Below are positions 1-64,000 of a DNA stretch of 64,000 bases, piece after piece. Under the pieces are notes generated by a model, which was not told the DNA's origin, made no database searches, and worked only from the letters and a program-made list of their open reading frames with translations. Made by a program: the position numbers and the translations under genes. Source of the stretch: an uncultured Desulfatitalea sp. (GTDB taxonomy: Bacteria; Desulfobacterota; Desulfobacteria; Desulfobacterales; Desulfosarcinaceae); assembly GCA_937868765.1 (NCBI GenBank), contig CALMNL010000003.1, forward strand, positions 682,001 to 746,000, in the 5' to 3' direction. Every line of letters begins with the position of its first letter. Position 1 is the first letter of the stretch.

Positions 1-1
1 A

Positions 2-175
2 GCCTCGGACCTGTTAAAGAGTATGCCTGACGTTCGCACCGATAAGGTAGAGAAGGTAAAAATGGAGGTGGACAAAGGCACCTACAAGGTTGTGGGCGCC
101 CAGGTGGCCACCGACATGCTCAAAGAGACCTTTGAGAACAATTTAGTTTTACAGAAAGTCAACACACGGGTCTAA
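2..175 (+). CDS. flgM: FlgM, anti-sigma-28 factor (3' end only)
   Basis: The reading frame is open from the left edge of the window to a TAA at 173-175, giving the last 57 residues of a small protein. The segment with V-R-x-D-K-V followed by a stretch ending G-T-Y-K-V and then A-T-D-M-L matches the C-terminal half of FlgM, the part that binds and inhibits the flagellar sigma factor FliA (sigma-28). FlgM is normally about 100 residues, so roughly half is outside the window. It is followed on the same strand by flgN, flgK and flgL, the usual late-flagellar operon order. The start and promoter cannot be seen. Confidence 0.85.
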   Translation, partial: ASDLLKSMPDVRTDKVEKVKMEVDKGTYKVVGAQVATDMLKETFENNLVLQKVNTRV

Positions 176-297
176 CGCCGGTGGCTGACCGCACGGCAGA
201 TCAAGGGGTCGGTTCACGGTGGGAGACGGTTTCGCCGGCGCCATAAGAATTTTTTCGTGGCGTTGGGATGCTGTACCAAGGAAAGGTTGTGAACGTC

Positions 298-804
298 ATG
301 GACCGACTCATTGAACAACTGGTTACGGTGCTCAAGCAGATCGAGACGCTTTATGAGCAGATGTTGCCGATCATCGAAAAGGAAAAAGAGGCGGCCCTGG
401 GCCCGGATCCCCAGCAGCTCATGGCTCTCAATGGTGATAAACAGACGCTGATCGCCCAGTTATCCCGTCTCGAAGAGACGCGAATGGCGTTGACCCAACG
501 GATCGCGGAAGACCTTCACATGCCGATCACCAAGGTCAATCTGGGCCATCTGGCTGCGGCCGTACATGCGCCCTACGACAGGGAACTGGGTCAGTTGCAT
601 GTGCGCTTGAAGGCAGTCGCGGCCAAAGTGCGGCGCTCCAACGAACAGTGCCAAGCCCTGATTCAATACTGCCTGCGTTTGGTGCAGAGCAGGTTGGTTT
701 TTTTTCAGCACTGGTTGGGTCGCGGCGTGGATGTGTATGGCGCTTCAGGAAATTTAAACAGCGGTGCGGGCAGGGGCGGACGGCTGCTGTCCGGCACGGT
801 CTGA
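298..804 (+). CDS. flgN: FlgN-family flagellar export chaperone
   Basis: A 168-residue, largely helical, Gln/Leu/Glu-rich protein placed between flgM and flgK. FlgN proteins are cytosolic export chaperones that bind the C-termini of the hook-filament junction proteins FlgK and FlgL and deliver them to the flagellar type III export gate; both clients are encoded just downstream. An in-frame ATG exists at 268, but the ATG at 298 has a purine-rich AAGGAAAGG at a good distance and gives an N-terminus beginning M-D-R-L-I-E-Q-L, so 298 is preferred. FlgN is poorly conserved in sequence; the call rests on size, helical character and position as much as on sequence. Confidence 0.75.
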   Translation: MDRLIEQLVTVLKQIETLYEQMLPIIEKEKEAALGPDPQQLMALNGDKQTLIAQLSRLEETRMALTQRIAEDLHMPITKVNLGHLAAAVHAPYDRELGQLHVRLKAVAAKVRRSNEQCQALIQYCLRLVQSRLVFFQHWLGRGVDVYGASGNLNSGAGRGGRLLSGTV

Positions 805-835
805 ACCGGCCCATGTACGGGAAAGGTGATGCGTC

Positions 836-2224
836 ATGCCAAATATCTCGAACCTACTGAATATCGCTTCAACGGCGCTGGTCACCCAGCAGAAGGCCAT
901 TGACATCACCGGCAACAATATCGCCAATGTCAATACCGAGGGGTACTCCCGTCAGCGCCTGAACATGGAGCAAAACAGCCCCATACGAGACCATACCGGT
1001 ACCATGAGCACCGGTGTGCATGCCGACCAGAAAATCCAGCGATACTACGACCAGTTCATCAACATTCAGCTCAACGGCGAAAACGAAAACTTGGGCCGTT
1101 GGGAAGCCCAGAAAACCGCCCTCGAAAAAATCGAGGTGCTGTTTGACGAGGTGTCGGGCTATGGCCTCGGAACCGCCATGGCCGATTACTGGAGCGCCTG
1201 GCAGGATGTGATCAACAACCCTTCCGGCCATGTGGAACGCACCAGCCTGCTGTCGGCCGGTCAGTACATGACCAACACCTTCAACCAGTTGAGCAACAAC
1301 ATCACCAAAGTCCAGGAAGACATCGACACCAATATCACCAATATCGTGGACGACATCAACCAGATCGCCGATCAGATCGCCGAACTGAACCGCAAGGTCA
1401 GCCAGGTGGAAGTCAACGGCCACAATGCCAACGACTACCGCGATCAGCGCGATCTGCTGGTCTTGAACCTCTCCAAACTCATCGACATCGATAGCTTCGA
1501 AGACGGCGATGGCAATGTCACCATCATGGTCGGCGGCGGCAGGCCCCTGGTGGAGCGCACCGCCACCTGGGATCTCTCCACGGTCAATGTGGGCGGCGTC
1601 GATCAGGTCTATTGGAACGACAGCAGCGGCGGAAGCCAGGATATCACCACCCGCATCGCTTCGGGCGAACTCAAGGGCTGGATCGAAGCCCGGGACGTAG
1701 TGATCAACGATTATCAAACCCGATTGGATGATCTGGCTGCCACCATGATTGCCGAAGTGAACGCCCTTCATAGTGCCGGCTACGGTCTGGACGGCTCCCA
1801 GAACGATTTCTTTATAGGGACCGGAGCCGCCGATATAGCAATCAATCCGGCCATCGAGGCCGATGTGGATCTGATCGCCGCAGCCAGTGATCCGGCGGCG
1901 CTACCTGGTGACAACGCCACCGCCATGGCCATTTTCGACCTGCAAAACTCTCTGACCATGGCCGGCGGCAGTTCGACATTTGACGACTATTACATTTCCC
2001 TGGTGGGCGATGTGGGCAGCGACGTGCGCCGGGCCGACCTGAACTTCGATCACCAGACGACCATGATGAACCATCTGACCAACTACCGCGAAGAGGTATC
2101 CGGGGTCAGCCTGGACGAAGAGATGGTCAACCTGGTCAAGTTTCAGCATGCCTATACGGCTGCAGCCAAGCTTATCACCACCACCGACGAGATGATGGAT
2201 ACGATCATCGGGATGAAACGCTAG
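836..2224 (+). CDS. flgK: FlgK, flagellar hook-associated protein 1
   Basis: A 462-residue protein forming the first ring of the hook-filament junction outside the cell. The N-terminus (about residues 1-45) has the flagellar rod/hook signature with I-T-G-N-N-I-A-N-V-N-T-E-G-Y-S-R, and the C-terminus has the matching coiled-coil segment with E-E-M-V-N-L-V-K-F-Q-H-A-Y and A-A-K-L-I; these two ends pack together in the assembled axial structure. The start at 836 follows AAAGGTG. It lies 31 bases after flgN and 25 bases before flgL, so the genes are probably cotranscribed. The length is at the short end of the family, suggesting a small central variable domain. Confidence 0.95.
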   Translation: MPNISNLLNIASTALVTQQKAIDITGNNIANVNTEGYSRQRLNMEQNSPIRDHTGTMSTGVHADQKIQRYYDQFINIQLNGENENLGRWEAQKTALEKIEVLFDEVSGYGLGTAMADYWSAWQDVINNPSGHVERTSLLSAGQYMTNTFNQLSNNITKVQEDIDTNITNIVDDINQIADQIAELNRKVSQVEVNGHNANDYRDQRDLLVLNLSKLIDIDSFEDGDGNVTIMVGGGRPLVERTATWDLSTVNVGGVDQVYWNDSSGGSQDITTRIASGELKGWIEARDVVINDYQTRLDDLAATMIAEVNALHSAGYGLDGSQNDFFIGTGAADIAINPAIEADVDLIAAASDPAALPGDNATAMAIFDLQNSLTMAGGSSTFDDYYISLVGDVGSDVRRADLNFDHQTTMMNHLTNYREEVSGVSLDEEMVNLVKFQHAYTAAAKLITTTDEMMDTIIGMKR

Positions 2225-2249
2225 TCCCGGTGACCAGCAGGAGGTTCCC

Positions 2250-3110
2250 ATGCGGATCAGCAATGCCATGATGGCGGAGAATATCAAGGGCTATTTGTTA
2301 AAGCATACCGAGAGTCTGCTCAAAACCCAGGAACAGATCGCCAGTGGCAAGCGCATCAACCGGGCCTCCGATGACCCCATCGGTCTGGGGCTGGCCATGG
2401 GGTACCGCAAGAGTATCTCCAGTATCCAGCAATTCAACGAAAATATCACCAATGCCGAGTTGCACATCAATACCGTGGAAGACATCCTGGGCACGGTCAC
2501 CGATTTGCTGCAGGAGGCCAAGGATATTGCCGCGGACCCGGATCGTGACATGCGGTCCATGCTGGCCAATCAGGTGGTAGGCATTCGGGATCAGGTACTT
2601 CAACTGGCCAATTCTCAAATCAACGGAAACTACGCTTTTGCCGGTGATTTGACGGATACCCCGCCGTTCAACGCCGCCGGAGTTTATTCAGGTGATACCG
2701 GCACCAAGGATTACATCATCGGCGATGGTTTGCAGATCAATATCGGCTCGGACGGCAGCCAGATCTTTCAAGGCGGCTCTGACATCTTCGCCGTGCTCAA
2801 CGACCTGGAAACCGCCTTGAACACCGACGACACCGCCGGTATCGCCGCCCAGCTGCCTCTGCTGGAAGATGCCATTCAGCAGCTCAACACCACCCGAGCC
2901 GTTAATGCCGGCCAATACAAACGCCTGGAAGCCACCCAGAATTTCAACGAACGGTTTCTGGTTAACGTGCAGGATCTGCTCTCGCGCACCGAGGACACCG
3001 ATATCGCTGCCGCGGCCATCGATCTGAATACCCAACAAACGGCTTATCAAAGCACCTTGGCCACGGCCGCCAAAATCATCCAGCCCACCTTGATGGACTT
3101 TTTGAGCTGA
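2250..3110 (+). CDS. flgL: FlgL, flagellar hook-associated protein 3
   Basis: A 286-residue flagellin-like axial protein that forms the second hook-filament junction ring. The N-terminal helix contains Q-E-Q-I-A-S-G-K-R-I-N-R-A-S-D-D-P, the flagellin/FlgL signature, and the C-terminal helix ends in A-A-x-D-L-N-x-Q-Q-T-A-Y-Q-S-T-L-A-T-A-A-K-I. It is shorter than flagellin and follows flgK directly, which separates it from fliC. The start has AGGAGG eight bases upstream. No csrA or fliW follows, although these often do in related genomes; the next gene is convergent motB, only 20 bases away. Confidence 0.95.
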   Translation: MRISNAMMAENIKGYLLKHTESLLKTQEQIASGKRINRASDDPIGLGLAMGYRKSISSIQQFNENITNAELHINTVEDILGTVTDLLQEAKDIAADPDRDMRSMLANQVVGIRDQVLQLANSQINGNYAFAGDLTDTPPFNAAGVYSGDTGTKDYIIGDGLQINIGSDGSQIFQGGSDIFAVLNDLETALNTDDTAGIAAQLPLLEDAIQQLNTTRAVNAGQYKRLEATQNFNERFLVNVQDLLSRTEDTDIAAAAIDLNTQQTAYQSTLATAAKIIQPTLMDFLS

Positions 3111-3130
3111 AATTGCGGGCGCGAGGAATC

Positions 3131-3874
3131 TTATTCTTTTTGATTTCTCATCGACGGCAGATTGCTCATGATGATTTCCACCCGCCGGTTTTTCTCCCGG
3201 CCGTGCGCTGTTTCATTGCTTTCGATGGGTCGATATTCGCCGAAACCCATGGCCGATATTTTTTTGGGATCGATGGCGGCGTTGGCCAGCAAGAAATCGG
3301 CCACCGCCGCGGCCCGGGCAATGGAAAGGCGTAAATTGCTTTTGAAGGGACCACTGCGTACCGGCACATTGTCGGTGTGACCGGCCACAACGATGTCTCC
3401 GGCATCGTTTTGCAGCAGTTTAGCCACGTTTCGCAGCAGGGGTTTCATTTCTTCACGTATTTCATCTTTGCCCGATTCGAAAGTGCTCTCTCCCATGAGC
3501 CGAACCACGATACCTTCACCGGTTTCCTCCACGTCGATCTGCCCCTGGAATTCTTCAAGCTCGCTGGAGAGCTGTTTGTCGATCTCCTGGCCGATCTCTT
3601 CCTTCAAACGGGTTTCGATGATCTCCTGATTGAAATCCTGGCTGATCATCGTCATCCCTTTGGGAATATCCATAATCCGGATCTTGCGCTGAACGCCGAA
3701 AGCTTTTTCCAGAGAACCGGCCACCTGTTTGTATTTCTGGCGGTCCATCTCTGAAAATGAGAGCAACAGCACGAAGAAACACAGCAACAGGCTCATCAGG
3801 TCGCCGAAAGTCACCACCCACATGGGCGCGCCCTTGGGAGGCTCGGTGAACTCATCATCTTTGAGACCGGCCAT
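3131..3874 (-). CDS. motB: MotB, flagellar stator protein with OmpA-like peptidoglycan-binding domain
   Basis: A 247-residue stator subunit. A short cytoplasmic tail is followed by one transmembrane helix (about residues 20-40) that carries the proton-binding aspartate Asp25 in the F-G-D-L-M-S-L-L-L motif. A periplasmic linker leads to an OmpA/MotB peptidoglycan-binding domain (about 120-240) with A-G-H-T-D-N-V-P-V near residue 165 and N-R-R-V-E-I-I near the end. Its start codon overlaps the motA stop by one base (TGATG), indicating translational coupling. MotA and MotB form the ion channel that powers rotation; whether protons or sodium are used cannot be decided here. Confidence 0.95.
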   Translation of the reverse strand: MAGLKDDEFTEPPKGAPMWVVTFGDLMSLLLCFFVLLLSFSEMDRQKYKQVAGSLEKAFGVQRKIRIMDIPKGMTMISQDFNQEIIETRLKEEIGQEIDKQLSSELEEFQGQIDVEETGEGIVVRLMGESTFESGKDEIREEMKPLLRNVAKLLQNDAGDIVVAGHTDNVPVRSGPFKSNLRLSIARAAAVADFLLANAAIDPKKISAMGFGEYRPIESNETAHGREKNRRVEIIMSNLPSMRNQKE

Positions 3875-4671
3875 CAGTTGGCCTCCGCGCCGGCCGCCGA
3901 TTCGCCGGATATTTCTTCTTTCTTCACCACCCTTTGTTTGGGCGTCAGGAAAATTTTCAGGGATTCTTCCAGCACCAGGGGCGAAACCCCCCGGTTTATG
4001 CCGATGGCGGCCTCCAAGATGATGCTCTTGTTCAGCTTTTCCTGGTTGCTGCGCAGGCTCAGCTTCTCGGCGAGGGGTATGAACAGAAAATTGGCCAGCA
4101 AGGCGCCGTATAGCGTCGTCAAAAGGGCGACTGCCATCGCTGGTCCGATTTTGGAAGGATCATCCATGCTGCCAAGCATCTGCACAAGGCCGATGAGGGT
4201 GCCGATCATGCCGAAGGCCGGCGCGCTGTCGCCCATGGCTTTGAACACATTCTGTCCGACAGTATGCCGCTGGGTCATCAGGCGGATGTCCTTGCTGAGC
4301 ATGTCATCGATCAATCCTTCGTCATAGCCGTCCGAAAGATATCGCAAGGCCTTGGCGGCAAACGGATCCGTGGCCGTCTCTTTTTCCAGTGCGATCAATC
4401 CCTCTTTTTTAGCGATGCGCGTGAAGTTCACCATTTCGGCGATGATCTCTTCCGGGTCTGCCATTTTGACGAGAAAAGCCTTCATGACCACTTTGATTGA
4501 ATTGATCACATCGCTCATCTTGAATTTGATGAAGGTGACGGCTATGGTGCCACCTACGACCAGCAAGATACTGGGGATATCGATGAAGGCCAGAAAACTC
4601 CCGCCCAGATAAACGGCCGTCAGTATCAGTATTGTGCCGCTGATGAGCCCGATGATGGTTGCCAGATCCAT
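3874..4671 (-). CDS. motA: MotA, flagellar stator ion-channel subunit
   Basis: A 265-residue membrane protein with the MotA/TolQ/ExbB fold: two N-terminal transmembrane helices (about residues 5-55), a long cytoplasmic loop with charged residues that contacts the rotor, and two more helices (about 150-210) including the conserved A-P-A-F-G-M-I-G-T-L-I-G-L stretch and a later G-A-L-L-A-N-F. It overlaps motB by one base and begins nine bases after the stop of the HD-GYP gene, so the three genes look like one transcript. Confidence 0.95.
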   Translation of the reverse strand: MDLATIIGLISGTILILTAVYLGGSFLAFIDIPSILLVVGGTIAVTFIKFKMSDVINSIKVVMKAFLVKMADPEEIIAEMVNFTRIAKKEGLIALEKETATDPFAAKALRYLSDGYDEGLIDDMLSKDIRLMTQRHTVGQNVFKAMGDSAPAFGMIGTLIGLVQMLGSMDDPSKIGPAMAVALLTTLYGALLANFLFIPLAEKLSLRSNQEKLNKSIILEAAIGINRGVSPLVLEESLKIFLTPKQRVVKKEEISGESAAGAEAN

Positions 4672-4680
4672 ACGTTCTTC

Positions 4681-5838
4681 CTATTTTCTGATAAACACTT
4701 TGGCGCTGATATTGCCCATTTGATGGTATCGCTTGAGTTTTTGCACGATGCCGGCGTCTATCCTCGTTCCCGCGGCCATCAGAAAAGCACCGCTTTTCAT
4801 GAGAATGTCTCGCCCCAGCACCATCCCGGCAGCCAAGTCCTCGATGAATACATCGCGATCCTCGCGTCGGTTTTCCTCTTGCTGGCGGTTGAGATTGAGA
4901 TCAATCAACAAAGCGACCATGACCGGTTCCAATTGATACCCCCGATACTGCTGCAGAATCTCGGGGGCTTTTTCCAAAGTCACTTTTTCGCGGTGAACCA
5001 GGTCGTCATAAAGGGAGGCGGCCGCAACGATGCGGGCCCCCACTGGTATCTGTTCACCGGCCAGGCCGTCTGGAAAACCGCGCCCATTGAACTGCTCATG
5101 GTGGGAACGCACGAGCCGGGCCACCGGTCGCATAAGATCCAATTGGGTGAGGATTCTCTCCCCACGCTCGGCGTGGCTGCGATAAAAGCCTGGCTCATCG
5201 CCGGCAAGTTCCGTGCGCCGTTTTTTGAGCATCGACAGGGGCAGCCCCACGAACCCGATATCATGGAGCATTCCGGCTGCTTCGATCACGGGGTATTCGT
5301 CGGGTGTCACGTCTGGATGCTGTTTGGCGATGGTTAAAGCCAGAGTGCCGACGCGGGCGTTATGCTCCGCCAGCGCCGGGTGATAGAGCGTCATCATTTG
5401 CGCAAGCGTCTGGATGGTTTGATAAAAGTTGCGTTTGAGGACCAAAAGCTTCTGGTTTAGCGCCTGTTCCAGGTGAAGGATCCGCTGGGCGATGAAGAGC
5501 TTGTGCTGCAGCTCATCAGGGGAAAAGGGTAGATTCAGAATGTCGTCTGCCCCAGCCGCCAATGCCTTTTGGCATTCAGTGCGTGTTTCCTGACCACACG
5601 CCAAAAGTATATAGATGGGGCGTTCAAGCTTCAGTTGGCGTACTTTGCTGCATAAATACAAAGCGTTGGGGGCTGGAAGCGTCTGCTTTGCCAGGAGCAG
5701 ATCGACCTGCATCCGGCCTATGGCTTCAAGGGCCTCCCTGGCATCAACGGACCACGCCACAACGTGTGCCGATGGATCAACCATTCTTTGGATCTGGTTG
5801 CGGACGGCTGGATTGTCTTCGATCACCAGGAGTTGCAT
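4681..5838 (-). CDS. HD-GYP domain protein with degenerate receiver domain
   Basis: A 385-residue protein with a CheY-like receiver fold (about 1-120), a helical linker and an HD-GYP domain (about 150-330). The hydrolase part keeps H192-D193 (H-D-I-G) and the later S-H-H-E-Q-F-N-G-R-G-F-P, a variant of the HH-GYP signature, so c-di-GMP phosphodiesterase activity is plausible. The receiver keeps the acidic pair E7-D8 but has Lys51 where the phosphoacceptor Asp should be, Leu79 at the conserved Thr/Ser, and Leu103 in place of the conserved Lys. It is therefore probably not controlled by ordinary phosphorylation. It sits nine bases upstream of motA on the same strand, behind a sigma-28-like promoter. 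Confidence 0.85.
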   Translation of the reverse strand: MQLLVIEDNPAVRNQIQRMVDPSAHVVAWSVDAREALEAIGRMQVDLLLAKQTLPAPNALYLCSKVRQLKLERPIYILLACGQETRTECQKALAAGADDILNLPFSPDELQHKLFIAQRILHLEQALNQKLLVLKRNFYQTIQTLAQMMTLYHPALAEHNARVGTLALTIAKQHPDVTPDEYPVIEAAGMLHDIGFVGLPLSMLKKRRTELAGDEPGFYRSHAERGERILTQLDLMRPVARLVRSHHEQFNGRGFPDGLAGEQIPVGARIVAAASLYDDLVHREKVTLEKAPEILQQYRGYQLEPVMVALLIDLNLNRQQEENRREDRDVFIEDLAAGMVLGRDILMKSGAFLMAAGTRIDAGIVQKLKRYHQMGNISAKVFIRK

Positions 5839-6203
5839 GATTCTACCCTATCGGACGATTCAGAAGCGGCACTTTCAGCAAGAAACTCTTTTGCTCTGCG
5901 ATGACCGCGCGCTGCCCAGTGGCTGGTTCTTAAGAAATGATATCGGTTCTAAGGGGTCTAAACTTAAGAGAATATTTGAATGGTCGGCGAATCGACGGTC
6001 CGAAGTGATATGGCTTGAGATGCCATGTCGAATCAATGGCGGCCGAGTGGCTCATAAAAGACATCCCAACCGGACCGGTCCCATATTTTCCGCAGTCAGC
6101 TAAAGAAAGCGGCCGCAAGGGGCGATATGGGTGCAAGAGCCTGGGGTTTGTGGGCTTTGCCTGTTACCATGGCCCATCGCGCGCTGGAAACAAGGGACAT
6201 CCT
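5839..6203. other. Intergenic region between divergent HD-GYP and histidine kinase genes
   Basis: About 365 bases with no convincing coding sequence. An in-frame extension of the kinase gene to 6015 exists, but it lacks a ribosome binding site and its 63 extra residues look non-coding. The leftward side holds a sigma-28-like promoter (5940-5967). A c-di-GMP riboswitch was looked for and not found. Confidence 0.6.
5940..5967 (-). promoter_or_regulatory. Candidate sigma-28 (FliA) promoter for the HD-GYP-motAB transcript
   Basis: Read on the minus strand, TTAAGTTT (5967-5960) is followed after 12 bases by ACCGATAT (5947-5940). The flagellar sigma-28 consensus is TAAAGTTT, about 11 bases, GCCGATAA; the matches are 7 of 8 and 6 of 8. 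It would start transcription roughly 90 bases before the HD-GYP start codon. flgM, encoding the anti-sigma-28 factor, is in the same window, which supports the idea. The assignment rests on the motif only. Confidence 0.55.
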
Positions 6204-7919
6204 ATGGAAATACTGATTGTCGAAGATGATTTTATCTCGCGCAACCTGCTGAAAAAAATGCTCATGGAGATGGGACACCAGGTGGTGGAAACCGAAAACG
6301 GTCGCCAAGCCTGGGAACTGCTTCTCAAGAGACCCATTTACCTGGTCATCGCCGACTGGATGATGCCGGAGATGGACGGCCTGGAGTTGTGCCGCAATAT
6401 CCGCCGGGTTGCCTTCGATGGTTACATCTATTTCGTGGTGTTGACTTCCAAGGATCGACGCAAGGATCTGGTGGAAGTATTCCAGGCGGGCGCGGACGAT
6501 TACATTCCCAAGCCATTCGATCCCGAAGAGCTCAAGGCGCGGGTCGCTACCGGCCTGCGTGTCGCCGAACTGGAAGCTCGTCATAAGAAGATGCAAAATA
6601 ACCTTCTGGAAAGCCGCAATAAACTGCGAACAGTGATCGATGCCTTGCAGGAAGAGATTATCGCCATTGATCGGGATTACACCATTGTTTCCGTCAACAA
6701 GGCATTTGCCCAGCGTTTGGGCGAAAGGGCCGAGGAGATGATCGGCCGACGCTGTTTCGACGATAACGGGGAACGTATTGCCCCTCATACTTTCTTGCTG
6801 GATCTTCGCCCATTAGTGGACACCGTATTTGAAAAGGGCGTTCCCCAGCACTTATTGTATACTTATCGGGATGAAGACGGCGGTATTAGTTACAAACAGA
6901 TTCAGGGGCTGCCGGTCTCCCATCAAGAACGGGGCGGGGTGGTTCAAGCTTTGGTCGTCAGCAAGGACATCACGGAAGAGCGACGCAAAGCTGGCGAAAT
7001 CAATGCCCTGAACGAAAAAATGCTGGGTATCGCCGCAGAGGTGGAAGCCCGGAACGCCAGCCTCGATTCCGCCCTGAAGCGTTTGGAAACCACCCAGGCG
7101 CAAATGGTCCAATCCGAAAAGATGGCTATCATCGGGCAACTGGCAGCCGGGGTGGCCCACGAGATCAACAATCCAACCGGATTCGTCAGTATCAATCTTA
7201 AGACCCTGAGCGGTTACCATGACAACCTCGGCGTTCTGCTCGATAGATATCGGGAGTTGCTGCAGTTGCTGCAGGAACCGGCCGCTGGTCGAGAGATCAG
7301 TCATGAGGTCAAGGCGAAGATCGCGCAGATCAGGGCCCTCGAAACCGATATCGATTTAAATTTTCTGTTGAAGGACTCGCGGGATCTGATCCGGGATTGT
7401 CGCGAAGGAACCGAGCGCATCAAAAAAATCGTTTTGGACCTTAAGGATTTTGCCCATCCAGGGGAGGAGGCGCTTCAATCCACGGATGTCAATAGGGGAC
7501 TGGAATCCACCTTGAACGTGGTCCATAACGAACTCAAATTCAAAGCCACGGTTACCACCGAGCTGGGCGCCATTCCAACAGTCCAAGGGTACCCGCAACA
7601 ACTCAACCAGGTGTTCATGAACATTCTGGTGAATGCGGCCCAGGCCATTGAGAACCGAGGAGAAATTCGGATTAAGACTCAAAAGGTTGAAAATGGCTTT
7701 GTAGAAATAATTATCAGCGACACCGGCAGTGGCATTGCCGAAGAAAACATCCCAAAAATCTTCGATCCGTTTTTCACCACCAAGGAACTGGGCAAGGGAA
7801 CCGGATTGGGGTTGAACATCGCTCATAACATCGTCAAAAAACACAATGGCGTCATCGATGTGCAAAGCAAGCTTGGCCACGGCTCGACTTTTACCATCCG
7901 CCTGCCCGCCGAAGGCTGA
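6204..7919 (+). CDS. Hybrid sensor histidine kinase: REC-PAS-HisKA-HATPase
   Basis: A 571-residue cytosolic protein without transmembrane segments. An N-terminal receiver (1-120) has an intact acidic pocket, phosphoacceptor Asp51 in I-A-D-W-M-M-P, and Lys101 in P-K-P-F. A PAS sensor domain follows (about 138-255), then a coiled-coil linker, a dimerisation helix with phosphorylatable His317 in V-A-H-E-I-N-N-P, and an ATPase domain with N-I-L-V-N-A-A-Q-A-I, D-T-G-S-G-I and G-T-G-L-G-L boxes. The start at 6204 is chosen because AAGGGA lies six bases upstream and the receiver begins immediately. Receiver-first kinases of this type usually relay a signal from another kinase; no partner is adjacent. 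Confidence 0.9.
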   Translation: MEILIVEDDFISRNLLKKMLMEMGHQVVETENGRQAWELLLKRPIYLVIADWMMPEMDGLELCRNIRRVAFDGYIYFVVLTSKDRRKDLVEVFQAGADDYIPKPFDPEELKARVATGLRVAELEARHKKMQNNLLESRNKLRTVIDALQEEIIAIDRDYTIVSVNKAFAQRLGERAEEMIGRRCFDDNGERIAPHTFLLDLRPLVDTVFEKGVPQHLLYTYRDEDGGISYKQIQGLPVSHQERGGVVQALVVSKDITEERRKAGEINALNEKMLGIAAEVEARNASLDSALKRLETTQAQMVQSEKMAIIGQLAAGVAHEINNPTGFVSINLKTLSGYHDNLGVLLDRYRELLQLLQEPAAGREISHEVKAKIAQIRALETDIDLNFLLKDSRDLIRDCREGTERIKKIVLDLKDFAHPGEEALQSTDVNRGLESTLNVVHNELKFKATVTTELGAIPTVQGYPQQLNQVFMNILVNAAQAIENRGEIRIKTQKVENGFVEIIISDTGSGIAEENIPKIFDPFFTTKELGKGTGLGLNIAHNIVKKHNGVIDVQSKLGHGSTFTIRLPAEG

Positions 7920-7953
7920 TCCCAACAGCCCTTTCCCTCATACCTGCTTCACA

Positions 7954-8703
7954 TTACACGTGATTGATACTCGATGCCATATATCCGGCGCCGAATCCGT
8001 TATCGATGTTCACCACGGCCACGTTGGAACTGCAGCTGCTCAACATGCCTAGCAAGGCGGTAATTCCTCCCAGACTGACGCCATAGCCGACACTGGTGGG
8101 CACCGCAATCACCGGCCTGCGCACCATCCCAGCCACCACGCTAGGCAAGGCGCCCTCCATGCCGGCCACAACGATCAATACGCGCGCTTCCGCCATCAGT
8201 TCCCGATGGGCCAGCAGCCGGTGGATCCCGGCAACGCCCACATCGAACACCGATTTGACGACATTGCCCATGGCATCGGCGGTCAGCAGAGCTTCCCGGG
8301 CCACCGGAATATCCGAGGTGCCCGCCGATATGACCAGGATCGTTCCCCGGCCTGTTTTTGGCAAAGGGGTCTGTTGCCAGACGATCATGCGTGCCGCCTC
8401 GTCATAGGTCGCATCCTTGAATTGGGCCAAAACCGTATTTGCTTTGGCCGCATCGCAGCGGGTCACCAGGATAACCTGCTCCTGGGCTTGCATTCGTTCC
8501 ATGATGCCGACAATCTGGGGCGCTGTTTTGCCTTCGCCGAAAATCACTTCGGGAAAGCCCTTGCGCAAGCTGCGATGGTGATCTATATGGGCATAGTCAA
8601 TATCTTCCATGGCCAGATCATTCAACTGCGCCCTGGCTTCGCCGATACTGGTTTGACCTGCGGCGACCGATTCAAGCAGTTGGGTTAATCTTTGATGGTT
8701 CAT
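7954..8703 (-). CDS. larB: LarB, nickel-pincer cofactor biosynthesis carboxylase/hydrolase
   Basis: A 249-residue protein whose C-terminal half resembles the PurE (AIR carboxylase) fold. LarB converts nicotinic acid adenine dinucleotide to pyridinium-3,5-biscarboxylic acid mononucleotide, the first step in making the nickel-pincer nucleotide of lactate racemase and related enzymes. Family signatures include G-K-T-x-x-Q-I near residue 58, V-I-S-A-G-T-S-D-I-P-V-A-x-E-A near 127, V-V-A-G-M-E-G-A-L-P-S-V-V and V-P-T-S-V-G-Y-G. The start has AAAGGAG upstream. The partner genes larA, larC and larE are not in this window. Confidence 0.93.
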   Translation of the reverse strand: MNHQRLTQLLESVAAGQTSIGEARAQLNDLAMEDIDYAHIDHHRSLRKGFPEVIFGEGKTAPQIVGIMERMQAQEQVILVTRCDAAKANTVLAQFKDATYDEAARMIVWQQTPLPKTGRGTILVISAGTSDIPVAREALLTADAMGNVVKSVFDVGVAGIHRLLAHRELMAEARVLIVVAGMEGALPSVVAGMVRRPVIAVPTSVGYGVSLGGITALLGMLSSCSSNVAVVNIDNGFGAGYMASSINHV

Positions 8704-8794
8704 GGTATTTCTCCTTTAGGCGGATTGGAACTATCGCACGGATGTATGCCAATGTCGGCCAACGGTCAACCCCCCACATGCTTCAGGTGTCGTG

Positions 8795-9538
8795 ATGCGT
8801 ATTGTCGCCGTTATCCCTTCCCGTTACGAATCGACTCGTTTTGAAGGCAAACCGCTGGCGCTCATCGCCGGCAAGCCAATGATTCAATGGGTATATGAAA
8901 GCGCTTCGCGGGCCAGCCGCACCTCGGAAGTAGTGGTCGCCACCGATGACCAGCGCATCTTCGACGCCGTCCAACGCTTCAATGGAAGGGTGCTGATGAC
9001 CTCGCGGGCGCACCGCTCAGGTTCGGATCGGGTGGCTGAGGCAGTCGACCAACTGGGACTGTCCGGGGAAGATATCGCCATAAATATTCAAGGCGATCAA
9101 CCGCTGGTACATCCGGCATGCTTCGATGCCGTGGTAGAGCCGCTCTTGGAGGCATCGGATGCAACCATGAGTACGTTGGCGTTCCCAGTAGTGGATCGAA
9201 GGGAATATACCAGCCCCAAAGATTGCAAGGTGGTCATGGATGATCACGGCAATGCCCTGTATTTTTCAAGGGCTCCAATTCCGTTTGCCCGGGATGGCGG
9301 CGAGGATTTTACGGTCTACAAGCATTTAGGGGTATATGCCTACACGCGAAGATTTCTGGAATCGTTCCGTCGACTGCCCACCGGGCGTCTCGAAACGATA
9401 GAAAAGCTCGAACAACTGCGCGCCCTCGAGCATGGGCTGCGCATTAAAGTGGTCGTGACCCCCCACGACTCGCCAGAAGTGGACCTGCCCGAAGATATCG
9501 GGCGCATCGAAGCCATCCTGCGACATTTACAAAAATAA
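8795..9538 (+). CDS. kdsB: KdsB, 3-deoxy-manno-octulosonate (KDO) cytidylyltransferase
   Basis: A 247-residue cytosolic enzyme that activates KDO with CTP to CMP-KDO for the lipopolysaccharide inner core. The N-terminal nucleotide-binding segment A-V-I-P-S-R-Y-x-S-T-R-F-x-G-K-P-L is diagnostic, followed by V-V-A-T-D-D near residue 50, N-I-Q-G-D-Q-P-L near 95, and Y-K-H-L-G-V-Y-A-Y near 180. A GTG at 8792 is in frame directly before the ATG at 8795; the ATG is preferred, with CAGGTG just upstream. It stands alone between larB and a long intergenic region and implies an LPS-containing outer membrane. Confidence 0.95.
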   Translation: MRIVAVIPSRYESTRFEGKPLALIAGKPMIQWVYESASRASRTSEVVVATDDQRIFDAVQRFNGRVLMTSRAHRSGSDRVAEAVDQLGLSGEDIAINIQGDQPLVHPACFDAVVEPLLEASDATMSTLAFPVVDRREYTSPKDCKVVMDDHGNALYFSRAPIPFARDGGEDFTVYKHLGVYAYTRRFLESFRRLPTGRLETIEKLEQLRALEHGLRIKVVVTPHDSPEVDLPEDIGRIEAILRHLQK

Positions 9539-9827
9539 CAATTGTGAAAGACTCTCTAATCCCATCCTTTGTCTCTGACGATCCAATCCGTTAGAAGTCT
9601 TTCATGGAAAATCATTCTGCCGCCTGACCGGCATCCATAGGTGGATCGCCGATCCGCGCCCCTGGTTTGCAACCTGCCGGTTGGATGTCTCCTTGCAGCA
9701 TACAACCCGCTGGCATCCATTCATCCAAGCGGCAGCAATCGAACGTCACTTTTTAAATCAGTTTTGCGGCGCGCAGGTGTTGGCCCAAAGCCCACAGGGC
9801 CTTTTTTGGTCAGGCTTCGAAATCATT
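9539..9827. other. Non-coding region with several predicted RNA stems
   Basis: No convincing protein gene is present. The stretch has nested complementarity: ATTCTGCCGC (9614-9623) can pair, with one bulge, with GCGGCAGCAAT (9729-9739), enclosing hairpins GGATC/GATCC (9643-9655) and CAACC/GGTTG (9670-9683). A terminator-like hairpin with a T tract lies at 9787-9807. A small structured RNA is possible, but no known RNA family was recognised and the pairing is by eye only. Confidence 0.3.
9787..9807 (+). terminator. Rho-independent terminator-like hairpin
   Basis: AAAGCCC, the loop ACA, then GGGC followed by CTTTTTT form a compact hairpin ending in six T residues. It lies about 250 bases after kdsB, too far to be a simple kdsB terminator, so it may end a separate short transcript from the region before it. 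Confidence 0.5.
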
Positions 9828-9869
9828 CGGGGGTTCCAGCATGGAGCATCATCGCAGCTGGAACCCCCG
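9828..9869. terminator. Large perfect inverted repeat, possible terminator between kdsB and usp
   Basis: CGGGGGTTCCAGC (9828-9840) and its exact reverse complement GCTGGAACCCCCG (9857-9869) are separated by 16 bases. The plus-strand right side continues TTCTTTATTT. It sits downstream of the leftward usp gene and could stop transcription from either side; the long loop is unusual for a terminator, so another role is possible. Confidence 0.45.
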
Positions 9870-9901
9870 TTCTTTATTTGGAGAAATGTTATCCGTCGAA
9901 T

Positions 9902-10432
9902 TTATGACTTGGCCTTGGGGGATGGAACGACCACCGCTGGAATCGTCGCTTTCCGGAGCACCTTTTTTAACGTGCCTTCACCGATATCCCCTGCCAAAAG
10001 GTGATGCTTGCGGTGGCCCAAAACAATCATATCGCAGGATTCTCTCTCGGCTACCCTCAAGATCTCCTGTGATATAGAGGGCGCCTCGATCACCATGTCT
10101 TTCACTACCAGTGGTTTGGCTCTTTTCAGGCCTTGTTCGGCCTCGCTGCAATACTGATGGATTTGCTCGCCGATGGTATGCGCTTCGGTCCGCTTTCCGA
10201 TCAGAACGCTTCGTGCATTTTGGGTCTTTTTCTGTTCCAGTTCCTTGTAAAGGTCCTCGCCCAGGCCAATTCGCACCACATCGGCGCTGAAGGCCGGTTC
10301 TCTTTTCATCACATGCAATACAACCAGCTCGCTTTCGAAACGATCGGCCAGCGCTACGGCGTAAGTGAATGCGTTTCGAGCTGTATCCGAAAGGTCGGTT
10401 GCAAAAAGAATTCTATTGATCAGGGTGTTCAC
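9902..10432 (-). CDS. Universal stress protein (UspA family)
   Basis: A 176-residue single-domain Usp fold protein. The N-terminus has I-L-F-A-T-D-L-S-D-T-A-R-N-A-F, and the C-terminus has M-I-V-L-G-H-R-K then G-E-G-T and I-P-A-V-V-V. The usual ATP-binding motif G-x2-G-x9-G-S/T is only partly kept because the second Gly is Lys, so nucleotide binding is uncertain. A GTG at 10432 with GGAG eight bases upstream is preferred over a TTG at 10465. It is directly downstream, on the same strand, of a TRAP transporter remnant; Usp proteins often accompany TRAP permeases (TeaD is the known example), so it may be the survivor of such a unit. Confidence 0.85.
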   Translation of the reverse strand: MNTLINRILFATDLSDTARNAFTYAVALADRFESELVVLHVMKREPAFSADVVRIGLGEDLYKELEQKKTQNARSVLIGKRTEAHTIGEQIHQYCSEAEQGLKRAKPLVVKDMVIEAPSISQEILRVAERESCDMIVLGHRKHHLLAGDIGEGTLKKVLRKATIPAVVVPSPKAKS

Positions 10433-10485
10433 CGTTCGATCTCCATTTTTAGGTTGTTCCGCCAAGGGAAATCATGAATCCGCAT

Positions 10486-11041
10486 TTAGAACTTGAGTTG
10501 GGACGGCAGCCACAATGTCAGTTCAGGCCATATCATGATCATTACCATAAGTAAAACCATCAACAGAACGAAGGGGATAACGGAGCCATGGACCTCTTGC
10601 ATGTTGACTCACAACGGAGTGGCCAAGGCTTTCATGTAAAACAGGTTGAAACCGAAGGGGGGCGTGATATAGCCCAGTTCCATAATGATGACAAACATGA
10701 TGCCGAACCAGATCGGGTCGAAACCCAGTTTTTCAATGACTGGCATGAACACGGGTATGCAGACGACGATAATGCCTCCCGGATCCATAAGGCATCCCAG
10801 GATAATCATGACCAGTTGCATGCACACCATCATTACCCAGCGGTTTACCTCCAGGGCGGTGAAAAAGTCAGCCACCATATGGCAACCGAGCCAAAGCTGA
10901 ATACCACCGGCACACCCAATGCCATTAAAAAAACGAGCAACCCAAAGAACAGTATGGCGGCCAAGCCGACTCGAGGGGATCATATCCCAGCGACTCAACA
11001 ACCGGCTCTTCAAAAACATGTTTCTGGGAATCTTCAGTCAC
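10486..11041 (-). pseudogene. Decayed TRAP transporter large permease (DctM) gene
   Basis: Pieces of one DctM protein lie in order on the minus strand in different frames. From a GTG at 11041, an N-terminal leader (V-T-E-D-S-Q-K, then S-L-G-Y-D-P) shifts frame near 10980 to a first membrane helix (L-A-A-I-L-F-F-G-L-L-V-F-L-M-A-L-G-V-P-V). About 300 middle residues are missing. The C-terminal part (M-D-P-G-G-I-I, then L-G-Y-I-T-P-P-F-G-F-N-L-F) follows in another frame, and a further shift near 10605 leads to the last helix and a TAA at 10486-10488. An intact DctM needs about 1.3 kb; only 0.55 kb remains. The upstream frame ending in TGA overlaps the GTG and may be the tail of dctQ. Confidence 0.8.
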
Positions 11042-11228
11042 AGCATGCTGCGTTGGTACTTTGCCAGCGAACGGAACACACAAATCGATATGGCGGTCTG
11101 GATCAAAGAGGAGGCTGTTCTACTGGCGCCGGCGGCGCTGAGATCTGGCCAGTCGAAATCATAAACGAACGCAGGTATCATGAGGAGGCGTTGGGATGAA
11201 GTACGGACTTACCCTGAATTCTGCTAGA

Positions 11229-12110
11229 CTATTTGAGGTTCTGCTCCTCTATTTTATCGGAGGCGGTCGCCGGCTTATCCGGCATTGGTGTTTGCGCGGC
11301 CGGCTTGGATGCTTTGGGAGCCGACGATTGTGACGAGGGGGCGCTGCTGGATGAACGTCGATTGGCACCGCTTTCCAATTCGTTGAGTCTGGATTGAAGC
11401 GCTTCGATCCTTGCCTTGAGCGCGTTCTCTACCTTCAACGACTCGAACCTGATCGCCAGATCCATGGACTGCTTATCGATTTTGCTCTGCTCAATCGCCG
11501 CTATTTTCTTCTCCAGAACGTCGATCTGGGACTCTGACGAACCCAAGGACTGGCTGACCTGGTCCATCTGCTTTTTCAATTCCTGGGTAATGGCGGCAGT
11601 CTGGGTTGCGGCCGCATTGGAAGATTCCACCACCGTATTGATCTGTTTGACCATTTCGGCCCTGGCGGTCTTCAGTTCCTTTTGCTCGGCGGTAAGCTTG
11701 TTGATCTCTTTGACGCTTTCCTGGATTTTATCCAGGCGCGTCTTGATGGTGGACAGGTTCTTATCGTTTTGCTCCGTGAAGGCAGACATCGTTTCTTCAA
11801 GCTTGGCCTGGCGCAGCGAGAGCGATGAAAATCGAGATTCCAAATCGGCCGAAAGCTTCTTAAATTCACTGGCGCCGGTATCTTCCGTTTGCACCACTCG
11901 CTTCTTAATGTCTAGATAGGTGATTACTACCACGATGACGATCAAAACCGGTATCAAGATCGATATCAGCGTTACCCGCTGATTGATTTTTTCCAGCTTC
12001 AACTCCTGTACTTCGGTTTGAGCGGATGCTTCTTCAGGCTCTTCAACATCTGCGCTGGTTTTATCCAGGCGCATCTTGAATGTGATGTCTTCATCATCGA
12101 TTTTCTTCAT
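11229..12110 (-). CDS. Membrane-anchored coiled-coil protein of unknown function
   Basis: A 293-residue protein I do not assign to a named family. A charged cytoplasmic N-terminus (1-45) is followed by one hydrophobic helix rich in Ile/Val (about 48-67). Then comes a long Lys/Glu/Gln-rich heptad region (about 85-245) typical of an extended coiled coil, and a low-complexity Ser/Pro/Ala tail. The topology predicts a single-pass inner-membrane protein with a periplasmic rod. It starts just 14 bases after the guaA stop, so it is probably cotranscribed with guaA. An ATG at 12134 would overlap guaA; the ATG at 12110 is preferred because AAGAG lies upstream. Confidence 0.75.
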   Translation of the reverse strand: MKKIDDEDITFKMRLDKTSADVEEPEEASAQTEVQELKLEKINQRVTLISILIPVLIVIVVVITYLDIKKRVVQTEDTGASEFKKLSADLESRFSSLSLRQAKLEETMSAFTEQNDKNLSTIKTRLDKIQESVKEINKLTAEQKELKTARAEMVKQINTVVESSNAAATQTAAITQELKKQMDQVSQSLGSSESQIDVLEKKIAAIEQSKIDKQSMDLAIRFESLKVENALKARIEALQSRLNELESGANRRSSSSAPSSQSSAPKASKPAAQTPMPDKPATASDKIEEQNLK

Positions 12111-12124
12111 GGTGCGTCTCTTGT

Positions 12125-13654
12125 TTATTCCCATTCAATGGTGCTGGGGGGCTTGGAGCTGATGTCATAAACAACGCGGTTGACGCCGCGGACTTCATTG
12201 ATAATCCGGTTTGAGATGCGACCCAGCAACCGGTGGGGCAGTTTGGCCCAATCGGCCGTCATGGCGTCTTTGCTGGTAACTGCGCGGACGGCTACGATAT
12301 CTTCATAGGTTCTGCTGTCGCCCATAATGCCGACGCTTTTGAGCGGCAGTAAAACCGCAAACGACTGCCAAAGCTTCCGGTAATAGCCGGCAGCCCTTAT
12401 TTCTTCCAGCAAAACCGCATCCACCTCGCGCAAAACATTCAGGCGCGCCGCGGTGACGGCGCCCAGAATTCGGATGGCAAGACCGGGGCCGGGAAACGGC
12501 TGGCGCCACACGAGGTCCGGGTCCAGGCCCAACTGGATGCCCAGACGACGCACCTCGTCCTTGAACAGGTATTGCAGAGGCTCAATCAGCTTGAGTTTCA
12601 TGCGCTTGGGAAGGCCGCCCACGTTGTGATGGGATTTGATGACCGCCGTGGGTCCGCCGAAGGCGGAGCGCGATTCGATCACATCCGGGTAGAGCGTCCC
12701 TTGGGCTAAGAAATCGGCCCCCTTGATTTTTTTGGCCTCGGCCTCGAAGATATCCACGAATACTTTGCCGATGATCTTACGCTTTTTTTCGGGATCGGTA
12801 ACCTTGTCGAGGGCCTTTAGGAACTGCCGGCTCGCATCTACGAACCGGATATTGATATGCAAGTGCTCTTTAAAAGTCTTTCTCAGTTTGAGGGCCTCAT
12901 CTTTGCGCAGCAGGCCGTTGTCCACGAAAATACAGGTCAGGTTGGCTCCGATGGCCTTGTGAATCAGCATGGCGGTGACCGTCGAGTCCACGCCGCCGCT
13001 CAAGCCCAGGATGACTTTGCGGTCACTGACCCTATGGCGGATCTCTTCCACGGCCTGGCGAGCGAAGCCCTTCATGGTCCAGCTGCGTTTACAGGCACAG
13101 ACTTGAAAGAGGAAATTGTGCAAAATCTGCTTGCCCTTGCTGGTGTGGACCACCTCAGGATGAAACTGAAGGCCGTAAAACCGCCGCCGATTATCGGCCA
13201 TGGCCGCAAATGGGGTGTTGGCAGTCACCGCAGTCACTTCAAAACCGTCCGGCAGTCGGGTGATGCTGTCTCCGTGGCTCATCCAGACTTGGCTGAGCGG
13301 GGGTATCTTCTGGAAGAGGTCGTCCGTCCGGATTGCTTCCAGCTCGGCGAATCCATATTCCCGTTTTTGGGCTTGCTTGACCCTGCCGCCCAGGGCATCG
13401 ACCATAAATTGCATGCCATAGCAGATCCCAAGAACCGGTATTCCCAGTTCGAAGATGCGTGCGTCGATACGCGGGCTGTTGGGTTCATAGATACTGGAAG
13501 GTCCGCCCGATAGGATGATACCCTCCGGGCGCAGCTCCTCGATGCGCGCCATGGGGAGGGTTGGCGGTTCGATGATGCAGTAAACGCCGCATTCCCGGAC
13601 ACGTCTGGCGATGAGTTGGTTGAATTGAGATCCGAAATCGACTATCAGGATCAT
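12125..13654 (-). CDS. guaA: GuaA, glutamine-hydrolysing GMP synthase
   Basis: A 509-residue two-domain enzyme that converts XMP to GMP with ATP and glutamine. The class I glutamine amidotransferase domain (1-190) has nucleophile Cys78 in L-G-I-C-Y-G-M-Q and the F-H-P-E-V catalytic His/Glu. The ATP pyrophosphatase domain has L-S-G-G-V-D-S-T near residue 220. The C-terminal dimerisation domain ends in [11 protein letters not shown]-x-T-I-E-W-E, the standard end of the family. Length is normal. guaB is not adjacent. Confidence 0.97.
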
Positions 13655-13718
13655 GAGGGGCCTTTTTGCATTATATTCAATGAAGAAAAGCAGTTAAACG
13701 ATTTGCGAAAACAATGTG

Positions 13719-13747
13719 AATATGTTAGAGACGGCGAAAAAAGTCAA
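13719..13747 (-). promoter_or_regulatory. Candidate sigma-70 promoter for guaA
   Basis: On the minus strand, TTGACT (13747-13742), a 17-base spacer and CATATT (13724-13719) lie about 65 bases upstream of the guaA start. A second possible -10, TATAAT, occurs at 13675-13670 but is very close to the start codon. The call is by motif only. Confidence 0.45.
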
Positions 13748-13827
13748 TGGTTTTTCTGCTGACATTGCCAGGGCGGGCGGCGGCGGCATCGGCCCCCTGC
13801 TGGAAGATAGCGGTTTGAGAAACAGTT

Positions 13828-14601
13828 ATGATCGTCCAGATTTATGAAATTCAATCACGCGAAGAAGCACAGCTCGTAGTCGACTTGGGAGTGGATCACG
13901 TGGGCAGCGTTGTGCTTACGCCGGCCCATTGCCAAGACCCTGTTTTAAAAGATGCCGTGGCGGCTGTAAAAGCAGGGGGACGCCTGAGCAGCCTGATTCC
14001 GCTGTTTCACGATCCCGAATGCATCGCCCAGGCCATCCGCTTTTATGAACCGGACATCATCCACTTTTGTGAAACCCTCTGCGCCAACGGTAACGGCCAT
14101 CCCCAAACACTGGCCGCCCTTGAGCGCCAAAAAAACATCCGTAAAGCCTTTCCAAACATACAGATCATGCGCTCCATCCCCATCGCGCAAACGGGGTATG
14201 GCTCTGAAATTCCGTCCTTATCGTTGGCCGCCTGGTTCGAGCCTTACAGCGACTGGTTTCTCACCGACACGCTGCTCATGGCCAACCGTGACACCCCCGA
14301 GCAAGATCAGCCCGTGAGCGGTTTTGTGGGGATCACGGGACAAACTTGTGACTGGTCCGTTGCGCGGGATCTGGTTCAAGCCAGCCGCATACCGGTGATC
14401 CTGGCCGGCGGCATCGGCCCGGCCAATGCCCGTCAAGGAATCGAGCAGGTGAAGCCAGCTGGGGTCGACAGCTGCACTGGCACCAACGCTCTGGATGCAG
14501 CGGGGAATCCCATCCGCTTCAAGAAAGATCCGGACAAGGTTCGCGCCCTTGTCCTGGCCGCCCGGGAATTGGCGGACCACACTCAAACCGACGATCGATA
14601 A
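13828..14601 (+). CDS. TrpF-like (phosphoribosylanthranilate isomerase fold) protein lacking the catalytic Cys
   Basis: A 257-residue TIM-barrel protein similar to TrpF over most of its length: L-G-V-D-H-V-G-S-V near residue 25, T-G-Q-T-C-D-W-S near 170, and a phosphate-binding I-L-A-G-G-I-G-P-A-N-A followed by G-V-D-S-C-T-G-T-N. TrpF uses a Cys in the N-terminal K-I-C-G and an Asp. Here the N-terminal segment reads V-Q-I-Y-E, so the Cys is replaced by Tyr, while the Asp in F-L-T-D-T remains. No other trp gene is near. A role other than tryptophan synthesis is likely. It is 42 bases upstream of efp and may be cotranscribed. Confidence 0.65.
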   Translation: MIVQIYEIQSREEAQLVVDLGVDHVGSVVLTPAHCQDPVLKDAVAAVKAGGRLSSLIPLFHDPECIAQAIRFYEPDIIHFCETLCANGNGHPQTLAALERQKNIRKAFPNIQIMRSIPIAQTGYGSEIPSLSLAAWFEPYSDWFLTDTLLMANRDTPEQDQPVSGFVGITGQTCDWSVARDLVQASRIPVILAGGIGPANARQGIEQVKPAGVDSCTGTNALDAAGNPIRFKKDPDKVRALVLAARELADHTQTDDR

Positions 14602-14643
14602 TTATTTAGCAAAGCCATAACGTAACAGAAGGAGATCACACAA

Positions 14644-15207
14644 ATGCTGGAAAGCGGCGATTTACGCAAGGGAACGAAAATCGAGATAGACGGTGACCCG
14701 TATATCATCGTCCAATTCGAATTTGTAAAACCGGGCAAGGGCCAAGCGCTTTACAAATGCAAGCTGAAGAACATGATCACCGGGGCGCAGTTTGATCGCA
14801 CCTACCGCTCGGGCGAGAAATTCACGCCGGCCGACTTGGAGGAGGTCACTATGGAGTACCTCTATTTCGACGGTGAGAATTACTGTTTCATGAACAATTC
14901 CAATTATGAGCAGGAGATGCTATCGGCCGCCCAGGTGGGAGATGCCAAAACATTGCTCAAGGAGAATACGGTCTGCAATGTGCTGATGTTCCAGGGGCGT
15001 GCCATCGGCCTGACGCTGCCCAACTTCGTCGAACTGCGCATTACCAAGGCCGAACCGTGGGCCAAAGGCGATACGGCCAGCGGCAGTACCAAGCCCGCGA
15101 CCTTGGAGACCGGACACGTGGTTCAGGTGCCGCCCTTCGTTAATGAAGGCGAGCTGGTGCGAATCGATACGCGCACCGGATTGTATGTGGAGCGGGTCAA
15201 GGGATAA
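14644..15207 (+). CDS. efp: Elongation factor P
   Basis: A 187-residue three-domain protein that enters the ribosomal E site and rescues stalling at polyproline stretches. The N-terminal KOW-like domain carries the exposed loop F-V-K-P-G-K-G-Q with Lys32 at its tip; a Lys rather than Arg here is the type that can be lysylated or left unmodified, not the EarP-rhamnosylated type. The C-terminal segment G-E-L-V-R-I-D-T-R-T-G-x-Y-x-E-R is the family signature. AAGGAGAT lies upstream of the start. It is followed by a strong inverted repeat. Confidence 0.97.
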   Translation: MLESGDLRKGTKIEIDGDPYIIVQFEFVKPGKGQALYKCKLKNMITGAQFDRTYRSGEKFTPADLEEVTMEYLYFDGENYCFMNNSNYEQEMLSAAQVGDAKTLLKENTVCNVLMFQGRAIGLTLPNFVELRITKAEPWAKGDTASGSTKPATLETGHVVQVPPFVNEGELVRIDTRTGLYVERVKG

Positions 15208-15236
15208 TTATTACTTTGCAGGGTGTGCGGTCTCCG

Positions 15237-15265
15237 ATCGGTATCGGCGTTCGGCCGATACCGAT
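15237..15265. terminator. Inverted repeat between convergent efp and CBS-domain gene
   Basis: ATCGGTATCGGC (15237-15248), loop GTTCG, GCCGATACCGAT (15254-15265): a perfect 12-bp stem located 29 bases after efp and 9 bases before the end of the convergent gene. There is no T tract on either side, so intrinsic termination may be weak; its place between two convergent ends supports a terminator role. Confidence 0.6.
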
Positions 15266-15274
15266 GGCGCCGGC

Positions 15275-16534
15275 TCAATCGGAGGAGGGCATTGGCAGCT
15301 CGGCCTGGTTCTTTTCGATCTGGCGCACAATGAACTCTTTGATCCGGTTGCCGTCCATGGCCTTGACGACTACCTGAAAATTACCCAGGGAATATTCCTC
15401 ATTTTCGCTGGGAATGCGGCCGATCTGTTCGAGGACGTATCCGGAGAAGGTATCGTATTCGGCTGAATCGGGGATATTCATGCCGATCACCTCGTTGACT
15501 TCCTCGATATCGCTCTTGCCCATTACGATCCACTCTTTGTTTTTGCGTTTCACGATCAGTGGCTCTTCTTTATCCGTCTCGTCCCGGATCTCCCCCACCA
15601 GCTCCTCTAAAGCGTCTTCCAGGGTAATCAAACCCGATACACCACCATGCTCATCCACCACGATGGCCATGTGGTTTTTACGTTTCTTGAACTGCTGCAT
15701 CAGCGAGTCCAGTTTCTTATGCTCGGGCACGAAATAGGGCGGCCGCATGAGCTGCCGTACATCTGGCAGTTCCTTATATTTGGCCTGGTGGGTCAGGATG
15801 TCTTTGACATTCAGAATGCCCACCACATTGTCGATGGTGTTTTCGATCACCGGAATCCGGGTGAAGCCTGATTCGGCGATCGCTTGAAGGTCCAAGGTTT
15901 CGTCGGCCTCCACCACGAACATGTCGGCGCGGGGGGTCATGATCTCGGACGCATTGGTGTCGTCGAATTCGAAGATCCGGTGAATCAGCTTTTGCTCTTC
16001 CTCTTTGATCTCCCCTTCCTCCCGCACCACCTCCACAAAACTCATCAACTCCTCTTCGGTTACCGTGGGCGCCTTTTTGATGCGGCCCGTCAGCTTGGGG
16101 ATAAAGTCGAGCAGAAAGACGATCGGCCGGCAGATCAGCGAGAACCAATAAAGGGGGAAAATGATGGTGCGCGCGATGAGAACATTGTTGTTGGTGGCCA
16201 CCGATTTGGGGAACACTTCGCCGAAGACCAGGATCAGAAATGTCATCACGCCGGTAGCCAGGCCGACGGCATAGTTGGGAAACAGTTGCAGCGCCAATCG
16301 GGTGGCCAGGGACGAGGCTGCGATATTGACCACGTTGTTGCCGATCAGGATCGTCGACAGCAACCGATGAGGGTCATTCTTCATCTGAAAAATCAGCTGA
16401 TTGGCTTTATCACCGCTTTGTTTGGCGAGGAAACGGGCCTTGCTGCGGCTGATGGAAAAGAGCGAGGTTTCGGCTGATGAAAAAAAACCTGATAATATTA
16501 GCAATATGATTAAAGCGATGACTTGTTGGATCAT
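15275..16534 (-). CDS. CNNM/CorC-type membrane protein (DUF21-CBS pair-HlyC/CorC domain)
   Basis: A 419-residue protein of the HlyC/CorC (CNNM-like) family, associated with magnesium or cobalt efflux. The DUF21 membrane part (about 1-185) has several hydrophobic helices and the S-G-F-F-S-S-A-E-T-S-L motif near the start. Two CBS domains follow (about 200-325; I-M-T-P-R-A-D and H-M-A-I-V-V-D-E-H-G-G-V-S-G-L), then the CorC/HlyC C-terminal domain (about 340-410). The ATG at 16534 is chosen because it begins just before the first helix; upstream frame extends to 16654 but has a hydrophilic, non-family sequence. Confidence 0.88.
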   Translation of the reverse strand: MIQQVIALIILLILSGFFSSAETSLFSISRSKARFLAKQSGDKANQLIFQMKNDPHRLLSTILIGNNVVNIAASSLATRLALQLFPNYAVGLATGVMTFLILVFGEVFPKSVATNNNVLIARTIIFPLYWFSLICRPIVFLLDFIPKLTGRIKKAPTVTEEELMSFVEVVREEGEIKEEEQKLIHRIFEFDDTNASEIMTPRADMFVVEADETLDLQAIAESGFTRIPVIENTIDNVVGILNVKDILTHQAKYKELPDVRQLMRPPYFVPEHKKLDSLMQQFKKRKNHMAIVVDEHGGVSGLITLEDALEELVGEIRDETDKEEPLIVKRKNKEWIVMGKSDIEEVNEVIGMNIPDSAEYDTFSGYVLEQIGRIPSENEEYSLGNFQVVVKAMDGNRIKEFIVRQIEKNQAELPMPSSD

Positions 16535-16786
16535 AGGTTGGCATTTCCTGATGCCGGGGCATGGATATTCCCCGAAGTGGTCGTAATCGTCGTCTCGCTC
16601 GAGTGGTATTTCGGGGCAGGGATAGGCTTCGAGTATTTTAAAGGTATTGACCAACTAGGTAAGTGGGGGTCGTCCAAGACTTGCTTTTTCCTCCCGAGAA
16701 AGGCAATCTGAATTTTCATTTTAAGTAGGAGTTTTTATACCAAAGGTTTTTCGGTTTTCAAATAAAATAAACATCGTCCGCCGACA

Positions 16787-19729
16787 GTGCATCACCCCAC
16801 CTGCGGACAGAGACATCAAAGCAGAGCCCGTTTGAATCCCATTGCGGAATATATCCACGCCTTGATCCACTCCACCCAATTTAAAAATCAAGTGGCAGGT
16901 CATCATTTTACACCGTTCCACTCTGCGCAATGGGCTAAGCCGCCTGTGCACCTGCCGGAACCGGTGCTTGCGCTGCTGGATCGACTAGGCATCAAAAAAT
17001 TGTACAGCCACCAGGCAGCAGCGCTGACATGTATTACCGACGGTCTGCATACGGTGGTATCGACACCCACTGCCAGTGGCAAGACCCTGATCTATAACCT
17101 GGCCCTGTTTCAGGAGCTGGTCCAAAATCCGCAGGCCCGCGCGCTGTACCTCTTTCCTCTCAAGGCACTGGCCCAGGATCAGCTGGCCGCCTTTCGGCAA
17201 TGGGCCTCCATGGCGCCCACGCTGCCGGCAGGCGCCGCTATTTACGACGGCGACACCAGTGCCTACCAACGCAAGAAAATACGCCAAAATCCACCGCACT
17301 TGCTGATCACCAATCCGGAGATGGTTCACCTGGCGTTGTTACCCTTCCACCACCAATGGCATACCTTCTTCAGCCAGCTAAGATTGGTGGTAGTGGACGA
17401 AGTCCACACATACCGAGGCATGTTCGGGTCTCACATGGCCCAAGTGCTGCGCCGGCTCAGACGCGTCTGCGACCATTACGGCGCTGCGCCAACGTTTGTG
17501 TTCACTTCGGCCACGGTGGCCAATCCCGGCCCCCTGGCCAACCGGTTGCTGGGCCTGCCGGTCGAAACCATTCAGGTAAATGGTGCCCCCCAGGCCGCGC
17601 GCCATGTCGTATTAATCGATCCCCTCCACGGGGCCTCCCAGGCGGCTATTTCCCTGCTCAAAGCAGCACTCGCCCGACGCTTGCGCACCATCGTCTATAC
17701 CCAATCCCGAAAGACAGCTGAATTGATTGCCATTTGGGCTCAGCAGCGAGCCGGCCGCTGGGCCGATCAAATCAGTGTTTACCGTGCCGGTTTGATGCCG
17801 GAGGATAGACGCGAAATCGAGCGGCGCTTGAAGAATGGGGAACTGCTGGCAGTCGTGAGCACCAGCGCGCTGGAACTGGGCATCGATATCGGAGATCTGG
17901 ATCTGTGTCTCCTTGTGGGATATCCGGGTTCCATGATTTCAACGCGGCAGCGCAGTGGACGGGTAGGGCGCAGAGGCCAGGAAGCGGCCATGGTCCTGAT
18001 TGCGGGCGAAGATGCGCTCGACAAATATTTCATTGCCAACCCCCATGCATTTTTTGAGGCCGCGCCGGAAACCGCTGTGGTCAATCCTTTCAATGCAGTG
18101 GCACTGGACGCACATTTGGTATGTGCGGCGGCCGACCTTCCCCTTGACCTGCATGAAACGTGGCTGGCATCCACCGAGGTCCGCAGCGCCCTGGACCGCT
18201 TGGAACTATCAGGGGAATTGCGGGGTAACGCCGAAGGCACGCGCTGGTACACGACTCGACGCCGACCCCATGGGAACATTCATCTACGTTGCAGTGGAAC
18301 AAGCTATCGCATTCTGGATGGGGAGACGCATACCACCATAGGGGAAATCGATGCCCATCGGATTTTTCGCGAAACCCACCCCGGTGCCGTTTATCTGCAA
18401 CAGGGAGAGACCTATCTGGTGGAAGCCATCGATGACACCGGCCATACTGTTCGTGTGCGGGCCGCGCGGTTGGATTACTACACCCGGGTACGCGGCGAAA
18501 CAGATGTCTCTATCATCAGCACTACCGCACGCAAAAACTGCGGCCAAATAATTTTCCATCTGGGTGTTTTGAAGGTGACCGATCACATAACAGCCTTCGA
18601 CCAGGTTCGCAGCGCCGATGGGCGTCCCATGGCGCGGATCCCTCTGGATCTGCCCCCGGTCACTTTCGAAACCCAGGGCATCTGGTGGGAAATAGGTCAA
18701 AATTTATGCCGACGTTTAATGGCCAGCGGATTCGACCTGATGGGAACCCTGCATGCCACCGAGCATGCGGCCATCGGCATTTTGCCCTTGCTGGTGATGG
18801 CGGACCGGAATGACATCGGCGGGTTGTCCACCAATTTACATCCCCAGACCGGTCAGGCCACTATCTTTATTTACGACGGGGTTCCGGGTGGCTCCGGGTT
18901 GGGGGAAGTGCTTTTCGCCCGGGCCGACCAACTCTTTCGACAAACCCAGATGGCAATAGAACGCTGCCCCTGCGCCACGGGATGTCCCGCCTGTGTTCAT
19001 TCACCCAAATGCGGGTCCGGCAATCAACCCATGGACAAATACGGCGCGGCACACTTGCTGGATCTGCTCCAGCAGCATTCGCTTCTGTCCGAGCCGGCTG
19101 ATTCATCGGTCACGGAAGTACCTGCCACGCAACCTCTTCAGCGTATCGCTCTGCTGCGGCGTACGCCACGCTTTGGGGTTTTCGACCTTGAAACCCAGCT
19201 ATCGGCCCAAGAGGTGGGAGGGTGGCACAAGGCCCATTTGATGAGGGTCAGCTGTGGTGTGGTTTACGACGGTGGGGAAGCCCGTTTCAGCACCTATCGC
19301 GAAAACGATGTACCGGCCTTGATCGAACATTTGCAGCGCCTGGATCTGGTGGTGGGATTCAACAGCAAGCGCTTCGATTACCTGGTGCTCTCGGGCTACA
19401 GTCAATTCGACTTCCGGCAGCTGCCCAGTTGTGATCTGCTGGAAATGGTCTCGCGGCAACTGGGCTTCCGGCTCTCATTGGATCAGCTGGCCGAAGCGAC
19501 CCTGGGCGTGAAAAAGAGTGGAAGTGGCCTCGATGCCCTGCGCTGGTGGCAGCAAGGGGCGTTAGACGTCCTGATCGACTACTGCCGCATGGATGTGCAA
19601 ATTACCCGTGATCTGTTTCTCTTCGCCTGCGACCATGGCCATCTGCTCTATCGGGAACGAGGCATTGCCGAACCGCTGCGCATTTCTTTGACAGTGCCCC
19701 TAAATCAGCAGGCCGGCTTTAGCCGCTGA
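16787..19729 (+). CDS. MrfA-like DEAD/DEAH helicase fused to a MrfB-like DEDDy exonuclease domain
   Basis: A 980-residue protein. The helicase part has T-A-S-G-K-T near residue 93, D-E-V-H near 203 and Q-R-S-G-R-V-G-R-R near 390. A DUF1998-type region with a four-Cys cluster follows (C-P-C-A-T-G-C-P-A-C near 725-745), as in MrfA (YprA). The last 190 residues form an RNase H-like exonuclease with Asp800-x-Glu802 in F-D-L-E-T, Asp864 in N-S-K-R-F-D, and Tyr932-x3-Asp936, a complete DEDDy set. In Bacillus subtilis the helicase MrfA and exonuclease MrfB are separate neighbours acting on mitomycin C damage; here they are one chain. The GTG start is uncertain; a TTG at 16832 is possible. Confidence 0.85.
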   Translation: MHHPTCGQRHQSRARLNPIAEYIHALIHSTQFKNQVAGHHFTPFHSAQWAKPPVHLPEPVLALLDRLGIKKLYSHQAAALTCITDGLHTVVSTPTASGKTLIYNLALFQELVQNPQARALYLFPLKALAQDQLAAFRQWASMAPTLPAGAAIYDGDTSAYQRKKIRQNPPHLLITNPEMVHLALLPFHHQWHTFFSQLRLVVVDEVHTYRGMFGSHMAQVLRRLRRVCDHYGAAPTFVFTSATVANPGPLANRLLGLPVETIQVNGAPQAARHVVLIDPLHGASQAAISLLKAALARRLRTIVYTQSRKTAELIAIWAQQRAGRWADQISVYRAGLMPEDRREIERRLKNGELLAVVSTSALELGIDIGDLDLCLLVGYPGSMISTRQRSGRVGRRGQEAAMVLIAGEDALDKYFIANPHAFFEAAPETAVVNPFNAVALDAHLVCAAADLPLDLHETWLASTEVRSALDRLELSGELRGNAEGTRWYTTRRRPHGNIHLRCSGTSYRILDGETHTTIGEIDAHRIFRETHPGAVYLQQGETYLVEAIDDTGHTVRVRAARLDYYTRVRGETDVSIISTTARKNCGQIIFHLGVLKVTDHITAFDQVRSADGRPMARIPLDLPPVTFETQGIWWEIGQNLCRRLMASGFDLMGTLHATEHAAIGILPLLVMADRNDIGGLSTNLHPQTGQATIFIYDGVPGGSGLGEVLFARADQLFRQTQMAIERCPCATGCPACVHSPKCGSGNQPMDKYGAAHLLDLLQQHSLLSEPADSSVTEVPATQPLQRIALLRRTPRFGVFDLETQLSAQEVGGWHKAHLMRVSCGVVYDGGEARFSTYRENDVPALIEHLQRLDLVVGFNSKRFDYLVLSGYSQFDFRQLPSCDLLEMVSRQLGFRLSLDQLAEATLGVKKSGSGLDALRWWQQGALDVLIDYCRMDVQITRDLFLFACDHGHLLYRERGIAEPLRISLTVPLNQQAGFSR

Positions 19730-21510
19730 TCATACATCTTGCCGACGCCATACTCTTTGCGGCGCATGAAACGTTCCTTGGCAGGTCCGATGACCTGCAT
19801 CTCAGGGTGTTTGTCCAATACGTCGATGGCAATCGCCATCTCTTTTGTGCATCCGGTGCTGTAGGTGGCGTCTTTGCCGACCCATTCGGGCGGAATCTTC
19901 TGGTCCATGATCTGGAAGGCCGTGACGATATCTTCGTAGGTCTGGAAACGCCAGATATCGATCTGTCCGCTGCGCTGGACGATTTCCCACATGTACATCA
20001 GATCGTCGGCATCCATACCCGGCTCGTAGTACTCCGAGGGATTGATGATGAAAGTCATGGCCGATTGTTTCTTGAGGTGTTCCACGAAGACCGACATGAT
20101 CTGCTTGGCCATTTTAATCTTGCCCGGAATAGAGCCGATGATGCCACTATAAAAGATCACGGTCATGCCTTTTTCCTTAGCCGCCTTCATCTGGTCGATG
20201 ATCGCCTTGGCCTTGCGCTCCAGGTCGTGGTGCGAGAATTTGATCACCTTGGGGTGCCTGGGTTTGAACAATACCGACACACTGCCGTCATCTCCGGGGG
20301 CGACGCTGAAGAGGTCCTGGGTGAACTGAAAGCGGGTTTCGAAAAGCCTTCGCCGCTGATCCATGCCGCGGGAGATGACCGCGTCCACTTCCTTGAAAAT
20401 TCGTGCGAAGGTGGTCGATACCAGAGTCAGATTTATTTTTTCACTGGTGCCGTCAGGAAGTAGCAAGATGGGAATATCGCTGCGCAAGGTACGCACGAGG
20501 TCGTTTTTGCTCAGTTTCGGATTTTCGATGATTACGGCTTGTCCCGCCGCTTTCTGAAGCATTTCGTCGTCTCGAATATCCAGAATATCAGCTTTGGTGT
20601 AAAGGGGACCGCTTTTGAGGGAAATGATCACCTTGTGGCCATGGGAGATCAGCAGACGAATAACGGCCAGATCGACCATGATTTCTCCGGCCTCATCGGC
20701 TATCCAAAGGATTTTCCGTTTCTGGGCAGGGCGCTGCCGGCCGAACCCCAGAAAGTCGACCAGAGGCCTGTAGCCGTCGCCCGTAATGCTTTTTCGGAAT
20801 ACGGAGAGAAGCGTTTCCGGTAAAATCCCGGAGGTGTTCTCTCTTTCCCACAATTCCGGTGAGTTGGCGAGGCAAAGCAAACGCTGGAACTCCAGGGCCG
20901 CAATCTGTGTCTTGATATCTTCCAGGGTCGTGGGAGGATTCTTCAAGGCCTCCTCGTCCATATGGTTCAATGCCTGCTGAAAGGCCGACGAATCGAGTAT
21001 GTTCTGTGCGCGACGATTGCGATCGGCCTTTTCCACCATGAAAGGGTCTTCGATATGCGTCCGGTTCAGATAGATGCTCATCAGGCGTTTCTCAAGGCGT
21101 GACGGCAACATGATCTCATCCCGGGTTTCGTGCTGGTACTTGTTGATCACGAGGGATTCCAGGTATGCGCGTTCCCGGGGCTCTTCGATCTGGCGTTCGA
21201 TCAGGGCCAGCACCCGTTGCAGCACCTTGTTGTAGGAGATCTGGATATGGGCCGAATTGTTACGGAAGATGATGGCTTCGAACATTTTATCCGAACAAGG
21301 ATAGTAGCGTTCATTGGGCTCGGTATAGACCATGAACCGTACTTGCTCGTCGGTGGCGGCTTTTTCCGGATTGGTGAAGAAATCAAGATGGTTCTCGATA
21401 AAAAACGAAGTGAACCAGGCATCCATTTGGGGGCTCTGGCCGGGTTCGTATACAGATTGCGAGGAGGGAACAGCTTCCTCATCTGTTTTGCGTTTGCGCG
21501 GCTGGGGCAT
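19705..21510 (-). CDS. Large protein with DUF89/ARMT1-like domain
   Basis: A 601-residue protein without membrane segments. The N-terminal 250 residues are mostly charged helices and are not recognised. The central part has I-A-D-E-A-G-E-I-M-V-D (about 271-280), then K-V-I-I-S-L-K-S-G-P-L (293-303), resembling the metal-site and substrate loops of DUF89 (ARMT1-like) damage-control phosphatases, whose typical motif is D-N-A-G-E-x-x-x-D. Here the Asn is replaced by Glu. The start has AAGGAG six bases upstream. Its 3' end overlaps the convergent helicase gene by 25 bases. Function unknown; a metal-dependent phosphatase role is inferred only from the motif. Confidence 0.6.
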   Translation of the reverse strand: MPQPRKRKTDEEAVPSSQSVYEPGQSPQMDAWFTSFFIENHLDFFTNPEKAATDEQVRFMVYTEPNERYYPCSDKMFEAIIFRNNSAHIQISYNKVLQRVLALIERQIEEPRERAYLESLVINKYQHETRDEIMLPSRLEKRLMSIYLNRTHIEDPFMVEKADRNRRAQNILDSSAFQQALNHMDEEALKNPPTTLEDIKTQIAALEFQRLLCLANSPELWERENTSGILPETLLSVFRKSITGDGYRPLVDFLGFGRQRPAQKRKILWIADEAGEIMVDLAVIRLLISHGHKVIISLKSGPLYTKADILDIRDDEMLQKAAGQAVIIENPKLSKNDLVRTLRSDIPILLLPDGTSEKINLTLVSTTFARIFKEVDAVISRGMDQRRRLFETRFQFTQDLFSVAPGDDGSVSVLFKPRHPKVIKFSHHDLERKAKAIIDQMKAAKEKGMTVIFYSGIIGSIPGKIKMAKQIMSVFVEHLKKQSAMTFIINPSEYYEPGMDADDLMYMWEIVQRSGQIDIWRFQTYEDIVTAFQIMDQKIPPEWVGKDATYSTGCTKEMAIAIDVLDKHPEMQVIGPAKERFMRRKEYGVGKMYDQRLKPAC

Positions 21511-21606
21511 GCCGGACTCCTTCCTGTCTTCGTATTCGTCTCTTTTTTATTACAATATCAGTTGGTGTACCCCCACCGCAACCCAATCTTGGAGGTCATA
21601 TGATGT

Positions 21607-22296
21607 TTATGGAACGTATCGCGTGGGATCTTCGATGCCGGCCTCCAGAAAACCTTTACGGCGCAGGATGCAACTATCGCATCGGCCGCATGCCAGGCCT
21701 TCGCCGGGGGGGTCGTAGCAGCTGTGGGTCAGGCCATAATCGATGCCCAAAGCGGCCCCCGTCTGGATGATCTGAGCCTTGGTCATATGAATCAGAGGGG
21801 TATCGATCTGAATCCGACGACCTTCCTGGACCGCCGCCTTTGTGGCCAAATTGGCCATGGTTTGGAAGGCGGCGATAAATTCCGGCCGACAATCAGGATA
21901 ACCACTGTAATCTACGGCGTTGACGCCAATAACGATATGTGAGGCATTCACTACTTCGGCCCAAGCCAGGCCATAGGATAGAAAGATGGTGTTGCGCCCC
22001 GGCACATACGTGATAGGGATGTCACTGGACATCTCCGCCATTCCTCGTCCTTTGGGAACCTTCATATCGGCGGTCAATGCCGAACCGCCGATGGCGGTCA
22101 TATCCACACAAACCACCAGGTGAGTTTCAACTTTAAGATAATCGGCGACGCGTCGCGCCGCCGCCAACTCGCAGCGGTGGCGCTGGCCGTAGTCAAAACT
22201 CAAACTATAGATCTTGAATCCTTGATCCCTGGTCATGGCCATGGCCGTAGTGGAATCGATGCCGCCGCTGGACAAGACCACTGCATTTTTTCTCAT
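21607..22296 (-). CDS. queC: QueC, 7-cyano-7-deazaguanine (preQ0) synthase
   Basis: A 229-residue ATP-dependent enzyme that turns 7-carboxy-7-deazaguanine into preQ0 for queuosine tRNA modification. The N-terminal PP-loop [12 protein letters not shown] is followed by F-D-Y-G-Q-R-H near residue 35, and the C-terminal zinc site uses H-S-C-Y near 188 and C-G-R-C-D-S-C-x-L-R near 200. Start at 22296 is preferred because AGGGAA lies six bases upstream. It follows queE on the same strand with a 44-base gap, and both steps belong to one pathway. Confidence 0.95.
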
Positions 22297-22340
22297 TTTC
22301 ATTTCCCTGAGCCTGCCCGATCCATGGGAATTCAATAAGG

Positions 22341-22985
22341 CTATACCCCCCGTTGCCTGGAAGGCCACAATATCTTATGCAACTGCACCTGCAACCGGGC
22401 CTCCACACGGGCATCGAGCATCCATCTGGCCAACTGCTGTGGTTCCATCTCGCCATGGGCTGCAGAAAACAGTAAGTGTGTGGCGGGAATTTTGGAGCCG
22501 AACCGCATGATGGCGCTGCGGGCGAATTCGAAATCGTCGTGATCGGCGATGACAAACTTGACTTCGTCCTCCGGTGTCAACAGCTCTATATTGGCCCATC
22601 GGTTATGAGTCTGCATTCCGCTGGAAGGGCATTTCAGGTCCATAATTTTTATGCAACGCTTGTCGATGAGCCCCACATCCTGGCTGCCGTTGGTTTCCAG
22701 GGTCACCGTGTATCCCCGGGATAACAGGCAGGACACCAGGTCCGCACATTCCGGCTGCAACAGCGGTTCTCCACCGGTCAGCGTTATACACCGGCAGGCA
22801 TATCGGTTTACTTGGTCCAGAATGGCATCAAGGGACCAAGCCGAACCTTCATCATACGCATAACGCGTATCGCAATAGCTGCAACGCAGGTTGCAACCAG
22901 TCAAACGCACAAAAACAAAGGGTATGCCCGCCCATGAGGATTCGCCTTGGATGCTGTAGAAGATCTCGTTAACGATCAGCGCCAT
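22341..22985 (-). CDS. queE: QueE, 7-carboxy-7-deazaguanine synthase (radical SAM)
   Basis: A 214-residue radical SAM enzyme catalysing ring contraction of 6-carboxy-tetrahydropterin in queuosine synthesis. The N-terminus has [10 protein letters not shown], then the cluster motif C-N-L-R-C-S-Y-C (Cx3Cx2C) near residue 31, and T-G-G-E-P-L-L-Q near 70. The ATG at 22985 follows GAAGG and gives the standard N-terminus. queD and folE are not in the window. Directly upstream is a divergent manA. Confidence 0.93.
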
Positions 22986-23143
22986 GGTGCGGTCGCCTTC
23001 AATTGAATTTGACAATCATTCAAGAACCGTCGATTGTATATCATGCGGCAGGAATTGCGTAAACCGCTCCCGGAAAGTGGCTCAACGCCCAATTTAAACC
23101 GAAGTACAGTCGATCCGTCCCGGGAAGGAAGGACCGAGTTACG

Positions 23144-24385
23144 ATGAATCGGATTTTGAAACTTCAGAATACCATTCAACCCTATGCGTGGGGCTCCCAT
23201 ACGGCCATTGCCCAATTGCTGGGACTATCCACCCCCTCGGAAAATCCACAGGCAGAACTCTGGATGGGAGCCCATCCCAAGGCATCGTCCAAAATATGGT
23301 TTCAAGGTCGCTGGCAAGCATTGGACCACCTGCTGCGCCATGACCCCGTGCCGATCCTGGGTGAAGCGGTGGTGAAGCGTTTCGGCCCCCAACTGCCTTA
23401 TTTGTTCAAGGTACTGGCCGTCGAAAAACCGCTTTCGATCCAAGCCCACCCCAGTCATAATATGGCCAAGGATGGTTTTATAAAGGAAAATCAGAAAGGT
23501 ATCCCCCTATCGGCACCCCATCGCAATTACCGGGACGACTATCACAAACCCGAGTGTATCTGTGCCCTCACCGATTTCCATGCCCTGTGCGGATTTCGTG
23601 CGCCCGAGGAGATGAGAACGTTGCTCGATCCGCTATGGCCGGACCGTCTCAGGGACTATCTGGACGCTGTGAAGGAAGCCCCGGACGGAGTCGCACTTCG
23701 GCAATTTTTCAGCCGACTGATGACCTTGGAAAAGTCCCAGCGCATCCAGCTGTTAACCGATGTGGTTGCGGGCGCACAAGAGCTGCGCAGTCAGAATCAA
23801 GCTTTCGACTGGGTCGTGCGCTTGCATGCCGACTATCCGGAGGACATCGGGGTCTTATCACCGCTGCTGCTGAATTTTATCCGTTTGCGGCCTGGACAAG
23901 CTCTGTTTCTTCCAGCCGGAAGAATGCACGCCTATTTAAGGGGGGTAGCCATCGAACTGATGGCCAACTCGGACAATGTGCTGCGAGGCGGTTTGACTTC
24001 CAAACACGTGGATGTGGATGAGTTGCTCCGGATCTTGGATTTCAATACGTGCCCACTGGAAGTATTAACGCCGCAATCGGTTGGCAACCATGAGGAGCGC
24101 TATCCAAGCCCTGCCGATGAGTTCGAGTTGTCTATCATCCGGCTTCAAGTGGACCAACGGTACGATTCGGGTCAACGCCCACCGGCTCCGGAGATCCTTT
24201 TATGCATAGACGGAAAAGCCCAAATTATATGGCAAGGCAGCAGCAAAGGGATGGATCTGATCCGGGGAGAGTCGGTTCTGGTTCCAGCCGGTCTGCCCCG
24301 TTATCAAATCGAGGGGAAAACGATTCTCTATAAGGCCGCCGTTCACACCAAGGTTCTGCTTGCGCAGAAGCATTTAACGCCATGA
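23144..24385 (+). CDS. manA: ManA, class I mannose-6-phosphate isomerase
   Basis: A 413-residue zinc enzyme interconverting fructose-6-phosphate and mannose-6-phosphate, feeding GDP-mannose sugars. The cupin metal motif Q-A-H-P-S-H near residue 105 and Y-H-K-P-E near 128 are present, as are P-Y-A-W-G-S at the start, A-E-L-W-M-G-A-H-P and G-R-M-H-A-Y-L-x-G. Length is normal. Its stop overlaps the start of the next gene (ATGA), indicating coupling. Confidence 0.95.
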   Translation: MNRILKLQNTIQPYAWGSHTAIAQLLGLSTPSENPQAELWMGAHPKASSKIWFQGRWQALDHLLRHDPVPILGEAVVKRFGPQLPYLFKVLAVEKPLSIQAHPSHNMAKDGFIKENQKGIPLSAPHRNYRDDYHKPECICALTDFHALCGFRAPEEMRTLLDPLWPDRLRDYLDAVKEAPDGVALRQFFSRLMTLEKSQRIQLLTDVVAGAQELRSQNQAFDWVVRLHADYPEDIGVLSPLLLNFIRLRPGQALFLPAGRMHAYLRGVAIELMANSDNVLRGGLTSKHVDVDELLRILDFNTCPLEVLTPQSVGNHEERYPSPADEFELSIIRLQVDQRYDSGQRPPAPEILLCIDGKAQIIWQGSSKGMDLIRGESVLVPAGLPRYQIEGKTILYKAAVHTKVLLAQKHLTP

Positions 24386-24978
24386 TCAATTACAGCGGTA
24401 TCAACCACCTGGCCATGGTCACCCCGGACATGGGCGGCACCATCCGATTCTGGCGCGACCTGCTAGGGCTTCGTTTGGTGGCAGGTCTGGGCCGTCCGGG
24501 CTACCGCCATTACTTTTTCGAGATCTCGGCCCATGACATGATCTCTTTCTTCGAATGGCCCGATGTCCAGCCCATTCCAGCAAAAGACCATGGGGTGCCT
24601 GTCAAAGGACCTGCGGCCTTTGATCATGTCGCCATCGGTGTGCACTCGGACGATGATCTCTGGGAAATCAAAGCCAGGTTGGAGGCCGCCGGTTTTTGGG
24701 CTTCGGAAGTCATCGACCATGGGTTCATCCACTCCCTGTACAGCTTCGACCCCAACCAGATCCCCATTGAATTCAGTGCAACGGTCTCTTCCGTGGATTT
24801 GAGGGCCCACCCCCGAATGTTGGATAAACATCCACTGCCAATCGCTTTGGAAGGACCTGAACCGACAATGGGGCGCTGGCCGGCCCCTGATCACGCAATC
24901 CCAGATGATGAAAGAATCGTCTACCCTGGCGAGGGGAGTGTTTTTGCCCTGAAGGATCAAAAGGAATTCGAAGAATGA
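24382..24978 (+). CDS. VOC-superfamily (glyoxalase/dioxygenase-like) protein
   Basis: A 198-residue protein with a vicinal-oxygen-chelate fold. It starts with I-N-H-L-A-M-V-T-P-D-M and T-I-R-F-W-R-D-L-L-G-L, and has F-D-H-V-A-I-G-V near residue 75 and P-I-E-F-S at about 130; the two His and the Glu are the usual metal ligands. A roughly 60-residue Pro-rich C-terminal tail follows. VOC proteins include glyoxalases and ring-cleaving dioxygenases, and the substrate cannot be predicted. Translationally coupled to manA through an ATGA overlap. Confidence 0.8.
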   Translation: MINYSGINHLAMVTPDMGGTIRFWRDLLGLRLVAGLGRPGYRHYFFEISAHDMISFFEWPDVQPIPAKDHGVPVKGPAAFDHVAIGVHSDDDLWEIKARLEAAGFWASEVIDHGFIHSLYSFDPNQIPIEFSATVSSVDLRAHPRMLDKHPLPIALEGPEPTMGRWPAPDHAIPDDERIVYPGEGSVFALKDQKEFEE

Positions 24979-25027
24979 ACAAAAAAGTGCCGGCAAGGAT
25001 CAAGAGACGGCTGAAAATGGAAGGATA

Positions 25028-25252
25028 TCAAAAAACATAATTGGAACTGTCCTTTACATAATTTTCAAAATCCCTCTCCACCAGGAATCGCGAGATCAGC
25101 TGACTCACCCAGTCGGCGGTGTCCACCCGAAGCGAACCGTCACTGTTCCTTGGCGCCATCCTTTTGGCGTTGGCAACAATGGTTTGGAGGGCAGAGGCAG
25201 ATATCGAGACATTGATATGAATGGTAAGTTGATTTTGGGAAGGGCTGGGCAT
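25028..25252 (-). CDS. Small conserved-looking protein of unknown function
   Basis: A 74-residue protein. The start at 25252 is well supported by AAGGAGG seven bases upstream; an upstream in-frame extension to 25360 has no such site. The sequence starts with a Pro/Ser/Gln-rich segment and a beta-like stretch (L-T-I-H-I-N-V-S-I-S), then predicted helices. It could be a small DNA-binding or antitoxin-like protein, but no partner toxin is beside it and no family was recognised. Confidence 0.5.
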   Translation of the reverse strand: MPSPSQNQLTIHINVSISASALQTIVANAKRMAPRNSDGSLRVDTADWVSQLISRFLVERDFENYVKDSSNYVF

Positions 25253-25474
25253 TGATGTTCCTCCTTGAATAACTGAAACCGAAACGGTCGGCGCCTTTCT
25301 GTCCGGGACCAAAGTGTTTGATTTTTCGTTGCTAATAGCAGCCCCTGTCGGGCAAATCAACCCGGCCGTATTTCAGCCGTCCGAATGATTGCATCTGAGT
25401 CGATTCTTTGTTAGAAATTTTCTGATTATTTGCTAGCTGGCTATGGGGCTCAATCTGCGTCGAAGGGGAACCGG

Positions 25475-26425
25475 ATGGACAAAAACTTCCCAATTCTTGT
25501 GGTGGATGATGATGTCGTTTCTCGCACCGTAGTACAAAAATATCTGCTCAAGGCCGGTTTTGAAGTGTTGTGCGCGGGTAATGGCAAAGAGGCCATGTCC
25601 ATATTCAACAAACGATTCTGCCCGATCGTGCTCACCGACTGGATGATGCCTGAGATCACCGGACCGCAATTATGTCGCATGATTCGTGAAACGAAAACCG
25701 AAAGCTATGTCTTTATTATTTTGATTACGTCCAGGGATTCCAAAACCGATATCGTCTCCGGACTGGAAGCCGGTGCCGATGACTACCTGACCAAGCCGAT
25801 TCACCAGGCCGAATTGATCGCCCGAATCAAAACGGGCATCCGCATTTTAAACCTGGAACAGTCGTTGAAGAGCGCCAATGATGAGATCCGTTTGCTTTCC
25901 ATCACAGATCCGCTGACAGGATGTTACAATCGGACGTATCTCGGTGAACAGTTCCCCCAGGAACTCATCCGCTCCCAACGCTACCATCATCCCCTGGCTG
26001 TTGTGTTGGTAGATCTCGATCATTTTAAGAAAGTCAATGACACCTATGGTCATCAAGCCGGCGATCTGGTCCTGAAAAACATCGCCAAATGCATCATCGG
26101 ACAGATACGTGAAAAAGTCGATTGGGTAGTTCGATATGGAGGCGAAGAGTTCCTGATCATCCTCCCGGAAACAGATTGTGCCGGCGCCACGACAATGGCA
26201 GAAAGAGTCAGAGAGGCCGTTTCCAAGATAACCATAGAGATCGTTGATGCTCGAATTCGGGTCACCGCCAGTTTCGGTGGTGCCGCCTTCCATTTTGCGC
26301 AAAAGGATGGTCCGGAAATATCCATGGAAGATCTGGTGAAAAAAGCCGATGAACAGCTTTACATTTCTAAGCGTGAAGGACGCAACCGGGCAAACGTCAT
26401 AGAAATTATTCCATGTGGCGAATAG
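25475..26425 (+). CDS. Response regulator with diguanylate cyclase (REC-GGDEF)
   Basis: A 316-residue cytosolic protein. The receiver domain (1-125) has the acidic pocket D-D-D, phosphoacceptor Asp55 in L-T-D-W-M-M-P and the conserved K-P-I. The C-terminal domain has the diguanylate cyclase signature G-G-E-E-F at 221-225, with D-P-L-T-G-C-Y-N-R near 144 and D-x-D-H-F-K-K-V-N-D near 181, so it should make c-di-GMP when phosphorylated. The product-inhibition site R-x-x-D just before GGEEF reads E-K-V-D, so feedback inhibition at the I-site may be lost. The start at 25475 follows AAGGGG. The receiver resembles that of the histidine kinase at 6204. Confidence 0.93.
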   Translation: MDKNFPILVVDDDVVSRTVVQKYLLKAGFEVLCAGNGKEAMSIFNKRFCPIVLTDWMMPEITGPQLCRMIRETKTESYVFIILITSRDSKTDIVSGLEAGADDYLTKPIHQAELIARIKTGIRILNLEQSLKSANDEIRLLSITDPLTGCYNRTYLGEQFPQELIRSQRYHHPLAVVLVDLDHFKKVNDTYGHQAGDLVLKNIAKCIIGQIREKVDWVVRYGGEEFLIILPETDCAGATTMAERVREAVSKITIEIVDARIRVTASFGGAAFHFAQKDGPEISMEDLVKKADEQLYISKREGRNRANVIEIIPCGE

Positions 26426-26476
26426 ATGCCGACCCCGTCGGCACTCGTCCTGTTTGCTGAATAAAGCCTATTCAAA

Positions 26477-27112
26477 ATGAATGATTACCAGACCGAGCAA
26501 TGGAATGCACTTCTGCTGGCCAGCCAGTTGTTAATTGAGATAGGTGCCCCAGAAGTAGATCGGCTGAAACGGGAAATATCTCCCTATCTGGCATTTCGAG
26601 ATCAGGTAGATCGGTTTCTGAAGGCTCATTTTGGCGCCCATTGCAATCAGAGTTGTTATGCTAACAGCCGCAGCGCCTGCTGCAGCAAGGACGGCATCAT
26701 CGTGTTCTGGGCCGATGTCGTCATCAACGCGCTGAATTCCGATGAGGCTCAGCTGGATGATTTAAAGCAAGCACTTCAAAACCCTTTGATGGGTCGGAAG
26801 TGCACCTACCTGGGGCAGCAAGGATGCCGCTGGCAGGTGCGGCCACTGGGGTGCGCCATGTTTTTGTGCGATCCGGTGCGCGACAGGGTCTTTCAGGCGG
26901 ACAAAGGCATCGAGGCGCAATGGACGGCGATAAAGAAAAAAGCACAGGATTTCCGTTGGCCGGACAAGCCTGTGCTTTTCGACTATCTAGAAGTTTATTT
27001 CATGGAAATGGGCGGCCGCTCTACGTTGATGCATATCAATAACAGCCCCGGTCTGCTGCGGGTCAAGCGGCAGGCTGGGGTATCGTGTCCGTCGCTACGC
27101 CGAACGCCTTGA
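26477..27112 (+). CDS. Cys-cluster (YkgJ-like, putative metal-binding) protein
   Basis: A 211-residue soluble protein with a cluster of cysteines: C-N-Q-S-C near residue 58, C-C near 69, then C-T-Y-L-G-Q-Q-G-C (about 113-121) and R-P-L-G-C-A-M-F-L-C (about 126-135). Spaced Cys pairs ending in R-P-x-x-C are typical of the YkgJ-type zinc or iron-sulfur binding group, but the match is partial. It overlaps the end of the convergent lipid-synthase gene by 50 bases. The function is unknown. Confidence 0.6.
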   Translation: MNDYQTEQWNALLLASQLLIEIGAPEVDRLKREISPYLAFRDQVDRFLKAHFGAHCNQSCYANSRSACCSKDGIIVFWADVVINALNSDEAQLDDLKQALQNPLMGRKCTYLGQQGCRWQVRPLGCAMFLCDPVRDRVFQADKGIEAQWTAIKKKAQDFRWPDKPVLFDYLEVYFMEMGGRSTLMHINNSPGLLRVKRQAGVSCPSLRRTP

Positions 27113-30100
27113 GCAGGTTCGCATCCATCACCGCTTCATAGCCTTTCATGTCGGCGATGACCTTCTTCTCCTTGTCCAGGAAAGTGAAATCCGCAACCAG
27201 TTTACGCTCCGTGACCCTAATCACTTCCATCACGGCCGTCACTCCTTCCGCGGGGAAGCGTTCGCAGTACTGGCGATACGAGGCTGCATAGCTGGGCAGC
27301 GACGGCACCCCTTGGTGATCGTGGCACCAGATGATGGCCATCTGAAAGGCGCAATCCAGTACCAACGGATCGGCAATCCAGCGGCTGCGCATGGGCTCGG
27401 CCAGCCATTTGTCCGGCGAGGGTGCGGATTGGATGTGGGCGGTCATGCCATGTTTTGAAAGCCGGATAATGCGTTGAATACCACGCAAGGCGTCGCCGTG
27501 GAATAGTATCTGCCGGTAAATCTCCTCTAACGGCCGGACATTGTGGGAAGCCTTAAAATGTCCATTCTCGACAAAGGATGGCGCTGCAGGCAAGCGGTCG
27601 GTCAAAATGGCTTTTGCGCTTGAATGAATCTGGCTGCCTCCGTTATTGGCACCATCACGCAGTTCCACCTCCACTTCATAAAGTTCCCCTTTGCGCTTGG
27701 GCGTACCAGCCATCAGGCGAATGGTTTTGGGCTGTCGATCCAACGAAATGCCTTTGAGCAAGCGCAGATGGTCGATACCGTGGAGGCTCAAGCCTGGATT
27801 GGCATGCAAAGCACCGTGGGCGAGCCATTCCGCCATTAAAGCAAATGGCACCACCGGTCGGCCATCCAGGCGATGGGCTTGTAAAACAGGGCAGCGTTCG
27901 GCATCGATATCCCGCTGCACGGCTTGTGTCAGGGTATTTTCATGGTGCGTCGAATGGATCTCAGGGGCAGATTCTGCGGCGACAGGTTCCAATTTTGAAT
28001 GCAATGGGCCACCGATAACCACCTCCACTGGTCCATTGGGCGAGGTCCCCATTTCTGCGACCATGGCCGCTGCTCCTACCGATAAGGGGATGAGAGAAAT
28101 GCCATTGCCTTCAAATGAACGTTTGAGCCCCGGTGTCACCATGCCGCCGTCCCATGGTCCCCAATTGATTGCGATGACCTTGCAATCAGGGCGGAGCGCA
28201 GCCTGTTGGATTGCTATTTTATTCAACGATTCATTGGCCATGGCATAATCTGCTTGGCCAGGGTTGCCCATACGGGCGCTGACGGATGAAAAAAGCACCA
28301 GATAGCGCAAATCCTCGTCTTTCAAAGCTGCCAACAGCGCATGCAGGCCTTTGATCTTGGTGTCGTAAACCGTTTTGAACTGCTCTTCGGTCTTCTCCAA
28401 GATCAGGCGGTCTTGGAGAACACCGGCCCCGTGGATAAGGGCCTTGATCGGTCCGAGGTTTCGACGAACGAGTTCCAAGGCACTGGCCACCGCCTGGGCA
28501 TCGCGAACATCCACCGTATGGTATTGTATCCTTATTCCATTTTGTTCAAGATGCTTAAAGGTGTTGAGGATCTCCCGGTTAGCCATCCTTTTGCGGTAAT
28601 CGCCCTCAAGCGCTTTAGGGGTGGGGGAGATATCGCTGGACCAGTTTTGCAGGATCGCTTGTTTGATCTGGGCTTCATCCATCAAAGACGCCAGCCACTC
28701 AGGCTCTGTTTGCGGTCTGGGGGATCGCCCCAGAAGTGCCATTCGACAAGGAGTATGCTCGGCAAGGGCAATGGCCGCCGCTGCAGTGACGCCCCGTCCG
28801 CCACCGCTGATCACCACGACCTCGTCGGGAGCTATATTTATCTGGGTGACATTGTCGCGGGCACATGGAACCATTTGCAGGCTGCTGCGTCCCTCCGGCC
28901 CTAAACCGACTTCCAGGCAGGGTTGGCCGCAATATTCGATCATTTCAACTGCGATGGATCGTGCAGCTGCGGTCACATCATTCCAGTGGGGGTCTACATC
29001 AATAGCCTTGCAGTGAAGGGCCGGCCATTCCAGGGCGGCTGTTTTGAGCAGACCCGCCAAAGCGCCCTGTTCGGGATCGTCAATGGGTTTTCCTTTCAGT
29101 CCGAAAGCACCGTCCAAACGGCTGACCGAGCATAGGAGCGCATGGCCGTTCCGGGATGCCGACTGCAAATTGGGTGCACACCGCTTTACCCATGCGAATG
29201 CTTCCAAGGGGGGCAAGGGCGCCACTAGAACCAGGCCGGCCAGGGGGGTTTGCGGAGTGATTTCATCCAAGTCGAAAACCCGTTGTGCCGTACATCCCAT
29301 GGAGCTCAGCGCCTCCGTCAAAGCATCGGCCAGCCCCTTATCCTTAGCGGCAACCGCAATGCTGTGTCCACTTGGTACAGCAAAAGATTGTGAGGATTGC
29401 TCGGCGGGAAGGGGCACCGAACGCAACAAGTAGCGACCGATGGAAGGGGAGTTGATTTTGTCTTGATTTGGAGCCTGGCTTTGGCCATCGGCTCCTGCCC
29501 CTTCCTGGGTTTCAGTCTGGGCCCGGGGCCCGGACAGATAGTCCCGGATCTGTCCCAAGGTTTTCAAGGTGCCGACCATATCGGGGGTCACTTTGGGCAG
29601 GTGCGGCATCTCTTCTTCAAGGGCTGACAGGATCTCCACGCGTTTGATGCTGTCGATGCCCAGGTCCGCCTCGATGTCCATCTCCATGCCCAGCATCTCT
29701 TCGGGATAGCCGGTCAAGCGGCTGACGATGCACACCAGCAGATTCTGTATTTGAGCTGAACCGGTCGTCATGACGGATGGCTTTTCCGCCGGGCATTCAA
29801 CTGATGACCTAACGGCCGGGACTTGTGTTTTTTCGTCCGATTCGGATTTGCCCCCCATAGCTAAGAAATCGCAAATATGCCCCAAGGTCTTTAAGGTGCC
29901 GACCATATCGGGGGTCACTTTGGGCAGGTGCGGCATCTCTTCCTCGAGGGCTGACAGGATCTCCACGCGTTTGATGCTGTCGATGCCCAGGTCCGCCTCG
30001 ATGTCCATCTCCATGCCCAGCATTTCTTCAGGATAACCGGTCAGGCGACTGACGATGCGCACAAGGGCGCTGCGCAAGATATCGCCGCCGATGGTTGAGT

Positions 30101-33100
30101 TGTTTTCAGCAGCCCGGTCTGCTTGCGGGGTCTCGGTAAATACAATCTTCTGGGGGGAGATCACTGGTTCGGCGGTCTTTGGCAACAGCGGCGGCTGTGC
30201 GGGTGCTTCGAATGCCATTGGTGGCGAGGTTGCAGGGATTGGTGAGGCATTGCCGGCGGCTATCGGCCGCACGGATGCTGCAGTCTCTTCGATAGCGGGA
30301 AGTCCCATGAAAGCAGCCGAAAGCCGTTGGGTGCTCTGGACCATCTGCTGCAAGGTTCGGCTGGTTTCGGCTTGTGCCTCCAGATACTTCTGGTGGGCCT
30401 GGGTGGTTTGGGCCTGCATGGCCTGCATGGCGGCCAGGCCCTGTTGAACTGCAGATAGGGCCTGGTTCAGATATTTCTTTTGGTCTGTTTCCATTTTGCG
30501 ACGCTCGACTTTCCGGTCCTGATGCCCTGTCGATATTGTCCCCTTATTTTCTTTAAGTGGCGCACTGGTCGTTTTACGGGTAGCAGGAGATATGGTTATC
30601 GCTTTTTCCTTGGTATTGAATGGCGCTGGTGCAGGCTGTCTCTTGGAAGGCACCTGTTGTGCAGGTGTCTGCACACGCGGTAGGGGATCAGATTTTTTTT
30701 CTTCCCGATAATTGGCTCCTGATAGCGGGATTCGCATCCGGGGGGCCTTTCCCTGCAACCCTGCCTTTTCCCAACGCTCAAGGTGTGCCTCATGGCCCAC
30801 AGCAGCCAATTGTGCCAATAAAGTAGCCAGATCCATCAGCCCGGATTCCCGACCTGCCGATCGATCCAGCGCAAAAGCCTGGAAGGCTCGCCCTTTGAGT
30901 ATGCCCTTGACCAGGGAGGTCAAGACTGCCTTGGGGCCCACCTCGATGAAGGTGCGAATGCCCATGGCGTGGAGCTGTTCGATATTCGATATGAAATCGA
31001 CGGGTTTCGCCAATTGACCGCCGAGCAGTGCCTTAGCCCGCAGCGCCTCCGAAGGATAGGGCATACCGGTGCTATTGCTCATGGTCTGAATCGTTCCGGG
31101 CCGCCAGGCGATGGCGTCTACCATTTCCTGAAAAGGGGCTTGGGCCGAGGCAACCAGGCGGCTGTGAAAAGCGGCGGCCACCGGCAGCCGAACCATTTTC
31201 CATCCCTTTTCGCGACCGGCCTTTTCCGCGCCATTGATTGCAGCGGTGGTACCGGACAATACGACTTGGTAGGGGCTGTTACGGTTGGCTATGACAATAT
31301 CGGCAGACACGGACCCCACCCATGCCTCGACCTCGGGTATTGGGGCACTGACGGCCAACATGGCGCCGGGATCATCGGTTCCCGCGCCCGCCTGGGCCAT
31401 GAGGCGACCACGTGCGATGGAAAGACGCCATAGCGTGCTTCGATCGATGCAGCCGGCGGCATGCAGCGCCACCAACTCACCATAACTGTGCCCACAGACC
31501 GCTGCCGGGACGATGCCGAAATAAGACAAGGCCTCCTGCATGCCCAAACTCACCGCGCCAATAGCTGGTTGGGCGATGTTGGTACTTCTGAGACGTTGCT
31601 CGTAGTTATTTTTTTCACCCGGCAGACGCGGAAACACATATTCACTGAGCGGGTGCTCCGCTTCCAGATGCTGCTCAGCCCCCTGAAAGGCCTCCAAACT
31701 CCCCGGAAAACAGCAGATCAAGTCTCTACCCATGCCGATATACTGGCTGCCTTGACCGGGAAAAAGATACGCGATTTCTCCTTGGGCCCGTCCTTGGCCA
31801 ACGAAGATGCCATCCGCCGGCAAGGCGTCAGCGCCATCTGCCAACACCCTTTTAATCGCTTTGCCGCAGCAATCCAGCACGTATCCGGCTTCGATAACGC
31901 TCACAACGATAACTGCCCGGAAATCTTCTCGGAAATCGAATTGACGTCGACTTCGGTCTGACCAAGCAGCTATTTCATAGGCTTTGCTGTCTGGGTTGAT
32001 CAGTGCCGAAGCGCGCCGGATCGCATCTGCCAGCCCTTCACGGCTGCCGGCCGAAAAAGCGATGATCTCCACACTGCCATCCCAGGAAGGTTCTGGCTTG
32101 CCTAATTGGTGCTCTTCCAAAACAGTGTGGAAATTGCTGCCGCCGAAACCAAATGCGCTCACACCCGCACGGCGCTTGCGATCTTCAGCCACAACCCAGG
32201 GACGCAAGCTGTGATTGAGATAAAAGGGACTTCGCTCCACCCCAAGCTTGCTGTCGGTTGGCAGCGCCTTCAGGGTTGGTGGAAGCACCTTGTTATAGAG
32301 GGAAAGGGCCGCCTTGATCAGCCCGGCAGTACCCGCGGCGGCCTTGGTGTGTCCAATATTGGATTTCACGGATCCCAAAGCGCATCGATTACCATTGGAC
32401 GACTCGTGACCGAAAACCTCGCACAAGGCCTTGAATTCAACTTGATCTCCCACGCGTGTGCCGGTTCCATGGGCTTCGACCATCTCGACGGTCTCAGGAG
32501 CTATGCCGGCATTGGCATAAGCCCTTTTAAGCGCTAGGGTTTGACCGCTCTGCCGGGGAGCGTAAATGCTCTGAGACTTGCCATCGCTGGCAGACCCGAT
32601 GCCTTTGATGACTGCATAAATGCGATCACCATCGCGATGTGCATCTTCCAGGCGCTTCAGCACCACCATGCCAATTCCTTCTCCCAAAACGGTGCCGTCC
32701 GCCTCTTGGGAAAATGGCCGGATCTCTCCCCTGGCAGACAATATTTGGGTCTTGGAAAAGCACATGTGCATAAATGCGTCATTAATGGTGTCCACACCGC
32801 CGCTAAGAACCATGTCGGCTCGTCCGGAATTCAATTCCAGCAAAGCCATGTGCAGGGCACTCATGGAACTGGCACAAGCCGCATCCACCACGCAATTGGT
32901 TCCGCCCAAATCGAGACGGTTGGCGATTCGACCGGCAACTACATTGCCGAGCAAGCCCGGAAATGAATTTTCCTGCCAGGAGACATATTTTTCGGATATC
33001 CGTTGAACAACCGTTTCAGCGGTTTCTTTGGGAATACCGGCTTCTGAAAGAGCTTGACGCCAGATTGGATGACCCAATCGGGCACCCAACGGGATCACCA

Positions 33101-33626
33101 GTTCTTGCGTACCCGTGACGCCAAGAATGACACTGGTTTTTGAACGATCGAACTTTTTCCCGGAATCGCCGTAGCCGGCATCTGCCAAAGCCTTTTTGGC
33201 CACCAGCAGTCCCAACAGTTGGGAGGTGTCGGTTGCCTCGATCACCGAAGGAGGAATACCGAATTCAGAGGGGTCGAAATCCACCTTAGGTAGGTAACCG
33301 CCCCTGTTACAGTAAATGTGATCCGGTTTTTTGGGATCCGGGTCTAAATAAGGCCGCAGATGCCGGTGGGTATCCGGTGGATCGCTAATCGCGCAATGGC
33401 CTCGCATTAGCAACTTCAGGAACGCTTTTGCGTCCGACGAATCGGGGAAAATGCACCCAATGCCAATTATGGCAATAGATATTTGGTTACAGTGGGTTTC
33501 TGCTTTCATAGCGGTTTTTTGAGTTATAACAGGAGTTGCTTTCTCGGGTGTATCCATGGGCGTAGATGGAAAAGGCACCCATTTTTTTGTGTTACCGTTT
33601 CGAATATTTATTGTTTTGCAATACAT
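27063..33626 (-). CDS. PfaA-like polyunsaturated fatty acid / secondary lipid synthase (KS-AT-ACP-ACP-KR-DH)
   Basis: A 2187-residue iterative type I synthase. The ketosynthase (about 49-505) has Cys251 in D-A-A-C-A-S-S, His386 and His426. The acyltransferase (about 617-930) has Ser714 in G-H-S-Y-G-E. An Ala/Gln-rich linker leads to two ACPs with D-S-I phosphopantetheine serines near 1215 and 1324. The ketoreductase (about 1600-1850) has G-G-G-R-G-V and A-D-Y-A. A C-terminal hot-dog dehydratase-like domain begins near 1905 with H-R-L-D-G-R-P-V-V-P. The order matches PfaA. PfaB and PfaC are absent here; PfaD is nearby. The ATG at 33626 is uncertain: it overlaps a direct repeat, and 33557 or 33509 are alternatives. 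Confidence 0.9.
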   Translation of the reverse strand: MYCKTINIRNGNTKKWVPFPSTPMDTPEKATPVITQKTAMKAETHCNQISIAIIGIGCIFPDSSDAKAFLKLLMRGHCAISDPPDTHRHLRPYLDPDPKKPDHIYCNRGGYLPKVDFDPSEFGIPPSVIEATDTSQLLGLLVAKKALADAGYGDSGKKFDRSKTSVILGVTGTQELVIPLGARLGHPIWRQALSEAGIPKETAETVVQRISEKYVSWQENSFPGLLGNVVAGRIANRLDLGGTNCVVDAACASSMSALHMALLELNSGRADMVLSGGVDTINDAFMHMCFSKTQILSARGEIRPFSQEADGTVLGEGIGMVVLKRLEDAHRDGDRIYAVIKGIGSASDGKSQSIYAPRQSGQTLALKRAYANAGIAPETVEMVEAHGTGTRVGDQVEFKALCEVFGHESSNGNRCALGSVKSNIGHTKAAAGTAGLIKAALSLYNKVLPPTLKALPTDSKLGVERSPFYLNHSLRPWVVAEDRKRRAGVSAFGFGGSNFHTVLEEHQLGKPEPSWDGSVEIIAFSAGSREGLADAIRRASALINPDSKAYEIAAWSDRSRRQFDFREDFRAVIVVSVIEAGYVLDCCGKAIKRVLADGADALPADGIFVGQGRAQGEIAYLFPGQGSQYIGMGRDLICCFPGSLEAFQGAEQHLEAEHPLSEYVFPRLPGEKNNYEQRLRSTNIAQPAIGAVSLGMQEALSYFGIVPAAVCGHSYGELVALHAAGCIDRSTLWRLSIARGRLMAQAGAGTDDPGAMLAVSAPIPEVEAWVGSVSADIVIANRNSPYQVVLSGTTAAINGAEKAGREKGWKMVRLPVAAAFHSRLVASAQAPFQEMVDAIAWRPGTIQTMSNSTGMPYPSEALRAKALLGGQLAKPVDFISNIEQLHAMGIRTFIEVGPKAVLTSLVKGILKGRAFQAFALDRSAGRESGLMDLATLLAQLAAVGHEAHLERWEKAGLQGKAPRMRIPLSGANYREEKKSDPLPRVQTPAQQVPSKRQPAPAPFNTKEKAITISPATRKTTSAPLKENKGTISTGHQDRKVERRKMETDQKKYLNQALSAVQQGLAAMQAMQAQTTQAHQKYLEAQAETSRTLQQMVQSTQRLSAAFMGLPAIEETAASVRPIAAGNASPIPATSPPMAFEAPAQPPLLPKTAEPVISPQKIVFTETPQADRAAENNSTIGGDILRSALVRIVSRLTGYPEEMLGMEMDIEADLGIDSIKRVEILSALEEEMPHLPKVTPDMVGTLKTLGHICDFLAMGGKSESDEKTQVPAVRSSVECPAEKPSVMTTGSAQIQNLLVCIVSRLTGYPEEMLGMEMDIEADLGIDSIKRVEILSALEEEMPHLPKVTPDMVGTLKTLGQIRDYLSGPRAQTETQEGAGADGQSQAPNQDKINSPSIGRYLLRSVPLPAEQSSQSFAVPSGHSIAVAAKDKGLADALTEALSSMGCTAQRVFDLDEITPQTPLAGLVLVAPLPPLEAFAWVKRCAPNLQSASRNGHALLCSVSRLDGAFGLKGKPIDDPEQGALAGLLKTAALEWPALHCKAIDVDPHWNDVTAAARSIAVEMIEYCGQPCLEVGLGPEGRSSLQMVPCARDNVTQINIAPDEVVVISGGGRGVTAAAAIALAEHTPCRMALLGRSPRPQTEPEWLASLMDEAQIKQAILQNWSSDISPTPKALEGDYRKRMANREILNTFKHLEQNGIRIQYHTVDVRDAQAVASALELVRRNLGPIKALIHGAGVLQDRLILEKTEEQFKTVYDTKIKGLHALLAALKDEDLRYLVLFSSVSARMGNPGQADYAMANESLNKIAIQQAALRPDCKVIAINWGPWDGGMVTPGLKRSFEGNGISLIPLSVGAAAMVAEMGTSPNGPVEVVIGGPLHSKLEPVAAESAPEIHSTHHENTLTQAVQRDIDAERCPVLQAHRLDGRPVVPFALMAEWLAHGALHANPGLSLHGIDHLRLLKGISLDRQPKTIRLMAGTPKRKGELYEVEVELRDGANNGGSQIHSSAKAILTDRLPAAPSFVENGHFKASHNVRPLEEIYRQILFHGDALRGIQRIIRLSKHGMTAHIQSAPSPDKWLAEPMRSRWIADPLVLDCAFQMAIIWCHDHQGVPSLPSYAASYRQYCERFPAEGVTAVMEVIRVTERKLVADFTFLDKEKKVIADMKGYEAVMDANLLKAFGVATDTIPQPAA
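29554..29731 (-). repeat. Second copy of tandem ACP-encoding repeat
   Basis: This 178-base segment is nearly identical to 29881-30058, 327 bases away. Both encode the core of an acyl carrier protein including D-L-G-I-D-S-I-K-R-V-E. The almost complete identity in a 6.5-kb gene suggests recent duplication or ongoing gene conversion. Confidence 0.9.
29881..30058 (-). repeat. First copy of tandem ACP-encoding repeat
   Basis: Partner of the repeat at 29554-29731, encoding the upstream ACP of the same synthase. The two domains differ mainly at their edges. Tandem ACPs are usual in PfaA proteins, where extra copies raise product yield. Confidence 0.9.
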
Positions 33627-33653
33627 AAACCATCATTCTCAAATTTGCAATAC
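33615..33653. repeat. Direct repeat TTTGCAATAC x2, possible operator
   Basis: TTTGCAATAC occurs at 33615-33624 and again at 33644-33653, in the same direction 29 bases apart, close to three helical turns. It lies in the AT-rich space between the lipid synthase gene and the divergent putative regulator. It may be a binding site for that regulator; this is inference from position and spacing. Confidence 0.4.
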
Positions 33654-33711
33654 TTGACGACAAAGACATAAGTTGTTAAGTAGATGTAACAACATAATAA
33701 TTATTATTTGT

Positions 33712-34239
33712 ATGATTTATTATAATAGCAGGGACATATCATTTAAGTTAGAAATCAACATTGCAAAGTGGAAACGCTGGTCTCGGGATTTTTTACCACC
33801 TGACCCTTTGGGTGGGCTTCAATCTGGTGTGGCCCGGCAATTCAACTTGCGCGATGTTTTCAAGACTTTTTTTGGCGGCTATCTGGTAGGCGAACTTAAA
33901 TTTACGATCCCGGAGGCAATACAAATTTTGTCCGATCTATCACCGTGGCTCAAAAAAAATGGATTCTACGAACTGCAGCCTAAAATCAACCCTTTCCAGG
34001 ATGGCAAAGACCGAAGCACCTATATCTATATCCATAGTGCTGAAAATCGGCAATTCACTTATTGCGCGCGAACCATCTTGGGGGGCATTCAATCCAACCC
34101 GGAGGGCAATTACCAGCAAATCTTCACCCAAACGCTGATTGGCACCGCGAGCGACCCATTTGCCGCCGGACAGAGCCTAAGCGCTACAGTGATCGCCATC
34201 AATACCCTCTATGATGATATGTTGCGGCGCATCGGTTGA
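33712..34239 (+). CDS. Putative regulator divergent from the lipid synthase gene
   Basis: A 175-residue protein. The segment from about 38 to 82 (A-R-Q-F-N-L-R-D-V-F, then E-A-I-Q-I-L) reads like a MerR-type winged helix, where a protein keyed to growth or lipid state could sit. The C-terminal half has beta-type segments and no known motif. The ATG at 33712 is preferred; a TTG at 33673 gives 13 more Ile-rich residues, and neither has a clear ribosome binding site. It is transcribed away from the synthase gene and ends five bases before the convergent pfaD-like gene, so it is enclosed by the locus. The DNA-binding role is inferred. Confidence 0.5.
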   Translation: MIYYNSRDISFKLEINIAKWKRWSRDFLPPDPLGGLQSGVARQFNLRDVFKTFFGGYLVGELKFTIPEAIQILSDLSPWLKKNGFYELQPKINPFQDGKDRSTYIYIHSAENRQFTYCARTILGGIQSNPEGNYQQIFTQTLIGTASDPFAAGQSLSATVIAINTLYDDMLRRIG

Positions 34240-34244
34240 AGCGC

Positions 34245-35891
34245 TCAGCATTTCAGCCGTTGTTCGATCTCCTCAGTGGTCAAAGGCCGAAAAACAGCGG
34301 CTTGTGGTGGGACCGACACGCCTTGATAGCGCAGCCAACTGCAGCGGATAATGCCTGCGGCACCGTAAAGCAAATTTAATCCAATGGTGGCCACAAGACG
34401 GTTTTCAGCTTTCTCCAGAAACGACCCCTTGACCCAGGCATTGAAGGCGCCCATGGCCGGTCCGCACCAGATCTGATAATCCATTTTGCGCTTGGGATCT
34501 CCTGTTTTAGCCCAACGCGAGGATTGCCCCAGGTAAGATCGGAATACCAGTGCCATCTTGTACCTTGGATCTTTCTCGGCACGTTGGATCTGGGATGGAT
34601 CACGCTCGGCAAAAAAGGCACGTGTCTGTTCCCATGCAGCTTCGTAAGAACCTTGCAGCATGTCGCGCTCGACCATGGTCCTCACCTGTTCGGGTATCTG
34701 CAAATAATCTTCATGGGCGCGGTAGAGTTCATAAAGCTTGGCAGCGCGCATAGCGAACATCGTGCCGCGTTTGAGCACCTGGACTTTGACGCCCATTTCG
34801 AACATATCCGCTGCCGGTGCCATGGCCACATCGGCCTGGGCAGCTTGGGCCAAAAGGGCACGAACGGCATCGGAAGTGTCTGCTTCCACACAGGCTTGGT
34901 TGATGGAACCGGTAAGGACATATGCGGCGCCCATGGCAAATGCTGCAGCCGCTGCTTCGGGGGTTGCGATACCGCCGCCTAAACCAACCCTTAGCGGCAC
35001 CGGAAAGTTGTATTGGCGCATGCAGTCGTCGCGCAAGGCCAAAAAGGTGGGCAGCATGGTCAGGGCCGGGCGGTTGTCGGTATGACCGCCTGAATCGGCT
35101 TCGGCGGTAATATCCTGGGCCATGGGAATATGCTCCGCGAGCTTGGCTTCTTTTTCCGTGATCTTTCCCTGGCGCACCAATTCCGTGATCATTTTTGCTG
35201 GTGGGGGAGCAAAGAAGCGGCTCGCCACTTCAACCCGGGAAACTTTCGCTACTACCCGGCTTGGACATACGATGCGGCCATCGGGCGATTGGTGCAGTCC
35301 TTTGACCCTGAAATAGACCAGCGGAAGGGTAAGCGCCATGTAGGCCGAAGCCTCGATCAGCCGGATTCCGCGGTTAAGGTAGGTATCGACAACCGCAGTT
35401 TCCAATTGGGGGTCGTGGGGGCTGTGTATCAAATTGAACCCATATGGAAAAGCACCTTGGTCGACACTCAAATAATTTATGGCCTTTTCCACTTGTTGGA
35501 TGGATAATCCCCCAGCTCCAAAAAAGCCAATCATGCCTGTTCGTCCGGCGGCCTGAACCATCTCCACCGAAGTAATGCCGTTGGCCATGGCACCAAGCAC
35601 ATATGCATAGCGAATTCCGAGATCCTTCTTAAGCCCGGCATCTCCCAGGTCACCAGGCAGCAGGGCAGGGGCAAATCCGTGCAACGCCTCGCCGGGATCG
35701 GCCGATTCCAGCAGATCGCCCCACATCATTGTGCCAGAATGGGTGACAGCCGTTTCGCCATTCTGGCCCACCACATAGACGGGACGACCGACATTGGCGA
35801 CGGCCTCCTTGAACGCAGTCGTTCCGGTGCGTAAGGATTTGCGATTGCCGACCCATCGTCTTATACTTTTCATTTGGTTTTGCTGATTCAC
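34245..35891 (-). CDS. pfaD: PfaD-family enoyl reductase (2-nitropropane dioxygenase-like)
   Basis: A 548-residue FMN-dependent TIM-barrel protein of the PfaD family, the trans-acting enoyl reductase of Pfa-type synthases. Signs are G-F-F-G-A-G-G-L near residue 93, G-G-H-T-D-N-R-P near 269, V-G-L-G-G-G-I-A-T-P near 305, and A-A-A-F-A-M-G-A-A-Y-V-L-T-G-S-I-N-Q, a flavin phosphate-binding region. The GTG at 35891 is the start: AAAGGA is seven bases upstream. It has its own promoter (35939-35967) and reads in the same direction as the synthase gene, but the regulator gene intervenes on the opposite strand. Confidence 0.9.
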   Translation of the reverse strand: MNQQNQMKSIRRWVGNRKSLRTGTTAFKEAVANVGRPVYVVGQNGETAVTHSGTMMWGDLLESADPGEALHGFAPALLPGDLGDAGLKKDLGIRYAYVLGAMANGITSVEMVQAAGRTGMIGFFGAGGLSIQQVEKAINYLSVDQGAFPYGFNLIHSPHDPQLETAVVDTYLNRGIRLIEASAYMALTLPLVYFRVKGLHQSPDGRIVCPSRVVAKVSRVEVASRFFAPPPAKMITELVRQGKITEKEAKLAEHIPMAQDITAEADSGGHTDNRPALTMLPTFLALRDDCMRQYNFPVPLRVGLGGGIATPEAAAAAFAMGAAYVLTGSINQACVEADTSDAVRALLAQAAQADVAMAPAADMFEMGVKVQVLKRGTMFAMRAAKLYELYRAHEDYLQIPEQVRTMVERDMLQGSYEAAWEQTRAFFAERDPSQIQRAEKDPRYKMALVFRSYLGQSSRWAKTGDPKRKMDYQIWCGPAMGAFNAWVKGSFLEKAENRLVATIGLNLLYGAAGIIRCSWLRYQGVSVPPQAAVFRPLTTEEIEQRLKC

Positions 35892-35938
35892 GCAGAGATC
35901 CTTTGATTTTTTTTAGCAACGGAAAGCGCAGGCCTCGC

Positions 35939-35967
35939 TATCTAAACACAATCTTTTGCACTGTCAA
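35939..35967 (-). promoter_or_regulatory. Sigma-70-like promoter for the pfaD gene
   Basis: On the minus strand TTGACA (35967-35962), a 17-base spacer and TAGATA (35944-35939) precede the GTG start by about 50 bases. The -35 is perfect, the -10 weak, leaving room for activation. Confidence 0.5.
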
Positions 35968-35997
35968 TACAGCAAGGGGGGCTGATACGGGGCAGCT

Positions 35998-36906
35998 TCA
36001 GCCGCGTGGATGGAACTGCCGATGAATTTCGATCAAGCGTTTCTGGGCCACATGGGTGTAAATCTGAGTGGTGGCGATATCCACATGCCCCAGCATCACC
36101 TGGACAACACGCAGATCTGCTCCGCCTTCCAACAAATGGCTGGCAAAAGAATGCCGCAAACTGTGGGGTGTGATCCGCTTCTTGATGCCTGCCTGCAGGG
36201 CGTAGCCGCGCAGAAGTTTCCAAAATCCTTGACGCGTCATTGGTTTGCCTGCACGGGCCACAAAAAGGTAATAGCTGGGGATGTCCTTTACCAGCACAGG
36301 CCTTCCCTGCTTCAGATAGCTGTGCAGGCAATCTATGGCTTTTCTGCCAATCGGGACAATGCGTTCTTTGCTCCCCTTTCCAGTGACGCGAACGAATCCG
36401 GCGTCCATATTAAGGGCGCCCAGCATGAGGCCGATCAGTTCGGATACCCGCAGACCGGCTGCGTAAATAAGTTCGAGCATGGCAGCATCACGCAGGCCTT
36501 TTGGCATTTGGCGATCTGGCATTGCAAGCAGGCGGTCTACTTCATCCACGTCGAGGACTTCGGGCAACTTGAGGCCACTCTTCGGCAGGTCCACCATCTT
36601 GGCGATGTTTTTTGGCAATTGACCCGCCTGGACCAGGAAATGATAAAAACCGCGAAGGGCCACCAAATGACGGGCACGGGTACGGGGACCCCGGCCGTTC
36701 TGCCTCAGGTCGATGACATATTTAAGAATGGCAGTGGTATCCGCTTGGTCGATGGCAACGATATGGTGGCCTTTCAGAAAATCAAGAAAAGCCCGCAGGT
36801 CGCCCGCATAGGCCTCAATGGTCTTGGCCGACAGACCTTTTTCCACAAGCAGATAATTCAGATAGTGATCGACAAGCTGCTCGATAGTGTGATTCGGGAT
36901 GCTCAT
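35998..36906 (-). CDS. xerD: XerD-type tyrosine recombinase
   Basis: A 302-residue site-specific recombinase of the XerC/XerD kind, which resolves chromosome dimers at dif. A SAM-like N-terminal domain (1-90) precedes the catalytic domain, which has Arg in A-G-L-R-V-S-E, H-S-L-R-H-S-F-A-S-H-L, L-G-H and the nucleophile in T-Q-I-Y-T-H-V. Length is standard for Xer proteins, and it has no phage neighbours, so it is a housekeeping enzyme. The XerD versus XerC choice is from overall similarity. Confidence 0.88.
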   Translation of the reverse strand: MSIPNHTIEQLVDHYLNYLLVEKGLSAKTIEAYAGDLRAFLDFLKGHHIVAIDQADTTAILKYVIDLRQNGRGPRTRARHLVALRGFYHFLVQAGQLPKNIAKMVDLPKSGLKLPEVLDVDEVDRLLAMPDRQMPKGLRDAAMLELIYAAGLRVSELIGLMLGALNMDAGFVRVTGKGSKERIVPIGRKAIDCLHSYLKQGRPVLVKDIPSYYLFVARAGKPMTRQGFWKLLRGYALQAGIKKRITPHSLRHSFASHLLEGGADLRVVQVMLGHVDIATTQIYTHVAQKRLIEIHRQFHPRG

Positions 36907-36941
36907 GGGGCAATACGAATCAATCTATGTCCGCCTTATTT

Positions 36942-38054
36942 TTAGAGCGCCTCTATTAAAAAGCCGGTACTCAGTCTGTTGAGCACCAACGGGCCGTCCG
37001 GGCTCACCACCACCTGATTTTCAATGCGTACGCCACCCCATTCGGGTAAGTAAATTCCCGGCTCCACCGTCACAATCATACCGTTTTCCAGCAACGTATC
37101 CCGCAAGGGACTCAAACGCGGCGCCTCGTGCACAGCCAGGCCTGTGCCGTGTCCCAGCCCGTGTCCGAATTTGCCTTCGTATCCGCTTTGGCTGATGTGA
37201 TCGCGTGCCACAGCATCCACGGCTTTGCCGCTCACGCCGATTTTAATGGCGGCAATCGCCTTCCGTTGAGCTTCCAGAACGGTATGATGCACCTTGCGGA
37301 ACATGTCGTCGGGAGGACCGATGATGATCGTGCGTGTCGTATCTGAACAGTATCCATTCAATCTGGCCCCCCAATCGAATAAGATCGGTTCGCCGGCCTT
37401 GATTTCCCTTTCAGAAGGTATCGCATGAGGCAGAGCGCTATTGGGGCCTGCGGCCACAATCACCGGGAACGAGAGTTCATCGGCGCCGGCCTGCCGCATC
37501 CCCATCTCCATGGACCAGGCCACACTTTTTTCGCTCATTCCAGGCTTCAAAGATTTGACGACGTGTCGAAACACATCTTCGGCCAGGGCCAAGGCCTTGC
37601 GGGTGCGTTCGATTTCATCGCTGGATTTGATCTGGCGCAAGGTTTCCACCAGGGTTTCACAAGGGATCAACTCCACCGACTGGCCATCAAGCTCTTTTTG
37701 AAAGTTCGCATGCTGGTTCACTGAAACCCGCACACTTTCAAAACCCAGACGCCGGATTTGATAGCGCGCCACCAGCGTGGCCAGTTCCTTGGCCAATGCA
37801 TTGCGGTAAATGACCGTTTCGAACATTGGCGATTCTCGCTGCGCTTGGAGTTCGAAGCGGGAGTCGGTTAGCAGCAATTGTGCTTCCGCAGTAATGAACA
37901 GAGCGCCTGCGGATTCATCGAACTGATGATCTTCCCCAGTGAAACCACTGAGGTAGCGACGATTCTCTTCTATCAATACCAGCAATCCATCTATATGTTT
38001 TTCCACCATTAGGTCTCTTGTCTTAGCAAGACGGTCCCGAATCACTTCGATCAT
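36942..38054 (-). CDS. M24-family Xaa-Pro aminopeptidase
   Basis: A 370-residue cytosolic metallopeptidase that removes N-terminal residues before proline. A creatinase-like N-terminal domain (1-130) is followed by the pita-bread domain with its five metal ligands: Asp in L-F-D-W-G-A, Asp in C-S-D-T-T-R, His in G-H-G-L-G-H-G-T-G, Glu in V-E-P-G-I-Y and Glu in R-I-E-N. The start at 38054 follows GGAG. It lies 35 bases upstream of xerD in the same direction. Confidence 0.9.
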   Translation of the reverse strand: MIEVIRDRLAKTRDLMVEKHIDGLLVLIEENRRYLSGFTGEDHQFDESAGALFITAEAQLLLTDSRFELQAQRESPMFETVIYRNALAKELATLVARYQIRRLGFESVRVSVNQHANFQKELDGQSVELIPCETLVETLRQIKSSDEIERTRKALALAEDVFRHVVKSLKPGMSEKSVAWSMEMGMRQAGADELSFPVIVAAGPNSALPHAIPSEREIKAGEPILFDWGARLNGYCSDTTRTIIIGPPDDMFRKVHHTVLEAQRKAIAAIKIGVSGKAVDAVARDHISQSGYEGKFGHGLGHGTGLAVHEAPRLSPLRDTLLENGMIVTVEPGIYLPEWGGVRIENQVVVSPDGPLVLNRLSTGFLIEAL

Positions 38055-38130
38055 GCCGAAAGCTCCATTCAGCGGCCAGGCGCTCTCGCGAACGAGTCCT
38101 GATTCCTTTTACAACCGGGCCGCGTAGTGT

Positions 38131-38160
38131 TTGACTTCCCCACTTGCCTTTGCCTATAAT
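38131..38160 (+). promoter_or_regulatory. Sigma-70 promoter for the hotdog-elbB-recC transcript
   Basis: TTGACT (38131-38136), an 18-base spacer and a perfect TATAAT (38155-38160) lie about 120 bases upstream of the next plus-strand gene. This is one of the best promoter matches in the window. Confidence 0.65.
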
Positions 38161-38279
38161 GGATCCACTAATTTTGTCTGCCACTCTATACCACGGGGCA
38201 TTCCGGATTTCCATCAAGTGCCTTTGCCAAACAACATTATTACGGACAAACCCTGTTCAAACTGAAAATGAGGCAATCC

Positions 38280-38672
38280 ATGGAGATCATTACCCATCAG
38301 GCCATAGAACCCAGTCTTTGTGGCGTACCGCAGCAAGTTGAAAAGGGATACAGCCGCGTAACCCTGCGTACCTCGCAGGCCATGGCTGCCGACCACATGG
38401 GATTGGTTCACGGCGGATTCATTTTCGGGCTAGCAGATTACGCCGCGATGATTGCTGTAAACCATCCCAATGTGGTTTTGGGCGCAGCAGATGTCAAATT
38501 TCTGAAACCAGTTCGGGTTGACGAGACCGTGGTGGCCGAAGCTCGTGTGGAAGAGCCCCAGGGCAAAAAGCAGTGGGTGGCCGTATCCGTATCCAATCAG
38601 AAGGATATCGTATTCCAAGGGATGTTCACCTGCTTCATCCTGGAACATCATGTGCTTGAAACCCGTCCATAA
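38280..38672 (+). CDS. Hot-dog fold thioesterase (PaaI-like)
   Basis: A 130-residue hot-dog protein. The motif M-G-L-V-H-G-G-F-I-F-G-L-A-D-Y-A near residue 40 matches the PaaI/YbgC-type active-site helix with H-G-G and a following acidic residue; F-L-K-P-V near 75 is another family mark. Substrate is likely an acyl-CoA but not identifiable. The ATG at 38280 has GAGG six bases upstream and is preferred to an ATG at 38268. It is followed 54 bases later by elbB. Confidence 0.8.
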   Translation: MEIITHQAIEPSLCGVPQQVEKGYSRVTLRTSQAMAADHMGLVHGGFIFGLADYAAMIAVNHPNVVLGAADVKFLKPVRVDETVVAEARVEEPQGKKQWVAVSVSNQKDIVFQGMFTCFILEHHVLETRP

Positions 38673-38726
38673 AACACCCAAAGTGGTTTGGGTTCAGGAC
38701 CAACTTAATGCGGGAGGAAAGTGATT

Positions 38727-39383
38727 ATGGGGAAAAAAATAGGCGTATTGCTCTCCGGTTGTGGGGTATTCGACGGCTCTGAAATCCATGAGGCGGTACT
38801 GACCCTGCTATTCCTGGATCAGGCAGGCGCCCAGATTATTTGTATGGCGCCCAACATCAAACAGATGCATGTAATCGACCACACCACTCAATCAATGGCC
38901 GATGAACAGCGTAACGTTCTGGTGGAATCGGCGCGCATTGCCCGCGGAGACATCGTGGACATAGAGAGCGTATCGGCCAAACAACTCGATGCGCTCATCA
39001 TTCCCGGCGGCTTCGGTGCAGCCAAGAATCTAAGCGACTTCGCGATGAAAGGCCCTGACGCAAAAGTTCACCCCCAGGTGCAGCGCCTTTTAGATGAAAT
39101 GCTTGCCGCCCGCAAACCCATTGGTGCACTTTGCATTGCACCCGCATCGGTGGCCAGGGCTCTGGGCTCCCATCACCCGGAGGTCACTATCGGAACAGAT
39201 GTCGGTACGGCCTCAGCCATTGAAAGCATGGGGGCCAAGCACGTTGCGTGCAAGGTGGATGGCATCCACGTGGACAAAGCACACAAGATTGTCACGACAC
39301 CGGCCTATATGCTGGGACCGAGCATTCGGCATGTGGCCGTAGGCATCGAAAAACTGGTTAAAAAAGTGATTGATTTGGCATGA
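38727..39383 (+). CDS. elbB: ElbB, DJ-1/PfpI-family protein
   Basis: A 218-residue class I glutamine-amidotransferase-like protein. Marks include V-L-L-S-G-C-G-V-F-D-G-S-E-I-H-E at the start, I-I-P-G-G-F-G-A-A-K-N-L near residue 92, and the nucleophile-elbow Cys in A-L-C-I-A-P. ElbB proteins have been linked to isoprenoid metabolism and glyoxalase activity. Start at 38727 has GGAGG nine bases upstream; a GTG at 38721 is too close to that site. The gap to recC is 11 bases. Confidence 0.9.
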   Translation: MGKKIGVLLSGCGVFDGSEIHEAVLTLLFLDQAGAQIICMAPNIKQMHVIDHTTQSMADEQRNVLVESARIARGDIVDIESVSAKQLDALIIPGGFGAAKNLSDFAMKGPDAKVHPQVQRLLDEMLAARKPIGALCIAPASVARALGSHHPEVTIGTDVGTASAIESMGAKHVACKVDGIHVDKAHKIVTTPAYMLGPSIRHVAVGIEKLVKKVIDLA

Positions 39384-39394
39384 TTTGATCGTCC

Positions 39395-42300
39395 ATGGTT
39401 GCTGACATCGTGCCCATTGCTTCCTCTCTCCAGGTCGTCACCAGTAACCGGATGGAGCACCTGGCCCAAGGGCTGGCCGAACTGCTCCGCGATTCTCCGC
39501 TGGTTGTCGGGCATCACCCCTTATGTCCCGAAACGGTGATGGTTCAAAGCAAAGGCATGCAACGCTGGATCTCTATGGCATTGGCGCGGATCAACGGCAT
39601 CTGCGCCAATGTCCAATTTCCGTTTCCCAATGCCTTCCTCGACCGTTTATATTCACTGCTGGTGGGGGCGATGCCGGAATTCGATCCCTATTCGCCTCAA
39701 CCGCTCTCCTTTCGCATTCACAACCTTCTGCCGGATCTGGTAGGTCTGCCGGAATTTGAGCCCCTGCGGGTTTATCTGTCGGACCGCAATACACCTTTGA
39801 AGCAATACCAGTTAGCCTGTAAGCTGGCGGACATGTTCGATCAATATGCGGTTTTCAGACCCGACATGTTGATTGGGTGGGAAGCTGAAAAGAGAAGCCT
39901 CTCGATACCTTCCGGGTTTGCATGGCAAGCGATTCTTTGGCGCAGGATCGCGGCCGAGATCGGCAATCCCCACCGAACCACTCTGCACATGATATTGATC
40001 GAACACTTGATGGATTCGAACCCCGCTAAACCATTGGAGCGTCTTCCGGCCCGCTTGATGCTCTTCGGGATTTCCCATCTGCCACCGTTTCATTTACAGG
40101 TTCTGGAGGCCTTGGCGCGACGGATACCAGTCTATGTCTTTTTGTTGAACCCATGTCGCCACTATTGGTTCGACATCGTCTCTGATAAGCGGATGGTTCG
40201 CCGTCGGGTCGGTCACCAAAACCATGACATCACGGAAAAGCTCCACCTGGAACGCGGCAACCGATTGTTGGCATCTCTTGGCCTCCTGGGACAGCAGTTC
40301 TTGGAACGCATCCATCAAAACGAGCCCCAGGTGACGGAAGCCTTTCAAGATGAATTCAATGGCACACTGCTGGGACGCATCCAACAGGACATCCTTGATC
40401 TGGTGGACCGTCCGAGCCCGGAAAATGATGTGCACCCTTCCTCCTCCGGCATTGATGGAAGTGTGCAGGTTCACAGTTGCCATAGCCCAATGCGCGAAGT
40501 GGAAGTCCTCTATGATCAGCTGCTGGAGATGCTGGCGAACGATGAACAGATACAACCACGGGACATCCTGGTGATGGCTCCCGACATCAATCTCTATTCT
40601 CCTTATATTCATGCGGTATTCGGCGCGCCTCGCGACGAGCAAAAACGGATTCCCTTTTCCATAACGGATCAGAGCCTGCTGATGGAAAGTCCAGTTGCGG
40701 AAACGTTCGTTCAACTGCTGGATCTGGCAGGTGGAAGATTCGAGGCAACGCGCGTCATAAACTTGCTGCAATGCCCAGCCATAGGCGAAAAATTCGGAAT
40801 AGCCGCCGCTGATCTGCCCATTGTGGAACGCTGGATCGAAACCGCATCCATCCGTTGGGGCTGGGATGCAGATGAACGGCGTCAACATGGTTTGCCGGGT
40901 TACCGGGAAAACACATGGCGGACCGGCCTGGATCGGCTGATAATGGGGTACGCCTTCGCGCCGGAACGCGATCGCTTGTTTTCTGATATTTTACCACACG
41001 ATGGCATCGGGTCGGGGGAGAGCCGTCTCGTCGGCGCCCTGGCGGCTTTCGCCGAAACACTTCATGACTGCTTGTCGGAAATGGAGGGAAGCGACTCCCT
41101 GGACGGATGGCATGTGCGGCTGAACACCTGGCTCGATCGGCTGTTTCTTGCGAACGATGAAAAAGAAGTGGGGTTGAAAACGGTGCGCTCAACGCTTGAT
41201 CAGATCAAATTGATCGGTCAAGCGGTCCCGCATACCGCTCCGCTGGTATTTGAGGTCGTCAGGGCCTGGGCAAAGAGTGCCTTGCATCGCAACACCCGTG
41301 AGGCCGGGTTCATGGCCGGTGGCGTAACTTTTTGTGCTCTGCTGCCCATGCGCAGCATTCCTGCCCAGGTGATTTGTATCCTGGGGATGAATCACGACGC
41401 CTATCCCCGCGAACAACGCGTGCCGGGCTTCGATTTGATCGCACTGGAACCACGCCCTGGCGACCGATCCAAACGACATGACGACCGCTATTTGTTTCTA
41501 GAGGCCCTAATATCCGCCCGAAAACGGCTCTATATCAGTTATGTCGGTCAAAATATTGAAGATAATACCTCGATTCCCCCATCTGTTCTCGTGGAGGAGT
41601 TGCTGGAATATGTTGCCGAGGGATTCGGTATATCGGCCGACATGTATATCACCAAGCACCCGCTGCATGGTTTTTCGACTGCGTATTTCGATGCCAGCAA
41701 TCCACATCTTTTCAGTTATGCCGAAGAAAACAAAGAAGCCGCTGGTCTTTTGGCTTTAGAAGGACAAAAGCGATTTTTTTTCAACCTTCCACTGCCACCA
41801 CCCCAAGCGCATCGACAACGCATCGATTGGGAAGACCTATGTGCTTTTTTCGCCCATCCGACCCGATATCTTCTTGAGCAGCGCTTGGGAATTCGCCTGA
41901 AGGTCAGATCTGATAATATTGAGGATCGAGAGCTTTTTACTCTCGATGCTTTGGATCGTTACCGGATCAACCACCGGATTTTGCGCGCCTGTCTGGCTGG
42001 AAAAGCGCCAAGCGAAATATATGAAGTGACCAAGGCGGCCGGCATGCTGCCTCACGGCACAGCAGGCAGCGTGCTTTTTATGAAGCTCGGGGATGAAGTT
42101 TCAGCATTCCTGCGTGCCGCAGACCTCTTACTGCCAGATGAAAAGCCAAGACAATCATCGGTACAGGTGGCACTGCCGCCATTCACCGTCGATGGCACGC
42201 TCGCCGGGATCTATACCGATGCCCGCATCGTTTGTCTTCTTTCAAATATGGGCCCCAAAGATCTGTTGAAAAGTTTCATTTGCCATCTGGCCTTGCAGTT

Positions 42301-42691
42301 GGCGTCGGATGACACTCTTCCGAAAACGACTATCTTGATCTGCAAAGATGCTGTCTGGCGATTTGGACCGCTGAAACAGCCAGTTCCTGTCTTTCAGACC
42401 TATTTGGACCTCTTTTGGCAGGGACTGCAAAAGCCATTGCATTTTTCCTGCAGAACGAGTTTTGAGTACGCCAAGCAGCTAGTCTTCAACCGGCGCGAGC
42501 CCAGGCAAGCCATGAAATTCGCCAAAAACATCTGGCTTGGCAATGATTTTTCCCCAGGGGAGGGGATGGATCCTTATTTAATCAGGTGTTTTGGTGATTG
42601 CCTGCCTTTTGGCCCTGAATTTGAAATGCTCGCGATGAAGGTCTTCGAGCCGCTGCTATGCGCCGGCGAGCAGGTGCCTGTCGACAAATGA
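39395..42691 (+). CDS. recC: RecC, exodeoxyribonuclease V gamma subunit
   Basis: A 1098-residue subunit of the RecBCD helicase-nuclease for double-strand-break repair. The N-terminus has T-S-N-R-M-E-H-L, then V-M-V-Q-S-K-G-M-Q-R-W, N-V-Q-F-P-F-P-N, and I-F-G-I-S-H-L-P-P-F near residue 225, all RecC signatures of the inactivated helicase fold that holds Chi recognition. The C-terminal domain looks complete. RecB and RecD, which normally follow recC, are absent; the next gene is on the opposite strand and is unrelated. Confidence 0.93.
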   Translation: MVADIVPIASSLQVVTSNRMEHLAQGLAELLRDSPLVVGHHPLCPETVMVQSKGMQRWISMALARINGICANVQFPFPNAFLDRLYSLLVGAMPEFDPYSPQPLSFRIHNLLPDLVGLPEFEPLRVYLSDRNTPLKQYQLACKLADMFDQYAVFRPDMLIGWEAEKRSLSIPSGFAWQAILWRRIAAEIGNPHRTTLHMILIEHLMDSNPAKPLERLPARLMLFGISHLPPFHLQVLEALARRIPVYVFLLNPCRHYWFDIVSDKRMVRRRVGHQNHDITEKLHLERGNRLLASLGLLGQQFLERIHQNEPQVTEAFQDEFNGTLLGRIQQDILDLVDRPSPENDVHPSSSGIDGSVQVHSCHSPMREVEVLYDQLLEMLANDEQIQPRDILVMAPDINLYSPYIHAVFGAPRDEQKRIPFSITDQSLLMESPVAETFVQLLDLAGGRFEATRVINLLQCPAIGEKFGIAAADLPIVERWIETASIRWGWDADERRQHGLPGYRENTWRTGLDRLIMGYAFAPERDRLFSDILPHDGIGSGESRLVGALAAFAETLHDCLSEMEGSDSLDGWHVRLNTWLDRLFLANDEKEVGLKTVRSTLDQIKLIGQAVPHTAPLVFEVVRAWAKSALHRNTREAGFMAGGVTFCALLPMRSIPAQVICILGMNHDAYPREQRVPGFDLIALEPRPGDRSKRHDDRYLFLEALISARKRLYISYVGQNIEDNTSIPPSVLVEELLEYVAEGFGISADMYITKHPLHGFSTAYFDASNPHLFSYAEENKEAAGLLALEGQKRFFFNLPLPPPQAHRQRIDWEDLCAFFAHPTRYLLEQRLGIRLKVRSDNIEDRELFTLDALDRYRINHRILRACLAGKAPSEIYEVTKAAGMLPHGTAGSVLFMKLGDEVSAFLRAADLLLPDEKPRQSSVQVALPPFTVDGTLAGIYTDARIVCLLSNMGPKDLLKSFICHLALQLASDDTLPKTTILICKDAVWRFGPLKQPVPVFQTYLDLFWQGLQKPLHFSCRTSFEYAKQLVFNRREPRQAMKFAKNIWLGNDFSPGEGMDPYLIRCFGDCLPFGPEFEMLAMKVFEPLLCAGEQVPVDK

Positions 42692-42812
42692 AGCCAGGCG
42701 TGTTGACCCAATAATAGACCGCAATCCTCGGAATGGATAAACGACTTCCGAAAATGCATCAACACCGAGGGCCGGGCATTTAGGAAAATCGCTTAGAAGC
42801 TTGAAGCTTATG

Positions 42813-43418
42813 TCAGAAGCGTAAAACCACGCCGGCTCGGAAAGCATCATCGTTCATGGTCCAGTCCCCCGGACCAGAGTTCATTTTCAGATGATAGTTG
42901 CTGTAGGTCGCGATGACCGAAGCATTTTTGATTATACGGATGCCAACCCCCAGATTGAATTCGATAAACTCTTCTGTATCGAGAAAGGCCAGTGGATCCG
43001 GCGACCATGCGATATTGCTGAAGATTTCTACTGGTACAAATGTGTTTTCTTTAGGAAAAAGATATCCTGCGGCCAACGAAAAAGCCACCAGCCCCAAATC
43101 ACCTGAATTCTGTTCCTCATCCAGATCGCCACCGATGCCCCGCAGGCCGACTTCACAAAAAAATCCAGGGCTTAACGTATCGCTGCCGACCATCAGATCC
43201 AACGACGCCCACTTATACTCCGTTTCCTCATCGTCACTGTAGAGGCCGGATCCGCCCACCCGAAAATAACCGGAGTCCAAGTACGACTTGTCGTGAATGC
43301 CACCTGTGACGGATTTGCTGCCAGCACTCAAGTCGACCTCCCACTCCTCGGCCGGAGCTACTGAATTCAAGGAAAACAAAATTAGAATTGCTGCCACCAG
43401 CCTGTTGATCATTTCCAT
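42813..43418 (-). CDS. Outer-membrane beta-barrel protein (YfaZ-like)
   Basis: A 201-residue secreted protein with an N-terminal signal peptide (hydrophobic V-A-A-I-L-I-L-F-S then A-P-A). The mature part is rich in alternating Gly, aromatic and charged residues, and it ends in Phe (V-V-L-R-F), the usual last residue of a beta-barrel outer-membrane protein. Size and pattern fit the YfaZ family. The second of two adjacent ATG codons (43418) is best spaced from GGGAGGAG. Function unknown. Confidence 0.7.
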   Translation of the reverse strand: MEMINRLVAAILILFSLNSVAPAEEWEVDLSAGSKSVTGGIHDKSYLDSGYFRVGGSGLYSDDEETEYKWASLDLMVGSDTLSPGFFCEVGLRGIGGDLDEEQNSGDLGLVAFSLAAGYLFPKENTFVPVEIFSNIAWSPDPLAFLDTEEFIEFNLGVGIRIIKNASVIATYSNYHLKMNSGPGDWTMNDDAFRAGVVLRF

Positions 43419-43557
43419 CATTCTCCTCCCGTCGCTATTTGGGTTGGCTTTTCAAGGTTATACCTCTTCACATACAATGCCGAATTGATCAAGCCTCAAA
43501 GGTTCCATCGACGATCGACCAACCAACGTGAATTCACTACGGACCAAGCCGATGCGC

Positions 43558-43586
43558 TTGACATTCACTCCCCATATGGATAATAA
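43558..43586 (+). promoter_or_regulatory. Candidate promoter upstream of tRNA-Leu
   Basis: A perfect TTGACA (43558-43563) is followed after 17 bases by TAATAA (43581-43586), about 100 bases before the tRNA. The -10 is weak, and the distance is long for a tRNA promoter. Confidence 0.35.
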
Positions 43587-43686
43587 GCCCATTAATAATT
43601 GCCATAGAAATTTGGCCAGTTACGGCGCCATCGACAAAGGAGCCATCCTTTCCATAAATATGAAACGCAGCGCATCTCCATGGATT

Positions 43687-43775
43687 GCCTGGATGGCGGA
43701 ATAGGTAGACGCAAGGGACTTAAAATCCCTCGCCCTTTAATGGGCGTGCCGGTTCGATTCCGGCTCCAGGCACCA
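43687..43775 (+). tRNA. tRNA-Leu (UAA)
   Basis: An 89-base class II tRNA. The acceptor stem GCCTGGA pairs with TCCAGGC, discriminator A and encoded CCA. The anticodon arm AGGGA, loop CTTAAAA, TCCCT gives anticodon TAA. A long variable arm GCCC-TTTAAT-GGGC and T arm CCGG-TTCGATT-CCGG confirm leucine identity. Confidence 0.97.
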
Positions 43776-43887
43776 ATTTTTTTTTATTGTGAGCATAAAA
43801 ATTTGACGCACTCGCGCTGTGGCATGCGTCGGAAAAAAACAGCCGATAGGCCACACGGAAAAACTTAAGCTCATTGTTGGCGTTTAG

Positions 43888-44343
43888 ATGAGAATTAAAA
43901 ACAGTTTGGGATTGGAGACGAAAACGACACCTCTCGTGCTATTTAAAACCGAAGAGGGGCAGCCCCAACGTCCCAAAATCGAGGAAGATACCAATGGCTC
44001 AGTGCGCGAAGATGAGGAAGAAGCCTGGTATGTCTGCAGAAATTGCCAACAGCGTTTAGCCCATGCATCCGCCCGGAAGGTGATGCAGGGCAGCCACACC
44101 CATACCTTTGCCAACCCCAGTGGCATTGTTTTCGAAATTGCATGCTTTTCGACTGTCCAGGGATTTAGTTTTATGGGTCCTGCATCCACCGAGTTTTCAT
44201 GGTTTAGCGGGTATAGTTGGCGCATCATTGTTTGTTCTGTGTGCATAACCCACCTTGGATGGTCCTTTTCCTCCCAAAGCGGCAGCACTTTTTTCGGATT
44301 GATCACCGATCGCATTTTATTCTTGTCAAAACGGACCGCATGA
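43888..44343 (+). CDS. CULT-domain (cereblon-like) protein
   Basis: A 151-residue protein whose C-terminal 105 residues match a CULT domain, the thalidomide-binding fold of eukaryotic cereblon. Two Cys pairs for zinc are present: C50-R-N-C53 and C116-S-V-C119. The aromatic cage has Trp105 and Trp111 in S-W-F-S-G-Y-S-W and Trp125-x-Phe127 in H-L-G-W-S-F, aligning with human Trp380, Trp386 and Trp400. The H-T-H-T-F-A-N-P segment (70-77) and F-F-G-L-I-T-D-R-I complete it. Bacterial single-domain members are known; their role is not. The start lacks a clear ribosome binding site. An opposite-strand frame is rejected because this pattern is on the plus strand. Confidence 0.85.
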   Translation: MRIKNSLGLETKTTPLVLFKTEEGQPQRPKIEEDTNGSVREDEEEAWYVCRNCQQRLAHASARKVMQGSHTHTFANPSGIVFEIACFSTVQGFSFMGPASTEFSWFSGYSWRIIVCSVCITHLGWSFSSQSGSTFFGLITDRILFLSKRTA

Positions 44344-44470
44344 GAAGGGCGATGCCAACTTTTTGCCCATAGTGAATCAAAGGCTATAGGTGGGGCTCAT
44401 TTTTTGTGAAGACTACAATCAGATGTGTTTTCACGTGAAACGGCCTTTCATGCACATCATATGAAATTCT

Positions 44471-44500
44471 TTGACAGGCTTGGTGCTGTTTCTCTATATT
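44471..44500 (+). promoter_or_regulatory. Sigma-70 promoter before two small unknown genes
   Basis: A perfect TTGACA (44471-44476), an 18-base spacer and TATATT (44495-44500) precede the gene at 44544 by about 44 bases. It probably serves the genes up to the nuclease at 46884, which are closely spaced on the same strand. Confidence 0.65.
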
Positions 44501-44543
44501 CATCTTAAAATTGTACCCTTTGGGCACTGGTGGGGGCCAGGTT

Positions 44544-44876
44544 ATGACACTCAAGGATATCATAGATGCGTGCAAACATTTGCGTATCGTCGAACAGCGA
44601 TGCAGCACCCAGGAGTTCGTCGATCTCGTTTTCGAGAATAAGGATATCGAAGAGTGGCAGCGTATCCTGACCAATTTTCTCGGAACTCCGCGCAAGCCCA
44701 AAGGGCAGGAGCCTACCAATGGTGACCTAAAATTAACTGCCAGAACAGGCGGAATTCGTATCGAACAGACATTGTTCGAAAGGGATTTCCCGGAAAATAC
44801 TATCATTGCCAAATTCTGGCCATGGAAAGATGATCGGCATACCACCCTGCGTATGGCGACCCTTTTCAAAGGATAA
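44544..44876 (+). CDS. Small protein of unknown function
   Basis: A 110-residue soluble protein. The N-terminal half is helical with F-V-D-L-V-F-E-N and E-E-W-Q-R-I-L-T-N-F; the C-terminal part is beta-type and basic. No known domain was recognised. It lies behind a strong promoter and ends seven bases before the next gene. The ATG at 44544 is chosen; a TTG at 44511 would add 11 residues. Confidence 0.55.
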   Translation: MTLKDIIDACKHLRIVEQRCSTQEFVDLVFENKDIEEWQRILTNFLGTPRKPKGQEPTNGDLKLTARTGGIRIEQTLFERDFPENTIIAKFWPWKDDRHTTLRMATLFKG

Positions 44877-44883
44877 CAGTGAC

Positions 44884-45081
44884 ATGGAAAAGTTCTTACC
44901 GATCATTCAGGTCGTATGCGCTTTAGCGGCCGCTACAATTCTCGGAAACTGGTTTTTAACAGAAGTTCGAAAAACGAAAAAACTCGGGAAACCCTGGTAT
45001 ATGGCGTACCTCACCACGCCTGGAATCATCATTCTCCTGCTTATCTTCTTGCTTCCTTTGATCGCTTACAATTTCAGGTAA
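44884..45081 (+). CDS. Small two-helix membrane protein of unknown function
   Basis: A 65-residue protein with hydrophobic segments at about 4-23 and 42-60 separated by a basic turn (R-K-T-K-K-L-G-K). It starts after AAGGA and seven bases downstream of the previous gene, so translation is probably linked. No family was recognised. Confidence 0.6.
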   Translation: MEKFLPIIQVVCALAAATILGNWFLTEVRKTKKLGKPWYMAYLTTPGIIILLLIFLLPLIAYNFR

Positions 45082-45128
45082 ACCCTGCATTTTCTTGCTG
45101 TTGAAGTTGTTTCAGGTGATAAATCATC

Positions 45129-46226
45129 ATGAAGATCAGTCATTTGTTTGTGGAATCATCCGTAGCTGAAAACCCCCTGGTGGCCAAATTCGCCACACAG
45201 TTGTCGCTGCCGGCGGTCACGGTTGAAGATCACAAGACCCTGTTTGAGATGATAAAAAGCGAAGAGGATCCATGGCTGGCCGGCAAAAAGGTGATTCTAC
45301 TGACGCGCAATCATGGCCCCTTTCTACGACAATGCCCCGGTACGAGGGATTACATTTGCTGCAATTACAGGATTTTGAATATTGGTTCCTATTGTGTAAT
45401 GGATTGTGCCTACTGCATTCTGCAAAGTTATTTCCATCCACCAATGCTGCAATATTTCGTCAATCACGACGACTTGTGGCAAGAACTCGATAAAGCCCTC
45501 TCGGGGTCAGAGGGATTTCGCGTTGGAACCGGGGAATTTACCGACAGCCTCATTTGGGAACCGTGGTCGGATCTAACCCCCCGACTGGTGAACTATTTCG
45601 CAAGGCAGCAAAGATCAGTTCTGGAGCTAAAAACCAAAACTACCACCATCAGCCAGTTGAAAAATCTGGATCACCGACGCAAAACCATTCTCTCCTGGTC
45701 CTTGAACACGCCACGTATCATCGCCACCCAAGAAAGGGGAACGTCAACTTTGAGTGCCCGCTTGCGGGCAGCGGCCCAATGCCAATCCTGGGGCTATCCT
45801 CTGGCGTTTCATTTCGATCCGATGGTCATCTATCCAGGTTGCGAGCAGGAGTACGCACAGGTCATCAAAGAGCTATTCAATCAACTCGATGCCGAAAACA
45901 TCGTGTGGATCAGCATGGGGACCTTTCGTTTCATGCCGGCCCTGAAATCGACCATTCAAAAGCGCTTCCCCCAATCCGAAATCATCTATGGCGAGTTTGT
46001 TCCGGGTATGGACGGCAAAATGCGCTATTTCAAGCCCATCAGAACCCGCTTATATAGACAAATGGCAGAATGGATCAGAGAGCGGGCTGAACAGGTGACC
46101 CTCTACCTGTGTATGGAAGATGAACAAGTATGGGAGCAAAGTTTCGGTTTTACGCCTGAATCAAAAGGCGGACTGCCGGCGATGTTGGATCGAAGCGCAC
46201 GCACCCATTGCAACCTCTGTGGTTAA
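45129..46226 (+). CDS. SPL-family radical SAM protein
   Basis: A 365-residue protein similar to spore photoproduct lyase. The radical SAM cluster motif is C89-V-M-D-C93-A-Y-C96 (Cx3Cx2C), preceded by C-P-G-T-R-D-Y-I-C-C, and followed by E-L-K-T-K-T and the G-S-S-type barrel strands. The stretch aligned with the lyase hydrogen-donor Cys (A-C-T-S-D type) reads G-T-G-E-F-T-D, so the Cys seems to be missing. The organism is not a known spore former, so the substrate may not be spore photoproduct. It ends in C-N-L-C-G. It is followed 10 bases later by the nuclease gene. Confidence 0.8.
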   Translation: MKISHLFVESSVAENPLVAKFATQLSLPAVTVEDHKTLFEMIKSEEDPWLAGKKVILLTRNHGPFLRQCPGTRDYICCNYRILNIGSYCVMDCAYCILQSYFHPPMLQYFVNHDDLWQELDKALSGSEGFRVGTGEFTDSLIWEPWSDLTPRLVNYFARQQRSVLELKTKTTTISQLKNLDHRRKTILSWSLNTPRIIATQERGTSTLSARLRAAAQCQSWGYPLAFHFDPMVIYPGCEQEYAQVIKELFNQLDAENIVWISMGTFRFMPALKSTIQKRFPQSEIIYGEFVPGMDGKMRYFKPIRTRLYRQMAEWIRERAEQVTLYLCMEDEQVWEQSFGFTPESKGGLPAMLDRSARTHCNLCG

Positions 46227-46236
46227 ATCATCTTTT

Positions 46237-46884
46237 ATGACCAAAGCATTTCAATTTCTGTTATCTTTTGTTTTATTGGTTTGGGCTTGCCAATCTTATG
46301 GAATGGAGAAGGGGACTTGGGCAACGGTCCAAAAGGCGGTGGACGGTGATACCCTGCGACTTGTTAATGGGAAATCCGTACGACTAATCGGCATTGACGC
46401 GCCCGAGATCGATCACGAAAACCAGAACCATGAGCCTATGGCTATGGAGGCATGGCGATTTCTGAGCAGTATGACCAACGGAAAGCGCGTTCGACTGGTA
46501 CAGGGGCAAGCGCACTTAGACAGTTATGGTCGAATTCTGGCTTATGTTTACGATCCGGAAGGACGGATGCTAAACTTCCAAATGGTCGAGAAGGGATTGG
46601 CCCATGTGCTGTATCTATACCCTGATGTGCAAGCTTTTGAAAAACTCTTGGGGGCCCAGCGTCAGGCTCTGAAGAATAAACAGGGCAAGTGGCGCAATTT
46701 CAAATGGGAACAAGGCCCGTTTGTTGGCAACCATCGTACCAAACGGTTTCATAGACCAGACTGTTCATCCGCACAAACAATCAATTCAAAACACTCGGTT
46801 CTTCTCAAGAACGAGCGCGAAGCTCTCTGGGAAGGCTACGCCCCATGCCGGCAGTGCCTCTCTTTTGCCAAAAAAAAGAGCTGA
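46237..46884 (+). CDS. Secreted thermonuclease (SNase) with C-terminal Ada-like metal-binding domain
   Basis: A 215-residue protein with an N-terminal signal peptide (F-L-L-S-F-V-L-L-V-W-A). The staphylococcal-nuclease OB domain has D-G-D-T-L near residue 36, the R-L-I-G-I-D-A-P-E motif, and D-S-Y-G-R near 90. The C-terminal tail has H-R-P-D-C and A-P-C-R-Q-C, the Ada zinc-binding pattern (two Cys clusters). A Ca-dependent DNA/RNA hydrolase of the envelope is predicted. It is 10 bases after the SPL-family gene. Confidence 0.82.
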   Translation: MTKAFQFLLSFVLLVWACQSYGMEKGTWATVQKAVDGDTLRLVNGKSVRLIGIDAPEIDHENQNHEPMAMEAWRFLSSMTNGKRVRLVQGQAHLDSYGRILAYVYDPEGRMLNFQMVEKGLAHVLYLYPDVQAFEKLLGAQRQALKNKQGKWRNFKWEQGPFVGNHRTKRFHRPDCSSAQTINSKHSVLLKNEREALWEGYAPCRQCLSFAKKKS

Positions 46885-46909
46885 AATGCCTTCCCGGGCA
46901 TCTCAGCTC
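46878..46909 (-). terminator. Terminator of the EF-G-like gene
   Basis: GAGCTGAAATGCC and GGCATCTCAGCTC pair around TTCCC with one mismatch. On the minus strand the hairpin is followed by a run of T residues (complement of 46871-46877), as for intrinsic termination. It also covers the stop codon of the convergent nuclease gene. Confidence 0.7.
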
Positions 46910-46942
46910 CTTCCAATCGAAATTATCTATTTCTTAAACTGC

Positions 46943-49012
46943 TTATTCTTCCTGCTTGCTCTTCAGTTCTGCAAGAAGCTTTTCCGACAATTGGGCCGGG
47001 ACTTCATCGTAGCGTGTAAACTCCATCGTGAAAATGCCGCGACCACCGGTCATGGAGCGTAAATCAGGCGCGTAGGTAAGGAACTCAGACATGGGCACCT
47101 CGGCGTTGATGATTTGATATTTGCCAGCGCTGTCCATACCCAATACACGCCCGCGCCGCCCATTCAAATCCCCCATGATGTCCCCCATGAACTCGTCGGG
47201 GGCAGTAATCTGGACCTTCATGATGGGCTCGAGCAGCACCGGATTAGCCTGCTCGGATGCCTTCTTAAAGGCCAAGCTGCCAGCTATCTTGAATGCCATT
47301 TCAGAACTGTCCACCGCATGGTAGGAACCATCATCCAGCGTTACCTTGAAGTCTACGCACGGGAATCCCGCCAGCACTCCCCTTTGAGCAGATTCGACAA
47401 TTCCTTTTTCAACAGCTGGAATATATTGCCTGGGGATCACGCCGCCAACGATGGCATCCACAAACTCAAAGCCCTGCCCCCGGGGCAGTGGCTCCAGTTG
47501 AATCCAGCAGTCGCCGAATTGACCATGGCCTCCGGTCTGTTTCTTGTGTCGGCCTTGGACGCGGATCTTTTTCTTGATCGTTTCACGGTAGGGCACCTTG
47601 GGCGGCTTCAGGATAACTTCAACATTGAATTTGCGTTTCAGCTTCTCGATGGTGGCCTCGATATGCACCTGCCCGGAGCCAGATAACAAAATCTCCTTTG
47701 TTTCGGCGTTGCGATCCACCTTCAAACCACGGTCCTCTTCAAGCAGTCGATTGAGTGAAGAGAGGATTTTATCCTCATCTCCCTTGGATTTAGGTACCAG
47801 CGCAAAGGTGATGAGGGTTTGGATCGGCTCGGCCATATGGAACTTGATCTTGGCGTTTTCAGCACATAGGGTATCGCCAGTGGTGGTTTCCTTAAGTTTG
47901 GCGACCGCCAAAATTGAGCCTGGTTCTGCGGCAGTGACAGGCTTTTGCTCCTTGCCCATTATGCCCAGAAGCTGATTGTAGCGCTCCTTGGTCTCTTTAT
48001 TGGCATTATAGAAAGTTCCGTCGCCACCGAGGGTGCCGCTCACCACTCGAAAGATTGAAAGGCGACCGGCATAAGGGTCTGCCACGGTTTTAAAAACAAA
48101 GGCCGAAAAAGGCGAATTGGCATCGGACGCTCTTTCAGCCGGACTGTTATCCGCTGGATTGACGCCCTTACGAGGAGGCACGTCAAGAGGGGACGGGAGG
48201 CCGTTAAGGATGAAATCCATCAGAATGTCGACGCCAATGTTTTTTGTAGCCGAACCGCATAACACCGGCACGAAATTCCTCGCTATGGTTCCCTTGCGTA
48301 AGGTGGCCTTTATTTCTTCGTCCGACAGCTTTTGTCCTTCCAGATATTTTTCAATCAGGGCGTCATCGGCTTCGGCGACATTTTCGATCAAACTTTCGCG
48401 TTCGGCTTCCGCAATCTCCTTCATATCTGCAGGAATGTCGCTGACCGAAAGCTTGCCAGCGGCGTCATAGACATAGGCTTTCATGGCCACCAAATCGATA
48501 ACGCCTTTGAATTCTGCTTCTTCGCCAATTGGAAGCTGAGTCACGATGGGTTTTGGCGAATCGAAAGATTGTCTCAGATCATCAAGTGCTCTTTGAAAAT
48601 TTGCCCGCTCCCTGTCCAATTTATTTATAAAAATGGCAGCGGCCTGATTGAATCCGGCGGCATATTCCCATGCTTTTTCCGTTTGAACTTTGACTCCATC
48701 CACTGCGTCGACAACCACCACAACCGCATCGGCAGCCTGCATGCACAGCTTCGTATCCGTAAAAAAATTCTGGTCTCCAGGGGTGTCGATGATCGTGATG
48801 GAGTTCTTTTTCCAGGGTACTTGGGCGAAGCTGGTGCTGATGCTGGTTTGACGCTTGAGCTCTTCGGGCTCATAATCCATCACCGTATTACCCTCTTCAA
48901 CGCGCCCTTGACGGGTGGTAATCCCCGCTTTGAACAGCATTGCCTCTGCCAGCGAAGTTTTGCCCGCACCACCATGGGCGACCAGGGCGATGTTTCTCAA
49001 CTTATCGGACAT
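46943..49012 (-). CDS. Elongation factor G-like GTPase (EF-G2 type)
   Basis: A 689-residue five-domain translational GTPase. The P-loop reads A-H-G-G-A-G-K-T-S-L, while classical EF-G has A-H-I-D-A-G-K-T-T; the D-T-P-G-D (G3) and N-K-L-D (G4) motifs are kept. The A-H-G-G variant and domain layout are typical of the second EF-G paralogue (FusA2 group), which may act in ribosome recycling or lack translocation activity. No rps12/rps7/tuf genes are adjacent, unlike canonical fusA. AGGAG lies upstream of the start. Confidence 0.85.
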   Translation of the reverse strand: MSDKLRNIALVAHGGAGKTSLAEAMLFKAGITTRQGRVEEGNTVMDYEPEELKRQTSISTSFAQVPWKKNSITIIDTPGDQNFFTDTKLCMQAADAVVVVVDAVDGVKVQTEKAWEYAAGFNQAAAIFINKLDRERANFQRALDDLRQSFDSPKPIVTQLPIGEEAEFKGVIDLVAMKAYVYDAAGKLSVSDIPADMKEIAEAERESLIENVAEADDALIEKYLEGQKLSDEEIKATLRKGTIARNFVPVLCGSATKNIGVDILMDFILNGLPSPLDVPPRKGVNPADNSPAERASDANSPFSAFVFKTVADPYAGRLSIFRVVSGTLGGDGTFYNANKETKERYNQLLGIMGKEQKPVTAAEPGSILAVAKLKETTTGDTLCAENAKIKFHMAEPIQTLITFALVPKSKGDEDKILSSLNRLLEEDRGLKVDRNAETKEILLSGSGQVHIEATIEKLKRKFNVEVILKPPKVPYRETIKKKIRVQGRHKKQTGGHGQFGDCWIQLEPLPRGQGFEFVDAIVGGVIPRQYIPAVEKGIVESAQRGVLAGFPCVDFKVTLDDGSYHAVDSSEMAFKIAGSLAFKKASEQANPVLLEPIMKVQITAPDEFMGDIMGDLNGRRGRVLGMDSAGKYQIINAEVPMSEFLTYAPDLRSMTGGRGIFTMEFTRYDEVPAQLSEKLLAELKSKQEE

Positions 49013-49148
49013 AATCGATTACTCTCGCTCCTCTCTATCAATGAATTGGGTGGGGTTGGTACTGACGCGCTGCAATGCATGCCGGGAACCAGGCGCATGC
49101 CTAATTTAAAGTTGTTATTGATATACAGGCAACTTAAAAAAATCAAGC

Positions 49149-49898
49149 TCAGATTGGCTGATTAAAAAGCAGAATCATAAATTCCTGGTTGCCTTTAGGG
49201 CCCAATATTGGCGATGGCACCACTGGGCCACAAACAAGCCCTTGTTCTTTAAAGAATTTGGTTAATGCCTCGATTACCTCGAGATGCTGTTCAGTGTTAT
49301 TCACTACGCCGCCTTTGCCGACTTTTCCTTTGCCGACCTCGAACTGTGGCTTGATTAACGCTAGAATCTTCCCTTGGGGAGTTAAAAATCTGCGAACTGC
49401 TGGGACCACAATTCTAAGTGAAATAAAAGAAGTATCTATGGTGATGATATCGATCGGTTCAGGAATACATTCAGATGGCATGTGACGTATATTGGTGCGT
49501 TCGATGACATGCACCCGGGGATCTTTGCGCAGCGTCCAGGCCAGTTGGCCATAGCCGACATCTACAGCGTAGACTTTTTGGGCACCATGCTTCAGCAGGC
49601 AATCGGTGAATCCTCCCGTAGAGGCCCCCACATCCATGCAAACCAGATCAGAAACAGATAAATTGAGTGCTCTCAATCCTGCTTCGAGCTTTAGGCCCCC
49701 CCGGCTCACATACGGGATCTGGCCATCCTTTACCACTATTTGTGCGCCGATCGAAACCGTGGCGCCCGGTTTGTCGACAAGCTGAGCGTCCACAAAGACT
49801 TTCCCAGCCATAATCAAAGCCTTAGCTATTGTTCGGCTATCAGCCAAACCCTTTTCGACCAGCAAAATATCAAGGCGTTTTCTAACGGATGTGGCCAT
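49149..49898 (-). CDS. tlyA: TlyA-family rRNA methyltransferase
   Basis: A 249-residue protein with an S4 RNA-binding domain (about 6-65; R-L-D-I-L-L-V-E-K-G-L-A-D-S-R) and an FtsJ-like SAM-dependent methyltransferase domain with C-M-D-V-G-A-S-T-G-G-F-T-D near residue 90 and the K-D...D/E set. TlyA methylates 16S and 23S rRNA ribose sites. The ATG at 49898 lies 11 bases after the dxs stop; a longer frame overlaps dxs and is rejected. Confidence 0.92.
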   Translation of the reverse strand: MATSVRKRLDILLVEKGLADSRTIAKALIMAGKVFVDAQLVDKPGATVSIGAQIVVKDGQIPYVSRGGLKLEAGLRALNLSVSDLVCMDVGASTGGFTDCLLKHGAQKVYAVDVGYGQLAWTLRKDPRVHVIERTNIRHMPSECIPEPIDIITIDTSFISLRIVVPAVRRFLTPQGKILALIKPQFEVGKGKVGKGGVVNNTEQHLEVIEALTKFFKEQGLVCGPVVPSPILGPKGNQEFMILLFNQPI

Positions 49899-49909
49899 TT
49901 GCGCCGGGG

Positions 49910-51817
49910 CTAAGCCAATGCTCGAAGGGAAGTGGGGGGCAGGGCATCGGCAATGAGTTCCTTGGCGGACCGAAGAATGCCCTCTGCGTCCAATCCATAT
50001 TTCGAGCGCAATATTGCCTGGGAACCATGTTCGATGAATTGATCCGGCAATCCTATACGCTTGACTCTTGCGGGCAGGATGCTGCAATCGCTGAGAAGTT
50101 CGAGGACGGCGCTGCCAAACCCCCCATTGAGGGTATTTTCTTCTACGGTCAGAAGATAGGGTATTTTTTGTGCCAAGCGAATTATACAATCTGCATCCAA
50201 CGGCTTGACGAATCGACAATTCACAACGGTCGCACGAATGCCCTGGGCACGCAGTTTTGCGTCCGCTTCCAGGGAAACACCAACCATGCGGCCAATACTC
50301 AAAATGAGCAAATCTTCCCCTTCGGTTAACACCTCCGCGCGGCCGATTGCCAGTGGATCGGTTGTTTTTTCCAATGCGGCCCCTGTGGCCATGCCTCTGG
50401 GATAGCGTATCGCAGCGGGCCCATCATGTTTTATCGCAGTAATAAGCATCCGCCGCAGCTCATTTTCGTCTTTTGGCGCCATGACAACCATATTAGGCAA
50501 GTGCCGCAAGTAGGAAAGGTCGAATTGACCATGGTGGGTAGGGCCATCTTCACCTACCAGGCCTGCCCGATCAACGGCAAAAATAACCGGTAGCTTCTCA
50601 ATGCAGACGTCATGAATGATTTGATCATAAGCGCGCTGCAAGAACGTGGAGTAAATAGCGACAACTGGCCTGAAGCCCTCGGTCGCCAGGCCAGCCGCGA
50701 ATGTGACACCGTGTTGTTCGGCAATGCCTACGTCGAAAAACCGCTCGGGGAATCGTTCGGCAAAAGCGGCCAGGCCTGTGCCTTCCGGCATGGCAGCGGT
50801 GACGGCTACTAGTTTATCGTTCTGTTCAGCCAACTCCACCATAAAATCACCAAACACATGGGTATAAGTTGGCGTAGAGCAGCTCGGTGCCGTACTATTG
50901 CCGGTGGCCACATCAAAACACCCTACTCCGTGAAAGTAGATTGGGTTTTTTTCAGCTTGTTCATAGCCCTTGCCCTTTGTGGTGGTGACATGCAGAAGCA
51001 CAGGATCGTGCAGGTTTTTGATATTTTTTAATATTGTAATAAGATGGTTTAGATTGTGCCCGTTGATGGGACCGAAATAGTCGAAATTGAACGCTTCGAA
51101 AAGCATGCCCGGTGTGATGAAGGTCTTGAAGGATTCTTCACCTCGTTTGGCCAGTTGGTAGATATTGTCTCCAATGCGAGGCACCGATTTCAGGAACTCG
51201 CCAAACTCTTTGCGCCAGGTCTGGAGGCGCTGTCCAGAGAAGGTACGGCTAAGAAGGGATGAAAGCGCGCCCACGTTTCGAGCAATCGACATGTCGTTGT
51301 CGTTGAGAATGACAATCAGGTCCTTATGCAGATCCCCGGCTTGATTGAGGGCTTCATAAGCCAAGCCGGCGGTCATGGAGCCATCTCCAATTATCGCCAC
51401 CACCTTGGATTCCCTTTGTTGGAGGCGATGCCCGCAAACAATGCCCAAAGCCGCTGAGATGGAAGTGCTGCTGTGGCCGGCGGTAAATGTATCATATGGG
51501 CTTTCACTGCGCTTGGTGAAGCCTGAGATGCCACCGTGCTTTCGAAGCGTAAAGAAAGCATCCCGCCGGCCGGTGAGCAATTTATGAGCATAGGCTTGAT
51601 GCCCAACATCCCAGATGATCTTATCGGCAGGCGTGTCAAATACGTAGTGAATCGCTATAGCCAATTCCACAGCGCCCAAACTAGAGGCAAGGTGGCCGCC
51701 GTTTTTGGATACAACCTCTACGATAACACGCCTGATTTCATCCGCTAAATTCGGAAGATCCTGTCGCGTAATTTTTTTCAGGTCAGCTGGTGATTGTATT
51801 GTGTCAAGTAACCCCAA
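49910..51817 (-). CDS. dxs: Dxs, 1-deoxy-D-xylulose-5-phosphate synthase
   Basis: A 635-residue thiamine-diphosphate enzyme that starts the MEP isoprenoid pathway from pyruvate and glyceraldehyde-3-phosphate. Marks are [10 protein letters not shown] near residue 70, T-A-G-H-S-S-T-S near 113, and I-G-D-G-S-M-T-A-G-x-A-Y-E-A-L-N-x-A-G near 145, then the transketolase-type [15 protein letters not shown]-x-F-D. Length is normal. Confidence 0.97.
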
Positions 51818-51828
51818 GAACTTTCTCC

Positions 51829-52722
51829 TTACCGGGTACGATGAATGACGTAATCTGCAATGGCTCGTAAGGGATCTGCTTTGTTATCAAAAATCGATAA
51901 CGCCTTCAAGGCGCCATCGATGAGTTGCTGCGCATAACATTCCGATGGTTCCATGCCCAAAAGGGCAGGGTACGTGTTCTTTTCGTGAAGTAGGTCCGTT
52001 CCAACAGCCTTGCCCATAACTGATGGATCTCCTTTCACATTCAGAAGGTCATCGACCACTTGAAAGGCAAGCCCAACATTCTCCGCATAATTCATTAAAT
52101 GGGCGATCTGTATGTCGGAACCCTTACCAAGCAGTCCGCCCACCTGCACTGAAACCCTTATAAGCGCGCCTGTCTTCAGACGGTGCATAGCTTCAAGCTG
52201 ATCTTGGGCAAGCTTAACGCCTTCGAAAGCCAGATCCCTCGCCTGTCCCTCGATCATTCCACGACATCCAGCTGCTTTAGCTATTAAATTGATGACTTTC
52301 AGCCATATTCGATTATCCGCATCTGCAGCCTCACAGGCAGCTTCGGAAAGAGCTTCAAAACTCATGGTGAGCAGAGCATCGCCGGTGAGAATCGCTGTGG
52401 CCTCATCGAATTGAACATGGCAGGTCGGCTTTCCTCTTCGTAACGAGTCATTATCCAAAGCCGGCAAGTCATCATGGATCAACGAATAAGTGTGGATCAT
52501 CTCCAATGCGGCGGCAGCCGGCAGAGCGTAGGCAGAATCTCCCCCCACCGCTGCACACGCTGCCAGACATAAAATGGGCCGCAGTCGTTTGCCGCCAGCA
52601 TCAATTACGTATGAGGTAGGCTTACTCATTCTTTCTGATGTGCAAAACGACTCGATATATTGACCCAAGCAAGCGTTGATCAATCGCCGCTGATTTTCAA
52701 GATAAGCCTTCAAATCAAACAT
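51829..52722 (-). CDS. ispA: IspA-type polyprenyl diphosphate synthase
   Basis: A 297-residue trans-prenyltransferase with the first Asp-rich motif [12 protein letters not shown] near residue 84 and the second, F-Q-V-V-D-D-L-L-N, near 220. It condenses IPP and DMAPP to geranyl or farnesyl diphosphate. It lies between xseB and dxs, the common order. Confidence 0.93.
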
Positions 52723-52730
52723 AGGGGCCT

Positions 52731-52982
52731 TTACTCAACCTCTTTGTCGGCAAGGTCATCATTTCCCACGAAGGGTTTTTCAGATATGGATCCGTCCCTG
52801 TTCTCGATGAGGAGGTTGATCTTCTTTTCTGTTTCTTCGAGTTTTTGAGAACAATACCTGGATAGCCTGATGCCTTCTTCGAATTTTTTCAGGGCAGTTT
52901 CAAGGGGCAGTTGGCCGGATTCCATTTCATGAACTATTTGCTCTAACTGTTCCAGGGCCTTTTCAAAGGACAACCTTGTCAT
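52731..52982 (-). CDS. xseB: XseB, exonuclease VII small subunit
   Basis: An 83-residue helical protein with S-F-E-K-A-L-E-Q-L-E-Q-I-V near the start and L-E-x-A-L-K-K-F-E-E-G-I-R-L near residue 35, the XseB signature. Start at 52982 is preferred over 52997. It sits between xseA and ispA with short gaps. Confidence 0.92.
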   Translation of the reverse strand: MTRLSFEKALEQLEQIVHEMESGQLPLETALKKFEEGIRLSRYCSQKLEETEKKINLLIENRDGSISEKPFVGNDDLADKEVE

Positions 52983-53033
52983 ACCGTTCTCCCACATACA
53001 GCATATTTCTATCTCGGCAAATGTTCATACAGA

Positions 53034-54368
53034 TCACGATTTGTCCACAGTTACTTTCAGTTGCCCTTCAGCCAGGGTAACCTCTAAGGAATCCCCATGT
53101 TGAACATCTTTTTCACGGGTTATAATTCTTTTTTCAGGAAGTGATCGAACAATGCTGTAACCTCTTTTCAGAACGGCCAAAGGGCTCAATGCATCCAAAC
53201 TTGCAAGGGCGGACGATAGCCTGAGCTTTCTTTCTGATGCGCATGTATTAATTTGTTTCAATAATATATCATTATATCCACTTATTATCAGTTTATATTT
53301 TGATATCTTTTCCTTTGGTATATTGAGCATTATATATCTGGCAAGATGGGTTGAAACATCTTTTCTTATCTGGATCAGCAAATTCACCGCCCGATTTAGC
53401 CTGATCATATTGTCGTCCAAACGCAATGCAAGCTCTTGAATGGCCTTGGACGGATGAACGAGCGCGCGCCTTACCACCCTGTAGGCGTTCCATTTTGCCG
53501 ATACCAGGCCTTGAATGCAGCTGATGCATCTATTTTGCAGTTCCCCGCACCTCAACCTCAATTCCGCCTTTAATGGTACTACGAGTTCAGCAGCTGCCGA
53601 TGGGGTGGGGGCCCGCATATCGGCAACAAAATCGGCGATAGTATAATCGGTTTCATGCCCGACAGCAGAAATGATTGGAATCACAGATGAAAAAATAGCG
53701 CGGGCCACCTTTTCCGAATTAAATGCGGCAAGGTCCTCGATCGATCCGCCCCCTCTTGCGAGGATTATGATATCAGTTCGTGCGATTTCATTTGCCTTAA
53801 CGATAGCATGAGCGATCCCTTCAGCGGCCCCATCCCCCTGAACCTTTACTGGCCATACATCGATGGCGATGGAGGGGAACCTTCTATCGATTATATGCAA
53901 AATATCATGCAGAACCGCACCGGAAGTTGAAGTAATGATAGAAACTGATGACGGCAGGAAGGGCAGGGGGACTTTCCGGGATGTATCAAAAAGCCCCTCC
54001 TTGCCAAGCCTTTGTTTGAGCTGCTCGAAGGCAAGCTGCAGGGCCCCCACTCCTTTTGGTTCGGCATACTCGAGGATCAATTGATACATTCCTCGAGGCT
54101 CATATACGGAAAGACGCCCTAAAGCGAGAATCCCCATACCTTCTTGAAGTGTGAACTTAAGCTGCCTCAGTTGGCCGCGAAATATCACGATTGCTATTTG
54201 TGACTTTTCATCCTTTAGGGTGCAATATAAATGGCCTGAAGCAGCTATCTTTAGATTCGAGATTTCCCCATAAATCCAAATCAAGGGGAATTTTTTTTCG
54301 AGAATCAGCTTTATACTCTGATTGAATTCGCTAACAGAATAGATGGGTTGAGGCGAAGAGGTATTCAA
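53034..54368 (-). CDS. xseA: XseA, exonuclease VII large subunit
   Basis: A 444-residue nuclease subunit: an N-terminal OB-fold (G-E-I-S-N-L, then G-H-L-Y-C-T-L-K-D) and the catalytic domain with R-G-G-G-S-I-E-D-L and [14 protein letters not shown]. Coiled-coil segments follow to the C-terminus, which has L-x-R-G-Y-S-I-V. It degrades single-stranded DNA with XseB. First gene of xseA-xseB-ispA-dxs-tlyA. Confidence 0.95.
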
Positions 54369-54390
54369 AGATTTCTCAATTAAAATCTGT

Positions 54391-54419
54391 ATAATGTCTG
54401 ATAAGATATATTATGTAAA
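54391..54419 (-). promoter_or_regulatory. Possible xseA promoter
   Basis: On the minus strand TTTACA (54419-54414), 17 bases and CATTAT (54396-54391) precede the xseA start by about 20 bases. The leader would be short, so this is a weak call. Confidence 0.35.
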
Positions 54420-54421
54420 CT

Positions 54422-54727
54422 TTAACCCGGGGGTGGTTCGCTTATGTCAACGCCGACATCGAGCGGTTTAAAGCGTTCGAGGTATTCTCTCACAGACGGA
54501 ATGACGTATATGGACTCATGTGGCATCTGACTCAAGCATTCCCCAAGGACTTCAATCTTTAAGTTCAACTTTAAATGCTTGTCGATAATACATTGATATT
54601 TTCCCATTACCTTACAATATCCACTTCTCACATGAATCCCGGTATTCCGGAAATTTTGTTCACTGACGATCAGCCCCAATTTGTCGGCGAGGTTTTTTAG
54701 CTCCTGATAAAGCTGTTCGGGTTTCAT
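54422..54727 (-). CDS. Small conserved-looking protein of unknown function
   Basis: A 101-residue soluble protein beginning M-K-P-E-Q-L-Y-Q-E-L. It has C-K-V-M-G-K-Y-Q-C-I-I-D-K-H near residue 40 and V-R-E-Y-L-E-R-F near 80. CGGAG lies seven bases upstream of the ATG at 54727; a longer frame to 54829 is not supported. It is upstream of xseA on the same strand. No function could be assigned. Confidence 0.55.
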   Translation of the reverse strand: MKPEQLYQELKNLADKLGLIVSEQNFRNTGIHVRSGYCKVMGKYQCIIDKHLKLNLKIEVLGECLSQMPHESIYVIPSVREYLERFKPLDVGVDISEPPPG

Positions 54728-54791
54728 TTCATCTCCGAACCTTACTGAAATTTCAGGATAAACATAGTGATAAGATATAACAGCATTTTCC

Positions 54792-54820
54792 TTGAAATGG
54801 AAGCTGTCTATGGTTATATT
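54792..54820 (+). promoter_or_regulatory. Sigma-70-like promoter for the Bax-inhibitor-1 gene
   Basis: TTGAAA (54792-54797), 17 bases, TATATT (54815-54820), about 35 bases before the start codon. Both boxes match the consensus well. Confidence 0.6.
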
Positions 54821-54854
54821 GCCTCGCAATGAACAAGTAAAGAGGAGGATTAAT

Positions 54855-55556
54855 ATGCAACCGACACCGTATTCGATGGATCAGACTCAACTTCAGACCC
54901 GCGTTAATGAGTTTGTTCGCGGTGTTTACAACTGGATGACGATTGGTCTCGTATTGACCGGGATCGTCGCTTATTTCGTCACTGCCAGCGATCAAGCGCT
55001 TCGCTTTGTCTACCAAGCTCGATGGCTCTTTTTCATTGGTGAGCTGGCACTGGTCTTCATCATTTCCGCACGCATTCAAAAAATACAAGCATCGTCAGCC
55101 ACCATCATGTTCGTGGTTTACAGCGCGTTAAATGGTGCGACCCTATCGCTGATTTTGGCGATGTTCACCGGCCAGACCATTGTGTCTACTTTTTTCATCT
55201 GTGCCGCATCCTTTCTGGCACTCAGTATTTTTGGTTGGACCACTAAAAAGGACTTGACCGGCTTTGGCAGTTTTATGTTCATGGGGCTGGTCGGAATCTT
55301 AATTGCTTCTGTGGTAAATATTTTCATCGGGTCATACGGCATGCAAATGATCATAAGTTATATTGGCGTGCTCGTGTTTGCCGGATTAACCGCTTATGAT
55401 ACCCAGCAGATTAAAGCCATGGCCTTGAGCCAACCAGTCGGCCTCGATGCAAGTGTAGTCAGAAAAGGATCAATTATCGGTGCTTTGAAGCTATACCTCG
55501 ATTTCATCCTCATGTTTCAGTATCTGCTCGTAATTCTTGGTGGAAATCGGCGATAA
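54855..55556 (+). CDS. Bax inhibitor-1/YccA family membrane protein
   Basis: A 233-residue protein with about seven hydrophobic helices between residues 25 and 230. It includes V-Y-N-W-M-T-I-G-L and the late A-Y-D-T-Q-Q-I-K motif, characteristic of the BI-1 (UPF0005/YccA) family, some of whose members conduct calcium or interact with FtsH. The start follows AGGAGG. An upstream frame extending to 54792 overlaps the promoter and is rejected. Confidence 0.93.
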   Translation: MQPTPYSMDQTQLQTRVNEFVRGVYNWMTIGLVLTGIVAYFVTASDQALRFVYQARWLFFIGELALVFIISARIQKIQASSATIMFVVYSALNGATLSLILAMFTGQTIVSTFFICAASFLALSIFGWTTKKDLTGFGSFMFMGLVGILIASVVNIFIGSYGMQMIISYIGVLVFAGLTAYDTQQIKAMALSQPVGLDASVVRKGSIIGALKLYLDFILMFQYLLVILGGNRR

Positions 55557-55575
55557 TCCATGATTAGGAAATAAT

Positions 55576-55609
55576 AAAGCCCATGATATTTCAAGATATC
55601 ATGGGCTTT
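55576..55609. terminator. Bidirectional terminator between BI-1 gene and glmM
   Basis: AAAGCCCATGATAT and its exact complement ATATCATGGGCTTT flank TTCAAG. The A-rich and T-rich ends flank the stem, so it can stop transcription from both convergent genes. Confidence 0.8.
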
Positions 55610-55635
55610 GCGGATGAAACACGGTTTGGGACGAA

Positions 55636-56985
55636 TTACCCCAGTATCTTCTTGATGGTTGCGGCGATCTCCGCACACAACCCGTTCGTTTGCGCCTCAG
55701 TTGGCCCCTCCACCATGACCCTGCATTTATTTTGAGTACCGGAATAGCGCACCAGCACCCTCCCGCTTTCACCCAAGCTTTCCTCTGCCCGGGCAATTGT
55801 CTGACTGATTTCGGGGATGGCAGCGAGATCGGGTTTCGATTTTACATCCACATTGATCAACTTCTGTGGGAAAATGGTCATTACTTTAGCCATTTCGGAT
55901 AAAGGCTGCGCTTTTCGTTGCAACGCTTCAATCAATCGCAACGCAGCCATCAGGCCATCACCTGTGGTATGGGCATCTCTAAGAATCATATGGCCAGAAT
56001 CTTCGCCACCCAACACAGCATCCTCCTCAAGCATTCGCTGCATTACATAGCGATCTCCTACCTGAGTGGTAAACAGTTTGATATTCATCTGGTGAAGCGC
56101 CATTCGGAATCCCAAGTTGCTCATTACGGTAGCGACCACTACCGAATTTCTTAGAACTCCGCTTTCGTGCAAATGCTTTGCAAGTATGGCCATAATCTGA
56201 TCTCCGCTCAAGATATGGCCCTTTTCATCCACTGCGATTAAACGGTCGCCATCCCCATCAAATGCCAGCCCCAAATCAGCCCCATTCTCTACCACTATAT
56301 GCGCTAATCGTTGGGGGTGCTGAGATCCGCACGAATCATTAATGTTTGTCCCATTGGGGTCACAGCCGATGGGAAAAACCGTGGCGCCTAAACCCTTAAA
56401 TAGCGCAGGAGCCACATGGAATGTCGCACCATTAGCACAATCGATCGCAATTTTAAAATTTTTCAGATGGTTGATTTTTGTATTATGCCTCAAAAAGTCT
56501 ACATATTGGCTTCCGGCATGATTTCCATGCTTCAAACGCCCGATTTCATGAGAGGGGGCTAATTTATTTGCAACTCCGCTATCTATGATCGATTCTATCT
56601 GCCGTTCTGTGTCATCAAACAACTTGTATCCACGAGCATCGAAAATCTTGATACCGTTATCTTCGAAGGGATTGTGGGAGGCGGAGATAACCACGCCAGC
56701 CAATGCGCCCGATGCAATGGTCGCGTATGCGATCCCCGGCGTCGGCAGGACTCCCAAAAGACAGACATCCAGTCCGACCGAACAGGCGCCAGCGGCCACA
56801 GCTTGGGCTAACATGTCACCCGACAAGCGTGTATCTTGCCCAATGACGATATGTCCTTTGTTGGTTTTACCATGATCACGAAAATATTTTGCGATTGCCT
56901 TGCCAATAGCAACCGCGGTTTCCACATTCATCGGAAAAATATTCGCCACACCACGTATACCGTCTGTACCGAACAGTTTTTGCAT
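55636..56985 (-). CDS. glmM: GlmM, phosphoglucosamine mutase
   Basis: A 449-residue enzyme converting glucosamine-6-phosphate to glucosamine-1-phosphate for UDP-GlcNAc. It begins M-Q-K-L-F-G-T-D-G-I-R-G and has the active serine in I-S-A-S-H-N-P near residue 102, D-G-D-G-D-R for metal near 240, and G-E-x-S-G-H near 325. Length is normal. Confidence 0.95.
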   Translation of the reverse strand: MQKLFGTDGIRGVANIFPMNVETAVAIGKAIAKYFRDHGKTNKGHIVIGQDTRLSGDMLAQAVAAGACSVGLDVCLLGVLPTPGIAYATIASGALAGVVISASHNPFEDNGIKIFDARGYKLFDDTERQIESIIDSGVANKLAPSHEIGRLKHGNHAGSQYVDFLRHNTKINHLKNFKIAIDCANGATFHVAPALFKGLGATVFPIGCDPNGTNINDSCGSQHPQRLAHIVVENGADLGLAFDGDGDRLIAVDEKGHILSGDQIMAILAKHLHESGVLRNSVVVATVMSNLGFRMALHQMNIKLFTTQVGDRYVMQRMLEEDAVLGGEDSGHMILRDAHTTGDGLMAALRLIEALQRKAQPLSEMAKVMTIFPQKLINVDVKSKPDLAAIPEISQTIARAEESLGESGRVLVRYSGTQNKCRVMVEGPTEAQTNGLCAEIAATIKKILG

Positions 56986-57001
56986 AAATAACGCCTTTGC
57001 A

Positions 57002-58219
57002 CTATCGCTGTTCTGCTGGTCTATGGTTCATCGAAGGTAAGCATTCGGTCACTTCATTTACCAAACGAGAAACAATATCTTGTAACCAGCGAGTCCCTAC
57101 AGCCGTATCCTTTATGTCCAGACTTTGAATAACTTGTAGATAAGATTTCCCTTGGAATGATAGCTGTCTTTCTATAATTTTCATAAACTTGTCACGATGT
57201 TCGGAAACCCCCTCATAAGTGGAGACACTTAACATAACCGATTCAATTTTCTCCCACCGTTCAGGAAGTTCAAATCGTAACCCATCCACTGCTTGAGTTG
57301 CTGATAAATTGTGGTTCAGTCGCTTTAGCTGAAGAATTCTTTCCTCGATGGCCGATCTTAAAGTTTCCTTCAGTCCCTCAAACAATGCTAGTGGCATATC
57401 AGCCCCGATGAATTGCCCACGGACCTGGGCATACCATTGTTGGAGTGCAAATAAGTTTCCGATATATATAAAATTATTTTTTAATACGCGTTTCAGCCCG
57501 TGATAAACGCCATGAACGTATGGGATCTTGCCGCTGTGTGGCTTTTCTCCGAATACCAAATTATCTTCAGTTAATTGGTCATTTCGGCAAATAGTACCCG
57601 CCGCCAAAACAGTGCCATATGCAATACGGCAAGGTCCCACTAATCCGCCCTGCCCTCCCAGGAAAATAGGCACTTGGTTAAGCATGACCCCACGTGCCAC
57701 GTCACCGATAAGAGAAGGAGTTGCCTTATCCTGATTGGGAGTAAAATTGAAATGGATATAGGAACTGCCGACTTCACTATGGTTCTTGCGACTGGTTCCA
57801 CCAGACATCAGACAATCACAAAAATTAATCAAGCTACCGAGAGTGACAAAGGGAAATAGTATAGTTTGCTTCAAGCCGACAGCATGTGCGATGCTTACTT
57901 TTTCTTCTAATATTGTTCCCTGCCTCACGTGGGAGCCTGAGCCACAGATAACCTTACCTAAAAAAGTTGAACCGTTGAAATATCCTCCGTTAAGCTGGAC
58001 CATAGGACCAACATAACAATTCTCTACAGTCACAGGACCTTCCTTACCGATGAGGGCTCCCTGGGCGATGTAAGTTTTTTCTCCGGCAATCCTTGTGCCT
58101 GGGTATAGCATCAACCCATTTGCCTCAATCCGCTCAATATCAACCTCCTCTCCGATAGTTACCGAATTGGGATTTGGGATTCTTGCGCCTCTCTTTATTA
58201 ATTCGCTAATCTTATCCAT
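57002..58219 (-). CDS. Left-handed beta-helix (GlmU C-terminal-like) protein
   Basis: A 405-residue protein. Residues 15-260 show hexapeptide-type repeats (I-G-x-x-V-x-I, I-G-K-E-G-P-V, V-G-P-M-V-Q-L, V-G-P-C-R-I) of a left-handed beta-helix, as in GlmU C-terminal halves and acyltransferases. No nucleotidyltransferase domain is present, and the last 130 residues are helical. It lies 16 bases upstream of glmM on the same strand and two bases after the WecA-like gene, which suggests a role in amino-sugar activation or envelope polysaccharide. Confidence 0.65.
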   Translation of the reverse strand: MDKISELIKRGARIPNPNSVTIGEEVDIERIEANGLMLYPGTRIAGEKTYIAQGALIGKEGPVTVENCYVGPMVQLNGGYFNGSTFLGKVICGSGSHVRQGTILEEKVSIAHAVGLKQTILFPFVTLGSLINFCDCLMSGGTSRKNHSEVGSSYIHFNFTPNQDKATPSLIGDVARGVMLNQVPIFLGGQGGLVGPCRIAYGTVLAAGTICRNDQLTEDNLVFGEKPHSGKIPYVHGVYHGLKRVLKNNFIYIGNLFALQQWYAQVRGQFIGADMPLALFEGLKETLRSAIEERILQLKRLNHNLSATQAVDGLRFELPERWEKIESVMLSVSTYEGVSEHRDKFMKIIERQLSFQGKSYLQVIQSLDIKDTAVGTRWLQDIVSRLVNEVTECLPSMNHRPAEQR

Positions 58220-58221
58220 AT

Positions 58222-60075
58222 TTAGTAATTTATATCCATGTTCTGCAGATCTATTTTGAATTTTTTAATAAAAAGGCCATGCTTCTTACAGAATTTCAAA
58301 GCTTCTGAATGTGCTATCTGCCTTTTTCCATCCTCATCATTAAAGGATACCAGAATGCCATTCAGTTGGTGCTGTTCATGAATCTGCGTCATTTCCCTGA
58401 AAGTTCCTAAGATGGGATAACCTTGTATTTTCTTTCCTTTTTTTATATCATCATCATCAACGAAACCAATGGGCATGATGTTTATCTTAGAATTGTTCAA
58501 AATTTCGCGTAACAACAGTTCCCCTCCCCTTCCAGCGCCATAAATAACTACCTTATCTCCCGACATCGTCTTTCGTCTTTGTGTTTCAAGGAAGAGGCGA
58601 AAGGATCCACGCACACCTAACAGAAGGCTTGTATTTAGTAGCCAATCGATAATAAATACCGCCTTAGAAAAGTCCTTGAACCGAAAAACAAAAGTAACGG
58701 CAGCAACTGCCATTAAAGAACCAAACAGAGAGGCACGCACATGCAAGAAGACATCGTTTGTGCTCAGATACCCCCACAATCCGCGGTATACCCCCATCCA
58801 ATAAAATACCATCATTTTACAAGCTATCACTGCTGGCAGTGATTTCAAAAAAACCTGGAAATAGAAGGTAAATTCTTTTTTTTCGAAACGTAGGCGATAC
58901 GCGAGGTAATAGCAGAAAGCCATCAGGCACAGATCAAGTACAACCATAATCAGTTGCCGCTTGAAAGTTACTTCAATCAGAATGGGTGTAAAACTGCGAT
59001 CCCTCAACGCCGAAAATTCTTTTTCAGGATAAACCCTCAGTTGTGACAGGTAAATACTCATTAGCAGAACAGAAACTACCACAGGAATAATAACAGCCGG
59101 AGATGTAAATGTGTCACTGCGACTGACAAAATTGGCCGCGAATCCAGAAATAACGCCAATTCCATATAAAAAAAACACTGCATTTTTTTCTGAGAATCCC
59201 ATTAACACCAAACGATGGGATGTATGATCACGCCCTCCAGTGGAAGCCTTTCTCCCGCTGAGTAACCGTATAAAAGTTACCAAGGTAGTATCCATGATCG
59301 GCACCAATAATACCAGAACGGGAATGGCGATACGCGCTAATTGTGACTCTCGTACACCATGAGGGCCATATAGCAGCAGAACGCTAATACTGAAGCCGAT
59401 AACCAGACTACCGCAATCGCCCATGAATATTTTGGCAGGATTAATATTGTAGAGCAGAAATCCTCCCATAGCGCCAGCCAAAATAACTGCAACAATTAAG
59501 TACTCTGAACTCGTTGGATAGTACAGCACTGCAAGGCTGGCAGTTGCCACAAAGCCAATACCGGCGCACAGTCCGTCCATATTATCTATCAGATTGAATG
59601 CATTGGTTATACCTACTATCCAAAAAACAGTGGCTAAAGTATCTAAGGTCAAAGAAGTTAACCAATGCAGCCTGAAGCCCAAGAACACCACCAACGAAGC
59701 AGCCAATATCTGCGCAATCAACTTGTTATGCGGTTTGATATTGCGAAGATCATCAACTAATCCCACAATAAATAAAAATGTGGCGCCAACGCAAATAGTT
59801 GCAGCTATGGATGGGGTTTGGATTAACGCTTCTGCCCTGAGGAACTGAACGAAAGTAGATTTGAAATCAGAAAATAGCAATATCGGCAGCAATAGAGCGC
59901 CAAATATAGCGATTCCTCCCATTAGGGCAGTCGGCTTTTTGTGCCAGCGATCGCTTTTGGGCTGCGCAATCCATCCTTTTCGTGTTGCGATTATTCGGAC
60001 TAGTGGTGTCAACGCAGCGGATAAAATAAAAGCCATGAAAAAGTTAATAACAAAGGTCATTAGTGGTGTCGCCAT
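58222..60075 (-). CDS. WecA/MraY-like sugar-phosphate transferase fused to a CapD-like N-terminal region
   Basis: A 617-residue membrane protein. Residues 1-340 form the WecA/RgpG type undecaprenyl-phosphate sugar-1-phosphate transferase, with Asp108-Asp109 in D-D-L-R-N, N-L-I-D-N-M-D-G near 161-168, G-D-C-G-S-L near 219, and H-R near 287. Residues about 365-495 are four more helices, then a Rossmann segment with Y-G-A-G-R-G-G-E near 512-519. This second part resembles the N-terminus of CapD/PglF-type sugar dehydratases but lacks their catalytic SDR domain. It may link polymer initiation to a ligand-binding switch. Confidence 0.8.
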   Translation of the reverse strand: MATPLMTFVINFFMAFILSAALTPLVRIIATRKGWIAQPKSDRWHKKPTALMGGIAIFGALLLPILLFSDFKSTFVQFLRAEALIQTPSIAATICVGATFLFIVGLVDDLRNIKPHNKLIAQILAASLVVFLGFRLHWLTSLTLDTLATVFWIVGITNAFNLIDNMDGLCAGIGFVATASLAVLYYPTSSEYLIVAVILAGAMGGFLLYNINPAKIFMGDCGSLVIGFSISVLLLYGPHGVRESQLARIAIPVLVLLVPIMDTTLVTFIRLLSGRKASTGGRDHTSHRLVLMGFSEKNAVFFLYGIGVISGFAANFVSRSDTFTSPAVIIPVVVSVLLMSIYLSQLRVYPEKEFSALRDRSFTPILIEVTFKRQLIMVVLDLCLMAFCYYLAYRLRFEKKEFTFYFQVFLKSLPAVIACKMMVFYWMGVYRGLWGYLSTNDVFLHVRASLFGSLMAVAAVTFVFRFKDFSKAVFIIDWLLNTSLLLGVRGSFRLFLETQRRKTMSGDKVVIYGAGRGGELLLREILNNSKINIMPIGFVDDDDIKKGKKIQGYPILGTFREMTQIHEQHQLNGILVSFNDEDGKRQIAHSEALKFCKKHGLFIKKFKIDLQNMDINY

Positions 60076-60101
60076 GGAATGAAAATATTAGCTGCTTTAT
60101 T

Positions 60102-61088
60102 TTATACAATGTCGGTACGGTTACGCATATAACTGATCACTTTGGTCAAAATGGCGTCCAAATGGGTCTTTGGATCGAATCCGATCAATTTTCGTACTTT
60201 TTCAATCCCAGGTACGCGGCGTTGCATATCCTCGAAATCTTTACCAAATGCCTTGTCATAGGGAATGAATTGAATGGTCGAGGAAGATCCGCTTACTGTA
60301 ATGATACGCTTTGCCAAATCACCTATCGAAATTTCCTCTACCCCTCCGATATTGAAGACCTGCCCAAATGCTTCAGGGTTTTCCACAAGACGCATAAATG
60401 CCCAAACAACATCGCGAACATAAGTGAAAGTTCGGGTTTGTTTGCCATCGCCGTATACGGTTAAAGGCTCGTTTCTCAACGCCTGGCCCACCAAGCGAGG
60501 TATTACCATACCATAGGCACCTGTTTGTCGAGGGCCGACTGTATTGAATAAGCGCGCAACGGTTACATTCAGCCCAGTGGTTCTGAAATAAGCCAAGGCC
60601 ATGAACTCATCCATCAATTTCGAAGCCGCATAGCTCCAGCGGAACTTGCTGGATGGCCCATAAATAATATTGTCTGTTTCCACTAAAGGGGCATGCGTAT
60701 GCTTTCCGTAAACTTCCGAAGTGGATGCAATCAATACTCGCTTTTTAAATTTATTACACAGCTCCAAAACAATTTCAGTGCCTTGGATGTTTGTTGTAAT
60801 AGATTCCATTGGATGATCAAGAATGAACTCCACGCCAACGGCGGCCGCCAAATGATGCACGACATCACAGGTTCCTACCAGTTCCATCAATATATCTCGA
60901 TTTAAGATGGTATCGATGTGCACAAAGAGCCGTTTCTGGTATGCGCTCTTTGTTTTTAGATGAGCGATATTATCCAAAGAGCCAGTGGAAAGGTCATCGA
61001 TAATGTATACCTCATCGCCATTTTCAAGGTACGCTTCGGCTAAATGGGACCCGATAAATCCAGCTCCGCCGCTTATGAGCACGCGCAT
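60102..61088 (-). CDS. NAD-dependent sugar epimerase/dehydratase (SDR)
   Basis: A 328-residue extended SDR with N-terminal G-G-A-G-F-I-G-S-H for NAD, catalytic S-Y-A-A-S-K (Tyr-x3-Lys) near residue 148, and the P-R-Q-T-G substrate loop. The R-V-L-I-S-G-G start and length fit the UDP-glucose 4-epimerase or UDP-glucuronate decarboxylase group; the substrate cannot be told. The ATG at 61088 has GGAG upstream. Confidence 0.88.
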   Translation of the reverse strand: MRVLISGGAGFIGSHLAEAYLENGDEVYIIDDLSTGSLDNIAHLKTKSAYQKRLFVHIDTILNRDILMELVGTCDVVHHLAAAVGVEFILDHPMESITTNIQGTEIVLELCNKFKKRVLIASTSEVYGKHTHAPLVETDNIIYGPSSKFRWSYAASKLMDEFMALAYFRTTGLNVTVARLFNTVGPRQTGAYGMVIPRLVGQALRNEPLTVYGDGKQTRTFTYVRDVVWAFMRLVENPEAFGQVFNIGGVEEISIGDLAKRIITVSGSSSTIQFIPYDKAFGKDFEDMQRRVPGIEKVRKLIGFDPKTHLDAILTKVISYMRNRTDIV

Positions 61089-61186
61089 ATTTTTGTCTCC
61101 GATCAACATATTGTATTTATTATCACCAAAGGAATTGTGTGAGCGGTTTATAACTTTGAGTTAATACAGCTATTTTTAATAGTTTT

Positions 61187-63328
61187 CTAATTGGCCATCA
61201 ACAAACGTTGATATAAATCTTCTATGTTTGCTATAAGATTTTGCTTTGAATAAAATTTTAATACATAAGATCGTGCATTTTTTATTCTTTGATTATTTTT
61301 ATCCGATCTACTACGAATCATGTACTCGAAACCGTTCGCCAACTCGTCCGGCTCGTCTTTAGCGCACAAGATGCCACGTTCACAGAGAATAAATCCTTTA
61401 CATCCATTCTGATCAGAGTCTATCGTACCCAATAAGTCCTTAATGCCACCAACTCCTGTAGTGATCACAGGGACTCCTGAAGCCATTGCCTCTATAATTG
61501 ATACAGGAGTTCCCTCATTCATTGAGGTCAATGCCAATATATCTAAATCTGGATAGATTTTTTGAATATTTCGCTCCCAGCCATAAAAAATTATCTTTTC
61601 TTTTAGCCCTATTTCAATAACGTACTTTTGTAAAGATTGCCTTAATTCGCCATCTCCTATAATAACAAACTTAACAGGAATTGTTTTATATCTGTCTGCC
61701 AGAATTTTCGCCGCTTTAATAAACATGTAATGGTTTTTTATTGCTGTGAGGCGGCCGACAATTCCAATTAAGATCTCATCACCGCGCGCATTTATTTTTT
61801 CTCTTAACCACCCTTTGTACTCACGCGAATTTAAGAATTTCGACAAATCGAAGCCCAAGGGTATCGTGTGTACTTTTTGGGATTTGCATATTCTAAATTT
61901 CTCAGATATTTCCCATTTTTGAGTTTTACTTATCGCAATTATCGCATCAGAAATCTGAGCCAAAATTTTCTCAACTAATGCAAAAAAAACAGATTTTGCC
62001 TTGCTAAAATACCCTTCAAGCACATGTCCATGATATGTATGTACAATTTTTATATTAGAACGCATAATCATGTTCATTAAGCAAACCGCTATGCGACCAA
62101 GAGCACCAGCTTTCGACATATGAGTGTGTACGATGCCAGGTTTCTCTTTAAACAGAATTTTAATTAACTTCATAAAGGAAATAAAATCATTTTTTATCGA
62201 AATTTCGCGCTGTAATTCCGGAATACTAATGAGGCTCTCTTTTTTAGGAAGGAATTTAAACAAATAATCCATGTCTCCTTCGTATTTTGATATCGATCCG
62301 GCAACGACTTTGGATTCAAAATATTTTGTATTTATTCCTTCTGTCAGCAGGGCTACATGAATAGCGGGGCCTCCAACATTTAATCTCGAGATTATTCGTA
62401 ATATCTTAACCCTTCTTCCTTTTAAAAACGTCTTTTTTGCATAATTGCTTTTTCTTTTTTTATGCCTTCGCCTTATCATGTTTAAGAACATTACGAGAGC
62501 GCATCTTAATGATAATCCCCAGAAAGTTATCGGATTAAGAATTGTTCGCCATCCATAAACGTGTTTATTGAAATACTTATAACAGCTGTGATGGAAATGA
62601 AATATTGAGACTAGTGGGCGCGTATTACTGCTTCTACCGACAAAATGTCGAATTATTGCTTTTGGATAATACACGATTCGCCAACCAGAGTCTTTGAGTC
62701 TTTTACAAAGGTCGGCATCTTCCCAGTATAAAAACAGATTTTCGTCAAACCCGCCGATATGCTCGAATGCTTCTTTTTTTATTATCATGCATGCGCCTGA
62801 GACCCAATCGACATCTATTGCATCTCTTCTATTGGAATTAAAACATGCAAACTCTTTTCGCGTAAACGAATTATTTGGGAACCATTTTGTTAGTGGCGAC
62901 TTTCTTCCGAAAAGTGAGGTTAATGCAGAAGGGAATCTTCTTGCAGAGCCTTGTAAATCACCATTTGTTTCATAAATAGCCGTCCCAACTATGGCAATAT
63001 CCTTGTTCTTTCGCATAAAGTTATGTACCGAAATAAAAAAGTCTGACAATACAACAGTGTCGGGGTTCAATAGAAGTACTAGCTCTGAAGCTGTATGCTT
63101 GAAAGCCAAATTGACCGCCTTAGCGAACCCTATGTTCTTTCTATTTCTAATCAATTTTGTATTTGGAAATTTCTTTAAGATCCGAGAAGGAGAATCTTTT
63201 GAATCATTATCAACCACAATTATATTCAATTCCTTGCATTGATTAACTTTTTTAATGCTTTCAATGCAATTTATTGTGCAATCAGTGCTATTATAATTGA
63301 CGATAATAACATCATTAAATGCATTCAT
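61187..63328 (-). CDS. Fused glycosyltransferase: GT2 domain plus GT4 domain
   Basis: A 713-residue protein. The N-terminal 300 residues are a GT2 (GT-A fold) transferase with I-V-N-Y-N-S-T, N-P-D-T (metal site) and the W-V-S-G-A-C-M acceptor segment. Residues about 310-713 are a GT-B (GT4) transferase with G-G-P-A-I-H, T-Y-H-G-H and E-G-T-P-V-S-I-I-E-A-M-A-S-G-V-P-V. Separate enzymes of this kind are more usual, so this is a fusion. Codon use and AT content differ clearly from most of the window. Confidence 0.88.
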   Translation of the reverse strand: MNAFNDVIIVNYNSTDCTINCIESIKKVNQCKELNIIVVDNDSKDSPSRILKKFPNTKLIRNRKNIGFAKAVNLAFKHTASELVLLLNPDTVVLSDFFISVHNFMRKNKDIAIVGTAIYETNGDLQGSARRFPSALTSLFGRKSPLTKWFPNNSFTRKEFACFNSNRRDAIDVDWVSGACMIIKKEAFEHIGGFDENLFLYWEDADLCKRLKDSGWRIVYYPKAIIRHFVGRSSNTRPLVSIFHFHHSCYKYFNKHVYGWRTILNPITFWGLSLRCALVMFLNMIRRRHKKRKSNYAKKTFLKGRRVKILRIISRLNVGGPAIHVALLTEGINTKYFESKVVAGSISKYEGDMDYLFKFLPKKESLISIPELQREISIKNDFISFMKLIKILFKEKPGIVHTHMSKAGALGRIAVCLMNMIMRSNIKIVHTYHGHVLEGYFSKAKSVFFALVEKILAQISDAIIAISKTQKWEISEKFRICKSQKVHTIPLGFDLSKFLNSREYKGWLREKINARGDEILIGIVGRLTAIKNHYMFIKAAKILADRYKTIPVKFVIIGDGELRQSLQKYVIEIGLKEKIIFYGWERNIQKIYPDLDILALTSMNEGTPVSIIEAMASGVPVITTGVGGIKDLLGTIDSDQNGCKGFILCERGILCAKDEPDELANGFEYMIRSRSDKNNQRIKNARSYVLKFYSKQNLIANIEDLYQRLLMAN

Positions 63329-63507
63329 ATTATGAGACCTTTGTACAAACCATCCTCGCTACCAGATGCGGCAGATGCACGGTTGCAGAAATTTTTACAT
63401 AGATAAAGCGTAAGCAACTTTTTAAATCACCTAAAAATGTCTTCTATTTTAAAATTTTTCCTTTTCTTCAAGGCGCCCATTATGCGAGGAAATTTTTTGC
63501 CTAAATT

Positions 63508-64000
63508 CTAAGCAAGCCAAACAATCATTTTATTCGGTATTTCGCACGATAAAATCTTCTGCTGAACCTCATTTCTTTCGCGATCATCGGTTACGATGAT
63601 GCGTTCGCACGGGATGTAGCGAAGATCGGATAGTGGCTTTACAATTCTTCCGACTATTTTTTTTCGGGTATTTCTATCATCGACAATTGCCGAGAGCTCG
63701 ATGAGCGAATCTTGTAACGACAAATAGGCGATTTCGGCCAGATCGGTGGCCCCGAAGAACACAACTTGACGAACTTTGGCATTTTCGAGTTCATTGAATA
63801 GGCGGTCAAGTTTCTTTCGCGCTTCGGTGTAGAAGTGGTAAGAAAACTGGATGTAATTGTAGGTTAATCGGGCCTTTTCGGCTAGTCCTGTCGGCGTGAG
63901 CATGTATCGCATCCGATTTGCTTTCACAGATGCGATCTTGACATAACCCTTCTTTACCAGGTGCTTGATAAACGAGTTGACAAGACCGACTGAGATATTG
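63508..64000 (-). CDS. Winged-helix (EPS-associated MarR-like) regulator, 5' end outside window
   Basis: The frame is open to the right edge, giving 163 residues. The first part (I-S-V-G-L-V-N-S-F-I-K-H-L, then Y-M-L-T-P-T-G-L-A-E-K) is the recognition helix and wing of a winged-helix domain. The second part has V-V-F-F-G-A-T-D-L-A-E-I-A, a Rossmann-like segment as in CapD-type proteins. Family members sit at the head of exopolysaccharide clusters, as here. Confidence 0.7.
   Translation of the reverse strand, partial: NISVGLVNSFIKHLVKKGYVKIASVKANRMRYMLTPTGLAEKARLTYNYIQFSYHFYTEARKKLDRLFNELENAKVRQVVFFGATDLAEIAYLSLQDSLIELSAIVDDRNTRKKIVGRIVKPLSDLRYIPCERIIVTDDRERNEVQQKILSCEIPNKMIVWLA

Follow-up and report, generated by a model that had tools for sequence, protein, structure and literature searches.

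A single-domain CULT protein of an uncultured Desulfatitalea species, widely retained in its order and bearing a conserved N-terminal tail motif

The gene P0001 encodes a 151-amino acid protein that belongs securely to the CULT family, whose bacterial members are an already known kind of protein. It consists of one confidently folded domain and a conserved motif in the tail that precedes it. P0001 lies in the 64,000-nucleotide stretch of DNA analyzed here (the window), and its product is best explained as a cytosolic single-domain CULT protein that acts as a binding protein rather than as an enzyme. Sequence comparison and structure prediction support the family assignment, the pocket residues, and wide retention in the order with no sign of mobility, and sequence conservation supports a short N-terminal motif carried on a variable, often acidic linker. 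In our preferred reading, to which we assign a probability of about 0.4, the protein would be a tethered reader, with the pocket reading imides, likely C-terminal cyclic imides, and the tail motif docking a partner. The features of the region are as follows.

43687..43775, + strand: tRNA-Leu(TAA), syntenic upstream neighbor, from RNA search
43888..44343, + strand: CULT protein gene P0001, ATG start, open reading frame of 151 amino acids, with phmmer and Foldseek matches
43939..43947, + strand: short N-terminal motif L18-F19-K20, from the tail comparison; this copy lacks the Pro
43948..44028, + strand: variable linker, residues 21–47, Glu/Asp-rich towards its end, with mixed site rates and low pLDDT
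44029..44316, + strand: predicted CULT domain, residues 48–143, from the phmmer stretch 48–143 and pLDDT
44035..44046, + strand: first CxxC, C50 and C53, in 69/69 aligned sequences
44200..44202, + strand: putative cage W105 (MsCI4 W79, human W380; mapping from PMC8900816), 69/69
44218..44220, + strand: putative cage W111 (MsCI4 W85, human W386), 69/69
44233..44244, + strand: second CxxC, C116 and C119, 69/69
44260..44262, + strand: putative cage W125 (MsCI4 W99, human W400), 69/69
44266..44268, + strand: F127, putative cage base (MsCI4 Y101; PMC8900816), Phe in 63 and Tyr in 6 of 69
44544..44876, + strand: downstream 110-amino acid protein, no NCBIfam match and a single Pfam match that is sub-threshold, a positional neighbor in the bacterial family

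The original prediction of a CULT-family protein from the letters of the DNA is borne out by phmmer and predicted-fold matches to MsCI4 and cereblon. In a phmmer search of PDB chains, the best match to P0001 is MsCI4 from Magnetospirillum gryphiswaldense (E 7.9e-26, residues 48–143), and entries titled "Protein cereblon" match at E 4.9e-13 to 2.4e-10 (human 4tz4, E 2.2e-11). On this similarity, a chance match of P0001 to CULT and cereblon entries is excluded. Clostridial Toxin A repeats match weakly in the same list (best E 1.6e-5, residues 64–109); no stretch passes on its own, and we took this similarity as due to chance. Pfam and NCBIfam gave sub-threshold matches alone, including Yippee-Mis18 (E 0.0035), SelR (E 0.012), and a methionine-R-sulfoxide reductase model (E 5.2e-4; 19.8 bits, where the cut-off is 179). 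PADLOC assigned the protein to no defense family. Bacterial CULT proteins, mainly from delta-proteobacteria, have been in the literature since 2015, when proteins made up entirely of the CULT domain were described (PMC4287342).

P0001 is the single match in its own genome. Two genomes from the family to which the window belongs have, besides the main CULT gene, another CULT paralogue that is divergent (31% identity; L144:3664-4125, - strand, and G478:C171:2532-2804). Divergent CULT proteins are also found at two loci from other lineages of the phylum, L140 and L142; these keep the Cys pairs and the Trp residues and, in the alignment as read by eye, are missing the equivalent of C86.

The contig scan for relatives returned 182 pattern-matching stretches, of which 152 were confirmed, and the best 80 of the 152 were kept; four of the six nearest relatives among these are named Desulfatitalea. 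One alignment (A1) contained the window protein and 23 of 30 loci from the genome and order searches, and another (A2) contained the window protein and 68 of the best 80 loci, 12 near-duplicates having been dropped by eye. The four cysteines and three cage tryptophans are invariant in the 69 sequences of A2, the two CxxC pairs making up a putative zinc site. These residues and F127 had been named from the DNA beforehand (C50/C53, C116/C119, W105, W111, W125, and F127), and all are at those positions in the translated open reading frame. The NPxG hairpin is likewise invariant (N76, P77, and G79, each 69/69), and position 102 is nearly always acidic (E in 59, D in 9, Q in 1). Position 78, which corresponds to human H353, is Ser in the window protein and His in 40 of the 69 sequences, and 36 sequences combine His78 with Phe127, positions at which MsCI4 carries Ala and Tyr. 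Two further residues, H72 and C86, are invariant in all 69 sequences, and H70 is present in 67 (window 44095-44103 for H70 to H72, 44143-44145 for C86). On a predicted hairpin (strands 71–75 and 81–87), H70 may lie opposite C86.

The AlphaFold2 model of P0001, calculated with the 69-sequence alignment, has a mean pLDDT of 85.6, with 95 residues reaching 90. Block means are 89–98 from residue 51 to 150, and those of the first four ten-residue blocks are 71, 66, 63, and 54. Foldseek placed MsCI4 first among PDB entries (top three E 1.1e-11 to 1.4e-11, rmsd 1.2–1.4 Å, TM by target ~0.9). Cereblon entries rank lower, with isolated domains mostly at rmsd 1.3–1.6 Å and larger complexes up to 4.4 Å. 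The predicted structure is thus a β-tent fold like those of MsCI4 and cereblon. A Trp cage is probable from the correspondence of residues with MsCI4 W79, W85, W99, and Y101 together with the overall rmsd of the model.

Like MsCI4 (MGR_0879), P0001 has a single CULT domain, both CxxC pairs, the three Trp, and the NPxG hairpin. The two proteins differ in that P0001 has 49 residues ahead of its first Cys, whereas the match in MsCI4 begins at chain residue 23, and the proteins of the order mostly carry an [LF][RK] motif ahead of the first Cys. P0001 also has F127 in place of Y101 and S78 in place of A52 (mapping from PMC8900816). With the CULT domain of human cereblon, P0001 shares the Cys pairs, the Trp residues of the putative cage, and the lack of a Tyr hydroxyl at the cage base. 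Unlike the human protein, it has no LON domain, and it has Phe where human cereblon has His (the H378 position; PMC8900816).

The tail ahead of the CULT domain contains an order-wide motif, hydrophobic-[LF]-[RK]-x-P, located mostly 32–35 residues before the first zinc Cys. The motif is separated from the domain by a linker that is variable and often acidic. We counted a simplified pattern (a hydrophobic residue, [LFIM], and [RK], starting 29–36 residues before the first zinc Cys) in 82 sequences, consisting of the best 80 of 152 loci, the window protein, and G226. The pattern was present in 70 of 82 sequences, as compared with 0 of 82 in a control stretch 12–19 residues before the first Cys; there were also 11 occurrences immediately ahead of the first Cys and eight at other places in the tails (21 and 43–57 residues). 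After 15 of the 82 tails were dropped as redundant, the pattern was observed in 55 of 67; shuffling the residues within each tail gave 6.9 on average and at most 16. Outside the order, three of ten relatives have the motif pattern, at 32–34 residues.

Tree-based site rates for the 82 sequences, from an alignment that may favor the motif, single out the [R/K] column (R in 67 and K in 13, or 80/82). With a rate of 0.24, it evolves more slowly than any other of the 44 columns in the tail, among which 23 lie at 2.67–2.69. Rates as slow as those of [F/L] and P (0.90 and 0.88) also occur in eight linker columns at ~0.9, mostly acidic ones, and the hydrophobic column ahead of [F/L] is fast (2.50). 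Since [R/K] alone stands out, the Arg/Lys is the firm part of the motif and the remainder is softer. The contrast in rates is soft, and the claim of a motif is carried by the shuffle and control counts. AlphaFold2 predicts no secondary structure and no high confidence for the tail. The tail motif is an addition of this analysis, the original prediction having made no mention of it, and within the available portions of the open-licence literature we found no report of a conserved N-terminal tail motif on bacterial CULT proteins.

The tRNA-Leu that had been placed beside the CULT gene is confirmed as tRNA-Leu(TAA), upstream of it, and an RNA search of window positions 42600-46000 found nothing else. 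In a set of 30 loci, tRNA-Leu(TAA) lies within 1.5 kb upstream in all seven loci of the same genus and in none of the other 23, some of which end at contig ends. Five of 18 longer loci in another set, drawn mostly from the genus and family, have it: two from the genus of the window (the window's own included), one from another genus of the family (L151), and two apparently from the same genome (L082 and L146). All eight genus loci have an SPL-like gene 3' of the CULT gene, and seven of the eight have RecC 5' of it within four open reading frames. A promoter-like site at 44471-44500, with 11 of 12 positions, precedes the next gene; the region has three such sites, with 2.3 expected. In five of the eight genus loci, a gene named by eye as HU/IHF-like lies between tRNA-Leu and the CULT gene. 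This gene is missing at window 43776-43887 and has 12 matches elsewhere in the genome.

Further downstream, the window encodes a radical-SAM protein (45129-46226, + strand) that is related to spore photoproduct lyase, with a match above the cut-off to the Pfam SPL model (E 1.7e-25), yet far below the NCBIfam cut-offs. It also encodes a staphylococcal-nuclease-like protein (46219-46884, + strand), in which an Ada-type zinc-binding match scores 22.4 bits against a Pfam cut-off of 23.

Across the order, the neighbors of the CULT gene change. Clustering of the flanking open reading frames of 82 loci (the best 80 of 152 along with L111 and L114) revealed no order-wide partner, the commonest neighbor family occurring in 15 of 82. 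The annotated neighbor families include Usp, RmuC, cytidylate kinase-like, ClC channel, and ADP-ribosylglycohydrolase proteins, and none among the 82 loci points to proteolysis. As neighbors vary and do not reveal the role, we dropped operon logic as a guide to CULT function. Genes for recombination helicases or nucleases are found nearby within the family, namely RecC in the window and UvrD-type helicases at L097 (RecB/RecD-like by reading). We did not build upon this link, as a helicase adjoins the CULT gene at three other loci and is of the RecD2 type in the one tested (L078).

The gene for the downstream 110-amino acid protein (44544-44876) has strong matches (E <1e-30) in 14 of 30 family genomes, and its homologue adjoins the CULT gene in all 12 genomes where both are present; a fragment of it lies beside the CULT gene in G250. 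The other two genomes with the homologue, G482 and G483, have no CULT match anywhere. In G483 another open reading frame is directly upstream of the homologue, and in G482 the contig begins ~500 bases upstream. Conversely, 10 of 23 CULT-bearing family genomes have no homologue beside the CULT gene. We read the adjacency as position and not as partnership. The predicted model of this protein is confident (pLDDT 94). Foldseek found nothing in the PDB with an E of 0.001 or lower, and five PDB matches came from a profile search, the best at E 0.012. The protein is weakly similar (E 6e-4) to part of an 863-amino acid open reading frame in the same genome (L143).

In the preferred reading, the three-Trp pocket of the β-tent, which in the relatives that have been studied accommodates a glutarimide, cyclic-imide, or uracil-like ring, would hold an imide or uracil-like ring. 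MsCI4 binds thalidomide and uridine (PMC4449219), and human cereblon recognizes C-terminal cyclic imides (PMC12117711, PMC11974815, PMC13001092). The bound ligand would most likely be C-terminal cyclic imides that arise on proteins from Asn or Gln damage, and the tail motif would dock the reader to a partner, which in turn would act on the protein held in the pocket. In humans PIMT has been linked to cyclic-imide formation (PMC13001092). The PIMT model PF01135 matches 291 of 291 genomes of the order, a few of them weakly (e.g., G046, which has CULT), and co-occurrence with PIMT is therefore uninformative as evidence for imides. Points that count against the reader are the binding of uridine by MsCI4, the soft site rates of the tail, the occurrences of the motif pattern at other distances from the first Cys, its presence in just three of ten relatives outside the order, and the lack of a neighbor pointing to proteolysis.

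The first of these points leads to an alternative that we regard as unlikely, in which the protein senses or buffers free uridine, uracil, or another small heterocycle and the tail couples it to a regulator. A pyrimidine gene is not a consistent neighbor, however: a Cytidylate_kin2 gene lies one or two genes away, on the opposite strand, in 13 of 82 loci. Quite unlikely, too, is an N-terminal motif that folds back onto its own CULT domain, to gate or stabilize it, and docks no partner. The predicted confidence for residues 1–20 (block means 71 and 66) is slightly above that for residues 31–40 (54), and parts of MsCI4 unfold upon ligand removal (PMC4449219), two points that speak for such packing; but the predicted tail has neither secondary structure nor high confidence, and a variable linker stands between motif and domain.

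By analogy with SspB-type ClpX adaptors, the protein might be a degradation adaptor, a possibility we hold to be very doubtful. Its pocket would catch proteins ending in cyclic imides, and the [LF][RK]xP tail would dock them on an AAA+ protease. ClpXP would be the first candidate, because the genome has ClpX (one match to the ClpX zinc-domain) and no SspB recognized by PF04386: this model, which does match E. coli and Caulobacter, has 0 matches in the whole genome. SspB, too, has a binding domain that a linker tethers to a short peptide; this peptide (RGGRPALRVVK) is bound by the N-domain of ClpX (PMC3983244), and the linker is called flexible in the title of a reference therein. The resemblance to the tail motif is confined to a shared Leu-Arg core. 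In contrast to the SspB peptide, the CULT motif is N-terminal and usually followed by x-P, and its docking to ClpX is putative. It is just as doubtful, as part of the adaptor reading, that a degradation-adaptor CULT protein arose before the ubiquitin version or in parallel with it. To our knowledge, bacteria have no E3 ligase partner.

Still less probable is an enzyme, whether a relative of MsrB or a cyclic-imide hydrolase using the invariant H72 and C86. MsrB has the same fold (PMC4287342), and H122 is, like H72 and C86, invariant in 69 of 69 sequences. Two PDB titles for MsCI4 (6r0s and 6r0v) name hydrolysis products of ligands, which could have formed spontaneously, whereas two others (4v2y and 5amh) name complexes with thalidomide itself. 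The divergent relatives L140 and L142 have, by eye, no equivalent of C86, and nothing else indicates catalysis.

Of 291 genomes sampled from the order, 182 (~63%) have a CULT match, as do 116 of the 173 better ones (≥90% complete and ≤5% contaminated). In the family, 23 of 30 genomes have a match, as do 15 of 16 good ones. A class-wide sample, which overlaps that of the order, gave 159 of 241, with all matches listed falling in the same order, and a phylum-wide sample gave 13 of 148, ten of them outside the order. Collections of phages and plasmids contained no CULT relative, and one scan of IMG/VR viral contigs returned 21 pattern matches, none of which is a CULT relative. The surroundings of the gene had been described as accessory-looking, and the GC content of ~0.48 at the CULT gene, compared with 0.52–0.54 upstream, is the one point in favor of that impression. 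Synteny in the genus, retention in the order, and the absence of relatives from the phage, plasmid, and viral-contig searches do not bear it out, and on these grounds an accessory or mobile gene inserted beside the adjoining tRNA-Leu is extremely improbable. The tRNA-Leu is a syntenic neighbor and no sign of an island. Given synteny in the genus and changing neighbors elsewhere in the order, the CULT gene looks vertically kept and standing alone, part of neither an operon nor an island.

PMC4287342 and PMC4449219 leave open which ligand bacterial CULT proteins bind physiologically and what role they have, and the original prediction was right to leave them so for this protein. What is added here is wide retention in the order, the tail motif, and pocket positions like those of human cereblon in 36 of 69 sequences. 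Retention in ~63% of the order (182/291), together with a conserved tail usable as bait, makes the question of role testable. Some of the proteins with both His78 and Phe127 (36/69) may be closer natural stand-ins than MsCI4 for work on cereblon ligands, since MsCI4 has Ala and Tyr there and its Ala52 is unable to form the contact made by His353 in the human protein (PMC8900816). If the adaptor reading were true, the link of cereblon to protein degradation would predate its E3 ligase.
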